From Candidatus Cloacimonadota bacterium (GTDB taxonomy: Bacteria; Cloacimonadota; Cloacimonadia; Cloacimonadales; PWNZ01): 49,161 nt of DNA. This document shows, in pieces, positions 1 through 49,161 of this stretch. The first letter of the stretch is position 1. Each line of letters begins with the position of its first letter. The notes under the pieces were generated by a model. It was given only the letters and a program-made list of their open reading frames with translations, had not been told where the DNA came from and ran no database searches. The translations under genes were made by a program, and so were the position numbers. The DNA lies in contig PWNZ01000014.1 in NCBI GenBank assembly GCA_003564135.1, positions 1 to 49,161 on the forward strand. Direction: 5' to 3'.

Positions 1-147
1 CAGATCAATGAAGCCGGTATCGACATTATCGATGAGACACAGAAGAGATATATTAAAAGTGGTATTGGGGCGAAAAAATCTACGGAAGTCAAGAAGTTTA
101 AAAACAAACGTGACTATGATGATCCCGTGAGAATGTATCTACGATAA
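1..147 (+). pseudogene. rpoD: RpoD N-terminal part (end of region 1.1 and start of 1.2), ending at in-frame TAA
   Basis: The window opens inside the primary sigma factor gene. Frame 1 gives 48 residues, starting QINEAGIDIIDE (typical end of region 1.1) and ending DDPVRMYLR, the highly conserved region 1.2 motif. In other RpoD proteins this continues as EMG; here the Glu codon is TAA (145-147), followed directly by ATG GGG and the rest of the protein in the same frame. The true start lies upstream of the window. A single G-to-T change from GAA explains the stop. It could be an assembly or read error, a strain-level nonsense mutation, or a site of readthrough or stop-restart. The identity is certain; the biological reality of the stop is not. 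Confidence 0.85.
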
Positions 148-1605
148 ATGGGGCGTGTACCGCTGTTAGACAGGGAGGGGGAGGTTAGGCTTGCCAAGAA
201 GATAGAAAGTGCCAAGAAAATGATTAACCGCAATATCTTTGTCTCCGGTAGTACCCTCAGAGAACTAAATAACTTCTATCACCGTTACAATGAGAATCGT
301 GTCCGTATCGATCAAATCTTGAAGATTGAATACGGAACTTGCTTAGAGAAGGCACAAGAGGAAGAGCTGGTAGAGAAATTCGAGCAAATGCTGAAAAGAG
401 CCGAAGAGATCTTTGACCAGGTTGGTGAAATTATCGATAATCTTGAGCAAGATGAAGAAATAACTGAAGAAATTCAACAGAAGTTTGATGTCTATCGAGC
501 CGAATTGCGGGAACTGTTTAATGCTACACAGTTTAACGATAAACTAATAAAAAGAATGATCTATCGGATGCGTAGTTTAGTCGGAAGGGTCAAGGAAAGT
601 AAGAAAATCATCGACAGGTTATCGCGCGTTAAGAAATATTCTGTTGATGAAGTCTCTATCATGATCAAGAAGGCCCGTAAATCGGAAAAGGAATTACAGG
701 TTGTCAGAGAAAAAATTGGTATGGAACCTTCCTTGTTTAGCGATAATGTCAGGAAGATTAAGAATGCTAAGCGAAAGATCCGAAGAGTAGAAATAGAGAC
801 CAGACTTACAGCCGACGAAATGGTTTTTATTCATGATGAGATTGAACGTGGCATGCGGATGAAAGAGACAGCCCAGAATGCTTTGATAGAAGCGAATGTC
901 AGGTTAGTTGTCAGTATTGCTAAGAAGTATAATAATCGTGGCTTAGATTTTCTCGACCTCATCCAAGAAGGCAATACAGGTCTAATGAAGGCGGTAGAAA
1001 AGTATGACTATCGTAAAGGATACAAGTTCAGCACTTATGCTACATGGTGGATCAGGCAAGCTATAACGAGGGCTATTGCCGATCAAGCCAGAACAATAAG
1101 AATACCTGTTCACATGATTGAAACTATTAACAAGATTAACAGGATGAGCCGCAAACTGATGCAAAAGTTTGGTAGAGAACCTTATCCTCAAGAAATAGCA
1201 GAAGCCCTTGATATGACTGCTGAAAAAGTTAAAAACATTATGTCTATCTCAAAAGAGCCGGTTTCTCTTGATCGACCTGTTGGGAACGACGGTGATGATA
1301 GCGTTCTCAGTGACTTTATTGAAGACAAAAGTACCATTTCTCCGGAAAGAATGGCAGAAAGGTCGATCCTCAGCAGTATAGTTGATGAAGTTCTTAAAAC
1401 CCTAACTCCAAGAGAAGAGAAAGTTATCAGACTTAGGTTTGGAATTGATGACGGCTATCACCGGACGCTGGAAGAGGTTGGGCATATTTTTAGCGTGACC
1501 AGAGAAAGAATAAGACAAATTGAAGACAAGGCGCTTAAAAAACTAAAGCACCCTACACGTAGTGACGGATTTATGAAGATATTGAATAACTACAATATCA
1601 AGTGA
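148..1605 (+). CDS. rpoD: RNA polymerase primary sigma factor RpoD (main part, downstream of in-frame TAA)
   Basis: Housekeeping sigma-70 that directs RNA polymerase to -10/-35 promoters. The 485 residues after the stop begin [12 protein letters not shown] (region 1.2), then an acidic, helical non-conserved region (about 60-230), region 2 with the core-binding and -10 melting motif ([44 protein letters not shown], given here only by its flanks: about residues 265-310), region 3 (about 320-400) and region 4 with the helix-turn-helix [20 protein letters not shown] near the C-terminus. It is in frame with the 48 residues encoded at 1-144, so this is one gene broken by TAA at 145-147. No Shine-Dalgarno sequence precedes the ATG at 148, so that ATG is probably not a native start. 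If translation did restart there, the product would lack region 1.1 and the start of 1.2. Confidence 0.95.
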
Positions 1606-1651
1606 TAAGAGTTATAAGCCTAACAGAGTTGTCAGAAAATCTAATTACTGC

Positions 1652-1682
1652 TTGACAGAAAGACGTATACTCAAAGTTATGT
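1652..1682 (+). promoter_or_regulatory. Possible sigma-70 promoter for tRNA-Met
   Basis: A perfect -35 hexamer TTGACA (1652-1657) is followed by 19 bases and TTATGT (1677-1682), which resembles a -10 box. The tRNA begins 17 bases later. The spacer is longer than ideal, so this is a moderate candidate only. Confidence 0.35.
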
Positions 1683-1698
1683 CCTACATCACTGATTA

Positions 1699-1774
1699 GG
1701 GCCTATAGCTCAGTTGGTAGAGCTTCCGGCTCATAACCGGACGGTCAGAGGTTCAACTCCTCTTGGGCCCACCA
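1699..1774 (+). tRNA. tRNA-Met (anticodon CAT), CCA encoded
   Basis: A full cloverleaf can be drawn by eye: acceptor stem GGGCCTA/TGGGCCC (one G-T pair), D arm GCTC/GAGC, anticodon stem TCCGG/CCGGA around loop CTCATAA, T arm AGAGG/CCTCT with loop TTCAACT, discriminator A at 1771 and an encoded CCA at 1772-1774. Position 1 pairs with position 72, and the anticodon stem lacks three consecutive G-C pairs, so it is not the initiator. It is most like elongator tRNA-Met. A CAT anticodon could also mean tRNA-Ile with a lysidine-modified C34, but the sequence looks like the Met type. It lies alone between rpoD and the PLP-homeostasis gene. Confidence 0.95.
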
Positions 1775-1899
1775 TTTTTTTGTAAAAGGTACATAGCTTA
1801 GACATTATTAACTCCTTCTTCACATGCGGAATTTTTATTGAGATGCATAACCTTATAATTAATACAAGTTATGACATAGCCATTAGTCTGATTTAATAG

Positions 1900-1929
1900 T
1901 TGACATGATCTGTGGATAAAAAATGTACT
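1900..1929 (+). promoter_or_regulatory. Probable sigma-70 promoter of the YggS-family gene
   Basis: TTGACA at 1900-1905, an 18-base spacer and TGTACT (1924-1929) lie just ahead of the preferred ATG at 1956. Transcription would begin near 1936, so the possible upstream start at 1923 would sit inside the promoter, supporting 1956. The spacer also contains TGTGGATAA (1911-1919), a perfect match to a DnaA box, though one match may be chance. Confidence 0.45.
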
Positions 1930-1955
1930 ACCAAGACCAAAAGCGAGGTAGAGCG

Positions 1956-2699
1956 ATGAAGGCTAATCAAGATCAAGTAATCAAAAAAATCAGTAACAAC
2001 TTATCTGAGATACGATACAACATCAAGAAAGCGGCTGAAAAAGTCGGGGAAAATGCTACCGGCATCAAGCTGGTGGGGGTGACTAAAAACAGATCGCCAG
2101 AACTAATAGATTTAGCAATCTTAGCCGGTCTAAAAAGTATCGGAGAAAACAGGGTGCAAGAAGCCGAAGCTAAGATCCCACAATTAACTCAAGAATACCA
2201 TGAATTTCACTTTATCGGGCATTTACAGAAAAATAAGATCAATAAACTTATCCCTCATAATCCTATACTAATACACTCCATTGACTCGGCTAAAACTGCG
2301 GCAAAGTTGAACCGCTATCATCAAGATACCGACACAGGAAAAAAAATCGCTATCTTAGTACAAGTCAACTGTTCGGAAGAGGAGAGTAAAGATGGTATTC
2401 CCAATAACTTTGAAGCCCTCAAGTCATTCATAGATGATCTAAATCGTTTAATAAATATCAAACTGAAAGGCTTGATGACTATTGCTCCACTAACAGCAGA
2501 TAACAATAAGATAAGGGCAAGTTTTGCAACATTAAAGAAATATTTTGATAGAATTAATGACCAGAATATATACTCGAGCAAGCTGGATACAATTTCCATG
2601 GGTATGTCTAACGACTACCAAATCGCCATTGAAGAAGGGGCTAATTTGGTAAGGATTGGTTCAGCAATATTTAGAGACATACCGGAGATCAATTATTAA
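1956..2699 (+). CDS. Pyridoxal-phosphate homeostasis protein, YggS/PROSC (PLPBP) family
   Basis: Single-domain alanine-racemase-fold protein that binds PLP and buffers its supply to apo-enzymes; no catalytic activity is known for the family. The PLP lysine motif is LVGVTKNRSPE, where the family usually has AVSKxxP/TKxxxxE. Also seen are GENRVQEAEAK, FIGHLQKNKI (the GxLQxNK motif), ISMGMSNDYQIAIEEGANLVRIGSAIF (C-terminal phosphate-binding region, quoted only to locate it at the end) and VNCSEEESKDGI. The reading frame is open from ATG 1923, but ATG 1956 has AGGTAGAGCG ahead of it and follows the promoter, giving 247 residues, close to family length. PLP enzymes nearby include lysine 5,6-aminomutase, but no operon link exists. 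Confidence 0.9.
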   Translation: MKANQDQVIKKISNNLSEIRYNIKKAAEKVGENATGIKLVGVTKNRSPELIDLAILAGLKSIGENRVQEAEAKIPQLTQEYHEFHFIGHLQKNKINKLIPHNPILIHSIDSAKTAAKLNRYHQDTDTGKKIAILVQVNCSEEESKDGIPNNFEALKSFIDDLNRLINIKLKGLMTIAPLTADNNKIRASFATLKKYFDRINDQNIYSSKLDTISMGMSNDYQIAIEEGANLVRIGSAIFRDIPEINY

Positions 2700-2711
2700 T
2701 ATGGAGTTATA

Positions 2712-3311
2712 ATGCCTATACTGATGAGTATCGTATCCTTAGTTATCGTGTCCTATTTAATTGGCAGTTTATCTACAGCACGTCTAATAGCCAAGCATTT
2801 CAAGCAATTAAAGATCAGCAAAGTCGGTACCGGACATCCGGACACCGAAAATATATATCAGAATGTAAGTAAGTCATTAGGTATATTAGCAGGAGTTGTA
2901 GACTCTTTGAAGATGTATGTATATCTGTTTTTTCTGAGTTATGTATACAGCAAGTTAAGCATTGACAGCAGTATGATAGATCTAATTCTTATTATAACCG
3001 GCTTCGCTATGATAATTGGCCATTGCTTGCCCGTAACAAACAAGTTCAAAGGGGGTAGAGGGTTATTCACATTCATTGGATATGGTCTGTATTTTGTTCC
3101 ATGGACTATGCTGATAGTGTTAGCCTTAGCGATAATAGTTATCGCATGTTACAAGCAGGTCAGATTCGCTCAATATATGATAGTTTTATTACCACCGTTT
3201 ATTAGTTATTTCATACCCGGCTATAAGCCGATGTTCCACTACTTGTTAGGTGCATCAGTCCTGATGGGTATAATCAATGTCATAGTATCTAAAAGATTAG
3301 GCGAAATTTGA
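2712..3311 (+). CDS. PlsY-like glycerol-3-phosphate acyltransferase, divergent motif 2
   Basis: Polytopic inner-membrane protein of 199 residues with about five hydrophobic segments. PlsY transfers acyl groups from acyl-phosphate to glycerol-3-phosphate. Motif 1 (YLIGSLSTARLIAK) and motif 3 (GHCLPVTNKFKGGRG, about residues 103-117) are well preserved. Motif 2, normally GSGNxGATN, reads GTGHPDTEN (about 38-46), so the substrate or activity may differ. Start ATG has GGAG six bases ahead. The next gene follows within 10 bases, and a PAP2-type protein comes after that, suggesting a small membrane-lipid operon. It may be a second, specialised PlsY paralogue with the canonical copy elsewhere. Confidence 0.8.
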   Translation: MPILMSIVSLVIVSYLIGSLSTARLIAKHFKQLKISKVGTGHPDTENIYQNVSKSLGILAGVVDSLKMYVYLFFLSYVYSKLSIDSSMIDLILIITGFAMIIGHCLPVTNKFKGGRGLFTFIGYGLYFVPWTMLIVLALAIIVIACYKQVRFAQYMIVLLPPFISYFIPGYKPMFHYLLGASVLMGIINVIVSKRLGEI

Positions 3312-3320
3312 GAGGTATAT

Positions 3321-4451
3321 GTGTGCTCATCCGATAAAATAAGCGTAAGAAAAATTAAGAAGAAAAGTGACGTAGATAAGTTTATCAAATTACCCTTCAA
3401 GTTATATCGAAAAACAACTAATTGGGTAGCACCTCTGATTTCTGAGCAAAGGAAGTTTTTTAACCCATCAAAAAACCCATATTATGACCACTCAGAGGTG
3501 CAATTGTTTTTAGCTGAAAAAGATGGTGAAGTAGTAGGGCGGATAACAGCCCATACCAATAAACAACATAATCTGTTTCATGATGATCAGGTTGGTTTCT
3601 TTGGCTTTTTTGAAGCTGTTAATGAAGAAGAGGTTGCTCAGAAGTTATTTGCGGAAGCGACAAAGTGGTTGCGGAAGCGTCACTGTACATCAATAAGAGG
3701 GCCACTAAATCTATCAGTAAATGATGAATGCGGACTATTAGTAGAAGGATTTACTACACCACCTTTTATTATGATGCCCTATAACCATGAGTACTATGAC
3801 AATTTGATCACAAAAGCAGGACTTGAAAAATGCAAGGATCTCTATGCGTATCTCTTAACCGGAGACAGTGTCCCTTCTAGATTGGAGCGAGTTGCAAAAA
3901 TCATAGAAAAAAGAAGCGAAGTAAGAATAGAGACCCTGTCAAATAATAAGAAGAAGCTCAGGAATGATATTGAGACGATATTTAGAATTTACCGAAAGGC
4001 ATGGGAATATAATTGGGGTGTCGTACCGATGACAACTAAAGAATACCAACATACTGTAGATACTATAATGGGTGTTGTCGATCCCGATCTCGTCTTGATA
4101 GCATATGTTAACCATGAACCGGTCGGATTCTCAGTCGCACTTCCCGACTATAATTACATTTTGAAAAAGATGAGAGGCCATGTATTGCCTTTTGGTTTTT
4201 TAATAGCACTCTATCACAAAAACAGAATCAAACGCCTGAGAGTGATGTTAATGGGGATTCTTAAGGGTTATCAAAAGAGGGGTATAGATGCGCTGTTTTA
4301 TTACTATACGTTTAAAAATGGGCTCTCAAAAGGCTTTAATGAGGCCGAATTCTCATGGATTCTAGAAGATAACGTTGAGATGAATAATGTAGCCAAAAAA
4401 TTGGGTGCGCAGATACATAAAACCTATAGAATATATGAGAAACAGATTTAA
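3321..4451 (+). CDS. GNAT-fold N-acyltransferase-like protein (YghO-like)
   Basis: A 376-residue soluble protein with an N-terminal part beginning VRKIKKKSDVDKFIKLPF, the motif VAPL and a GNAT-like strand-turn FLAEKDGEVVGRITAH (about residues 62-77). A second GNAT-like segment, VLIAYVNHEPVGFSVALPDYN, is near 255-275. These are shared with large uncharacterised GNAT proteins of the YghO type, whose substrate is unknown. The gene starts with GTG at 3321, 9 bases after the PlsY-like stop, with GAGAGG just ahead. Its place between a PlsY-like and a PAP2-like gene suggests a role with membrane lipids or acyl transfer; this is inference from context only. Confidence 0.65.
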   Translation: MCSSDKISVRKIKKKSDVDKFIKLPFKLYRKTTNWVAPLISEQRKFFNPSKNPYYDHSEVQLFLAEKDGEVVGRITAHTNKQHNLFHDDQVGFFGFFEAVNEEEVAQKLFAEATKWLRKRHCTSIRGPLNLSVNDECGLLVEGFTTPPFIMMPYNHEYYDNLITKAGLEKCKDLYAYLLTGDSVPSRLERVAKIIEKRSEVRIETLSNNKKKLRNDIETIFRIYRKAWEYNWGVVPMTTKEYQHTVDTIMGVVDPDLVLIAYVNHEPVGFSVALPDYNYILKKMRGHVLPFGFLIALYHKNRIKRLRVMLMGILKGYQKRGIDALFYYYTFKNGLSKGFNEAEFSWILEDNVEMNNVAKKLGAQIHKTYRIYEKQI

Positions 4452-4466
4452 AGTAGGTTACCGGCT

Positions 4467-5333
4467 ATGATTAAGAAGCATAAACTTATTCCATTAGATA
4501 TTATTACCTTCGGTTACATATTATTCAAACTGATTTACATCTTAGCCGGCTGGAATCGAATAGATCAGCCACTCAGGCATGTAATTTCATACGTTTCAAT
4601 TCTCATTTTCGTCATAGTAATCCAAAGACTTTATAGACCCGGGCATAATATTCTAATCAAGTTTTTAAGATATGCTTATCCCCTACTATTTTTAGGGTTT
4701 TTTTTTAATGCTTCTACCTTGGTCGACCGAGTTATATTTCCCGATTATTTAGATCCAATATTCCAACAGATAGACTATATTATGTTTGGATATCAGCCAG
4801 CCATTGAGTGGGGCATGGCTTACGACCACGTTATTATCCAGGAGATATTCCATTTCGCTTATTTTAGTTATTATATTGTCATTCCTTTGGTCGCTATATT
4901 AATTCTCATAAATAAGTATGAATACTTCTCAAAATTCATTTTTACTATGCTCTTTGTATTCTATATTTGTTATATAACATACTCAATATTTCCAGTTATA
5001 GGAGCCAGATATTGGGAGGAGCTATTTCAGCTAACTATGACCTACAGAGGGGGACTATTTACCCGAATAATGGCTTTCATATATAGTAACTCCCAACACA
5101 CGGGAGCCGCTTTTCCCAGTTCTCATGTAGCTATAACTATGATCGTAAATATCGGCGCATATAAATATTCAAATCTGTTAGGCATGATACTTGTACCTTT
5201 ATCATTAGCGTTATTCATTTCAACAGTATACTGTCACTATCATTACTTTGTTGATGTCATCTTCGGTATTGTCTATGCAGCAGTTCTTTTCAAGCCAGCC
5301 GAATTATTACATGACTACCTAGATAATCTTTAA
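4467..5333 (+). CDS. PAP2-superfamily membrane phosphatase / inositol-phosphotransferase-like protein
   Basis: A 288-residue integral membrane protein with about six hydrophobic spans. The PAP2 catalytic signatures are visible: FPSSH at residues 216-220 (the PSGH-type motif 2) and HYFVD at 259-263 (the HxxxD end of motif 3). Motif 1 (KxxxxxxRP) is not obvious, although RLYRPG near residue 54-59 may correspond. This pattern fits the PAP2_3 group, which includes phosphatidate phosphatases and Aur1-like phosphosphingolipid synthases. It sits 15 bases after the GNAT-like gene and is probably co-transcribed, supporting a role in membrane-lipid head-group chemistry. The exact substrate cannot be told. 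Confidence 0.75.
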   Translation: MIKKHKLIPLDIITFGYILFKLIYILAGWNRIDQPLRHVISYVSILIFVIVIQRLYRPGHNILIKFLRYAYPLLFLGFFFNASTLVDRVIFPDYLDPIFQQIDYIMFGYQPAIEWGMAYDHVIIQEIFHFAYFSYYIVIPLVAILILINKYEYFSKFIFTMLFVFYICYITYSIFPVIGARYWEELFQLTMTYRGGLFTRIMAFIYSNSQHTGAAFPSSHVAITMIVNIGAYKYSNLLGMILVPLSLALFISTVYCHYHYFVDVIFGIVYAAVLFKPAELLHDYLDNL

Positions 5334-5368
5334 TCAAGACAAGCAACCGAGAAATCTAAAGGAAAACG

Positions 5369-6394
5369 ATGAAAATCATAAATAGAACATTGCTAACTAC
5401 CATTATTATGGTATCAACAGCCCTAACTTTTGCCTTGCCAATAAGAAATTATGACTACTACCTCACTGAAAACGGTCTTTCACCACAAGTAGCAGCAACA
5501 GGTGGTATTAACTTAACTAACCCGAGCTTTACAAACACTTCATTCTATAACCCTTCACTGTTAGCTTTCAGAGAACCTTCAACAGTCAGTATCTCATATA
5601 GGATATACCATGAAGATGAAACAAAGTTGAATGATTATGATTTACCCGAAGAGACCAGTTTGTTATGGCATAGGTCGGCGATATCATATATAGGTGTTGA
5701 AGCTCAAAATTTCAGCTTTAATTATTACTCATTATCTCAATTGAACTTTGATGAAGGCGAGCAAAACAACGATAGAAATTACATAAACTACTATTTAGAT
5801 GGCTATAGAATATCTTATGGTTCTGAATCCGGACAGCTGGCTTTTGGCTTAAACTTCTCCTTCTTAACAGGTAGGGCTGTATATTATAGGGAATTAGGAG
5901 TTGAAAATAAACCGACCGAATTTATCGATGACAAAGCATACGGTTATGGAGTTGATTTTGGAGCAGTTATTAAATCAAACACATTAGCTTATGGTCTGTT
6001 TATTCCGAATATGCTTTCCCGCATTCACTGGAGTGAATCGAGTAGGCAATCTATGCAAAGAAGATTTATAACGGGAGTTCAGTATGGCACAGATGAAAGC
6101 TTCATCGTGACCGGTCTTTCAAGAAAATTTGATTTCAAATCCTCAAGTACGTTTCATGTCGGTATTCAGCAAAATATAGACATTGGAACTATAAGAGGAG
6201 AATACAATACCGTACCTATCAGGATCGGTGCCTATAGTGAAAAGCCACTATGGCAGTTAGAATATTTGAGATACGGGTTCGGCAGCGGTATAAGGTACGG
6301 ATATTTCATGTTAGACTTATCAATAAATACAACACATAAGGATTGGAAAAATTACTACATTCTCGGCTCAATCTCTGTCAGTATTGACCAGTAG
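5369..6394 (+). CDS. Exported beta-barrel-like outer-membrane protein, function unknown
   Basis: A 341-residue protein with a clear signal peptide (MKIINRTLLTTIIMVSTALTFA, listed here only as residues 1-22, cleaved before or near LPIRNYD). The mature part alternates polar and hydrophobic or aromatic residues, in short strands ending with aromatic residues (for example FNYYSLSQLNF, GYRISYG, LSINTTH), as in an outer-membrane barrel. An early stretch, NPSFTNTSFYNPSLLAF, resembles the N-plug seen in FCB-group PorV/FadL-like proteins and is echoed in the N-terminus of the SppA fusion downstream (LYNPASISFG). RBS AAAGGAAA precedes the ATG. No specific function is assigned. Confidence 0.6.
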   Translation: MKIINRTLLTTIIMVSTALTFALPIRNYDYYLTENGLSPQVAATGGINLTNPSFTNTSFYNPSLLAFREPSTVSISYRIYHEDETKLNDYDLPEETSLLWHRSAISYIGVEAQNFSFNYYSLSQLNFDEGEQNNDRNYINYYLDGYRISYGSESGQLAFGLNFSFLTGRAVYYRELGVENKPTEFIDDKAYGYGVDFGAVIKSNTLAYGLFIPNMLSRIHWSESSRQSMQRRFITGVQYGTDESFIVTGLSRKFDFKSSSTFHVGIQQNIDIGTIRGEYNTVPIRIGAYSEKPLWQLEYLRYGFGSGIRYGYFMLDLSINTTHKDWKNYYILGSISVSIDQ

Positions 6395-6481
6395 ATAATA
6401 TTAAGGCCACAGATTTATTTTCCGGACAAAATAACGGTAATAAACTCTCTTTTTCGACGTTCACACTAAAAAAGGAGCATC

Positions 6482-8410
6482 ATGTTAGTATTTCTTAATT
6501 CGGGCATACTGTTTCTGGCCATAGCTACGGTTATACCTATATTGATCTACCTCTTTATCATAAAGAAGCCCAAAAAGGTTGTATTCAGTAGTATAAAGTT
6601 TATTAAGATGAGCCAAAAGAAACAGAAGAGTAAAATAAAACTAAAAAACCTGCTACTACTGATAATTAGGTGCTTAATAATACTATTAGCCATTGCCGCT
6701 ATCTCTCGACCAGCTATCAGGTCATCTTATTTAGATAGAAAGGGGAGACATTCTCAAGTAGCCTTAGCAATTATATTAGACACATCTTACAGTATGGATT
6801 ATTTAGTAGACACAAGAACCGAGTTAGAAATCGGCAAAGAAATCATATCAAAAATCAGCTCTAAACTCAATGAAGATGACGTCACTATATTACTTACTTC
6901 AGACCCAACTTGGAACAAGATAAACTCTGTAAAACATTATGGAGGCATACCAGAACATCTTTTGCCGACTATTGATATTACACCACTTCCAACTCCCATA
7001 GATGATCTCATCGATATTGCTAATCAGAGATTGGACGAATCACAGGTCGCACATAAGGAAATACATGTCATTACCGACTTCAGAGCTCAAGAATACCCTC
7101 AAGACAATGAAAACCCAATTCTGATTATACCTACATCGGATATTCAAGAACGAAACAATATTAGCGTTCAGAATTCAAGAATTGAAGCAGAATACGTTGA
7201 AAAGAAATTTGAACGAGTTGTGGCTTTTGATATAGTAAACCATTCCTCAAGTAGCATGCATGATATCATCTGTCAGCTAGTTATTGACGGCCGAACTGTC
7301 AGTGAAAAAGTTACCGATATCCAGCCCCAGCAAAGAAAACAAGAATCCTTCACGATAAACATAACCGAACCGGGGTGGTATAATGGGTATGTGTCCGTCA
7401 GAAATGAACGGCTTCCATACGATACCAGAAACTATTTTACACATTATCATCCTGAAGACAGTCAAGTAGCAGCACTTACAAGGAATGAAGCGCTACCTCT
7501 ACCGCTAGAATCACTGCTGCATATTTACGTCGGAAATAGTAATAATATTCATTATCTTTCAAGTGGTGAAATAGACTATGAACAACTACTAGGTTATGAT
7601 TTCGTTGTCATCGATTCCCGAATTAGCCTATCGGCAAGGGTTAGATTCTTATTAGAACGCCTACACAAAAATGGACAAGGATTACTCTATATATTGTCTG
7701 AAGATATCGATTCAACCTGGGAAGACTACTATCAAGAGAAATTTAAAATAAACATTAGTTATTACCACAATGATAATCCTACACTTGTTTCAGAAATAAA
7801 TACTTATCATCCAATAATGTCCATCTTTAGAAGTGATGAAAATGAAAGCATCGAAGTTAACTCATTTTGGCAAGCAACCATTGAACCGGGATATGCCAAC
7901 ACCCTTTTAAGCACAAACTTAGGCCCTTTAGCCGTAGAGAAAGACCGAGCTATACTATGGCTATTCAACATAGGAGAAATAAGAAACCGACTAGTATTAG
8001 ATCCTTTATATCCAGTCATGGCGTATCGCACATTTTTATATAGCTCATACCAGGAGACACATAAGTATAGAGTTGGAGATAGGGTAATACTACCTCAAAA
8101 TGAAATAATTATTCCCTCCGGTGAAACAATCACAACAAATGAAAAGAGATATAGCTTAACTGATAACGGAATATACGGCATCCCCATGACAAGTGAGTAT
8201 ACTCGCTATTTAGCTGTTAATCTAGACTATGAGCCGAGTGACTATAACCGGCTTAATGACATTGATGAACCTATGGTAATGACATTAGACGATAGCTGGC
8301 AAGAACAAATATTAATTAACAGATATGGGTATGAAGTATGGAGGCATATACTGATTATAGTAATAATGCTGTTAATATCAGAAATGTATATAGTAAAAAA
8401 ACAAGAATAG
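6482..8410 (+). CDS. BatA/vWA-type membrane protein
   Basis: A 642-residue inner-membrane protein. Residues 1-80 match the BatA N-terminal domain: a hydrophobic helix, then KKPKKVVFSSIKF, then a second helix ending ISRPAI. A von Willebrand A domain follows, with MIDAS motif DTSYS at residues 100-104. A long periplasmic region of beta-sandwich character (about 230-600) and a C-terminal membrane helix (about 617-636) complete it. Proteins of this build are found in FCB bacteria, sometimes with MoxR ATPases and other Bat proteins, but none is next to it here. The ATG has AAAAAAGGAG ahead, and the stop lies 9 bases before the SppA fusion gene, so the two are probably one transcript. Confidence 0.75.
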   Translation: MLVFLNSGILFLAIATVIPILIYLFIIKKPKKVVFSSIKFIKMSQKKQKSKIKLKNLLLLIIRCLIILLAIAAISRPAIRSSYLDRKGRHSQVALAIILDTSYSMDYLVDTRTELEIGKEIISKISSKLNEDDVTILLTSDPTWNKINSVKHYGGIPEHLLPTIDITPLPTPIDDLIDIANQRLDESQVAHKEIHVITDFRAQEYPQDNENPILIIPTSDIQERNNISVQNSRIEAEYVEKKFERVVAFDIVNHSSSSMHDIICQLVIDGRTVSEKVTDIQPQQRKQESFTINITEPGWYNGYVSVRNERLPYDTRNYFTHYHPEDSQVAALTRNEALPLPLESLLHIYVGNSNNIHYLSSGEIDYEQLLGYDFVVIDSRISLSARVRFLLERLHKNGQGLLYILSEDIDSTWEDYYQEKFKINISYYHNDNPTLVSEINTYHPIMSIFRSDENESIEVNSFWQATIEPGYANTLLSTNLGPLAVEKDRAILWLFNIGEIRNRLVLDPLYPVMAYRTFLYSSYQETHKYRVGDRVILPQNEIIIPSGETITTNEKRYSLTDNGIYGIPMTSEYTRYLAVNLDYEPSDYNRLNDIDEPMVMTLDDSWQEQILINRYGYEVWRHILIIVIMLLISEMYIVKKQE

Positions 8411-8419
8411 GGAGTAAGT

Positions 8420-10777
8420 ATGAAAATAACGCTAATAGTTTTAATAATGTGTATTGCACATACGCTAACATCACAATCTTTATCATTGTCAGATGACAAC
8501 TTTGCGCCCCTTTACAACCCGGCATCTATATCTTTCGGCAACTCCAAGGGTTTAACTTTCTATGGTCAATATCAGGATGACCTCAGGACTAACAACTATA
8601 TGTTATGGATGAATAGAGAGCACTACAGTTTCCTTTATGGAAAATTCGAGGGTACTGATAATTATCAAATATCATTATCAGACCGGCTTTTCAGGAATAG
8701 CTATGGCGCATTATCATTGAGATGGCAAAATAGCAATGTTGGCTCGGGATTCTATGATATTTCATATCTTCAAAGACCTACCAACTGGTTGAGCTTGGGA
8801 TTAAAAATTGAGGATGTTTTTAATAATGATCGACCTTTCGGTTTTGGAATTGCATTTAGGCCGTTCAAACTTGATGGATGGAGTTCATTATCCCTTTATT
8901 CAGACTTCTATTTTGAAAAAGATAATGGGGACTATGCATCACAATCAGAAATTATCGGAGTGCAGACAAACATCTTACCGGGGGTTATTATTAATGGTTG
9001 TTATGATTTGAAAAGGGAGTCAATAGGCGTCAATCTTTCAATCATCCACAATGGGCTAAAAATTGGCAACAAAATGGCACATAGTTCCGAAGCTACTTCA
9101 GGTGCTTACTATGTAAATATTTCGGAGATACATTATCCATCATTTCCACTATTCAAAAAGTCGGTTAGGTATCAGGAGTTTGACTTAAAAAAGGAAATAG
9201 TAGAAGCGAAGGAAGAAACCAAAATAGGGCCTTTCGTGATCGTTCGAGATCAACAAACTATGAGGGAACTTATAGAAGATATCGGAGAACTGAGAGATGA
9301 CGAACGAATTAATGGCATTGTCTTAAAGAATCCAAAATTACTCACAAACTATGCCAATGTTGAACAACTTGAAAGAACCTTCAATTCATTCAGAGAAACC
9401 GGGAAAAAAGTAATAACTTACTCAAATAATTACGGTAATCTACACTATGCATTTTTATCTGCAATATCCGACGAACTATATCTTAATCCGAATGGGGCTG
9501 TCAATCTCCAAGGATTTTCTATCAATATTCCATATTTTAGAGAATTGTTTGATAAAATCGGAGTTGAAATGTATGACCTAAAAAGCCATGAATTCAAAAC
9601 CGGGTTTAATATGCTTACTGAAAATGAAATGACAGAAGCTGAACTTATAACGTATAACGATTTGCTAGAGTATATGTTTGAGCACATGGAAAATATGATC
9701 GAACGGGGACGACATGGAAAGCTGAAAACCAGTGCTAAGGAAATAATTAATCAAGGACCTTATCTCTCTTCGCAGAAGGCAAAGAATATGGGATTAGTTG
9801 ACAAGCTTATATACGAACAAGAATTTGAGCAGCTTTTAAAATCAAGATTTGATGTAGATATTATAAGTAAGCGAACACCAAATCAACAATTCAATACCCA
9901 ATGGTATCAAGAGAGCAAAACAAAGATAGCAATAATAAACGCCGTAGGGGGAATAAAAATTGGTCAAGGCCAACCGGGAAGAAGTATCGGTAGTGAAACT
10001 TTGGTTAAGCAAATTCAAAGAGTACGCGATGACGATTCGATAGCAGCTGTGATTTTAAGAATAGAAAGTGGTGGTGGGTCAGCCTTCGCCTCGGACGTAA
10101 TTGCCAGAGAGGTGAAACTCTTATCTGAATCCGGCAAACCGGTGATCGCATCCTTCGCAGGGATAGCAGCTTCCGGCGGTTACTATATAGCTGCTAACGC
10201 AGACAAGATAGTCTCTGAAGGGACAACAATAACCGGATCAATTGGTGTGACCGGATTAATTCCCAATATGGCAAAAATGTTTGATAAGCTATATATAAAT
10301 TGGAACAGAGTCCGAGTAGGTGATAGGGCTGGATTATTAGATCCCTTTCAACCCATTGACGAACAAGAGCTAACATTATTGCACCCTATGATCGATGAAA
10401 AATATAATCAATTCTTAGATATCGTTTCCCAAGGTCGACAGATGTCTAAGGACGAAGTTCATGAATATGCCCAAGGGAGAGTATGGGTAGGAAAGCAGGC
10501 ATATGATAAAAATTTAGTCGATGAAATAGGCGGATTAGACACGGCAATCAGATTAGCTAAAGAACTAATCGGAGCAGATGATGTTAAGATAAGCGACTTT
10601 TCACATACACATAAAAAAAGATCATTCGCAATAGAGATGGACGATCTAGTCCGAAACAGGAACAACATGCCTTACATCAGCGAGATTAAACATGAACTTA
10701 AGAGCTATCTTAAATCTTTCGAAGATGAGCCGGTTCAATATAGAATGCCTATGATAGAAATAGATGGTATAGAATAG
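8420..10777 (+). CDS. sppA: Signal peptide peptidase SppA (67K type) with N-terminal beta-barrel-like domain
   Basis: A 785-residue fusion. Residues 1-18 form a signal peptide (ending HTLTSQS). Residues about 20-240 are rich in alternating aromatic and polar strands starting LYNPASISF, like an outer-membrane barrel. Residues about 265-770 are a tandem SppA: the N-terminal half carries the general-base lysine in HEFKTGF (K393), and the C-terminal half carries the nucleophile in AASGGYY (S585), followed by TGSIGV. SppA is a serine-lysine protease that degrades signal peptides and membrane fragments. Usual SppA of this type is near 600 residues, so about 230 are extra. Tethering to the outer membrane is inference. 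It follows the BatA-like gene by 9 bases and ends before a strong terminator. Confidence 0.85.
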   Translation: MKITLIVLIMCIAHTLTSQSLSLSDDNFAPLYNPASISFGNSKGLTFYGQYQDDLRTNNYMLWMNREHYSFLYGKFEGTDNYQISLSDRLFRNSYGALSLRWQNSNVGSGFYDISYLQRPTNWLSLGLKIEDVFNNDRPFGFGIAFRPFKLDGWSSLSLYSDFYFEKDNGDYASQSEIIGVQTNILPGVIINGCYDLKRESIGVNLSIIHNGLKIGNKMAHSSEATSGAYYVNISEIHYPSFPLFKKSVRYQEFDLKKEIVEAKEETKIGPFVIVRDQQTMRELIEDIGELRDDERINGIVLKNPKLLTNYANVEQLERTFNSFRETGKKVITYSNNYGNLHYAFLSAISDELYLNPNGAVNLQGFSINIPYFRELFDKIGVEMYDLKSHEFKTGFNMLTENEMTEAELITYNDLLEYMFEHMENMIERGRHGKLKTSAKEIINQGPYLSSQKAKNMGLVDKLIYEQEFEQLLKSRFDVDIISKRTPNQQFNTQWYQESKTKIAIINAVGGIKIGQGQPGRSIGSETLVKQIQRVRDDDSIAAVILRIESGGGSAFASDVIAREVKLLSESGKPVIASFAGIAASGGYYIAANADKIVSEGTTITGSIGVTGLIPNMAKMFDKLYINWNRVRVGDRAGLLDPFQPIDEQELTLLHPMIDEKYNQFLDIVSQGRQMSKDEVHEYAQGRVWVGKQAYDKNLVDEIGGLDTAIRLAKELIGADDVKISDFSHTHKKRSFAIEMDDLVRNRNNMPYISEIKHELKSYLKSFEDEPVQYRMPMIEIDGIE

Positions 10778-10804
10778 GCTGATCGCCAACATTCACCATG
10801 AGTA

Positions 10805-10872
10805 AAGGGTTACCACCCTCTTGACCGGTAGTCATCTATTTTTAACTACCGGAGAAGAAGGAGGTAACCCTT
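10805..10872 (+). terminator. Two-tier stem-loop terminator after sppA
   Basis: An outer stem AAGGGTTACC (10805-10814) pairs perfectly with GGTAACCCTT (10863-10872). An inner stem CCGGTAGT (10825-10832) pairs perfectly with ACTACCGG (10845-10852). The T-rich stretch CTTATTTTATT follows. It sits between the convergent sppA and purE genes and would stop plus-strand transcription. The nested double stem is more elaborate than usual. Confidence 0.75.
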
Positions 10873-10917
10873 CTTATTTTATTAAAGATGATTGCTAGAG
10901 GAGGTGAAGGCTAAATA

Positions 10918-10933
10918 TGTTTCACGTGAAACA
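10918..10933. promoter_or_regulatory. parS: parS centromere-like ParB-binding site
   Basis: The sequence TGTTTCACGTGAAACA is a perfect 16-base palindrome, extended by A/T to 18 bases (10917-10934). It equals the broadly conserved chromosomal parS site bound by ParB/Spo0J. It lies right after the purE stop codon, in a gap between convergent genes where a nucleoprotein complex would not disturb promoters. No parAB genes are in the window. Chromosomal parS sites generally cluster around the replication origin, so this hints that the window is origin-proximal. Confidence 0.9.
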
Positions 10934-11389
10934 TTACGTTTCAGCCAGTTCTTTTTTATATTCAGCCAGGAGATCACTGTATTTTTTATCAGAAGCACCA
11001 ATGATCTGACATGCTAATATTGCGGCGTTCTTTCCTCCATTAATAGCTACTGATGCCACGGGTACACCTGTGGGCATTTGTACAATTGAGTACAAGGCGT
11101 CTTCGCCGGTCAAGGTTGGCCCTTTTACAGGCACCCCAATGACTGGTAGGGTTGTATGTGCAGCTACTACTCCGGGTAGATGTGCTGCCATTCCTGCGAC
11201 AGCGATGATAACTTTTATTCCTTCATCTTTAGCATCTTTAGCTAAATTGACGGTGTTTTCAGGTTTTCTGTGTGCTGATGAGATATGGAAATCATAGGGG
11301 ACTTTAAGTTTGTCTAAGTATTCTTTGATTCCATCTCCAATTTTCATATCGCTTTTGCTGCCAAGAAGTATTCTTACTAGTGGTTTCAT
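10934..11389 (-). CDS. purE: N5-carboxyaminoimidazole ribonucleotide mutase PurE (class I)
   Basis: Converts N5-CAIR to CAIR in purine synthesis. The motifs are complete: LLGSKSDMK (phosphate binding), SAHRKPE, AGMAAHLPGVVAAHT and GVPVKGPTLTGEDAL. The frame is open from an ATG at 11407, but the ATG at 11389 is preferred because AAAGGAG sits seven bases ahead of it, giving 151 residues (about family length). The upstream EIIA-fusion gene on the same strand ends only a few bases before this RBS, so they are probably co-transcribed. No purK is nearby. A parS site begins at the stop codon. Confidence 0.95.
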   Translation of the reverse strand: MKPLVRILLGSKSDMKIGDGIKEYLDKLKVPYDFHISSAHRKPENTVNLAKDAKDEGIKVIIAVAGMAAHLPGVVAAHTTLPVIGVPVKGPTLTGEDALYSIVQMPTGVPVASVAINGGKNAAILACQIIGASDKKYSDLLAEYKKELAET

Positions 11390-11410
11390 TATTGTCTCCT
11401 TTCCCATTTG

Positions 11411-12070
11411 TTATTTAGAAATAGTAAGTAAGTTTATTATATCATCTGATGTTTGTGCTTTGTTAAGTGCTGTAATGTTATCGATTTGTAATATAAATTT
11501 TGATATATATGATAGGGAAAATAGGTGTTGTTTGTCATTATGTAATAATAACATGAAAAGGAGGTTAACATGCTTGTTATCCGGTGCATCAAATTCCACT
11601 CCTTGGTCAGCTCTTCCGAATAATATGCACGGTTTTTTAATTTTAGAAGGGTGATGATGACGAGGATGGAGTAAAGCGACGCCATTTCCGACAGCAGTAG
11701 AGACTAGATCTTCGCGTGCAACGACAACTTCGTATAGCCATCTGTGGTCTCTTACTACTTTTTGTTCTTTTGCATGAATTGACAATTTTGCTATTGCGTC
11801 GTACTTGTTATCTGCGTGGAAATCGAGGAGGATATTTTCGGGGAATAAATAGTCCTGAAAGCGGCATACAGTTCGCTTCATAGCCAGTGATTGGGCTTCA
11901 TTTTCATTTAGTTGTGCTAACCACTCATCTACTTCATTTTTGTCGATTTTTTGAGTGTTACCCTTCTTGATGGCAGTAAACACGTCATCTTTTATCATCT
12001 CTTGTATGACATTCGGACTTACTTTGAGCAACTTAGCTGTCTCATTGATTGTCATCAGGTCGTCTTTCAT
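11411..12070 (-). CDS. Excisionase-type HTH fused to PTS EIIA (PtsN/fructose type) domain
   Basis: A 219-residue two-domain protein. Residues 5-52 form a MerR/excisionase helix-turn-helix (MTINETAKLLKVSPNVIQEMI, with IDKNEVDEWL at the end). Residues about 70-215 form an EIIA-2/PtsN-like phosphoacceptor domain: the region around GNGVALLHPR (about 140) holds the expected active histidine, where PtsN has GxxIAxPH. In known systems EIIA passes phosphate to sugar permeases or senses nitrogen/carbon state. Joining it to a DNA-binding domain suggests a phosphorylation-controlled regulator, but this is inferred. No other PTS gene is in the window. AGGAG precedes the ATG, with a good promoter upstream (12098-12125). 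It is followed by purE. Confidence 0.75.
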   Translation of the reverse strand: MKDDLMTINETAKLLKVSPNVIQEMIKDDVFTAIKKGNTQKIDKNEVDEWLAQLNENEAQSLAMKRTVCRFQDYLFPENILLDFHADNKYDAIAKLSIHAKEQKVVRDHRWLYEVVVAREDLVSTAVGNGVALLHPRHHHPSKIKKPCILFGRADQGVEFDAPDNKHVNLLFMLLLHNDKQHLFSLSYISKFILQIDNITALNKAQTSDDIINLLTISK

Positions 12071-12097
12071 TAGCTCTCCTTTGAATAGTTTTTGCTT

Positions 12098-12125
12098 TAT
12101 TTAAAAGGGTCGTTATAGTTGTCAA
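12098..12125 (-). promoter_or_regulatory. Sigma-70 promoter of the HTH-EIIA / purE transcript
   Basis: On the minus strand, TTGACA (12125-12120), a 16-base spacer and TAAATA (12103-12098) lie 28 bases ahead of the ATG at 12070. This close consensus match is in the divergent gap with lptE. On the plus strand the same gap contains TATAGT (12115-12120) with TTGCTT 17 bases upstream, and a further TTGACA at 12143, as weaker candidates for the lptE operon. Confidence 0.6.
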
Positions 12126-12177
12126 GTTTTATGTGATATTGCTTGACACATAGAGTCAAAAAAAAGAGAGTTGATTC

Positions 12178-12687
12178 ATGAAATTCATTAGTATTATCAT
12201 ACTCACAATAATAACTTTGATCGGCATTAGCTGTTCCTACTCGGTAAGGATGAATCAGTATCCACACTTACGGAATGTGGTGGTTTATCCTTTCGATAAT
12301 AAGACGGTGGAAATTCACTTAGCCGAGTCACTTAGAGAGGATCTGATTACTTATTTTCAGCAGGATGGGCGTTTAAGAATAACTTATGATGATGCCGACA
12401 GCATAGTTGAAGGTGAGATTTCCGATTATAAAAACGAAGTGTATGGATTTGATATGGATCAAAATATCGAAGAGTATAGGGTTACCATAACTTTCGAGAT
12501 TTCTTTCACAGATTTAGTCAGAAATGACGTTATATGGGAGAATAGTTCTTTCTCTCTGAGTGAACGCTACTATCCAATGTCGGAAGATCATGAAAGTGTT
12601 AGGCTGAAAACTGAGGAAGAAGCCCAAAAAGCGATTTTCGAAGAGCTTTTCAAAGTGATAATACGCAATAGCTTAGAAGCCTGGTAG
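12178..12687 (+). CDS. lptE: LptE-like outer-membrane lipoprotein (LPS assembly)
   Basis: A 169-residue lipoprotein: hydrophobic leader with lipobox LIGISC (Cys at 19) and a short soluble domain. The pattern RNVVVYPFDNKT, then LAESLREDLITYFQQDGRL, then ADSIVEGEISDYKNE and RVTITFEISFTDL is that of the LptE family found outside enterobacteria, which plugs the LptD barrel during LPS export. The first gene of a tight same-strand run (next gene 32 bases on), it fits with LolA and LpxK in this window. LptD is not here. RBS AAGAGAG precedes the ATG. Confidence 0.8.
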   Translation: MKFISIIILTIITLIGISCSYSVRMNQYPHLRNVVVYPFDNKTVEIHLAESLREDLITYFQQDGRLRITYDDADSIVEGEISDYKNEVYGFDMDQNIEEYRVTITFEISFTDLVRNDVIWENSSFSLSERYYPMSEDHESVRLKTEEEAQKAIFEELFKVIIRNSLEAW

Positions 12688-12719
12688 AGTGGTGATTATA
12701 TGGGATTGAAAGGATAATA

Positions 12720-13427
12720 ATGAGAATAAACAAATACTTAGCGAAGTGTGGATTAGGTTCAAGGCGGAAGGTTGAAGAGTTTGTTGTCAAAAAAAGAGTT
12801 ACGGTTGATGGCGCGATCGTTACTGACCTAGCAATTGAAGTTAATACATCGCAAGCAGAAGTCCGTCTAGATGGGCGTATTGTCGAGCCTATTGATGAAA
12901 ACATATACTTATTGCTCAATAAACCTAAAGGTTATGTGGTTACAAGGAGTGATGAGCTTGGCAGAAAAACCGTTTTTTCATTCGTTCCGGAGCAATGGCA
13001 TCATTTGTTTCCGGTTGGACGGTTGGATAAGGATACTGAAGGGCTTTTATTAATGACAAATGACGGATCATTTGCTCAAAAGATAATCAATCCCAGATAT
13101 AGCACCGAAAAGATTTATCGAGTCGATATTAATGGAATGATTAGAAAGAAAGACTTAATATGTTTGAGGGAAGGAGTTAGAATCGATAGTGGTTACACCC
13201 AGCCAGCTAAGATCTACATTAGATCCGCTGATGAAAATAAAACGGTTTTGAAGGTAATCCTGACTGAAGGTAAGAACCGGCAGATTCGCAAGATGTTTGC
13301 AAAATTTGGCTATCAGGTGGTGAGTTTGAAACGCTTGCAAGTAGCGGGAATTAAACTGGACAGAGTTCCACCGGGGATGTTTCGTCTATTAAGGCCGTCT
13401 GAGATAAGGAAAGTTTTAGATCTGTAA
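12720..13427 (+). CDS. rRNA large-subunit pseudouridine synthase, RluB/RsuA family
   Basis: A 235-residue enzyme with an N-terminal S4 RNA-binding domain (MRINKYLAKCGLGSRRKVEEFV, residues 1-22, and on to about 60) and a catalytic domain with the RsuA-family signature FPVGRLDKDTEGLLLMTNDG (about 98-117), whose GRLD aspartate is the catalytic residue. LTEGKNRQIRKMF is the C-terminal family motif. Length and the KPKGYVVTRSDE stretch fit RluB-type enzymes that modify 23S rRNA, though RsuA (16S) or RluE/F specificity cannot be excluded. RBS AAAGGA lies six bases ahead of the ATG. Confidence 0.9.
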   Translation: MRINKYLAKCGLGSRRKVEEFVVKKRVTVDGAIVTDLAIEVNTSQAEVRLDGRIVEPIDENIYLLLNKPKGYVVTRSDELGRKTVFSFVPEQWHHLFPVGRLDKDTEGLLLMTNDGSFAQKIINPRYSTEKIYRVDINGMIRKKDLICLREGVRIDSGYTQPAKIYIRSADENKTVLKVILTEGKNRQIRKMFAKFGYQVVSLKRLQVAGIKLDRVPPGMFRLLRPSEIRKVLDL

Positions 13428-13465
13428 TAAATAATGGCTAATAATAAAAGAGATAAAGAGGTGAA

Positions 13466-14005
13466 ATGGTTTTAGGGTTTTTAGGTTTTCCGAATTCTGG
13501 GAAGACAACAGTATACAATGCAATGACCGGTTTAGAAACAGAAACCGGCTATATTCATAGGAGTGATATAAATAAAGCAGTAGTTGAGATACTCGATGAG
13601 CGGGTGGAGAAACTTGTTGAAATTTATCAGCCCAAGAAAATAACTTTTCCTAGCGTCGAGGTATATGATTTTGCAAAAGGAGAGGATGAAGATACGAAAG
13701 AGGTATTTAATAGTGTAGAGGCTAAGTTGTTGGATGTTATCGGTCTTGTTGTCAGGTGTTTTGAAGATGCAGTTATTGACGAAGAATTAGGTAAAGCAAA
13801 ACCTTTGAAAGATGTGTATAGATTTGAGAGTGAATTTATCTTATCTGATTTGATCATAGCTGAGAAAAGGCTTGAAAAGATAAACATGAACCTCAAAAGA
13901 GGGGTTAGATCAGCATTAGCCGAAGCTGAAAAAAAACTTTTAGAGAAGGTTGCTAATGGATTACACGATGAATTACCTGTCCGGAAAATGCAACTGGACA
14001 AATAA
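13466..14005 (+). CDS. ychF: YchF/OLA1-family ATPase, N-terminal part (stopped by in-frame TAA)
   Basis: P-loop protein of the Obg-related family that prefers ATP and binds ribosomes. Walker A is GFPNSGKTT (residues 7-15), and the segment continues through the G domain and coiled-coil insert. The second half of the protein lies in the same frame from 14006 onward. The stop at 14003-14005 interrupts LDK*ERRLIKGF, where the family generally has an acidic residue. One G-to-T change from GAA would make it. As read, the product would have 179 residues and lack the nucleotide-specificity strand and the TGS domain, so it should not work. RBS AGAGGTG precedes the ATG. Confidence 0.85.
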   Translation: MVLGFLGFPNSGKTTVYNAMTGLETETGYIHRSDINKAVVEILDERVEKLVEIYQPKKITFPSVEVYDFAKGEDEDTKEVFNSVEAKLLDVIGLVVRCFEDAVIDEELGKAKPLKDVYRFESEFILSDLIIAEKRLEKINMNLKRGVRSALAEAEKKLLEKVANGLHDELPVRKMQLDK

Positions 14006-14014
14006 GAACGCCGC

Positions 14015-14530
14015 TTGATAAAAGGTTTTCAGTTTCTTTCATCGAAACCTTTGTTTATAGTGCTAAATACAGATGAGGCTAACTTGTCAACTACCAATCA
14101 AGTACAGAAGGATATCTTAGCCGAAGGGCTTTCTTCAGTTGTTGTATTGGGTAAATATGAGATGGAGCTTAATAATCTTGACGATAATGATGCTTCTCTT
14201 TTCTTACAGGAAGCTGGGTTTTATAGGTTTGCTAAGGAAAGAATCTTTGATGTAGCGTATAAGGCTTTGCAGTATATTCAGTTTTATACAGTTGGCAAGC
14301 AAGAGGTTCGGTCTTGGATGATTCAAGAAGGTCTGTTAGCACCTCAGGCAGCCGGTAAGATTCACACAGATATGGAGAATGGTTTCATCCGAGCCGAATG
14401 CTATCATTTTGATGATATAATTAGCTATAAAAATGAAAGAGCCCTTAAAGATGCCGGGAAATTTCGTCTTGAGGGTAAGGCGTATCAGGTAAAAGATGGC
14501 GACATATTGATCATCAGGTTTAACAAGTAA
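14015..14530 (+). CDS. ychF: YchF/OLA1-family ATPase, C-terminal part after in-frame TAA
   Basis: Continues YchF in the same frame (14006 on); the possible TTG at 14015 has no Shine-Dalgarno sequence and is probably not a real start. It begins LIKGFQFLSSKPLFIVLNTDE, where VLNTDE corresponds to the NxxE specificity motif (family NVNE), and ends with the TGS domain: FYTVGKQEVRSWMI, KIHTDMENGFIRAEC and AYQVKDGDILIIRFNK are all diagnostic. The full read-through protein would be about 354 residues, close to the usual 360. The completeness on both sides, with no other lesion, argues for a single-base change or an error rather than long-term decay. Confidence 0.85.
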   Translation: MIKGFQFLSSKPLFIVLNTDEANLSTTNQVQKDILAEGLSSVVVLGKYEMELNNLDDNDASLFLQEAGFYRFAKERIFDVAYKALQYIQFYTVGKQEVRSWMIQEGLLAPQAAGKIHTDMENGFIRAECYHFDDIISYKNERALKDAGKFRLEGKAYQVKDGDILIIRFNK

Positions 14531-14548
14531 GCGCAAAGGAGCTGAAAG

Positions 14549-16888
14549 GTGAAGTACGATAAGCCGCAAAGTGAATACACGAACCTTTATTTTGGGATAA
14601 TATATATTGTAGTGGCCATATTGCTGTTTCTAAGTATGGTTCAGGGTGCTGAAGTGCTTAGGAACGATTTTAGCGAGCTGAGAACAGCTAACTTAACATT
14701 TCTCAGGGTTTTAAGGTTAGATTTTCCTGTTATGGAGAATATAATAGGACCTTTTGGGGCCTTTTTTGGCTATGTTTTATACATACTCTTTGGTTATTAT
14801 GTGGGTTATACTGCGATCTTGGCTTTGCTTTTAATTGGTGTGATTTTACTCTTATTTGCAGAAAGAAGAAGTTATTATCCAAAAGCGTTATTCTTGCTCG
14901 TATTTGCACTGTTCGCTAATCTCTTTATTCTGGCAGTCAACGAAAGCTTCGTCGCCCACAGCGGCGTTGTTGTAAATTGGATTAGTGGGGTTCTGCATAG
15001 GCTTTTTGGGGCTACCGGAGCGGCGATTATTAGTTTCACAGCGTGTATGGGGTTTCTGTTAGCAATACTAGAAACAGAGCGGGCAAAGCTCTTGATAGTC
15101 AATATTTTCATACTCTTCAAACGAGTCTTTTCTTTTATTTTAGAGTTTCTGAAAAAACTGCCAAAGAAGAAAGAAAGTTTGCCTCTTACTAAAAATAAGA
15201 AAAAGAGCAAGCGAATTTCAACAACTGGTGATCCCCAGAAAGTAATTACGAAGGACCACTCCGTAGCTCCAAAGATTACCGATTATAAAGAAAACCGTCC
15301 TATAGATGATATAAGGCCGGTCAAGGATAAAGAGTTTGTGGTTAAAGATATAACTGAAGACGATGAGATTGAAAAGCTGCAACAACAAGGTTCAAAAGCA
15401 TTACCATCTAACCATAATCTGAAAAATGTAACTAAATCAGATAAATATGTGAAACCGCAAATTGGGGTGTATTTGCAGGCACCTCCTGTTCAACATCATA
15501 GCAGAATTGAAGATAGACAGTATGAGATTAATAATATTAGCAAGGTTCTAACAAAAAAGCTGGAAAATCTGGGTATAGAAGCGGATGTTGTTAACGTCAA
15601 TGTCGGGCCGGTAATTACCCAATTTGAATTACGTCCTGCTGCTAATGTCAAAGTTAGCAGGTTTTCTAATGTGGCCAATGATTTAGCGTTGGCTATTAAA
15701 GCAAAGAGCATAAGAGTTCAAGCACCAATTCCCGGTAAAGGCTTAGTGGGGGTTGAGATACCTAATCGCGATCGAGAGATTATTTATTTGAGTGAGGTGT
15801 TAGCATCTGAAAAAATGTATAAACAGAGCAGTAATTTATCTATTGCTTTAGGTAAAGACATTGTTGGTAACCCGGTAGTGGCTGATTTAGCTAAGATGCC
15901 TCATTTGCTAATCGCAGGCGCAACCGGTTCGGGCAAAAGTGTGTGTGTGAACTCAATAATTTGCAATCTTTTGTTCCGTGCCGATCCGGAAATGTTACGT
16001 CTGGTTTTAATTGACCCCAAAAGGATAGAGTTGTCAGGTTATGAAGGGATTCCGCATTTGATCCAGAACATTGTTTCTGATCATGAAGAGGCCTTGACTG
16101 CACTCAACTGGGCTGTTAACGAGATGGAAAGGCGTTACGAATTGTTGCAGAAGTTTAACGTTAGAGACATCACCTCTTATAATAAAAAGATCAAGAATAC
16201 CAAGAAAACTTCAGATCAGAAACTAGAGCATCTACCTTTTATTGTCATAATAATAGACGAGTTTGCCGACTTGATTTTAAAATCAGGGCGTGATGTTGAG
16301 ATGCCGATAACAAGGTTAGCCCAGATGGCTCGAGCCATTGGGATTCATCTTATTATCGCCACCCAAAGACCATCAATGAAAATCATAACAGGCCTGATTA
16401 AAGCAAATTTCCCGGCAAAAATAGCTTTCAGAGTTGCACAAAAAATCGACTCACGGGTCATATTAGATATGAATGGGGCAGAAAGTTTATTGGGTTCAGG
16501 TGATATGCTTATGATAACTCCATCGAAAGCTTTGCCTGAAAGGATTCATGGGACATATGTCTCGGATGATGAAATCGAGCAATTAGTGGATTATTTAAGG
16601 ACTCAACCGAAGCCTGAACAGGACATTGAGATTGTGTCTAATGCTCCGGAAGATGTACAGTTAGTAGATTTTGAGGATGTGTTATTTATTGACGCAGCAA
16701 AGATAGTGATAGCTACTGATTCAGCTTCAGTTTCTATGCTGCAAAGACATTTTAAAATAGGTTATGCCCGGGCAGGCAGGTTGATAGACATGCTTGAACA
16801 GGCAGGTATAATTGGTAAATATGTCGGCAGCAAATCACGAGATATTGTCGCAACAGAAGAGATAAAAAATGCTTATGGACTTAATTAA
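14549..16888 (+). CDS. ftsK: DNA translocase FtsK/SpoIIIE
   Basis: A 779-residue septal DNA pump that clears chromosomes at division. An N-terminal membrane domain with about four helices (residues 14-180) is followed by a charged linker (about 200-310) and the motor: an alpha domain, then the RecA-like beta domain with Walker A GATGSGKS (about 458-465) and Walker B IIIIDEFADL (about 566-575). ATQRPS follows. The gamma winged helix (about 715-775, SMLQRHFKIGYARAGRLIDM) reads DNA polarity. It starts with GTG at 14549, AAAGGAG seven bases ahead. The lolA-like gene overlaps its end by 20 bases, indicating coupling. Confidence 0.95.
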   Translation: MKYDKPQSEYTNLYFGIIYIVVAILLFLSMVQGAEVLRNDFSELRTANLTFLRVLRLDFPVMENIIGPFGAFFGYVLYILFGYYVGYTAILALLLIGVILLLFAERRSYYPKALFLLVFALFANLFILAVNESFVAHSGVVVNWISGVLHRLFGATGAAIISFTACMGFLLAILETERAKLLIVNIFILFKRVFSFILEFLKKLPKKKESLPLTKNKKKSKRISTTGDPQKVITKDHSVAPKITDYKENRPIDDIRPVKDKEFVVKDITEDDEIEKLQQQGSKALPSNHNLKNVTKSDKYVKPQIGVYLQAPPVQHHSRIEDRQYEINNISKVLTKKLENLGIEADVVNVNVGPVITQFELRPAANVKVSRFSNVANDLALAIKAKSIRVQAPIPGKGLVGVEIPNRDREIIYLSEVLASEKMYKQSSNLSIALGKDIVGNPVVADLAKMPHLLIAGATGSGKSVCVNSIICNLLFRADPEMLRLVLIDPKRIELSGYEGIPHLIQNIVSDHEEALTALNWAVNEMERRYELLQKFNVRDITSYNKKIKNTKKTSDQKLEHLPFIVIIIDEFADLILKSGRDVEMPITRLAQMARAIGIHLIIATQRPSMKIITGLIKANFPAKIAFRVAQKIDSRVILDMNGAESLLGSGDMLMITPSKALPERIHGTYVSDDEIEQLVDYLRTQPKPEQDIEIVSNAPEDVQLVDFEDVLFIDAAKIVIATDSASVSMLQRHFKIGYARAGRLIDMLEQAGIIGKYVGSKSRDIVATEEIKNAYGLN

Positions 16889-17510
16889 GATCGTCAAAGT
16901 GATTAGTTCTATTGTTAGTATAATAATAATATCTAAGGCCTTATATTCGGAGACGCGGGACATTCTGGATGAGACCGCAATGAGGATTACAGAAGTTTAT
17001 GCTTCTATGTCAACGTTTCAGGCTGATTTTATACAAAAAAACTACTGGATCGAGCAGGATCTCGAGTTGGTTTCACGTGGTGAGTTGATGATTAAAGGCG
17101 AGCGGTTTTCTTTAGTATATTTTGAACCGGATGGGCAGAGAGTGATAGTTGATGACAAGGTGTTTGTGCTTGATGATAACGAACGAACAGCTATTATAAC
17201 GGGAATGGATGACCAATACATACCTCATCTGGCGATAAATCATTACTGGAACGTATCTAAGCCAAAGTTGCTTGACAGTAATGATGTTATTAGTATTGAA
17301 TTAATAGTTGAGAATGACCCCGACATTAGTCGCATACATACATTAGTTTGCAGTTCACAGAAGCTGATCAGAGAGATAAGCTATGAAGATCATGACGGTA
17401 ATAAGGTTGAATACATATTCCGTGACATAAAGATTGACGAATATATCTCAGATGAGGTGTTCTCAGTCCCCGAGTTGCAAGACTATTCGATAATAGACCA
17501 AACAAAATAA
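16869..17510 (+). CDS. lolA: LolA-like outer-membrane lipoprotein carrier
   Basis: A 213-residue exported protein: signal or anchor helix (about 7-25), then MRITEVYASMSTFQADFIQKNY, the typical LolA opening, then SRGELMIKGERFSLVYFEPDGQRVIVDDKVFVLDD, which is the convex-sheet repeat region (about 60-100). LolA ferries lipoproteins from the inner to the outer membrane. Overlap with ftsK by 20 bases (start ATG 16869; a second ATG at 16875) suggests translational coupling; a lolA gene right after ftsK is a known arrangement in many bacteria. LolB and LolCDE are not in the window. Confidence 0.85.
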   Translation: MLMDLIKIVKVISSIVSIIIISKALYSETRDILDETAMRITEVYASMSTFQADFIQKNYWIEQDLELVSRGELMIKGERFSLVYFEPDGQRVIVDDKVFVLDDNERTAIITGMDDQYIPHLAINHYWNVSKPKLLDSNDVISIELIVENDPDISRIHTLVCSSQKLIREISYEDHDGNKVEYIFRDIKIDEYISDEVFSVPELQDYSIIDQTK

Positions 17511-17562
17511 ACAACAGATTATAGAGATTGCCGATTTCGGAACGGTAAATAAAGGAGGAAAA

Positions 17563-18618
17563 ATGATCGCTGTTATTATGGCAGGGGGATCTGGAACAAG
17601 ATTTTGGCCCCTGAGTAAAGAAAGCAAACCGAAACAGTATTTGCAGTTGTTTTCTGATAAAACGATGTTACGAAAGACGGTGGAGAGGCTTTATCCGGTT
17701 ATAGGTCCCGAAAAGATCTTCATTGTATCTACTGCTTCTCAAAAGGAGCTTATCCGCAAGAATGTTCCTGAAATTCCCGAAGAGAATCTTATAGTAGAGC
17801 CTTTAGGCCGGAATACGGCTCCATGTATTGCTCTAAGTGCAGTTTATTTATCCGGGAAATATTCACCTCAAGAAAATATGCTTGTGTTACCTTCAGATCA
17901 TGTGATCATAGAGCAGGATGTTTATCTTGCAAGCCTTAAAAAAGCAGAAGAGGCTGCGAGTAAGGGTTTTTTAGTCACTTTTGGAATCAAGCCTGATTAC
18001 CCAGCCACAGGTTATGGCTACATTGAAGCTGGTGAAGTGATAGAAGAGAATACCTATCGGATCAATAATTTCAAAGAAAAACCTGATTACAAAACTGCCA
18101 AGTCTTTTTTGGAAGCCGGTAACTACTACTGGAACAGTGGTATGTTTATGTGGAACTTGGAGACAATAATTGAAAGCTTTAAGCAATACGCTCCTTCAAT
18201 TATTGAACCGGTGTTTGACATTGTAGACCTATATCATAATACAGATGCTGGGAGTACGATCAGTAAAATATATGCCGATATCCCAAAACAGCCCGTGGAT
18301 GTAGCGATTATGGAAAAATCAACCAAAGGTATTGTCATCCCCGTAGATTATCACTGGAGTGACGTCGGTAGCTGGCGGGCGGTTAGTGAATTGCAGGAAA
18401 AAGATAAGAACAATAACACTTTACCCGAGAAGAGCCTTGTGATCACAAGTGAAGATAACTATGTTCACAGTAGTAAGCTTGTTGCTTTAATTGACGTAAA
18501 TGACTTGATTGTAGTTGAGACTGATGATGCTCTGCTTATTGCAGACAAGGCCAGTGCTGAAAAAGTCAAGGACGTGGTAGAGTTAATAAAAAAGAGAAAC
18601 TGGACAGAATACCTTTAA
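17563..18618 (+). CDS. manC: Mannose-1-phosphate guanylyltransferase
   Basis: Makes GDP-mannose from mannose-1-phosphate and GTP, a precursor for LPS or exopolysaccharide sugars. The pyrophosphorylase signature GGSGTRFWPLSKESKPKQYL spans residues 8-27. Other family motifs are VEPLGRNTAPCIALSA, VLPSDHVI, FKEKPD, YYWNSGMF and YHWSDVGSW. With 351 residues it has only the nucleotidyltransferase domain and a short beta-helix end, without the C-terminal isomerase domain of bifunctional ManC/AlgA. AGGAGG precedes the ATG. A terminator at 18751-18779 follows. Confidence 0.93.
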   Translation: MIAVIMAGGSGTRFWPLSKESKPKQYLQLFSDKTMLRKTVERLYPVIGPEKIFIVSTASQKELIRKNVPEIPEENLIVEPLGRNTAPCIALSAVYLSGKYSPQENMLVLPSDHVIIEQDVYLASLKKAEEAASKGFLVTFGIKPDYPATGYGYIEAGEVIEENTYRINNFKEKPDYKTAKSFLEAGNYYWNSGMFMWNLETIIESFKQYAPSIIEPVFDIVDLYHNTDAGSTISKIYADIPKQPVDVAIMEKSTKGIVIPVDYHWSDVGSWRAVSELQEKDKNNNTLPEKSLVITSEDNYVHSSKLVALIDVNDLIVVETDDALLIADKASAEKVKDVVELIKKRNWTEYL

Positions 18619-18750
18619 GAGCCGGCTATAAAAGTAGTTGACATGAGAACAGTAACTGATTTTTTGACGCGACGAGGTGGATATTGATGAATTCAGGAAG
18701 AGAAGCAAGGAAAACTATAAATGAACAGCATATAATCTTACGTCCAAGAA

Positions 18751-18779
18751 GCATTTGTCTATTGACAGATGCTTTTTTT
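18751..18779 (+). terminator. Rho-independent terminator between manC and nadC
   Basis: GCATTTGTC (18751-18759), loop TATT, GACAGATGC (18764-18772) and seven T residues (18773-18779). The nine-base stem has a single G-T pair. It probably ends the lptE-to-manC transcript, but it also lies inside the short open frame ahead of nadC, so a leader/attenuator role is possible. Confidence 0.85.
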
Positions 18780-18826
18780 GTGTCGACATTTCACGAACTT
18801 TCTGACAATCATAGGGAGATACTGAA

Positions 18827-19684
18827 TTGGCAGGCATTATGAACATCAAAGAATTAATTAAACTGAGCTTAGAAGAAGATCTTAAAACTGGCGATATCAC
18901 TACCGAATACCTAAAGTTAGGGCCTAAAGAAGCTTTAGCTTTTATAGTAGCCAAAGAGGTAGGCATCTTGGCCGGCTTGGATGTTGTTCAGCAGGTTTTT
19001 AATTTTAAAGATCCTAACGTCCATATTGTATCATATAAGAAAGATGGCGACAAAGTCGCACCGGGAGATGAAATTATAAAAGTCTCCGGAACTGCCGAAA
19101 ATATTCTCAAATCCGAAAGAGTTGCGCTGAATTTTCTTCAAAGGTTGAGTGGCATAGCTACATTGACCAACAGAATGGCCGACTTAATTAGCCCGTATGG
19201 AGTCAAGCTGCTTGACACCCGCAAAACAACACCACTCTTCAGAGAGCTGGAAAAATATGCCGTTAAAGTGGGGGGTGGCTATAATCACCGATTTGGTTTG
19301 TACGACATGGTTATGCTTAAAGATAACCATATAGAAGCAGTCGGATCAATAACGGAAGCAGTTAAGAGGGTTAAGCAGCATAACTTGAATTACAAAATCG
19401 AAGTAGAGGTGAAAGATCTCCAAGAGTTAATGGAGGCACTTAAGTGTTCTGTGGACAGGGTATTATTGGACAATATGTCAATTGATGAGCTCTACAAAGC
19501 TGTAGACACTATTAATCAAGATAGGGAAAAAAGCGGATTCAAGGTCGAAGCAGAGATCTCAGGTGGCGTTAACCTCGAAAATATTGAAGCTTACGCTCAG
19601 ACAGGGGTTGACTTTATTTCAACCGGAGCCATAACTCATTCGGCGAAATCTTTAGACATTTCACTTTTATTCAGGGAGATATAG
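18827..19684 (+). CDS. nadC: Nicotinate-nucleotide diphosphorylase (quinolinate phosphoribosyltransferase)
   Basis: Joins quinolinate and PRPP to give nicotinate mononucleotide in NAD synthesis. Recognisable: EEDLKTGDITTE (opening), ERVALNFLQRLSGIAT, LLDTRKTTPLFRELEKYAVKVGGG (about 128-151, with the PRPP/quinolinate-binding residues), HRFGLYDMVMLKDNH, EVEVKDL, LLDNMS and EISGGVNLENI. The start is TTG at 18827 with AGGGAG nine bases ahead; an ATG at 18839 is the alternative with poorer spacing. nadA and nadB are not present. The next gene begins immediately after the stop. Confidence 0.95.
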   Translation: MAGIMNIKELIKLSLEEDLKTGDITTEYLKLGPKEALAFIVAKEVGILAGLDVVQQVFNFKDPNVHIVSYKKDGDKVAPGDEIIKVSGTAENILKSERVALNFLQRLSGIATLTNRMADLISPYGVKLLDTRKTTPLFRELEKYAVKVGGGYNHRFGLYDMVMLKDNHIEAVGSITEAVKRVKQHNLNYKIEVEVKDLQELMEALKCSVDRVLLDNMSIDELYKAVDTINQDREKSGFKVEAEISGGVNLENIEAYAQTGVDFISTGAITHSAKSLDISLLFREI

Positions 19685-20422
19685 ATGATAAAAAGACTTA
19701 TAGCACTCGTCCGTATGCAACAACTAGACGATATTATCACCGAAAAAGAGGTGTTAAAAAAAAGGATACCTTTGCAGTTAGAAGAATTGGAAAAGAACTT
19801 GATAGAAGCTCAGACAGCTCTTGATGAGGCCAAAAAGAAACTTGAAAAGAACATGAAAGAAAAAGATAAAATTGAGTTAGAGTTAAAGTCTAATCAAGAG
19901 AAGATAGAAAAATATGAAGGACAATTGACACAAATCAAGAATAACAAAGAATATAAAGCTCTCAATGATGAGATCAGCTTTCTGAAAAATAAGAACAGTG
20001 AATTCGACGACAAGATGCTCGTCCTATTAGAAGACGAACAAGAGATTAAAGCGCATATCAATGAGAAGAAGGCCGAACACGATGTTTGTCAGAAAGAATT
20101 GGATGATAAGGCTGAAAAACTCAGAAGGAAGGTGGTCTTAATAGAGCAGGAAATAGAAAAGACTAAAGAAGAACGGAAAAATATAGCTAAGGATTTACCT
20201 GTTCCTCTAGTTAAACGGTATGCTAATCTCATTATCCACAAAAACCGCAAAGCAGTTGTGTTTGTTAATACTAGTAACGGATGCGGCGGATGTGGGTTTA
20301 GTATAAGGCCACAGATGTTGATTGATATCAGTAAAAAAGACGCCATTGTTAGCTGTGAAAGTTGCGGCCGAATGATAGTAAGTGAAGAAGTAGTTCAAGA
20401 GATTGATAAACTGAATGAATAA
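19685..20422 (+). CDS. CT398/CdsZ-like coiled-coil protein with C4 zinc ribbon
   Basis: A 245-residue soluble protein. Residues about 15-175 are an almost unbroken charged coiled coil, with the family's short turn at QLTQIKNNKEYKALNDEISFLK (about 78-99). The C-terminus holds two Cys pairs, CGGCG and CESCG (about 198-230), a zinc ribbon. Such proteins are widespread and poorly understood. The ATG abuts the nadC stop, so the two genes are co-transcribed, and RNase P RNA follows 8 bases after the stop. That proximity to rnpB is worth noting but does not prove a function. Confidence 0.85.
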   Translation: MIKRLIALVRMQQLDDIITEKEVLKKRIPLQLEELEKNLIEAQTALDEAKKKLEKNMKEKDKIELELKSNQEKIEKYEGQLTQIKNNKEYKALNDEISFLKNKNSEFDDKMLVLLEDEQEIKAHINEKKAEHDVCQKELDDKAEKLRRKVVLIEQEIEKTKEERKNIAKDLPVPLVKRYANLIIHKNRKAVVFVNTSNGCGGCGFSIRPQMLIDISKKDAIVSCESCGRMIVSEEVVQEIDKLNE

Positions 20423-20430
20423 TGTTATTG

Positions 20431-20842
20431 CCGAAGAAAGAGGAATGTCTGCTCCTAAGATATCTGGAGAGGAAAGTCCGGACACCATAGGGCAGGATAC
20501 TTTCTAACCGAAAGCTTCAGTGATGAAGAGATAGCTCCACAGAAACAAACCGCCATGCTTTGAACAGTTATTTTCAGGGCATGGTAAGGGTGAAATGGTA
20601 GTGTAAGAGACTACCAGATGCATTGGCGACAGTGTATGCTGGGAAAGCCTTATCCGGTGCAATGCTAAATAGGAGAGCAAGGTCTGGAGACCCTACATCT
20701 GCCCGATGTAGTTTGTTCTCGGGTAAGCAGCTAAAGCCTTTTTGACAAAAGGCTTAGATAAATAGGCATAACTTTGTCCTTTTAAGCGAGATTAAACCCT
20801 CAGTATGACAAAGTACAGAATCCGGCTTATCTCTTTCTTCGG
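20431..20842 (+). ncRNA. rnpB: RNase P RNA (bacterial type A-like)
   Basis: Catalytic RNA that trims tRNA 5' ends. The 5' P4 strand region contains GAGGAAAGTCCGGACACC (20469-20486); the matching 3' end has ACAGAATCCGGCTTA. The core reads ACAGAAACAAACCGCC and GGTAAGGGTGAAATGGTAGTG, as in family members. Helix P1 is a perfect 12-base pairing, CCGAAGAAAGAG (20431-20442) with CTCTTTCTTCGG (20831-20842), which fixes the ends at about 412 nt. A run of seven T (20848-20854) just after P1 probably serves as terminator. Confidence 0.95.
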
Positions 20843-21387
20843 TAGTGTTTTTTTATTGTCACTGTCCAAATAATCCAGAGATCAAAACAACCTTAACCTA
20901 GTGAACTATAAATCTTTTGACCCTTTGCAACCCTATAAGTGCTTCCGAACTTATAACGGTTCTCTTTCAAGTCGAGTAAGTGACTGCCCCCATATTATCT
21001 GCTCACATTTTTGTAGGGCATTTAGTTGACCTTAATGATAGCAGAAACACTAAAGAGCGACAAAGGATAGATTTATGTTGAAGATGACGAATCCTGAAGT
21101 CGTAAACCGGAAGAACTCGACAGCGTATAGGATATTGGATTAGGTGCTTGTTTCTGGATGCTGGAGCAGAAATAGGTAGTTAGAAAAAGCAGTTAAGCGT
21201 CTCTTGTTTTCAACCTCCATTGCTGAAATAATGTCTTGACTGATAACTCTTAACTAAATGATGGTTTAAAGGTTAGATTCCCTGAATTAATCATTATATA
21301 ATTTTGCGCTTCCCATTTCGGTATTTACCGTAATATTGGAAGCATTTGAGCTTAGCTCGGGGAAAACATTGGAAGTGATCCGTAACA
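20843..21387 (+). other. 545-base gap between rnpB and kamD, nothing identified
   Basis: No open frame of note and no recognised RNA. I looked for a cobalamin or lysine riboswitch, which would make sense ahead of an AdoCbl-dependent lysine enzyme, and did not find the core motifs. Weak features are a possible -35 TTGACT (21236-21241) without a good -10 and small palindromes such as GGTATTTACC near 21320. The length is unusual for this compact region, so an unknown RNA or leader may be present. Confidence 0.4.
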
Positions 21388-22962
21388 ATGAATGATAAGA
21401 GAGACAAGATGAACCTGAATATCAACAAGCACAAAGTCGAAGAAGCTAGAGGTTATGCTCGAGAAATCGTGGCGGAATTTAAGCCGTTACTTAGCAACTA
21501 TAGCTCTGTTACCATAGAGAGGACTGTTGTCCGTCTTATGGGTGTTGATGGAGCGACCAGTGACGGAGAACCGCTCCCCAATGTGATGATAGATCATCTT
21601 GCTGCCGCTAACTGCTTAGAAAAAGGAGCAGCTTATTACCTGGCCAATGCTATGCTTTCTTTAAGCTGTTCAGCGAAAGAGATTGCAAAACAAATAGCTG
21701 AGAGGTCACTCGATATTTCTAAGGTTGACTTACTCCCTGTAGATCGGGTGTTCAAATTTATTGAAGCTCTGACTGAAGAGGGGCTTGACAAAGTTAGACA
21801 GCAAAGAGAATACCGTGAGCAAATGTGGGAAAAGTTTGGAGCGCGCAAAACACCTGCTAAATATGTAATAGTAGCAACGGGTAACATTTATGAAGATGTC
21901 ATCCAAGCTAAGGCGGCCGTTAAACAAGGAGCAGATATCATCGCTGTAATTCGTTCTACCGCCCAATCTTTACTCGATTATGTTCCTTATGGTGCTACAA
22001 CAACCGGTTTTGGCGGTACTTTTGCAACTCAAGAAAACTTTCGTATTATGCGGGAAGGTCTTGATGAAACCGGAGAGGAAGTTGGCAGGTATATTTGCCT
22101 GACAAATTATGCTTCGGGTCTATGCATGCCCGAGATTTCCGTGATGGGAGCTGTTGAGCGTTTAGACATTATGTTAAATGATGCGATGTACGGTATCCTG
22201 TTCCGTGATATTAACATGAAGCGAACCTTTTTAGATCAGTATTTCTCGCGCATGATTAATGCTTATGCAGGAATTGAGATTCAGACCGGTGAAGATAATT
22301 ATTTGACCACATCAGACGCTATTGAGAAAGCGTATACGGTCACAGCTTCACAATTGATAAATGAGCAATTTGCCTTGCTGTCCGGTGTTCCTTCAGAGAA
22401 AATGGGTTTAGGGCACGCCTTCGAGATCGATCCAGCTATGGAGAACTCCGTATTGTACGAATTGGCCCATGCCTTATTGACTAAAACCTTATTGCCGGAT
22501 TCTCCTGTAAAATATATGCCACCTACGAAGTTTGCTTCAACCAATGTCTTTCGGACACACCTAATGAACGGAATGTTTAATTTTGTTGCACAGCTAACCG
22601 GTCAAGGAGTGCAGCTATTAGGAATGATGACCGAAGCTGTTCATACGCCTCACCTTGCCGATCGTGCTTTAGCATTAGAAAATGCTGATTATATCTTTAA
22701 AGCGGTGAGGGATTTAGCGGGCGAGATTGTCTTGAAACATGATGGTTTTATTACCCGACGCGCTAATCAAGTACTGTTCGAAGCTGCTGCTTTTCTCGGA
22801 GAAGTTAAAAACATGGGTCTGATGAAGGCCATGGCGGCAGGCTCCTTTGCCGAGATCAAACGTGATGAAAATGGCGGTAAAGGTTTAGAAGGAGTATTTA
22901 AGAAGGACGAAAACTATATCAACCCCTTTATGGACAAAATGCAGCAAGAATTGGAAGTTTAA
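21388..22962 (+). CDS. kamD: Lysine 5,6-aminomutase alpha subunit KamD
   Basis: Large subunit of the PLP- and adenosylcobalamin-dependent enzyme that moves the terminal amino group of D-lysine or beta-lysine in lysine fermentation. The 524 residues match family length (about 516). Typical stretches: VDGATSDGEPLPNVMIDHL, KFGARKTPAKYVIVATGNIYEDVIQAKAAV, RSTAQSLLDYVPYGATTTGFGGTFATQ and NEQFALLSGVPSEKMGLGHAFEIDP (about residues 40, 150, 190 and 330). An alternative ATG at 21409 has AGAGAG ahead and is equally plausible. kamE follows after an unusual 313-base gap. kamA and the kdd/kce/kal genes are not in the window. Confidence 0.95.
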   Translation: MNDKRDKMNLNINKHKVEEARGYAREIVAEFKPLLSNYSSVTIERTVVRLMGVDGATSDGEPLPNVMIDHLAAANCLEKGAAYYLANAMLSLSCSAKEIAKQIAERSLDISKVDLLPVDRVFKFIEALTEEGLDKVRQQREYREQMWEKFGARKTPAKYVIVATGNIYEDVIQAKAAVKQGADIIAVIRSTAQSLLDYVPYGATTTGFGGTFATQENFRIMREGLDETGEEVGRYICLTNYASGLCMPEISVMGAVERLDIMLNDAMYGILFRDINMKRTFLDQYFSRMINAYAGIEIQTGEDNYLTTSDAIEKAYTVTASQLINEQFALLSGVPSEKMGLGHAFEIDPAMENSVLYELAHALLTKTLLPDSPVKYMPPTKFASTNVFRTHLMNGMFNFVAQLTGQGVQLLGMMTEAVHTPHLADRALALENADYIFKAVRDLAGEIVLKHDGFITRRANQVLFEAAAFLGEVKNMGLMKAMAAGSFAEIKRDENGGKGLEGVFKKDENYINPFMDKMQQELEV

Positions 22963-23059
22963 ATCATAATAAACACTCATGACAATGAAAATAATGTATA
23001 ATTTACAATGTTCGATGTATAATTGCAAAATGAAGACACCCAAGGGAATGATTAAAAAT

Positions 23060-23106
23060 TGCCGGCTAAAGCCGACGTACCAGCCGACTGAAAGTCAGCG
23101 TTCCGG
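23060..23106. repeat. Twin-hairpin dispersed repeat between kamD and kamE
   Basis: Two short hairpins in a row: CGGCT-AA-AGCCG, then CGACTGAAAGTCAG, closing with CGTTCCGG. A second copy lies at 45254-45299. In that copy the first hairpin reads CGACT-AA-AGTCG, so both arms changed together and pairing was kept. The 313-base gap (22963-23275) is otherwise AT-rich, with no open frame; it ends in a purine-rich run of GAA/CAAAGAAC-like repeats just before the kamE RBS. Confidence 0.75.
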
Positions 23107-23275
23107 AATCACAGGTGGCTGATAACTATTTTAAACATAGTAAACCATTATTCGGTGCTTTTTTCGGTGTTCTCGGTGGTAGATAATTGAATTTTTAACA
23201 TAGTAACGCTCATGACTTCGTCAATGAAGAACGAAGAACAAAGAACAAAGAGCGAATATAAACATAGGAAAGAAG

Positions 23276-24004
23276 ATGGATAGACAAGTCATAAAACCTT
23301 ATGGAGACACACAAAACGATGGGAAAATGCAGTTATCCTTTGTTTTGCCTGTCAGTGCAGATGAAAGAGGTAAAGAGGCCGCTAAACAGCTACTGCTGAA
23401 GATGGGCATGTATGATGTTGACGTCTGCTATATCAACGATCTTGCTGAAGGTTTTACGCATTTTATAGTATTTGCTTCAACTAAAGCTTCAGTTGATCTG
23501 GGTAGTATTGACGTTAAAGTGGTTCAAACTCCTGTTATGAGTATGGAAGAGATAGACGAGTATATTGATGAGCGGTATGGTCGGAAGCTGACGGTTATTG
23601 GAGCTTGTATCGAGTTAGATGCGCATACTGTTGGGATTGATGCAATAATGAACATGAAAGGCTATAACCATCGATATGGTCTGGAAAGGTATAATGGTTT
23701 TAAGGCTATGAATTTAGGTGCACAGGTAAATTCCGAAGAGCTCCTATCAAAAGCTATTGACAATAATGCCGATGTAGTTTTGGTTTCTCAGGTAGTAACT
23801 CAGAAAAATATCCATATAAAGAACCTCACTAAGTTAATTGAATTAGCTGAAGCAGAAGGAATCAGGGATAAAATACTATTTATTTGCGGAGGCCCGAGAT
23901 TAAATAACGAGCTGGCGATAGAGTTGGGTTATGATGCCGGTTTTGGTAGTGGGACTTATGCTAGTGACGTTGCTTCATTTATTGCCCATAACTGCAAAAA
24001 GTAG
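23276..24004 (+). CDS. kamE: Lysine 5,6-aminomutase beta subunit KamE (cobalamin-binding)
   Basis: Small subunit carrying the B12-binding Rossmann domain. The DxHxxG signature is DAHTVG (residues 115-120, with H117 as the lower cobalt ligand), and NMKGY contains K128, the expected PLP Schiff-base lysine that couples the two cofactors. NLGAQV, VLVSQVVTQKNIHIKNL and CGGPRLNNELA follow as in the family. Length 242 is normal. RBS AGGAAAG precedes the ATG. It works with KamD and needs adenosylcobalamin; BtuR, which makes it, is encoded at 31285. Transcription may depend on read-through of the repeat-bearing gap after kamD. Confidence 0.95.
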   Translation: MDRQVIKPYGDTQNDGKMQLSFVLPVSADERGKEAAKQLLLKMGMYDVDVCYINDLAEGFTHFIVFASTKASVDLGSIDVKVVQTPVMSMEEIDEYIDERYGRKLTVIGACIELDAHTVGIDAIMNMKGYNHRYGLERYNGFKAMNLGAQVNSEELLSKAIDNNADVVLVSQVVTQKNIHIKNLTKLIELAEAEGIRDKILFICGGPRLNNELAIELGYDAGFGSGTYASDVASFIAHNCKK

Positions 24005-24065
24005 CTGTTTTAGCGAAGCTTAATCAATAAAACTTTGAAAGCTATTAACCATAAAGAGAGGTATT

Positions 24066-24713
24066 ATGTCTAAGATTATTCAACTCGAACAAGCAATTAG
24101 CCTGATAAATTCCGGAAGCTCTGTTTTATTTGGTGGGTTTCTGTCTGTTGGATGTGCAGAAAGAATAATCGATGCACTTGTTAAAAAAGGCACAAAGGAT
24201 CTTACGATGATTGTCATAGCTACGGACTATGACAATAAGGGAGTGGGAAAGCTGATAACTAACCGTCAAGTTAACAAAGTTATTGCCTCTCACATCGGAA
24301 CTAATAAAGCTACTCAAACACAGATGAATGATGGTTCTTTAAAAGTGACGCTCACGCCTCAGGGGACTTTGTTAGAGCAGATTCGCGCTGCTGGTTCCGG
24401 TTTAGGTGGAGTTTTGACAGAGACAGGGTTAGGGACAGTAGTAGCAGAAGGGAAACAGATTGTAAATGTTGATGGCCGGGACTATCTGCTAGAAAAACCT
24501 ATCGGTGCCGATATAGCCTTGATAAAAGCTTATAAAGCTGACGAGAAAGGTAATCTTGTATACAGCAAGACTGCCCGGAACAGTAATCCAATCATGGCTA
24601 TGGCTGCTAAGAAAACTATCGTAGAAGTAGATGAAATTGTACCGGTCGGAGAGTTGGATCCTGAACAGATTATCACTCCGGGTGTTTTTGTAGATTACCT
24701 GGTACCGGCTTGA
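24066..24713 (+). CDS. atoD: Acetate/butyrate-acetoacetate CoA-transferase subunit A
   Basis: Alpha subunit (215 residues) of a family I CoA-transferase. Visible family features: FGGFLSVGCAERIIDAL (glycine-rich opening), GTLLEQIRAAGSGLGGVLTETGLGT (about 98-122) and YLVPA at the end. In lysine fermentation a butyryl-CoA:acetoacetate transferase of this type ends the pathway, and the location straight after kamDE supports that use. Acceptor specificity cannot be read from sequence. RBS GAGAGG. The beta subunit starts 19 bases after the stop. Confidence 0.9.
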   Translation: MSKIIQLEQAISLINSGSSVLFGGFLSVGCAERIIDALVKKGTKDLTMIVIATDYDNKGVGKLITNRQVNKVIASHIGTNKATQTQMNDGSLKVTLTPQGTLLEQIRAAGSGLGGVLTETGLGTVVAEGKQIVNVDGRDYLLEKPIGADIALIKAYKADEKGNLVYSKTARNSNPIMAMAAKKTIVEVDEIVPVGELDPEQIITPGVFVDYLVPA

Positions 24714-24732
24714 ATTGCTCAAGGAGTATGTC

Positions 24733-25395
24733 ATGGATAAAGCATTAATCAAAAAAAAGATTGGGATAAGAATCGCTCAAGAGTTGTCGGACGGAGATTT
24801 CGTTAATCTTGGTATAGGTCTTCCGACAGAGGTAGCTAACCATATACCTGAAGAGATTGAAGTTTTTTTTCAAAGTGAGAATGGAATCATGGGAGTAGGC
24901 GCTGCTCCAAAACCCGGATCGGAAGATAAAGACTTGATCAATGCCGGAGGGGGTTATATCACAGTAAAGCGAGGCGCTTCATATTTTGACACCTGTCTAA
25001 GCTTTGCCATAATCAGAGGCGGGCACATAGATATGACAGTGTTGGGAGCTTTGCAGGTTGACCAACACGGAAATTTAGCCAATTGGATGATACCCGGCAA
25101 GCTCGTACCCGGTATGGGTGGCGCTATGGATTTAGTCACAGGTGCAAAGAGAGTTATTATTGCTATGGAGCACTGCGATAAGTACGGGAAAGCGAAGATT
25201 TTAAAAAGTTGTACTTTGCCCTTGACGGCGAAAGGACAGGTCAGCTTGATAGTTACCGATAAAGCTGTGATGGAGATCACCGGACAAGGTTTATTGCTTA
25301 AAGAGATAGCTGCCGGAACTACTATTGAAGAGCTGAAAGCTTGTACAGAGGCCGACTTATTAATCCCCGATCATTTGCCGACATTCGGTGACTAA
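24733..25395 (+). CDS. atoA: Acetate/butyrate-acetoacetate CoA-transferase subunit B
   Basis: Beta subunit with the catalytic glutamate in QSENGIMGVG (family SENG motif, around residue 47 of the 220-residue product). The N-terminus is RIAQELSDGDFVNLGIGLPT, and GGHIDMTVLGALQVDQHGNLANWMIPGK spans about 92-119. The frame is open from a TTG at 24715, but ATG 24733 has AAGGAG six bases upstream and is preferred. It forms an A2B2 or A4B4 enzyme with the upstream subunit; together they would move CoA from butyryl-CoA in the lysine pathway. Confidence 0.92.
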   Translation: MDKALIKKKIGIRIAQELSDGDFVNLGIGLPTEVANHIPEEIEVFFQSENGIMGVGAAPKPGSEDKDLINAGGGYITVKRGASYFDTCLSFAIIRGGHIDMTVLGALQVDQHGNLANWMIPGKLVPGMGGAMDLVTGAKRVIIAMEHCDKYGKAKILKSCTLPLTAKGQVSLIVTDKAVMEITGQGLLLKEIAAGTTIEELKACTEADLLIPDHLPTFGD

Positions 25396-25440
25396 ACAGT
25401 TATTCCGCTACCGAGATGATTTACCAAGCAAACATTATAA

Positions 25441-26331
25441 ATGAGTCAGAAACCAAGGATTAGATATAAAGTGAACTTACAAGACATAATTAAGAACTTA
25501 CAAGGATATTGGGCCGAACAAGGCTGTAATATTCTTCAGCCTTATGATGTGGAGATGGGAGCTGCTACTTTCCATCCGGCAATATTCTTCACAGCACTCG
25601 GAGAGAAAGATTTTGCCGCTGCTTTTGTGCAGCCGTGTCGCCGGCCTAAAGACGGTAGATACGGAGAAAACCCTAATAGATATCAGCATTATTATCAATT
25701 TGAAACAATTATTAAACCGACACCCGATAATATCAAGGAGCTTTATTTAGGTAGTTTAGAGGCTATTGGAATAGAGCTGGAGAAGCATGATATTCGTTTT
25801 ATTGAAGACGACTGGGAATCTCCAACCTTAGGAGCGGGTGGTTTAGGATGGGAAGTATGGCTCGACGGCATGGAGATCACGCAGTTTACATATTTTCAGA
25901 TAATCGGAGGGATAGAATTGTTTCCGATAAGCGTTGAGCTGGCCTATGGGTTGGAGAGAATTGCTCTATATATTCAGGGGGTAAACGACATCAAAGAGAT
26001 AAAGTGGAATGACACTACTACTTACGGTGATATCTTTTTTGATAAAGAGGTGCAGTTCAGTAAGTTTAATTTTGATGTACCGAAAGACAAGTTTTGGTTC
26101 ACGCTTTTTGATAGCCTCGAAGAACAAGTCTATGCATTGCTCGAGAAGAAGCTACCTTATCCTGCTTATGATTTTCTGATCAAATCTTCTCATATATTTA
26201 ACCTACTTGATGCGCACGGTGCGATTAGCGTCATGCAAAGAGCTGTATATATTAACCGCATACGGAAAATGGCAAAACAAGTTGCCACAGTCTATATAGG
26301 CAAAGATTCTAGAGCCGGTAGAACAGGCTGA
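25441..26331 (+). CDS. glyQ: Glycyl-tRNA synthetase alpha subunit
   Basis: Catalytic class II aminoacyl-tRNA synthetase subunit of the bacterial alpha2-beta2 enzyme. Strong family segments: GYWAEQGCNILQPYDVEMGAATFHP, FVQPCRRPKDGRYGENPNRYQHYYQ, WESPTLGAGGLGWEVWLDGMEITQFTYFQ and VELAYGLERIALY. Length 296 is normal. GlyS is expected next to it but is not: the following gene is unrelated, so glyS must lie elsewhere. The ATG has no clear Shine-Dalgarno sequence; the gene starts 45 bases after the CoA-transferase. Confidence 0.95.
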   Translation: MSQKPRIRYKVNLQDIIKNLQGYWAEQGCNILQPYDVEMGAATFHPAIFFTALGEKDFAAAFVQPCRRPKDGRYGENPNRYQHYYQFETIIKPTPDNIKELYLGSLEAIGIELEKHDIRFIEDDWESPTLGAGGLGWEVWLDGMEITQFTYFQIIGGIELFPISVELAYGLERIALYIQGVNDIKEIKWNDTTTYGDIFFDKEVQFSKFNFDVPKDKFWFTLFDSLEEQVYALLEKKLPYPAYDFLIKSSHIFNLLDAHGAISVMQRAVYINRIRKMAKQVATVYIGKDSRAGRTG

Positions 26332-26344
26332 AATTGGAGGTAAA

Positions 26345-27049
26345 ATGCAAAATAAACAGAAACCTTTTTGGGAGAAGATAGCTGCTCAACTGTTACAGAT
26401 TTGGGATGACGTCATTCAGATAGCAGTCTATAATACAGGCCTTTCCGATCAAGGCAGTTTAGTAGTAGTTCTTGAAGACGATTCTCTTGTCCAGGTCGTC
26501 AAGGCACATTCTGTAGTTAAAGAAATAAACAGAAAAGGGATAAATCCGCCGTTAATAATTAGCCCTCACTATATAGAGCATTCACTCGATAGCTTTCCGC
26601 TTGAGTTTTTGAATATCAAGACAGACTATTACAATATTCATGCAAAACATGACGCGTTCAAAGACCTGAGGTTTGAAAAGAGTTATATACGATTAGAAAT
26701 GGAGCGTGAGTTGAAAAGTAAAGAACTGCTGATTAAAATGAATGTTCTCGATTATTATGGTCACACCAAGATACTTAAAGAGCTTATTGAGGTCTCTTTT
26801 GCTACTATTGAACCGATATTGAAGGGGCTTTTGTTCTTATTGGATGAATACATTCCTATAAAAAGGAAAGAGTTGATCTACAAAGCTGATGAAGTCACGG
26901 AGTTTGATATCAGTTCCTTACTGATGGCCGTAGATTTTATCACGGGAACTGCTAAACTGCCCAAGGAGAGACTTAAGCCATTTTTTGACAAATATACTCA
27001 ACAGCTACAAACTTTATCAGACTACATTGAGCTGTTCAAGTTGCATTAG
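26345..27049 (+). CDS. Conserved protein of unknown function, possibly nucleotidyltransferase-related
   Basis: A 234-residue soluble protein. I recognise the stretch SLDSFPLEFLNIKTDYYNIHAKHDAFKDL (about 82-110), then RLEMERELKSKELLIKM, from uncharacterised proteins sometimes labelled nucleotidyltransferase-like. The usual GS-x-D/ExD nucleotidyltransferase core is not evident, so I assign no activity. The C-terminal half is helical and ends in LQTLSDYIELFKL. GGAGGT precedes the ATG, 13 bases after glyQ, so the two are one transcript. A possible link to glycyl-tRNA metabolism is only positional. Confidence 0.55.
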   Translation: MQNKQKPFWEKIAAQLLQIWDDVIQIAVYNTGLSDQGSLVVVLEDDSLVQVVKAHSVVKEINRKGINPPLIISPHYIEHSLDSFPLEFLNIKTDYYNIHAKHDAFKDLRFEKSYIRLEMERELKSKELLIKMNVLDYYGHTKILKELIEVSFATIEPILKGLLFLLDEYIPIKRKELIYKADEVTEFDISSLLMAVDFITGTAKLPKERLKPFFDKYTQQLQTLSDYIELFKLH

Positions 27050-27200
27050 ATTCAGTAGTGGTTTATTCAGGATGGAGAGGATTTTGGCAGGCTGATCCTC
27101 TTTCAGTGATATCTGAGATATGTTTCGAAAGTAGACACGCAGGTATTCTGACCAATAATAACTGAAAAAAGATTAAAATAATGGGGAAAAGATATAAGAT

Positions 27201-28979
27201 ATGAGATTATTTGATAGGGTAATACCCTACCTAAAACAAAATATAAAAGCCATAATTATGGGTATAGTTGTCCTGATAATTGTGGATGCAGTACAATTAG
27301 CAATTCCGATCGTGCTTAGAAATGCTATTGACGGAATAGCTGAAGAGACCATTACTCAGAAACACTTGGCTCTCTATGCATTACTAATATTCGCTATGTC
27401 GGGGACGATTGCCTATATGAGATATTGGTGGCGTATTCTGATAGTCGGCAATTCTTGGATTATAGAGCGAGGTCTTAGACAGGAGTTTTATGAGCACCTT
27501 ATGAAGCTTTCGCAAAGGTTTTTTAATAAGGCAAAAATCGGTGACTTAATGGCTCACAGTACCAATGACATTCATTCGGTCAGGATGTTGTTTGGGATGG
27601 GTCTGATAGCTGCTGCCGATATAATTATTATGACTTTAGCTGCGATAATATTTATGCTGTCTATCAATACCCGACTGACAATTTATGCCATTATTCCTTT
27701 ACCGATGCTTTCTTTGGCAATTCGTATTTTCGGTCGTAGGGTGCACCGGCAGTTTCGCAAGGTGCAAGAGTCCTTTTCCGATTTATCCGGTATGGTACAA
27801 GAGAGTATCTCAGGAGTGAGAGTAGTTAAGGCATTTGCACAAGAAAAGCCGGAACTTGAGAAGATGAATGTTTATTCGAGAGAGTACTTAGAAAATAATA
27901 TTAAGATGGCTAAGCTTTCAGGTTTTTTTCATCCTCTTATGGGTGTTATAAGTGGTCTGAGTATGGTAATCGTTATGATATATGGTGGTTCTGCGGCAAT
28001 TGACGGTGAGATATCAATTGGTGATTTTGTTGCCTTTAATGCATATTTGGGAATGCTTGTGTGGCCGATGATGGCTATAGGGTGGATCGTTGAATTGTAT
28101 CAACGTGGTACGGTTTCTCTTAAAAGGGTCAATAAAATATTGGATACGACCGACGAGATAAACGACCAAGAAGCTGATTCGGCGATAAAAGAGATTTCGG
28201 GTAAAATAGAAGTTAGAAATTTAACTTTCCGATATCCGGCAACTGATTACGAGAAGGAAGAAAAAGAACAGCAGGTAAATGAAGATGTGTTTAAGAATGT
28301 CAGTTTCAAGCTTGAGCAAGGCAAGACCTTAGCGATAGTGGGAAGAACGGGATGCGGGAAATCGACGCTAATAGATCTGATAACCCGGATTTATAATCCG
28401 CCCAAAGAAACTATATTTATCGATGACCATGAGATCTATGCAATTCCTTTGACCGTGCTGAGAAGAGATGTGGCCGTCGTGCCTCAGGATATATTCCTTT
28501 TTTCCGATACAATAGCCAACAACATAAAATTCGGCAAACCCGAAGCTCCTCGAGAAGAAGTGCAGAAAGTTGCCTGTTTAGCTAACATCGATAAAGAGAT
28601 TAGAGAGTTTGAGCACGGTTATGATACGATAGTTGGAGAAAGAGGCGTTACTTTGTCTGGTGGCCAAAAACAACGGATAGCAATAGCCCGTGCCCTTATA
28701 TTAGAGCCTAATACTCTGATATTAGACGATTCATTATCTGCGGTGGACACCAAAACAGAAAAAGGGATCTTAAGCCATCTAATTGAGGTAAGAAATAAGA
28801 AGACTACAATTATTGCTGCTCACAGAATATCTTCTCTTCAACATGCCGACAAGATAATCGTGCTCGATCAAGGAAAAATAGTAGAGCGCGGAACGCATTC
28901 TGACTTATTGGAAGTAAAGGGGCTATACTATGATCTCTATGAGAAGCAACAATTGCAAGAAAGCATAGAAAAGAGATAA
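27201..28979 (+). CDS. ABC exporter half-transporter with degenerate catalytic site (TM287/BmrC-like)
   Basis: A 592-residue type IV ABC exporter: six transmembrane helices (about 1-320), then an ATPase domain. Walker A is GRTGCGKST (about 380-388), signature LSGGQKQR (about 487), Walker B LILDDSLSAVD, where the usual catalytic glutamate is Asp, and switch His in AAHRIS. Asp there marks the non-hydrolysing site of asymmetric heterodimers such as TM287/288 and BmrCD. The partner begins 14 bases downstream. The substrate (drug, lipid, peptide) cannot be told. Confidence 0.9.
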   Translation: MRLFDRVIPYLKQNIKAIIMGIVVLIIVDAVQLAIPIVLRNAIDGIAEETITQKHLALYALLIFAMSGTIAYMRYWWRILIVGNSWIIERGLRQEFYEHLMKLSQRFFNKAKIGDLMAHSTNDIHSVRMLFGMGLIAAADIIIMTLAAIIFMLSINTRLTIYAIIPLPMLSLAIRIFGRRVHRQFRKVQESFSDLSGMVQESISGVRVVKAFAQEKPELEKMNVYSREYLENNIKMAKLSGFFHPLMGVISGLSMVIVMIYGGSAAIDGEISIGDFVAFNAYLGMLVWPMMAIGWIVELYQRGTVSLKRVNKILDTTDEINDQEADSAIKEISGKIEVRNLTFRYPATDYEKEEKEQQVNEDVFKNVSFKLEQGKTLAIVGRTGCGKSTLIDLITRIYNPPKETIFIDDHEIYAIPLTVLRRDVAVVPQDIFLFSDTIANNIKFGKPEAPREEVQKVACLANIDKEIREFEHGYDTIVGERGVTLSGGQKQRIAIARALILEPNTLILDDSLSAVDTKTEKGILSHLIEVRNKKTTIIAAHRISSLQHADKIIVLDQGKIVERGTHSDLLEVKGLYYDLYEKQQLQESIEKR

Positions 28980-28993
28980 ATTAAGGATAATAA

Positions 28994-31225
28994 ATGGACG
29001 AAAAAAGTTACGAACTGACCACCGATACTCTGCAGACAAAGATATACGATAATAAGCTCATAGTCAAGCTTCTCAGGTACCTGAAGCCTTATAAATTGTT
29101 AGTGGCGCTATCCTTAATGCTGTTAGTAGTACTGACAGTTATAGAGTTAACATTACCGCTTATCCTGAAAACTGTGATAGATGAGCATATTGTCCCTTCG
29201 AGAAATATGATCGTCTTTGATAACAGAGAGGATTATGAGCAGTTCCTTAATAATAATCCGGAATCAAAACTCGATATTTATGAATACGAGGATAGATATC
29301 ACCTTATTTTCCCGACAGATTCCAGACACTATTTTGATAGTGACGATCTGGAAAGATTAGAAGAGGGTCAACAGCTATTACCCTATAACTATTATTTGAT
29401 TGCCAATGAGCCGCGCAACAGAGAGATTCTTGAAAATATCGAATACTCTGTCATATCTGATGAGCAAATAGCAGTATCACAAAGGGCTGTTGAGGCTCTT
29501 GAGACAGACGAGCGAGGAATAGTCAGAGAGCAATCTCGCCGGGCAGTGTTTATTTTTGGTTTACTATTTTTAGCATTAGTCGTGGGGCGATTAGGGTTTC
29601 AATTTTTTCAGATCTATGTCACCCAACTTTTTGCTCAAAGGGCTATGTATGATCTACGGCAGGATGCCTTTGTTCACCTGGAAAAGATGCCTTTGTCATT
29701 CTTTGACAAGAATCCTATTGGGAGGCTAGTAACCAGAGTAACCACCGATATCAGGGCTCTTGATGAGCTTCTCAGCCAGGGTCTCGTACGTATAATGCAG
29801 GATATTTTTATCCTTTTTGGCATTGTGTTTGTTATGTTGTATTTGAACTGGCGATTAGCTTTAGTAACATATACGATAGTCCCCTTCGTCTTGATTCTAG
29901 TTAAGCATTTCAAGATTAAAACCCGGATTATTTACCGCGAAGTAAGGAAAAGAGTTGCGATGCTAAATGCCGCGTTAGGCGAGGATGTTTCCGGGATTAA
30001 GATAGTTAAACTATTCAATCAGTACTATCACAAATGCAGGCAGTTCGGCGCAATAAACCAGAAATATTATGAAGCGTCGATGGCGCAATTAAAGTTATTT
30101 GCTTTGTTCCGGCCCCTGATAAGTATTTCAAGACATATCGCTGTAGCGATAATATTATGGTATGGAGGCGGGCAGATACTTCGTAATGCCATCTCTTTAG
30201 GTATGCTGATGGCGTTTATTAGGTACATGGAACGGTTTTTTGAACCTGTCAACAGTCTTAGCGAAAAATTTAACGTTTTGCAAAGAGCAATGTCCGGTGC
30301 AGAAAGAGTATTTGACTTATTAGAAAAGAATCCTGAAGACTATCGTGATAACCTAACTGCCAACACTGAGTTTAAAGGTGAGATAGAATTTAGAAATATT
30401 TGGCTTACCTATAAGGTTGCTGATGATAACTTGAAGATTGCTCAGCAACAAGATATGAGCATTGAAGATAAGGGTTATTCGGAAAATAACGAGTACTATA
30501 GCGGTAGTTCGGAAAAGTCTAATCAAGATTATAAGACTGAAGCAGATGACTTTGTCCTCAAGGATATATCTTTCAAGGTCAACCCGGGAGAGAAAATTGC
30601 ATTAGTTGGTCATACCGGATCAGGTAAGACTTCAATAATAAACCTTATAGCTCAGATGTATCCTTATCAACGAGGCGAAATTCTCATCGATGGGAAAAAT
30701 ATCAAGCAATATTCGGTCAAAGACATTAGAAGGAATATCGGGATAGTGCAGCAGGACGTGTTCTTGTTTTCAGGTAATATCAGGGACAATATTATATTTA
30801 ATAACAAAGAAATTTCCGACGAAGAGATGCTGCGAATAGCTAAATATGTTAATGTTGACTACTTTGTTAGTAAGTTGCCTCATAAGTATGACGAACCTGT
30901 AATGGAACGAGGAGCTACACTTTCGGTTGGGCAGCGGCAGTTGATTGCTTTTGCACGCGTTTTAGCGTATAACCCGTCCATCTTCATACTTGATGAAGCG
31001 ACCTCAAATATTGACACAGAGACAGAGCTGTTGATTCAGGATGCTCTTAAGAAAGTTATGGCGAAGAGAACTTCTATAATAATAGCCCATAGGCTATCGA
31101 CTATTCAACATGTAGATAGAATTATTGTACTACATAAGGGTAAGATTGTTGAGCAGGGGCACCATAACGAACTTATTGCCAATAGGAATCTATATTACGA
31201 TCTATACCGGCTTCAATACGCTTAA
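28994..31225 (+). CDS. ABC exporter half-transporter with catalytic site and large extra-membrane insert
   Basis: Partner of the preceding gene. Walker A GHTGSGKTS (about 539-547), signature LSVGQRQL (about 642), Walker B FILDEATSNID with the catalytic Glu, and AHRLST are all present. With 743 residues it is about 150 longer than its partner. The excess is mainly an acidic insert between membrane helices 1 and 2 (about residues 70-180, on the periplasmic side by topology) and a second insert of about 40 residues after the start of the ATPase domain (near 480-520). Large inserts in one half resemble BmrD-like exporters. Confidence 0.9.
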   Translation: MDEKSYELTTDTLQTKIYDNKLIVKLLRYLKPYKLLVALSLMLLVVLTVIELTLPLILKTVIDEHIVPSRNMIVFDNREDYEQFLNNNPESKLDIYEYEDRYHLIFPTDSRHYFDSDDLERLEEGQQLLPYNYYLIANEPRNREILENIEYSVISDEQIAVSQRAVEALETDERGIVREQSRRAVFIFGLLFLALVVGRLGFQFFQIYVTQLFAQRAMYDLRQDAFVHLEKMPLSFFDKNPIGRLVTRVTTDIRALDELLSQGLVRIMQDIFILFGIVFVMLYLNWRLALVTYTIVPFVLILVKHFKIKTRIIYREVRKRVAMLNAALGEDVSGIKIVKLFNQYYHKCRQFGAINQKYYEASMAQLKLFALFRPLISISRHIAVAIILWYGGGQILRNAISLGMLMAFIRYMERFFEPVNSLSEKFNVLQRAMSGAERVFDLLEKNPEDYRDNLTANTEFKGEIEFRNIWLTYKVADDNLKIAQQQDMSIEDKGYSENNEYYSGSSEKSNQDYKTEADDFVLKDISFKVNPGEKIALVGHTGSGKTSIINLIAQMYPYQRGEILIDGKNIKQYSVKDIRRNIGIVQQDVFLFSGNIRDNIIFNNKEISDEEMLRIAKYVNVDYFVSKLPHKYDEPVMERGATLSVGQRQLIAFARVLAYNPSIFILDEATSNIDTETELLIQDALKKVMAKRTSIIIAHRLSTIQHVDRIIVLHKGKIVEQGHHNELIANRNLYYDLYRLQYA

Positions 31226-31284
31226 GCATATTTCTTAGCAACAAAATGACGACGACTGGTTATTATAGAGATGAAGGAGTAAAT

Positions 31285-31791
31285 ATGGTCCATGTATATA
31301 CGGGTAACGGAAAAGGTAAGACAACTGCATCATTCGGTGTTGCCATCAGAATGCTTGGTCATGGAAAGAAAGTTTGCCTTATTCAATTCATGAAAAAGAA
31401 TTATGAGTACGGAGAGATAAACTTCTTTTCTAAAATCGATAACATAGATGTCTTTCAGTACGGAAGCGATAAGCTAGTCGAACCGGGTAAACCTTCCCGG
31501 CATGATATTCAAGAAGCCCATGATGCTATGGCTAAAGTTATGGATGTTATAAGTGGAGATCGTTATGATCTGGTTATTGCCGATGAGATAAATGTGGCAG
31601 TAGCTTGGGGGCTGTTAAGCCTAGAAGAGCAAAAGAAAGTATTTCAAATCAATGATAAGCCCGAATTGATAATGACCGGTAGGGCAGCTCATCCAGATAT
31701 AATAGAACAAGCAGACTTGGTAACAGAAATGAAAGAGTTAAAACATTATTATCAAGCCGGAATAATAGCCAGAAAAGGGATTGAGTTTTAA
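31285..31791 (+). CDS. btuR: Cob(I)alamin adenosyltransferase (BtuR/CobA type)
   Basis: Transfers adenosyl from ATP to cob(I)alamin, giving adenosylcobalamin. P-loop GNGKGKTTAS lies near the start, followed by RMLGHGKKVCLIQFMK, then VIADEINVAV and the end stretch ELIMTGRAAHPDIIEQADLVTEMKELKHYY (about 128-157). The frame is open from ATG 31246, but ATG 31285 has GAAGGAG five bases ahead and gives 168 residues, close to family length. The product is the cofactor for KamDE encoded 7 kb away. Confidence 0.93.
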   Translation: MVHVYTGNGKGKTTASFGVAIRMLGHGKKVCLIQFMKKNYEYGEINFFSKIDNIDVFQYGSDKLVEPGKPSRHDIQEAHDAMAKVMDVISGDRYDLVIADEINVAVAWGLLSLEEQKKVFQINDKPELIMTGRAAHPDIIEQADLVTEMKELKHYYQAGIIARKGIEF

Positions 31792-31816
31792 ATTAAGAGA
31801 GAAATAAGGAGTTATT

Positions 31817-32425
31817 ATGAATAAAACAATGACTGTCGTTCTGATTGTTTTAGCAGCCATTGTGCTGATAGTTGCTATCATGGCAGGAACAGCAATTGGT
31901 CGCTATAATCGACTTCGTCAACTAGAGGTTAACGTTGATCAAGGATGGTCAGAGGTTCAAAACCAGTTGATGCGACGCTATGAGTTAATTCCCAACTTAG
32001 TCGAAACCGTTAGAGGATATGCAGCTCACGAACGGGAAACGTTTCAAGCGGTCACCGAAGCCAGAGCACAGGTTGGAGGCATGATCCAAATTAGCGATGA
32101 CCTCTTAGAAGATCCCGCCGCTTTCCAGAGATATCAGCAAGCGCAGAACGAGTTGGGGAATACCTTGCAAAGACTGTTGATGGTCACAGAGAACTATCCC
32201 GACTTGAAAGCTAACGAGAGCTTCATCAGGCTTCAAGACGAATTAGCGGGAACTGAAAACAGAATAGCTGTTGCCAGAAAAAGGTTTAATGATGCAGTTG
32301 CAGATCTGAACAGGACCTTAGTGACTTTCCCGAACAATATGTTAGCTGGATTTTTCGGGATCGCTCAGAGGCAGTTTTTTGAGGCTCCTGTGGAGACTCA
32401 AGAAGCACCACAAGTTCAATTTTGA
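31817..32425 (+). CDS. lemA: LemA family protein
   Basis: A 202-residue protein with one N-terminal membrane helix (about 5-26) and a four-helix soluble domain. The family signature is clear: YNRLRQLEVNVDQGWSEVQNQLMRRYELIPNLVETVRGY (about 30-68) and LMVTENYPDLKANESF (about 130-145). The function of LemA in bacteria is not settled; it is often next to TPM-domain genes, but none is here. RBS AAGGAG. A terminator follows at 32458-32501, ending this transcript. Confidence 0.93.
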   Translation: MNKTMTVVLIVLAAIVLIVAIMAGTAIGRYNRLRQLEVNVDQGWSEVQNQLMRRYELIPNLVETVRGYAAHERETFQAVTEARAQVGGMIQISDDLLEDPAAFQRYQQAQNELGNTLQRLLMVTENYPDLKANESFIRLQDELAGTENRIAVARKRFNDAVADLNRTLVTFPNNMLAGFFGIAQRQFFEAPVETQEAPQVQF

Positions 32426-32457
32426 TAAGCGGGTTTGCTATCATTAGCAAATTTTTC

Positions 32458-32501
32458 AGCATCCCCGCTTCTTTGACATATGGGAAGCAGGGATGCTTTT
32501 T
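32458..32501 (+). terminator. Rho-independent terminator after lemA
   Basis: AGCATCCCCGCTTC (32458-32471) pairs with GAAGCAGGGATGCT (32484-32497) with one C-A mismatch, loop of 12, followed by TTTT and more T-rich DNA. It separates lemA from lpxK. Confidence 0.85.
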
Positions 32502-32540
32502 CGCTTTTTTAGTTCTTAATAGCAGACGATAGATAGACCG

Positions 32541-33602
32541 GTGACGGCGAATATGTTGAAAGCTAAATTAGTTGGACTGATATATAAAACTACTTTGCTA
32601 AGCTATCTTCTCTGGCCTGCCTCTGTTTTATATTCTCTAATAGCCGGCTTCAGCAGAAACAACTATTTTAACAATACTAATAAACAGTTCAGACCACAAA
32701 CAAAGGTTATTTCCATCGGCAATATTGTCTCCGGTGGAAGTGGGAAAACTCCTTTTACGATATACTTAGCGGAATTGTTAAAAAAAAACGACTTCAAGGT
32801 TGCTATATCTCATCGAGGCTATAAGGGCAAGCTTGAAGACTCCATTACCCAAATATCCGACAGAAACAAATCTAAGCTGTTGCCCTGTGATCCCTCTGAG
32901 ATTGGTGATGAACCGTTATTATATCTGGACCAACTCCAAGGGATACCTGTTATCGTCGGAAAGAACAGAAAACAAGCGATAAAAAGCTTAGAAACTAAAT
33001 ACGGCGACCTTGACTTTATACTGCTGGATGATTCGTTTCAGCATCACAAGGTTAAACATGATCATGACTTTGTCCTCTTCAAGGAGTTGTCAGGAGAGGT
33101 GAATAGTTTTGTTTTACCAGCGGGTCCGCTACGAGAGAGCCCGAAAGCTCTCAAGTTTGCTGATACAATTGTAGTTGTAGGCCAAGGCAAAAGTTGGCAG
33201 CAAATTATTTCTAAGCATCATAAAAAACCGGTTATCAAAGGGCAGTTCATGGTTAAGGGTATATTTGACAGACACGATAATCGAGTTTCATTAGAGTCAA
33301 TAAGACAAAAAAGAATAGCTCTTATCTCTGCCATAGGCCGACCGGAGTCTTTCCATAACACAGTTAACAAGTTAGGGATATCAGTAATTAAACACTATAT
33401 TATGCCTGACCACTATAGCTATTCACAGCCTATCGAAAAAATAATAGGAGACGATTATGATGACATAGATCTATTGCTGACAACTGAGAAGGATTGGCCG
33501 AAAATTAAACAATACTCTGAGAAAGTCGACATCTGCAGACTCAAAATTCGTTTCTATACACCTGACGAAGAGCTACTATTAGAGATAATTAAATCTATCT
33601 GA
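32541..33602 (+). CDS. lpxK: Tetraacyldisaccharide 4'-kinase LpxK
   Basis: Membrane-linked lipid A biosynthesis kinase that adds the 4' phosphate. P-loop VSGGSGKTPFTIYLAELL (about 64-81), then VAISHRGYKGK, DPSEIGDEPLLYLDQ, FILLDDSFQHHKV (the DDGxQH-like Walker B/catalytic motif, here DDSFQH), PAGPLRESP and LLTTEKDW. Length 353 is usual. Start GTG at 32541; an in-frame ATG at 32553 is possible and neither has a strong RBS. The enzyme indicates that this bacterium makes lipid A. Confidence 0.93.
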   Translation: MTANMLKAKLVGLIYKTTLLSYLLWPASVLYSLIAGFSRNNYFNNTNKQFRPQTKVISIGNIVSGGSGKTPFTIYLAELLKKNDFKVAISHRGYKGKLEDSITQISDRNKSKLLPCDPSEIGDEPLLYLDQLQGIPVIVGKNRKQAIKSLETKYGDLDFILLDDSFQHHKVKHDHDFVLFKELSGEVNSFVLPAGPLRESPKALKFADTIVVVGQGKSWQQIISKHHKKPVIKGQFMVKGIFDRHDNRVSLESIRQKRIALISAIGRPESFHNTVNKLGISVIKHYIMPDHYSYSQPIEKIIGDDYDDIDLLLTTEKDWPKIKQYSEKVDICRLKIRFYTPDEELLLEIIKSI

Positions 33603-33733
33603 GCAATTTGCCAAGAGTGGTGTGCCCAGGTTGTCTATGAAGAAATCATGCAAATAGAGAGCTGTGTGCAAGATTATCAGGGCATGCTGTTGTACAAATT
33701 CCATATTGAAGATTCATAATCTCTCCCTGATTA

Positions 33734-33775
33734 AGTTCGTGTATAGAGGCGTTTTTTTTGTGCTGCTTCATTATG
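33734..33775 (+). repeat. Dispersed repeat, inverted relative to the copy at 49077-49120
   Basis: AGTTCGTGTATAGAGGC, a T-run, then GTGCTGCTTCATTATG. The minus strand at 49077-49120 carries nearly the same 43 bases with two A/G changes and two small length differences. It lies between genes. Confidence 0.7.
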
Positions 33776-33834
33776 GGGACGGTATTATAAGTTTTAAGGC
33801 TTTATAATTCCGGTTATGGTTGCCAAGATTATTC

Positions 33835-33863
33835 TTGACAAAACCAGATAGGCTACATCATAA
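33835..33863 (+). promoter_or_regulatory. Sigma-70 promoter of the secreted multidomain protein
   Basis: TTGACA (33835-33840), 17-base spacer, TCATAA (33858-33863), 53 bases ahead of the ATG at 33917 with GGGGAGG as its RBS. Good consensus. Confidence 0.6.
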
Positions 33864-33916
33864 AAAACAAAGATTGTTGATAGTGATTAAAGAATGTAAA
33901 AAACGGGGAGGTTATT

Positions 33917-35935
33917 ATGAAGAGGCAGTTATTTGTTGAGCTACTGTTAGTTTCAGTAGTAGGATTATTGTTCGGTCAACATCCCGATTGGGATAGAACA
34001 AGGAGCCATGAGATCACGGATAGCAGAATACAAAAGAGTATTAATCAGGGGTCAATATATGTAGATAATTTCAACCTGCAGTATGTGACTTACCATCAGC
34101 AAAGGGTTGATGGAGGCGTCAGAGACAGAGATCTTTACTTTTCGTCGAGGGATTATGAAAACAACTGGTCACTGCCGGAAAGAATTGAAGAGGCCGGATC
34201 CAGGTTTACGTATCCCAATATAATCGTTAATCCCATCACCGAAATATTAGAGATCTACGGAGTTGTAGATAATAGGGCTTATGTTTTGAGGAGAGATGAA
34301 GATAATAACTGGACAAGAGAATTGATTGATACCCGTGACGCTGTAGTTGAAACGATTAACGTTGTAGTTGATGGCAACGGCAAGGTGCATATTGTCGGAG
34401 TTACTGAAGATGGCGATGAAGGGAGAATTATTTATATTCATAACCTCGAAGATCGATGGGACTATATTATAGTCGATGAGAGCTTGACGCATCGCAGTAT
34501 GCATTTAGCAAGGCCTGTCATAAAGTCTACTGAAGAAGGGAGGGTGGTGATTGGATATTTAGGCAGAGATCGGGTTCGTGTTCTACAGAATAGGGCTGCC
34601 GGTCATGATGTCTGGCAAGAAGATGAATTGGCTACTCCTATGCAGAGCGATGTTTCATTCGATATTGATCTACGGGGAGAGGTTATTTATGCAGTTGTAG
34701 CAGGTCAAGACATGTGGGGTAGTCCATGGATACAGCATCATTTTTACAGGCACATAGATGATGCTGAATGGAATGGACCGGAACGAATGTTTGACCATCA
34801 TTCGATTGATAACCCGAGTATGGTTGTTGATGGTCAGCATAAGGTTCATGTTGTGGGGAGAGTCGTTAGTGGTAACTTGCACACTGGGGAATTAATGTAC
34901 GTAACTAATGCCAACGAAGATGGTAATTGGGAGATTGGCAATCCTTTTGAAGACCATAGATGGAGTGCTTGTTTATTAACATTGGATCTCGCCGACGAAT
35001 TTCAACTGCTTAAAGTCAGATCAGATCGAGTCAATGGTACGGAATATGAACATGAAGTTGTTCACAGAGGGACTCGATGGCAGTATATTCTGCCTGTTCC
35101 CAAAGGATTTGCGGCGCAAGCAGATACGACCTCAATCAGACTTTACTGGAACGAGATTGATATCCTCGATCAATTTCCTTTACCGGATTTTCAAGGATAT
35201 AACTTATATAGAAGATTCAATGAAGATGGTGAGTTTGATATCCTTAATGAAGAAACTATAACCGATACTTCTTATGTGGATGCTGAGTTAGACTCAGGAT
35301 TATACGAGTATTACGTGACGGCATTATTTGCAGACGAGCAAGAATCAGAAGAATCTGATATAGTGAGCGCTGTTATCAAAAGCCAGCTAAAAAAGCCGGT
35401 TTTTGACCCACCACCGGGTAAGTATAAAAATGAAGTAATTGTTTCTATTAAGTCGCCTGCTGATATTGGAGATATATATTATACAACCGACGGGACAACA
35501 CCGGATCAATCTTCATATCGATACATCAATGAATTACCGGTTGAAGAGACCATGTCGTTCAAAGCGATAGTTGTTCACCCTGACTACCATACCAGTGAAG
35601 TAGCTGATGCTAAATACGAGATAGTCACTACATCGGTCGCTAAGCAGCCTCAGATTGAGAAAACTGAGATAATCGCTGCCATGCCTAATCCATTCAATCC
35701 ACAGACTGCTATATCGTTCCGAATAGCTGAACCATCGCAGGTCAGTTTAGACGTTTATAATATTAGAGGTCAGCACATAAAAAATCTAACAAATGAGAAT
35801 TATGACCAAGGGAGACATAGTATTGTATGGCACGGAACAGACGACAATCTTGCACCGCAACCGTCAGGTATTTACTATATACGGTTAATTACCGATCAGC
35901 ATAGCTCGACAAAAGGAGTTGTCCTGCTAAAATAA
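33917..35935 (+). CDS. Secreted multidomain protein with C-terminal sorting (type IX / FlgD-like) domain
   Basis: A 672-residue exported protein with a signal peptide (MKRQLFVELLLVSVVGLLFG, 1-20). Residues about 25-385 form repeated Trp/Asp-rich beta units such as KVHIVGVTEDGDEGRI and KVHVVGRVVSGNLHTGELMYV, suggesting a BNR-like beta-propeller. Residues about 395-480 are fibronectin-III-like (SIRLYWNEID, GYNLYRR, YYVTALF). Residues about 490-570 are a chitobiase C-terminal-type domain (YYTTDGTTPDQSS). Residues about 585-672 are the FlgD-Ig-like tail: PNPFNPQTAISFRI, LDVYNIRGQHIKNL and PSGIYYIRL. In FCB bacteria such tails direct secretion or surface attachment. The binding target is unknown. 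Confidence 0.8.
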   Translation: MKRQLFVELLLVSVVGLLFGQHPDWDRTRSHEITDSRIQKSINQGSIYVDNFNLQYVTYHQQRVDGGVRDRDLYFSSRDYENNWSLPERIEEAGSRFTYPNIIVNPITEILEIYGVVDNRAYVLRRDEDNNWTRELIDTRDAVVETINVVVDGNGKVHIVGVTEDGDEGRIIYIHNLEDRWDYIIVDESLTHRSMHLARPVIKSTEEGRVVIGYLGRDRVRVLQNRAAGHDVWQEDELATPMQSDVSFDIDLRGEVIYAVVAGQDMWGSPWIQHHFYRHIDDAEWNGPERMFDHHSIDNPSMVVDGQHKVHVVGRVVSGNLHTGELMYVTNANEDGNWEIGNPFEDHRWSACLLTLDLADEFQLLKVRSDRVNGTEYEHEVVHRGTRWQYILPVPKGFAAQADTTSIRLYWNEIDILDQFPLPDFQGYNLYRRFNEDGEFDILNEETITDTSYVDAELDSGLYEYYVTALFADEQESEESDIVSAVIKSQLKKPVFDPPPGKYKNEVIVSIKSPADIGDIYYTTDGTTPDQSSYRYINELPVEETMSFKAIVVHPDYHTSEVADAKYEIVTTSVAKQPQIEKTEIIAAMPNPFNPQTAISFRIAEPSQVSLDVYNIRGQHIKNLTNENYDQGRHSIVWHGTDDNLAPQPSGIYYIRLITDQHSSTKGVVLLK

Positions 35936-36068
35936 TATCACGTTACAGGTATGTTGTTCTGAGCTGATCGAGGGGTAGGTTTCCTCATCTTAGTACTCCA
36001 TATAATTGACAAATTGGTTAGTCAGATTAATGCGGCAGGCATGGTTTGAGACATCTGTTGTTGTTCTT

Positions 36069-36097
36069 TTGCAAGATAAAAAAAATGATTATCTTAT
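36069..36097 (+). promoter_or_regulatory. Possible promoter of clpB
   Basis: TTGCAA (36069-36074), 17-base spacer, TCTTAT (36092-36097). It lies 31 bases ahead of the preferred ATG. No CIRCE-type heat-shock inverted repeat was seen. The remaining gap from 35936 holds nothing else I recognise. Confidence 0.35.
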
Positions 36098-36128
36098 TGG
36101 TAAAGAATAAAATAATTTGGAGGTATAT

Positions 36129-38708
36129 ATGAATCTGAATAGTTTAACTGTTAAGTCTCAAGATGCAGTTCAACAAGCGAAAAAGATAGCAGAAGAGCAT
36201 GGGAATCAGGAGATGACCTCGTTGCATCTTCTGGCAGGATTGCTGACGCAGCAGGAAAGTTTAATTATCCCTTTGCTCAGAAAGGCTGACGTTAATACTA
36301 GTCAGCTTGAGCAAGATGTTATGGGTGAAATAAAGCTGCTTCCCAAAGTGAGTGGGATCAGCCAGACTTACCTTTCAGGAGAACTGAACCAATTGTTTGC
36401 TCATGCTGAAAAAGAGATGAAGCAGTTTCAGGATGAATATGTTAGCCTGGAGCACTTGATGCTCGCAGTTATCGAGAAGGGAACGAACTCAAAAAAGATA
36501 ATCAACAAACATCAGATCAAAAGAAGTGATATAATAAATGCTCTCAAAGAGATTAGAGGAACACAACGAGTTACCGATCAAAACCCTGAGCAAAAATATC
36601 AATCTTTGAAGAAATATGCCCGAAATCTAACTCGGATGGCTTCTCAAGGAATTCTTGACCCGGTTATCGGAAGAGATGAAGAGATTCGCAGGACTATTCA
36701 AATACTTTCACGTAGAAGAAAGAATAACCCGCTTCTAATCGGTGACCCGGGTGTTGGTAAGACAGCTATCGCCGAAGGTTTAGCTAAAAGGATAATTGAT
36801 AAAGATGTCCCTGAAAATTTGAAAGATAAAGAATTGTTAGAGCTCGATATGGCCGCTTTAATAGCAGGTGCTAAGTTTCGCGGTGAATTCGAGGAAAGGC
36901 TTAAGGCTGTATTGAAAGAGATTGAAGCTGCTGAAGGTAAAATTCTTCTTTTTATCGATGAGATACATACAGTGGTAGGAGCCGGCGCAGCTGAAGGGTC
37001 AGTAGATGCATCTAATATGTTGAAGCCGGCTTTAGCAAGAGGTACACTGCATTGCGTCGGTGCTACTACTATGAATGAATATCGTAAATACATCGAAAAA
37101 GATGCTGCATTAGAACGAAGATTCCAACCAATATTGGTCTCAGAGCCTTCGATAGAAGAGACGGTATCTATTCTGCGAGGAATCAAAGAGAAATATGAAG
37201 TGCATCACGGTGTACAGATAACCGATAGTGCTCTCGTATCTGCGGCAGTTCTTTCCGCTCGTTATATTTCTGACCGTTTTCTTCCTGACAAGGCGATAGA
37301 TCTTGTAGATGAAGCATGCTCGCACCTAAAGATGGAGATAGATTCTTTACCCGCAGAGATTGATGAGATTAAGCGTAAAATCAGACAGTTGGAAGTAGAG
37401 AAACTTTCTATTCAAAAAGAAAAAGATCCGATGTCAAAAGAACGTCTTAACAAACTTAAAAAAGAGATGGCCGAGCTTAAAGAGACAGAGAAAAGGCTTA
37501 CTCTGAACTGGGAAGCAGAGAAGAAGATCCTAAAAAATATCAGTTCGGCCTCCGAAGAGATAGAGCAGATAAAGAGTAATATCGAAAGGGCTGAACGTGA
37601 AGGTGATTTAGGTAAGGTTGCCGAACTTAAATATGGTGTTTTGACGGGTAAACATAAGCAACTGGAAGAACATAAGAAAAAACTAAAGGAAATACCTAAG
37701 GATGATCAACTGTTAAAGGAACAAGTTGATGAAGAAATGATCGCTGAAATAGTCGCTAAATGGACACATATACCTGTTTCTAAGTTGATGCAAAGTGAGA
37801 TGGAAAAGTTGATAGCTATGGAGGATGTATTAACTAAAAGAGTTGTAGGCCAAAAAGAAGCAATCAATGCCGTTTCAAATGCAATAAGAAGATCCCGTAG
37901 CGGTCTTTCTGATCCTAACAAACCTATAGGATCCTTTTTGTTTTTAGGACCCACCGGTGTTGGAAAGACTGAATTGGCTAAGACATTAACCGCTTTCCTT
38001 TTCGATACAGAGAAAGCGCTTGTTAGGCTAGATATGTCAGAGTTTATGGAAAAACATTCCGTAGCCAGACTTATTGGCGCTCCCCCTGGATACGTTGGCT
38101 ATGAAGAAGGAGGTTATCTCACTGAGGCTGTTCGCCGGAAGCCTTACAGCGTCATTCTCTTTGATGAGATTGAGAAAGCACATCCTGATGTTTTCAATAT
38201 CTTGCTGCAGATTTTAGATGACGGTAGGTTAACTGACGGGAAAGGGCGAACAGTAGACTTCAAGAATTGTGTCATAATCCTTACTTCTAATGTTGGGTCT
38301 CAGATGATATTCGATGCCGGAGAAGACCCTTCTGAAGATTTGTCAGATAAGTTGATGCAGATACTGCAACAGTACTTCAAGCCTGAGTTTCTCAACCGGC
38401 TCGATGATATAATTATCTTTCACAGGTTAAATATAGATCAAATCAAGAAAATTGTCGCTATCCAGATAGGGTCATTACAAAATAATCTGGCAGAGAAAAG
38501 AGTTAATCTAACGATATCAGACAAGGCTTTAGATAAGATTTCTGAACAGGGATACGACCCGCAGTTTGGAGCTAGACCACTAAAACGTGTCATCCAAAAG
38601 GAAATAGAAAATAAGCTAGCTTTAGCTATGTTAGAAGGAAAAGTGTCTCAAGATTCATCGGTTGAATTGGTAGTGCAAGACGGGAGTTTGCGGATAGTTA
38701 ATAGGTAA
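36129..38708 (+). CDS. clpB: ATP-dependent disaggregase ClpB
   Basis: Hsp100 hexamer that rescues aggregated proteins together with DnaK. Order: N-domain with double Clp repeats (1-150), first AAA+ with Walker A GDPGVGKT (about 205-212), a middle coiled coil (about 410-530, rich in [18 protein letters not shown]-like heptads), second AAA+ with GPTGVGKT (about 605-612), and a D2-small domain ending [23 protein letters not shown]. Start: GGAGGT lies five bases before ATG 36129; an upstream in-frame TTG at 36117 overlaps the RBS and is rejected. The 859-residue length is typical, and the long middle domain separates it from ClpA/ClpC. Confidence 0.96.
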
Positions 38709-39049
38709 GAACCTATTTCACGCCAAGTGTAAACAATGAGTTGATTGGAACTGCTCATTGATAATAGTGTTTTCCAACCAACAAAAGAGAGAAATACCAT
38801 ATACCGGAGAGCCTTATTATGCCGAAGCAAGGCTTTTGGTGGGAGTAATATCAGGGAACTGCTTATAGCTATAAAGACTCTAATTAATACAGGTTGAAGG
38901 TCCTACAAAAAGATGGACGCATAGTGGAAGTAATTACCCACTTCATCTGAAAAAGAGCAATAAATATAATAATAATGGGTAGGAAAGCGTTCCTGCCCAT
39001 TATTATTTAAAGGCAAATGTTCTAAATCATTTGCTGCTTATTTCGCGAG
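38709..39049 (+). other. Gap between convergent clpB and nif3; possible structured RNA
   Basis: No open frame. It contains a stem-loop TTGATTGGAA / TTCCAACCAA (about 38742-38783), a second one AGCCTT / AAGGCT around 38813-38836, and then the terminator at 38968-39007. These could be parts of an uncharacterised small RNA or a long clpB 3' end. I tested by eye for 6S RNA, SRP RNA and tmRNA and could not establish any. Confidence 0.3.
38968..39007. terminator. Strong bidirectional terminator between clpB and nif3
   Basis: AATAATAATGGGTAGGAA (38968-38985) pairs with TTCCTGCCCATTATTATT (38990-39007) across loop AGCG. The 18-base stem has one G-T pair. It lies between convergent genes, with T-rich sequence on both sides, so it can serve both. 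Confidence 0.85.
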
Positions 39050-40138
39050 CTAAACATTTAATAATCCGTGGATATCAGCTAAATCCTCTTCATAGACCTG
39101 AACGTCTAAATCTAAAGGCTTAAGGTGGCTGGCTATTGCCGGTAAAACGACGTTTTCAGTGAAGAAGTGTCCAGCATCAATAAGCGGGATTCGGCTGGCG
39201 ATGATACTATGATACTTCAAGTCGGAGGTAATAAAAATATCAGCTTTTTGAGCGGCTATGGGAATCAAATCGCCACCACTTCCTCCACATACAGCCGCGG
39301 TTTTAACCTTTGCTGAAGGGTTCATCTCTGCTAACCAGAGCTTGACGAAGGGAGCTTTGAGCCTTTCTTTTACGATCAAAGCAAGTTTTTTGATAGAGAT
39401 CTCTTCAGGTAAAGTACCGACTAAACCTAATCCATGATTTGGGTTATCTTGTTTTAGGGGGAATACCCTATAGGCCGGAGTCTCATAAGGATGGGCTATT
39501 ATCATAGAAGTTAAGACTTTATCGAGATAAGGAGCTGCAACGGTAAACTCTAATTGTTCTTCGTTTACATCAACTATTTCACTCATTCCACCCGAAATAA
39601 AAGGGTTACTTCCCTGTAAAGGAATAAAGGATCCCTTCACCGTCGAGGCCTTAAAACAGTGACTATAGTTGCCTATTATTGCACCTCCGGATTTAGTGAC
39701 CGATGATTTAATTTTATCAATATATTCTGCAGGAGTAAACACGGTTATCTGGTAGGTTTCCAACTCGGGTAGATGGTATAAGAAAGAAGTGTCATTTAGG
39801 CCAATACGTTCAGCAAGTAACGTATTGACGCCACCTTTAACAAAGTCTAAGTTAGTATGCATTGAGTATATATCTATACCGTTTCTGATAAGTTTTATTA
39901 AAAGTGGGTCATTAATCTTTTTCATAGGAGACATGAAGTATGGGTGATGGGTTATAATCAAATCGACTTTCAAGTTTATCGCATAATCGACAATTTTTGC
40001 TGTTAAGTCTAAAGAAATTAGAACCTTTTTTACATCATCGTCTCCTAAACCTGCCAGAAGGCCGGAATTATCCCAGGATGATTGCAGTTTTTCAGGAGCG
40101 AGCACTTCTAAATGATCTAATATATCGTTTAGTTTCAT
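39050..40138 (-). CDS. NIF3/DUF34 family metal-binding protein
   Basis: A 362-residue NIF3-type protein often labelled GTP cyclohydrolase 1 type 2-like; the true role is unsettled. Metal ligands are seen in DLIITHHPYFM (HHP, about 58-68), SMHTNLDFVKGGVN and the C-terminal DAGHFFTENVVLP. The middle ~110-residue insert (about 130-245, YQITVFTPAEYIDKI...ETPAYRVFPL as ends) is the PII-like NIF3 domain found in longer members. It follows recX on the same strand. A strong RBS AAGGAGGT is 13 bases from the ATG, a little far. Confidence 0.88.
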   Translation of the reverse strand: MKLNDILDHLEVLAPEKLQSSWDNSGLLAGLGDDDVKKVLISLDLTAKIVDYAINLKVDLIITHHPYFMSPMKKINDPLLIKLIRNGIDIYSMHTNLDFVKGGVNTLLAERIGLNDTSFLYHLPELETYQITVFTPAEYIDKIKSSVTKSGGAIIGNYSHCFKASTVKGSFIPLQGSNPFISGGMSEIVDVNEEQLEFTVAAPYLDKVLTSMIIAHPYETPAYRVFPLKQDNPNHGLGLVGTLPEEISIKKLALIVKERLKAPFVKLWLAEMNPSAKVKTAAVCGGSGGDLIPIAAQKADIFITSDLKYHSIIASRIPLIDAGHFFTENVVLPAIASHLKPLDLDVQVYEEDLADIHGLLNV

Positions 40139-40178
40139 GCTTTTTTGGTGTACCTCCTTAAAGTGAATGGATATTGAC

Positions 40179-40937
40179 TTAATCTCGGCTATAGAAAGTC
40201 TTTACTTTATCGATGAAGTCGTCGTATTTGAAGCCTTTCTTCATCATATATGCTATACACTTATGGTAGTCTTTGTAGGATTTTGTGTCAGGATACTTGC
40301 GAAAAGCTCTATTGAGATGGTAGCCGACGATGTTAGCTGTGATCTCTGGTGTGTATAGCTGCTCCAAGATAGTCTCGATGAGGGCTGAACAAACCCCTTT
40401 TTTTATCAAGGAATTTTTGGCTTCAAGGCGGCTTTTATTTCTAGAAATTTGTGATTCGGTTAATACTTCAGCAAACCGGTCATCATTGATGTAGTTTTGG
40501 CTAACACTTTTAGAGATAAGCGTATCAATAAAGTGGTCATTAACCGGTAGGCGTTTTAAATACTCTTTGCACTCTGATAAAGATCTCTCCCTATAGGCAA
40601 GATAGTTAAGCAGCTTTTCGTAAGCATGATGCTTGATTTCTTGTTCTAATTGCTCATATTGGTCGGCTGTTAACTTAAAATACTGCTTTTCCTGTCCATA
40701 TTTCGAGGCTGCTTTTGTTGGTAGTAAGCCTAGAAGATCCCAGTCATCTTCTTTAAGCTCTTCTGTCAGGCTTATACCATCAGTATCTACTTCGCTGTTT
40801 TTAGCCCGAAATAAGAGGACAAACCGAGCTTTGCCGAGAAACACGTTATCAGTAGCATGCGGATTGTTACAGCATCCGCCAACAAACGAACATTCCGGTC
40901 TTTTCTTAGGTGTTTTGCGAATCAGAATCATCGTCAT
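40179..40937 (-). CDS. recX: RecX-family regulator of RecA with N-terminal extension
   Basis: RecX binds RecA filaments and limits their growth. The RecX repeats cover about residues 105-250: [58 protein letters not shown] and [15 protein letters not shown]. It overlaps the end of recA by 32 bases in another frame, the classical recA-recX arrangement and strong support. At 252 residues it is about 100 longer than E. coli RecX, with an N-terminal extension carrying [10 protein letters not shown], a cysteine cluster of unknown role. The ATG lies inside recA. Confidence 0.85.
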
Positions 40938-41946
40938 TTTGTACCGGGAACAAGATTTTCTTTACAGCGGACTCAATTTCATCTCTGACCTCAACGTTTT
41001 CAGCTAAAAAGGCTTTGACTTTTTCCATTCCCTGTCCTATCTTCTGGTCGCCATAAGAGAACCATGACCCGCTTTTTTTTATGATGTCATTTTTAACGGC
41101 GAGATTGATGACAATTTCTTCATTAGAGATTCCTTTTCCATAAATCAGTGGAAACTCGACAGTCTTAAATGGAGGAGCTAATTTGTTCTTAACTATCTTA
41201 GCCTTGATATTGTTACCGACTACATTAACTGAACCACTGCTGACATCCTTAATACTCCCTGCACTTCGCACTTCTATCCGCACCGAAGAGTAAAATTTCA
41301 GCGCTACGCCTCCGGTAGTTGTCTCCGGATTCATATAGGGAGCCGTACCTATTTTCATTCGAGTCTGATTGATGAATATAACTGAGGTTTTTGACTTACT
41401 GACAATAGCGGTAAGTTTACGTAGCGCCTGAGACATAAGGCGAGCCTTTAAACCTACATGGCTATCGCCCATTTCACCTTCTATCTCTTGACGGGTAACC
41501 AGGGCAGCGACAGAATCTAAAATAATTAAATCTACTGCATTACTGCGAACTAAGGTTTCGACTATTTCTAATGCTTGTTCCCCACCGTCTGGTTGAGAAA
41601 GCAGCATTTCATCGGTATCAACGCCTATCTTTTCAGCATAAACAGGGTCTAGGGCATGCTCTGCATCAACGAAGGCAATAACCCCGCCGAGTTTTTGAGC
41701 TTCTGCTGCTATATGCAGGGTTAGTGTAGTTTTACCTGAAGCTTCTGCACCGTAAATCTCTGTTATCCTTCCTTTGGGGATGCCTCCTATACCTAAAGCG
41801 GCATCTAAGTTCATAGCTCCAGTTGGTATCACGTCGACTTTCTGTTTTGGGCTATCTCCCATTTTCATAATAGTACCTATTCCGTATTTTTTTTCTAATT
41901 GCCCTAAAGCACTCTTTAAGGCAGTTTCTTTTTGTTTTTTTTCCAT
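40906..41946 (-). CDS. recA: Recombinase RecA
   Basis: DNA strand-exchange and SOS co-protease. Walker [10 protein letters not shown] (about 66-74), [27 protein letters not shown] (Walker B), [19 protein letters not shown] (loop L1 region), [10 protein letters not shown] and [17 protein letters not shown] (L2). Length 346 is normal, with an acidic tail [17 protein letters not shown] precedes the ATG. A pair of GATTAATTG direct repeats lies at 41979-42010 in the upstream region; a LexA box was not recognised. Confidence 0.98.
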
Positions 41947-41978
41947 CTAATTCCTCCTGCATATGTGTGGTGGTTAGT

Positions 41979-42010
41979 CAATTAATCTACTGGTCTATGG
42001 CCAATTAATC
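41979..42010 (-). promoter_or_regulatory. Direct repeats GATTAATTG upstream of recA, possible operator
   Basis: On the minus strand GATTAATTG occurs at 42010-42002 and again at 41987-41979, 23 bases apart, 33-64 bases ahead of the recA start codon. They could bind a repressor such as an SOS regulator, but the sequence matches no LexA box I know. Confidence 0.3.
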
Positions 42011-42052
42011 GGTTATAGTATTTCTGAAATTATCAGTTATTTTCTGTTTAGC

Positions 42053-42622
42053 TTAGCGTTTAGTTAAGGAATAGCTGTTTATCTTTAGGTATTGTGGCCC
42101 CTGTGCGTATAGTTTGCTCTCATATAGGGTCGCATTTGTTATTCTATAGTTGCTTTCTTTGATGTTTAATTCTTGAATTGCTCGGATCTTTTCATCGGGC
42201 AAAACTGTTTTTATCCTACCGAAGGTCAGATGCATTTTGAAAGGACGATCATCCTTATTAAGGGTAAAATTTGCCAACATCGATCTGATTTTCTCAATCG
42301 ATTCTTCCAGCTTAGGGGATTCGTAGTCAAATCTAGCCCAAACCAAACGTGGTCGACTTCCTTTTCTTAGAGGAGGGAAAACCTCTATGCGTGGGTTAAA
42401 GATGCTAAATGACGGGAGGCCGGTAAATATATCCTGCAATTCTTCAGAGATACTGCTTGTCTGATTCTTGCTCGTTTCACCTATAAATTGCAGTGTGAAG
42501 TGCAGATTATTACAAGTTGTCCACTTAACTCCTGTGGAACATGTTTTGTGACAGACATCAAGAATACGAACAGCTTCTGACTTAAGCTGTTCCGGCAGCT
42601 CAAAAGCTATAAAAAGTCTCAA
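42053..42622 (-). CDS. thpR: RNA 2',3'-cyclic phosphodiesterase, LigT/ThpR
   Basis: A 189-residue 2H-phosphoesterase. The two HxT motifs are LHFTLQFIGE (about 41-50) and MHLTFGRIK (about 130-138), which hold the catalytic His-Thr pairs. The first residues MRLFIAFELPEQLK are also typical. It begins with TTG at 42622, 18 bases after the preceding gene's stop, with only a weak GGAA ahead. Function: opens 2',3'-cyclic phosphates to 2'-phosphate; its physiological RNA target is unclear. Confidence 0.92.
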   Translation of the reverse strand: MRLFIAFELPEQLKSEAVRILDVCHKTCSTGVKWTTCNNLHFTLQFIGETSKNQTSSISEELQDIFTGLPSFSIFNPRIEVFPPLRKGSRPRLVWARFDYESPKLEESIEKIRSMLANFTLNKDDRPFKMHLTFGRIKTVLPDEKIRAIQELNIKESNYRITNATLYESKLYAQGPQYLKINSYSLTKR

Positions 42623-42639
42623 GACAAGTTCCGGTTAAA

Positions 42640-43122
42640 CTAACGCTTGTACCCGAGGTCTAATAAAAGCTTTTTCCTGTTGGTAATGTCAGAGTCAATT
42701 TCAACACCTTTCGGGGAATGACCATCAATAACCCCCAATACACCTCTACCTTGTTCAGTTTCGGCAAGAACAACCTGCACAGGATTGGCAGTAGCACAAA
42801 AAATTGCAACAACTTCACGACATTCTTTTATTGCCGGCAGCACACTGATCGGAAAATAATTAGCCATCACTATGAGAAAGACATGTCCAGCCTTAAGTCT
42901 TTGCAGATTATCAACCGCAACTTCCATCATCTCATTGTCATTGCCGTCCTTTCGAATAAGACGAGGCCCTGATGCTTCACTAAAGGCTAATCCAAATTTA
43001 ACATCCGGCAGTGAATTAACCATTGCTTCATATAGGTCTTCAACCGTCTTAATGAAATGAGACTGGCCTAATATAATATTACATCCTTCCGGAACTGCAA
43101 TTTTTTCCAACTTTAACTCCAT
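42640..43122 (-). CDS. Adenosine-specific kinase (DUF355 family)
   Basis: A 160-residue single-domain protein. Family motifs: GQSHFIKTVEDLYEAMVNS, FGLAFSEASGPRLIRKDGND, AGHVFLIVMANYFPISVLPAIK, EVVAIFCATANPVQVVLAE and GRGVLGVIDGHSPKGVE. An archaeal member has been described as an adenosine-binding kinase; in vivo role in bacteria is unproved. AGGAGGTTTGAG precedes the ATG. It is followed by thpR with 17 bases between. Confidence 0.88.
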   Translation of the reverse strand: MELKLEKIAVPEGCNIILGQSHFIKTVEDLYEAMVNSLPDVKFGLAFSEASGPRLIRKDGNDNEMMEVAVDNLQRLKAGHVFLIVMANYFPISVLPAIKECREVVAIFCATANPVQVVLAETEQGRGVLGVIDGHSPKGVEIDSDITNRKKLLLDLGYKR

Positions 43123-43211
43123 CTCAAACCTCCTGAGTCTCTAGTATCTATTTTATATTATGACGATTACTTAAAACCGAAGTTAACTGGATAATACTAG
43201 CTATATCTAGC

Positions 43212-43562
43212 TCAACAAGTCAAATGAAAAATGCCTACCTTGTTAGCATGGGCGAAGCGATTGTACTCTTTCACGGCTACCGGTGTTCTCATAGCGACAA
43301 AAGGGATCTCGGCCTTTTCTAAGGCTCTAACGAGTTCTTCAGAGAGTTTCATTTTTCTTGATTCCCCTGTACCGATAAAGAGCGCTTTTGTCCTATTCCA
43401 GTCTATCATAGACAGGTCTTGCAATTGTAACAAGTGACTTTTAGCTCGCCACCAGTCTGTTATAATATTACCGTCAGTTAGAATTAAATCGGACGAGTAT
43501 TCCTCACCATTAATGACTATTGAGCCGAAGCTAAATGAGTCAATATAAAATGGTACAATCAT
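43212..43562 (-). CDS. Mth938-like domain protein (DUF498/NDUFAF3-like)
   Basis: A 116-residue protein made up of one MTH938-like domain: IDSFSFGSIVINGEEYSSDLIL at the start, then WWRAKSHLLQLQDL, FIGTGESRKMKLSEELV and AEIPFVAMRTPVAVKEYN. Homologues include NDUFAF3, a mitochondrial complex I assembly factor, but the bacterial role is unknown. It follows rpmB by 21 bases on the same strand. No strong Shine-Dalgarno sequence is visible. Confidence 0.85.
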   Translation of the reverse strand: MIVPFYIDSFSFGSIVINGEEYSSDLILTDGNIITDWWRAKSHLLQLQDLSMIDWNRTKALFIGTGESRKMKLSEELVRALEKAEIPFVAMRTPVAVKEYNRFAHANKVGIFHLTC

Positions 43563-43583
43563 AATAAAACTAGCTATTTGTGA

Positions 43584-43778
43584 CTATGATACCGCTTTTT
43601 GCACTTTATTGGCTTTCAAGCATGAAGTGCAAATTTTGACGCTTTTAACCTTACCTTTTTCTTGAACTCTTATCTTTTGCAGGTTAGGGTGAAACCTTCT
43701 TTTTGTCGAGTTCAGTGCGTGACTTCTATGGTTGCCAACTTGCGATGTTTTACCGCATATTTCGCATATTCTTGACAT
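43584..43778 (-). CDS. rpmB: 50S ribosomal protein L28
   Basis: A 64-residue L28. It opens with [27 protein letters not shown] (residues 1-27) and has the second Cys pair [11 protein letters not shown]. The four cysteines (CxxC plus CxxC) make it the zinc-binding form. ATG has AGGATGG ahead. It starts a short run with the Mth938-like gene. Confidence 0.95.
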
Positions 43779-43887
43779 AACGAACCATCCTAATAGTTTT
43801 TTTCAAAAGAAATGAAGCAGGGGTTTTTGGCAAGAGATTTCTTGGTTTTCTTGTTTGGGCGTCAATCCTAGCAGGCTGCATGTTGAA

Positions 43888-44343
43888 TTAGTCTTGCCCA
43901 TAAGTGTTCTTATAGAAGTACCAACATACAATAGCTCCCATGATAAGTGGGATTGCCTTCAAATGGATGTTTTTATAGTCTGAATCGTAACGAACCATAT
44001 CGTAGACGAATAAGCCTGTACCACCTACCAAAACAATCACGCCTAAGAAGAAATGGATTTTGAATAGAATGAAAAAAACTACCAGAAAAACGAGCACATA
44101 TAGTAAAACTACCAACAGATCCGTTCCCGGATTATTAGTGTAATTAAAGTATATCTTTTCTGCTGTTCCATTATGTTGGTAGTCATTATTTTGGAGACTT
44201 TGTTCATTCTCGATGGCATAGTAGTCTGAGTCTGAATATACTGACTCAGCATAAACAGGTAGAGAGATAAACGCTATAAGCAACAACAAAAACCAAAAAA
44301 TAGAATTCCTAAGGATAAAATGAACTAAACAATACTTACTCAC
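43888..44343 (-). CDS. Small membrane protein, paralogue of the gene at 44533
   Basis: A 151-residue protein with a signal/anchor helix (about 12-30), a short polar Asn/Asp-rich stretch, then three hydrophobic segments (about 75-140). FILFKIHFFLGVIVLVGG and HLKAIPLIMGAIVCWYFYKN match FVLFMLHFYLGIAAVVGS and NIRIIPVLIGSIFSWVKSRN of the neighbour, so they are duplicates of one gene. I do not recognise the family. GTG start with AGGAGGA upstream. Gap 44344-44532 holds a possible -35 TTGACA and no gene. Confidence 0.6.
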   Translation of the reverse strand: MSKYCLVHFILRNSIFWFLLLLIAFISLPVYAESVYSDSDYYAIENEQSLQNNDYQHNGTAEKIYFNYTNNPGTDLLVVLLYVLVFLVVFFILFKIHFFLGVIVLVGGTGLFVYDMVRYDSDYKNIHLKAIPLIMGAIVCWYFYKNTYGQD

Positions 44344-44532
44344 GGCTTCCTCCTAAGTAATTTTAGTTCATATCTAGGGTGCAGAGGCAATTATTTGTCA
44401 AGTAAATAAGTTAAGAGCTATAAAAAGATTGACAAGGTTGATCTGGAAGTGCCTAACAGCTATAGTCTGAAAGGGGAATACAAAGATCAAAATAATTACT
44501 CATCTTAAATCCTTTGTGCTGTAATAACGTAA

Positions 44533-45057
44533 CTAAAAACCAATATTGTCTTCGATGTCTCTATTTCTCTTATCCACTAAATTTCGTGATTTTACCCAAG
44601 AGAAAATACTGCCAATCAATACCGGGATAATACGTATGTTAATACCTAATAAAGAGGGTTCAGGGTTAATTATACCCATAATGAGCCATACTAAGCTACC
44701 AACTACAGCAGCGATACCTAAATAAAAATGAAGCATAAATAATACAAAAAATATAATTAAAGAGGCGACTAATGTAACTACAGCAGCAAAATAGTTTATG
44801 ACTGTTGAGGCTTGAGGGATAGCGCTATCATCAGGCAGATGTCTTTGGTCTTCCGGGTCATTATCGTCAAAATCTTCAAAAGCAAAGCCTTTTGCAACGG
44901 CAAACGGTGCTGAACTGCCCTCATCAACTGATTCTGTCCCAATCATAATATACAGCAAGAGAGCAGAATTTATTGCGAGCAATACCAGCAGTGAAGCAAT
45001 AATTCTGCGTCTGTTTTCGGCAACACTTATTAAAGCTGCAAGTAATAGTTTATTCAT
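44533..45057 (-). CDS. Small membrane protein, paralogue of the gene at 43888
   Basis: A 174-residue protein: N-terminal helix (about 18-38), an acidic linker (about 45-80, AFEDFDDNDPEDQ), then hydrophobic segments at about 88-110, 112-132 and 140-155. The core HFYLG and IIPVLIGSIFSWVKSRN match the neighbour. AAGGAG precedes the ATG. No function can be assigned; tandem duplication suggests that both are kept for a related membrane role. Confidence 0.6.
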   Translation of the reverse strand: MNKLLLAALISVAENRRRIIASLLVLLAINSALLLYIMIGTESVDEGSSAPFAVAKGFAFEDFDDNDPEDQRHLPDDSAIPQASTVINYFAAVVTLVASLIIFFVLFMLHFYLGIAAVVGSLVWLIMGIINPEPSLLGINIRIIPVLIGSIFSWVKSRNLVDKRNRDIEDNIGF

Positions 45058-45079
45058 AGGTCTCTCCTTAGCTTCTTAG

Positions 45080-45114
45080 TACCTTATGAGTCATATTCGT
45101 GCTTTTTGGCAGAA
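45080..45114. repeat. Dispersed repeat, copy 1 (ACCTTATGAGTCATATTCGT type)
   Basis: The pattern ACCTTAT...ATATTCGTG, T-run, GGCAGAA also occurs at 45214-45250 and, truncated by the window edge, at 49126-49161. Three copies in the window, two near each other and one on the far side of the metal-importer operon. Confidence 0.6.
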
Positions 45115-45122
45115 TTATGTAA

Positions 45123-45174
45123 CAAGCTCATCCCTGAGCTTGACTTCTGTGTCTCAAGAGCATCCTTGCTCTTG
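45123..45174. repeat. Pair of CA-TCYY-TG hairpin repeats
   Basis: CAAGCTCA-TCCC-TGAGCTTG (45123-45142) and CAAGAGCA-TCCT-TGCTCTTG (45155-45174). Both have perfect eight-base stems. Two further members lie at 48772-48819. Confidence 0.8.
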
Positions 45175-45183
45175 TATATTTGT

Positions 45184-45213
45184 AACATTTCGGTTCCGGC
45201 TTGTCCGGGTTAG
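45184..45213. repeat. 30-base repeat, copy 1
   Basis: The unit contains GGTTCCGGCTTGTCCGGG. It recurs at 45479-45508 with one mismatch (C to T), 295 bases away. Confidence 0.75.
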
Positions 45214-45250
45214 TACCTTATCAATAATATCCGTGTTTTTTTTGGCAGAA
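45214..45250. repeat. Dispersed repeat, copy 2 (ACCTTAT type)
   Basis: ACCTTATCAATAATATCCGTG followed by a T-run and GGCAGAA, a variant of the copy at 45080. The twin-hairpin repeat begins four bases later. Confidence 0.55.
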
Positions 45251-45253
45251 AGT

Positions 45254-45299
45254 TGCCGACTAAAGTCGACTGACCAGCCGACTGAAGTCAGCGTTCCGG
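45254..45299. repeat. Twin-hairpin dispersed repeat, copy 2
   Basis: Second copy of the element at 23060-23106. First hairpin CGACT-AA-AGTCG, second CGACTGAAGTCAG, then CGTTCCGG. Confidence 0.75.
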
Positions 45300-45447
45300 T
45301 TCACTTTACACAATTCTAAACCGCGATATGTACGGACAGGACACCCTGATGGAATAAAAAAAGAAGATTCCACAGGGCAGGCCGCACCTGTCACTAATCT
45401 AAACAGCGAAGCACTAAACTCTCAACCCTAAACGCTAAACTCTTCTT

Positions 45448-45477
45448 CATTCGTGTTCATTTGTGTGCATTTGTGGA
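45448..45477. repeat. Tandem 10-base repeat (CATTTGTGTG type), three units
   Basis: CATTCGTGTT, CATTTGTGTG and CATTTGTGGA stand in direct succession. The last runs into TGTGGATAA, which matches a DnaA box. Confidence 0.6.
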
Positions 45478-45478
45478 T

Positions 45479-45508
45479 AACATTTTGGTTCCGGCTTGTC
45501 CGGGTTAG
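45479..45508. repeat. 30-base repeat, copy 2
   Basis: Near-identical to 45184-45213. The gap 45058-45558 carries no gene I can support. Confidence 0.75.
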
Positions 45509-45558
45509 GGATTAGAGGTCTGTTCATATTTATTAACCGAAATCCGACGGGGAAGTAT

Positions 45559-46362
45559 CTAATTTTTCGTTTTGACAGCTAACGAAGCTATGAAGATGAT
45601 GAAAAGAAGTATTACTATGGAGGCGCCCGACGGCAGGTTATATCTAAACGATAGCAGAAGTCCTCCCACTGAGCCGATCTGGGCAAAAACGAACGACAGT
45701 ATCATCGCCAGTTTAATATTTCTGGTTAGATTCAAAGCAGTTATTCCGGGAAGTATCAGTTGGGCTGTGATCAAAATAACGCCAATGACTTTAACAGATA
45801 CAACGATGTTTGCCGCTAAAAGGATAGTAAATATATAATACACCGTATTAGCAGGAATGCGGTAAAGGGTTGCGACATTGAAGTTATAGGTCAAATAGAA
45901 CATTTCTTTGAAAAAAAGAGTCACGAAGGCCAAGTTGGCTATGACTAAGATAGATAGGTATAACAGGTCGTTGGCTGTTACCAGCAGGACATTCCCAAAC
46001 AAATAACTGGTTATATCGGGTGTGTAATCCCGATTAAGATTCAGTAGAATAATGCCTATAGCCATAGACAACGATAGGAAGATTGTTACAATGTTAGTTT
46101 CCTGATAATGATAATACTTCGAGACGACCCCGATTAAGATTGCTACTATGATGACGAACAGCAAAGTTGTAATAGTAAATTCGGTGCCGATCAATAGGGC
46201 TAAGGCTATGCCTGCAAAGGCTATGTGGGAAAAAGCTTCACCTAAAAAAGACATCTTTTTCAATGTTACGAACACCGACAGTTGCGAGGTGGCCGCAGCT
46301 GAGAGTACAACTGCTATCAGCGCATTAGTTAAGAATCGATATTGAAAAATATCACTTATCAT
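45559..46362 (-). CDS. znuB: Zinc/manganese ABC transporter permease (ZnuB/MntB type)
   Basis: A 267-residue polytopic ABC-3 family permease with about eight helices. Segments: VFVTLKKMSFLGEAFSHIAFAGIALALL (about 30-57, the conserved permease opening) and VKVIGVILITAQLILPGITALNL (about 187-210). Last gene of a three-gene minus-strand operon with the ATPase and the binding protein. The metal, zinc or manganese, cannot be decided from the permease alone. ATG follows the ATPase stop by 20 bases. Confidence 0.92.
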   Translation of the reverse strand: MISDIFQYRFLTNALIAVVLSAAATSQLSVFVTLKKMSFLGEAFSHIAFAGIALALLIGTEFTITTLLFVIIVAILIGVVSKYYHYQETNIVTIFLSLSMAIGIILLNLNRDYTPDITSYLFGNVLLVTANDLLYLSILVIANLAFVTLFFKEMFYLTYNFNVATLYRIPANTVYYIFTILLAANIVVSVKVIGVILITAQLILPGITALNLTRNIKLAMILSFVFAQIGSVGGLLLSFRYNLPSGASIVILLFIIFIASLAVKTKN

Positions 46363-46382
46363 TTATCTAGTTTTTAATTCCT

Positions 46383-47111
46383 TCAATAGTCTTTCTCTAA
46401 GATTCGTGTCGCTTCACCATACATATTAGTTATGATTTCTGAGTTAAACAGTTCTGCTTTATCGTGAAAGTGCAGAGTGCGATTTAAGCAGATAAGGAGG
46501 CTACAGTATTTGGTCAGGATATTAATATCATGTGAAACCACCAGGATGGTCTTGCCTGTCTTGTTAAGCTGTCTCAGCAGCTCAAAAAATCCGGCAACTC
46601 CTTGCTTGTCGAGACTCGCTTCCGGTTCGTCTAAAAAGAGATATTTGCTATCCGATATCAATGCTCTTGATAACAGGACTCTCTGAAACTCGCCACCTGA
46701 TAACGATCCAATATATTGGCTTTCTTTTCCGCTAAGGCCTACTTTTCGCAGGCAATTGTCGGCAATATTCCGGTCAGTATCGGAGAAACGTTTAAACAAC
46801 CCTTTTATTCCGGCATATCCCATCAACGTTATATCTCTGGCAGTTGCAGGAAAGTCAATGTCAAAAGTTTCGTTTTGCGGTAAATATCCGATGATACGTT
46901 TTTCAGGTCGGGTTTTTATATTTGTTCCGTCAACGAGTATAGAACCTTGATAATCTTTGATCAGGTTAAGAATGATCTTCAAAAGAGTGGTTTTGCCGGC
47001 ACCGTTTGGCCCCAAAATAGCGGCAAACTCACCATCATTTATGGTTAAATTGATGTTTTCTAAAACCTGCTTACCTTTAATTGAGTAGTTTAGATTTTTT
47101 ATTTCGATCAT
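46383..47111 (-). CDS. znuC: Zinc/manganese ABC transporter ATP-binding protein
   Basis: A 242-residue ABC ATPase: Walker A GPNGAGKTT (about 34-42), Q-loop in GYLPQNE, signature LSGGEFQR (about 136-143), Walker B YLFLDEPEASLD (about 155-166), switch His in VVSHDINIL. This is the energy subunit for the permease downstream. No strong RBS is seen. It begins 28 bases after the binding-protein gene. Confidence 0.93.
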   Translation of the reverse strand: MIEIKNLNYSIKGKQVLENINLTINDGEFAAILGPNGAGKTTLLKIILNLIKDYQGSILVDGTNIKTRPEKRIIGYLPQNETFDIDFPATARDITLMGYAGIKGLFKRFSDTDRNIADNCLRKVGLSGKESQYIGSLSGGEFQRVLLSRALISDSKYLFLDEPEASLDKQGVAGFFELLRQLNKTGKTILVVSHDINILTKYCSLLICLNRTLHFHDKAELFNSEIITNMYGEATRILEKDY

Positions 47112-47139
47112 GTTTATTTATATTGGATCAAACAGGTTA

Positions 47140-48087
47140 CTATTCGTAAATAGTTTTCATAGCATTCCAGTTGTACTCAATTAGATCAACGATTGATCCC
47201 GCTGTTTCTTCTGTACCTATAGGATCAACTTCTATCACAGTTAAGCGAAATTCTTTAGCGATTATTTCTGCCGCTTTCGGATTAAGCTGTGGTTCAATGA
47301 AAATAGCACGAACGTCATTTTCTGTTATCTGTTTACCGGCTTCAACTAACTCAGCAGCTGTCGGTTCTTTGCCGGGGGAACGGACAATAACTCCGGCAGA
47401 ATGTATACTATAGCGTCTATTAAAGTAGTAGAAGGCATCATGAAAGTTAAGGACACTGACATTATCCAAAGTCGCTCTAGCAAGCATTATTTCAGTATTA
47501 AGCTGGTTGAGGTTTTTTCTTAGTTGTTCAAGATTTTTTCGATATAATTCTTCGTTTTCCGGATCGATAACAATGAGTGCTTCAGCTATTCCGGAAGCAA
47601 TGGTCATAGCATTTAACGGGTCTAACCAGAAGTGAGGATTTACCCCGCTAGGTGAGTGGCCATGGTTTTCTTTTTCTGACTGATGAGGATATTTTTTATC
47701 ATCTATTATTTCGTCTAAATATTCATCAAGGTTACCTCGGACTATATGGAATGCTTCTATATGTTTATCTTCTAAGTCTCTAAGAACGTCTTCAAAGTAG
47801 TTTTCTAATCCTGCACCGTTAGAAACGACTAAATCGGCATTCTCCAACAGCTTAATATCTTCCGGTTTTGGTGAAAATGTATGGGGAGAAGCTGATGCCG
47901 GTATAATACTTTTAACAACCGTATTATCTGTAATTAGGTCATTAAGAATCAGTTCATAAGGGTAAATGGTTGCTGCGATTAATAGATGCTCTCTTTCTTG
48001 TTCTCGAGTTCCGCAGCCCGTAATAAATAAAACAGCCAGCGAAATAGATAAAAGCAAAAAGCCTATGGTGATTCTCTTGGTCGTCAT
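47140..48087 (-). CDS. znuA: Zinc/manganese-binding periplasmic lipoprotein (ZnuA type)
   Basis: A 315-residue cluster A-I metal receptor. Lipobox LFITGC (Cys about 25) makes it a membrane-anchored lipoprotein. The metal-ligand histidines are seen at SASPHTFSPKP (about 66-76), NPHFWLDP (about 150-157) and FHDAFYYF (about 214-221), with acidic C-terminal ligands near EVDPIGT. A short loop, HQSEKENHGHSPSG (about 134-147), just ahead of the second ligand is like the His-rich loop of zinc-type receptors and favours zinc. AAAGGAGGT precedes the ATG. No Zur box was recognised. Confidence 0.93.
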   Translation of the reverse strand: MTTKRITIGFLLLSISLAVLFITGCGTREQEREHLLIAATIYPYELILNDLITDNTVVKSIIPASASPHTFSPKPEDIKLLENADLVVSNGAGLENYFEDVLRDLEDKHIEAFHIVRGNLDEYLDEIIDDKKYPHQSEKENHGHSPSGVNPHFWLDPLNAMTIASGIAEALIVIDPENEELYRKNLEQLRKNLNQLNTEIMLARATLDNVSVLNFHDAFYYFNRRYSIHSAGVIVRSPGKEPTAAELVEAGKQITENDVRAIFIEPQLNPKAAEIIAKEFRLTVIEVDPIGTEETAGSIVDLIEYNWNAMKTIYE

Positions 48088-48317
48088 ATTGTACCTCCTT
48101 TAGGTTGAATTATTTTCTTAAAGACCTAATTCTTGTAAAGGATTTTCCTCTAAGAGACCCACGAAAAGAGACAGGCCTATTACTAGCTCGATCGCAAATG
48201 ACAAAATTAACTTCAAGAAACGAGCATTGATATGATGACAGTACAGGTGGTGACTTGCCCCTACAGAATAGTAAATAGACGCCTTGGTCAAACTCTGGAA
48301 GAACTTGATACATTCAG

Positions 48318-48405
48318 TTTAGTAGTCAATGTACCATTATCTATCGCCCTCCGAAGTTGCTGACCTATTGTAGCGATGATGCCTTTAGTAGTCAAGGTAC
48401 CATTA
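48318..48405. repeat. Direct repeat TTTAGTAGTCAA..GTACCATTA, two copies
   Basis: Copies at 48318-48339 and 48384-48405, 66 bases apart, differ at one base (T/G) within TTTAGTAGTCAAxGTACCATTA. Confidence 0.7.
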
Positions 48406-48589
48406 ATTATCAACCTTTACCGATGATTTCGTTAACAAACCTTTTAATTGTAGATGGCAATGAAAAGTGCTCTATTTTCGGCAATTTAAAGTGCACCGCA
48501 ACTCTTCATCAACTCTTAATGATTAATCAACAACCAAGTCTTCACGTTACCACGCCATCACGTCTTTCCACCAACGCTCTTAGCCCTCT

Positions 48590-48624
48590 GCACTACGCAC
48601 TACGCACTACGCACTACGCACTAC
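48590..48624. repeat. Perfect heptamer tandem repeat, (GCACTAC)x5
   Basis: Five exact copies of GCACTAC in tandem. CTCTTAGCCCTC occurs on both sides, at about 48577 and 48626. Confidence 0.95.
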
Positions 48625-48655
48625 GCTCTTAGCCCTCCGCTCTTTTCCAACCCCG

Positions 48656-48769
48656 CAAGTCTTTCTATTCCCTCAATGTCTACACAGCAAAACCGCTGAT
48701 GCGAGCCTATCTTCCACACCACCGTAGAGTATGTATCACGCCCCTCAAGTCTTTCTATTCCCTCAATGT
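48656..48769. repeat. 24-base direct repeat, two copies 90 bases apart
   Basis: CAAGTCTTTCTATTCCCTCA (first 20 of 24 bases) at 48656-48679 and 48746-48769, identical in both. Only two copies and a 66-base gap, so not a CRISPR array. Confidence 0.9.
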
Positions 48770-48771
48770 AT

Positions 48772-48819
48772 CAAGGGCATCTTGCCCTTGACCAAGGTCT
48801 CCAGAGCATCTTGCTCTGG
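48772..48819. repeat. Second pair of CA-TCT-TG hairpin repeats
   Basis: CAAGGGCA-TCT-TGCCCTTG (48772-48790) and CCAGAGCA-TCT-TGCTCTGG (48801-48819), perfect eight-base stems with the same loop design as the pair at 45123-45174. Confidence 0.8.
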
Positions 48820-48949
48820 TTTTTCTCACCAGATTCGTTTTTTCTCGCCCCTTCCTATAGTAGGGTTTAATTAGGGAGGGAATATGAATTTTCAATATGA
48901 AATTTATGTTATTGAAAAAAAATAAACCGAAAATGAAAAAAAGGGCGAT

Positions 48950-48967
48950 TTTGTAACCTTTGTAACC
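48950..48967. repeat. Tandem duplicate of TTTGTAACC
   Basis: Two exact copies of TTTGTAACC side by side. Confidence 0.7.
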
Positions 48968-49076
48968 TGTTCTTGGCAGGCCGGAATCCAATAGTCATCA
49001 GCAAATGAGTGCAAATTGCGAACCGTAACGGTGTGAAGTTCGGCAAGCGAAGCGCCACCAATCAGACGAATGATTT

Positions 49077-49120
49077 CATAATGAAGCAGCACAAAAAAAT
49101 ACGGCCCCTACACACGAACT
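49077..49120 (-). repeat. Dispersed repeat, inverted copy of 33734-33775
   Basis: Read on the minus strand it gives AGTTCGTGTGTAGGGGC, a T-run, then GTGCTGCTTCATTATG, as at 33734. The two copies are 15 kb apart. Confidence 0.7.
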
Positions 49121-49125
49121 AAATT

Positions 49126-49161
49126 GACCTTATGGATCATATTCGTCTTTTTTTTGCAGCA
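49126..49161. repeat. Dispersed repeat, copy 3 (ACCTTAT type), cut by window end
   Basis: ACCTTATGGATCATATTCGT plus a T-run and GCAGCA, similar to 45080-45114. It continues beyond the window. Confidence 0.55.

Follow-up and report, generated by a model that had tools for sequence, protein, structure and literature searches.

An in-frame stop codon in the rpoD gene of a Cloacimonadota draft genome is most likely a consensus base error

The gene for the primary sigma factor (rpoD) in a draft genome of a Candidatus Cloacimonadota bacterium is interrupted by an in-frame TAA, and from sequence comparison we infer that this stop is very probably a consensus base error (probability about 0.91), with T called in place of G in the first position of a glutamate codon. 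A sequence error is the most likely explanation because the stop lies near a contig end of the draft and because the same G-to-T break is found in other conserved genes. It is further favored because the frame is open in 56 relatives, while the primary sigma factor is essential, and because readthrough or recoding of the stop fits the data badly. The sequence-only reading of this DNA had offered error, readthrough, and restart of translation without ranking them: error proved by far the best supported, whereas readthrough and restart were left without positive evidence and are disfavored by what the remainder of the draft shows.

The window, i.e., the whole stretch of DNA analyzed, is the entire contig C232 (49161 of 49161 bases) from a draft assembly of 282 contigs and 2.87 Mb that is 91.6% complete. 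The contig starts inside rpoD at about codon 46, counted on the closest relative (G001), and the first ~45 codons are off the contig. Translation of the window yielded the 5′ part of rpoD on the plus strand (1..144, ending in DDPVRMYLR), the in-frame TAA 145 bases from that contig end (145..147, plus strand), and an intact remainder of 485 codons (148..1605, plus strand) carrying the rest of region 1.2 and regions 2, 3, and 4. When the stop was translated as X, Pfam placed Sigma70_r1_2 across it (residues 41–69) and regions 2, 3, and 4 downstream, so that sigma-70 regions 1.2, 2, 3, and 4 all fall within one rpoD gene, whose reading frame is interrupted by the TAA at 145–147 that we judge to be a sequence error. 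Translation, alignment, and Pfam regions thus confirmed the sequence-only reading in its claims that a TAA lies in frame inside rpoD and that both of its flanks are conserved and share one frame.

The residue replaced by the stop is invariant among the homologues we aligned, again as had been proposed: in an alignment of 31 rows, in which one genome appears twice, all 30 distinct homologues have Glu at this site. In the codon count, which covers 29 homologues, this Glu is encoded by GAA (18) or GAG (11). Among distant bacteria, the site is occupied by Glu (42), Lys (14), or Gln (7). Besides the TAA, no further lesion was found in the 534 codons of rpoD, and synonymous changes dominate. One odd codon lies upstream of the stop (codon 38, 112..114, plus strand), where the homologue alignment shows GAC (Asp) in place of the Tyr or Phe of all aligned relatives; this is possibly a second wrong base close to the contig end. 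Just downstream of rpoD, a tRNA-Met (CAT) gene was observed at window positions 1699–1774. Elsewhere in the window, positions 8420–10777 encode a 785-aa protein whose second half appears, by eye, to be SppA-like (signal peptide peptidase), with an unfamiliar N-terminal half.

A comparison of rpoD across relatives, as suggested by the sequence-only reading, gave a full-length match in 56 of 58 genomes, none of them from the same genus, and the frame was open without a stop in all 56 (578–639 codons). For the remaining two relatives, only a weaker match to a different sigma factor was found. We also considered a chimeric left end derived from another organism. Of codons 1–48, 20 differ from G001 synonymously and 10 nonsynonymously, and the share of synonymously changed codons is similar on the two sides of the stop (20/48 before, 214/485 after); given this similarity, the pre-stop stretch is taken to be native to the genome, and a chimera was rejected. 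The dnaG–rpoD neighborhood was seen in G001, where dnaG abuts rpoD; in the draft, the contig ends inside rpoD and the best dnaG match is only 27% identical.

Similar breaks occur elsewhere in the same assembly. To survey them, 740 kb of the 2.87 Mb draft was compared with 571 kb of G001, and the draft was also scanned for long frames interrupted by a single stop; stops near gene ends (L214, L172) and tblastn stops in antisense frames were left out of the count. Three further conserved genes were found to be broken, all on the minus strand of their contigs: in gcvPA (C11 (L190), 7323–7325), of which the draft has no other full copy, a mid-gene TAA replaces the GAA of G001; the thymidylate kinase gene tmk (C4 (L184), 17880–17882), likewise the draft's only copy, has a mid-gene TAA where the nearest solved homologues have Glu, and its frame is uninterrupted in all 22 relatives that gave a full-length match; and a gene of exbB/tolQ type (C164 (L173), 12433–12435) has a mid-gene TAG at a position that is Glu in TolQ. 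Together with rpoD, all four conserved-gene breaks in the draft thus fall at a Glu position and are consistent with a G-to-T change. The scan also returned four long frames seemingly split by one stop (L169 2818–4821, L193 7463–8263, L208 3–4310, and L165 6735–8729), which include repeat-rich proteins and, by Pfam scan, a PAS-domain protein.

The draft of G001 has breaks of a similar kind. Its rpoB (C41 (L260), 6096; name given by eye) carries an in-frame TGA where the window's genome has GGA, and a cyanophycin-synthetase-like gene, also named by eye (C52 (L271), 1451, minus strand), has TAG where the window's genome has GAG. Some less conserved breaks in G001 are not G-to-T, i.e., TAT to TAA and CTA to TAA. 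As far as is known, bacteria cannot live with rpoB, rpoD, and thymidylate kinase all genuinely inactivated.

Under the codon usage of this genome, 21% of the single-base changes that can create a stop are G-to-T, and the probability that four of four breaks are of this type is about 0.002, a figure obtained from a small sample of breaks chosen partly by eye. The resemblance of the pattern to guanine-oxidation artifacts is therefore only suggestive. Errors of the G-to-T class are known to arise from guanine oxidized when DNA is sheared (PMC5521083). Under a consensus base error, the draft would carry scattered errors of the same kind as the rpoD TAA, the living organism would have an ordinary full-length RpoD, and reads covering position 145 would be expected to show G; the cause may be low read support, possibly combined with guanine-oxidation damage in library preparation. 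No frameshift-type errors were seen in the draft relative to G001, which disfavors an origin in noisy long reads. A biological source of G-to-T mutation through loss of MutY was rejected: no match over the cut-off was found in the window's genome, nor in 20 relatives, and this genome is hence not singled out. Our literature search turned up no publication addressing precisely this problem in draft genomes.

After a base error, the next-best explanation, itself improbable, is a real minority variant, i.e., a nonsense base present in some cells, or in dead or damaged ones, that the assembler picked up where the contig end is thinly covered, with the gene intact in the living majority. The rpoD stop does lie close to a contig end that has no binned continuation, a setting in which assemblies often break. 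However, the assembly holds neither a contig overlapping the left end of C232 nor an alternative version of that stretch. In addition, similar breaks are found inside contigs, and no branch point is required: three of the four conserved-gene breaks lie far from contig ends, so that the breaks can be explained without one.

Much less probable still is that the stop is real and is either read through or, with TAA and TAG recoded, translated as Glu in this organism. Such recoding would match the observation that the four conserved-gene breaks all fall on Glu, but TAA, TAG, and TGA each terminate ordinary genes in the window, and none of the 37 tRNAs found in this genome, which is only 92% complete, reads a stop codon. 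Further, the rpoB break in G001 is a TGA at a Gly position, which one recoding would leave unexplained, while tmk is open in 22 relatives and rpoD has an open frame in every relative that yielded the full gene. A softer version, in which the lineage tolerates real G-to-T nonsense mutations at Glu codons of essential genes through low-level misreading of stops or a context-dependent reading of TAA/TAG as Glu, seems to us hardly credible.

A real stop followed by restart at the adjacent ATG148, giving a short sigma factor without region 1.1 and the first part of region 1.2, is just as doubtful as readthrough. In the sequence TAAATG a Met codon does follow the stop immediately, but this Met is the invariant Met of the REMG motif in all relatives, so that nothing about its position beside the stop suggests design. 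The sequence-only reading had noted that no Shine-Dalgarno sequence supports a restart, and this held: the 20 bases before ATG148 contain no purine-rich ribosome-binding sequence, while most of the other window starts examined have one. That the upstream YDDPVRMYLR is still fully conserved also counts against a restart. Finally, region 1.2 contacts the promoter discriminator (PMC7057261), and a sigma factor without it would thus be expected to be impaired. The idea that the contig's rpoD is a decayed pseudogene, with another copy supplying the primary sigma factor, can be set aside as scarcely tenable: the genome does have other sigma-70 family genes, but none is primary (the next best, of 309 aa, shares 37% identity along part of its length, and second matches of this kind occur in nearly every relative), and the rpoD on the contig has a single lesion and mostly synonymous changes.

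A consensus base error in rpoD is of interest beyond this contig as a caution, in that nonsense errors would be present in essential genes of both this draft genome and that of its closest relative, and such genes would be labeled truncated or pseudogenes by automatic annotation. If the stop were real, cells would be producing an essential sigma factor across a stop codon, a remarkable situation.

Compared with known oxidation-type artifacts (G-to-T/C-to-A), the draft is similar in that all its conserved-gene stops are consistent with G-to-T, and differs in that a wrong base at rpoD codon 38 would require a T-to-G change, for which guanine oxidation offers no explanation. Compared with RpoD, the group 1 primary sigma factor of the sigma-70 family, the window gene is 85% identical to that of its closest relative, aligns to Escherichia coli sigma-70 from region 1.2 on, and has regions 1.2, 2, 3, and 4 recognized by Pfam; it departs from this family only by the in-frame TAA and the Asp at codon 38.
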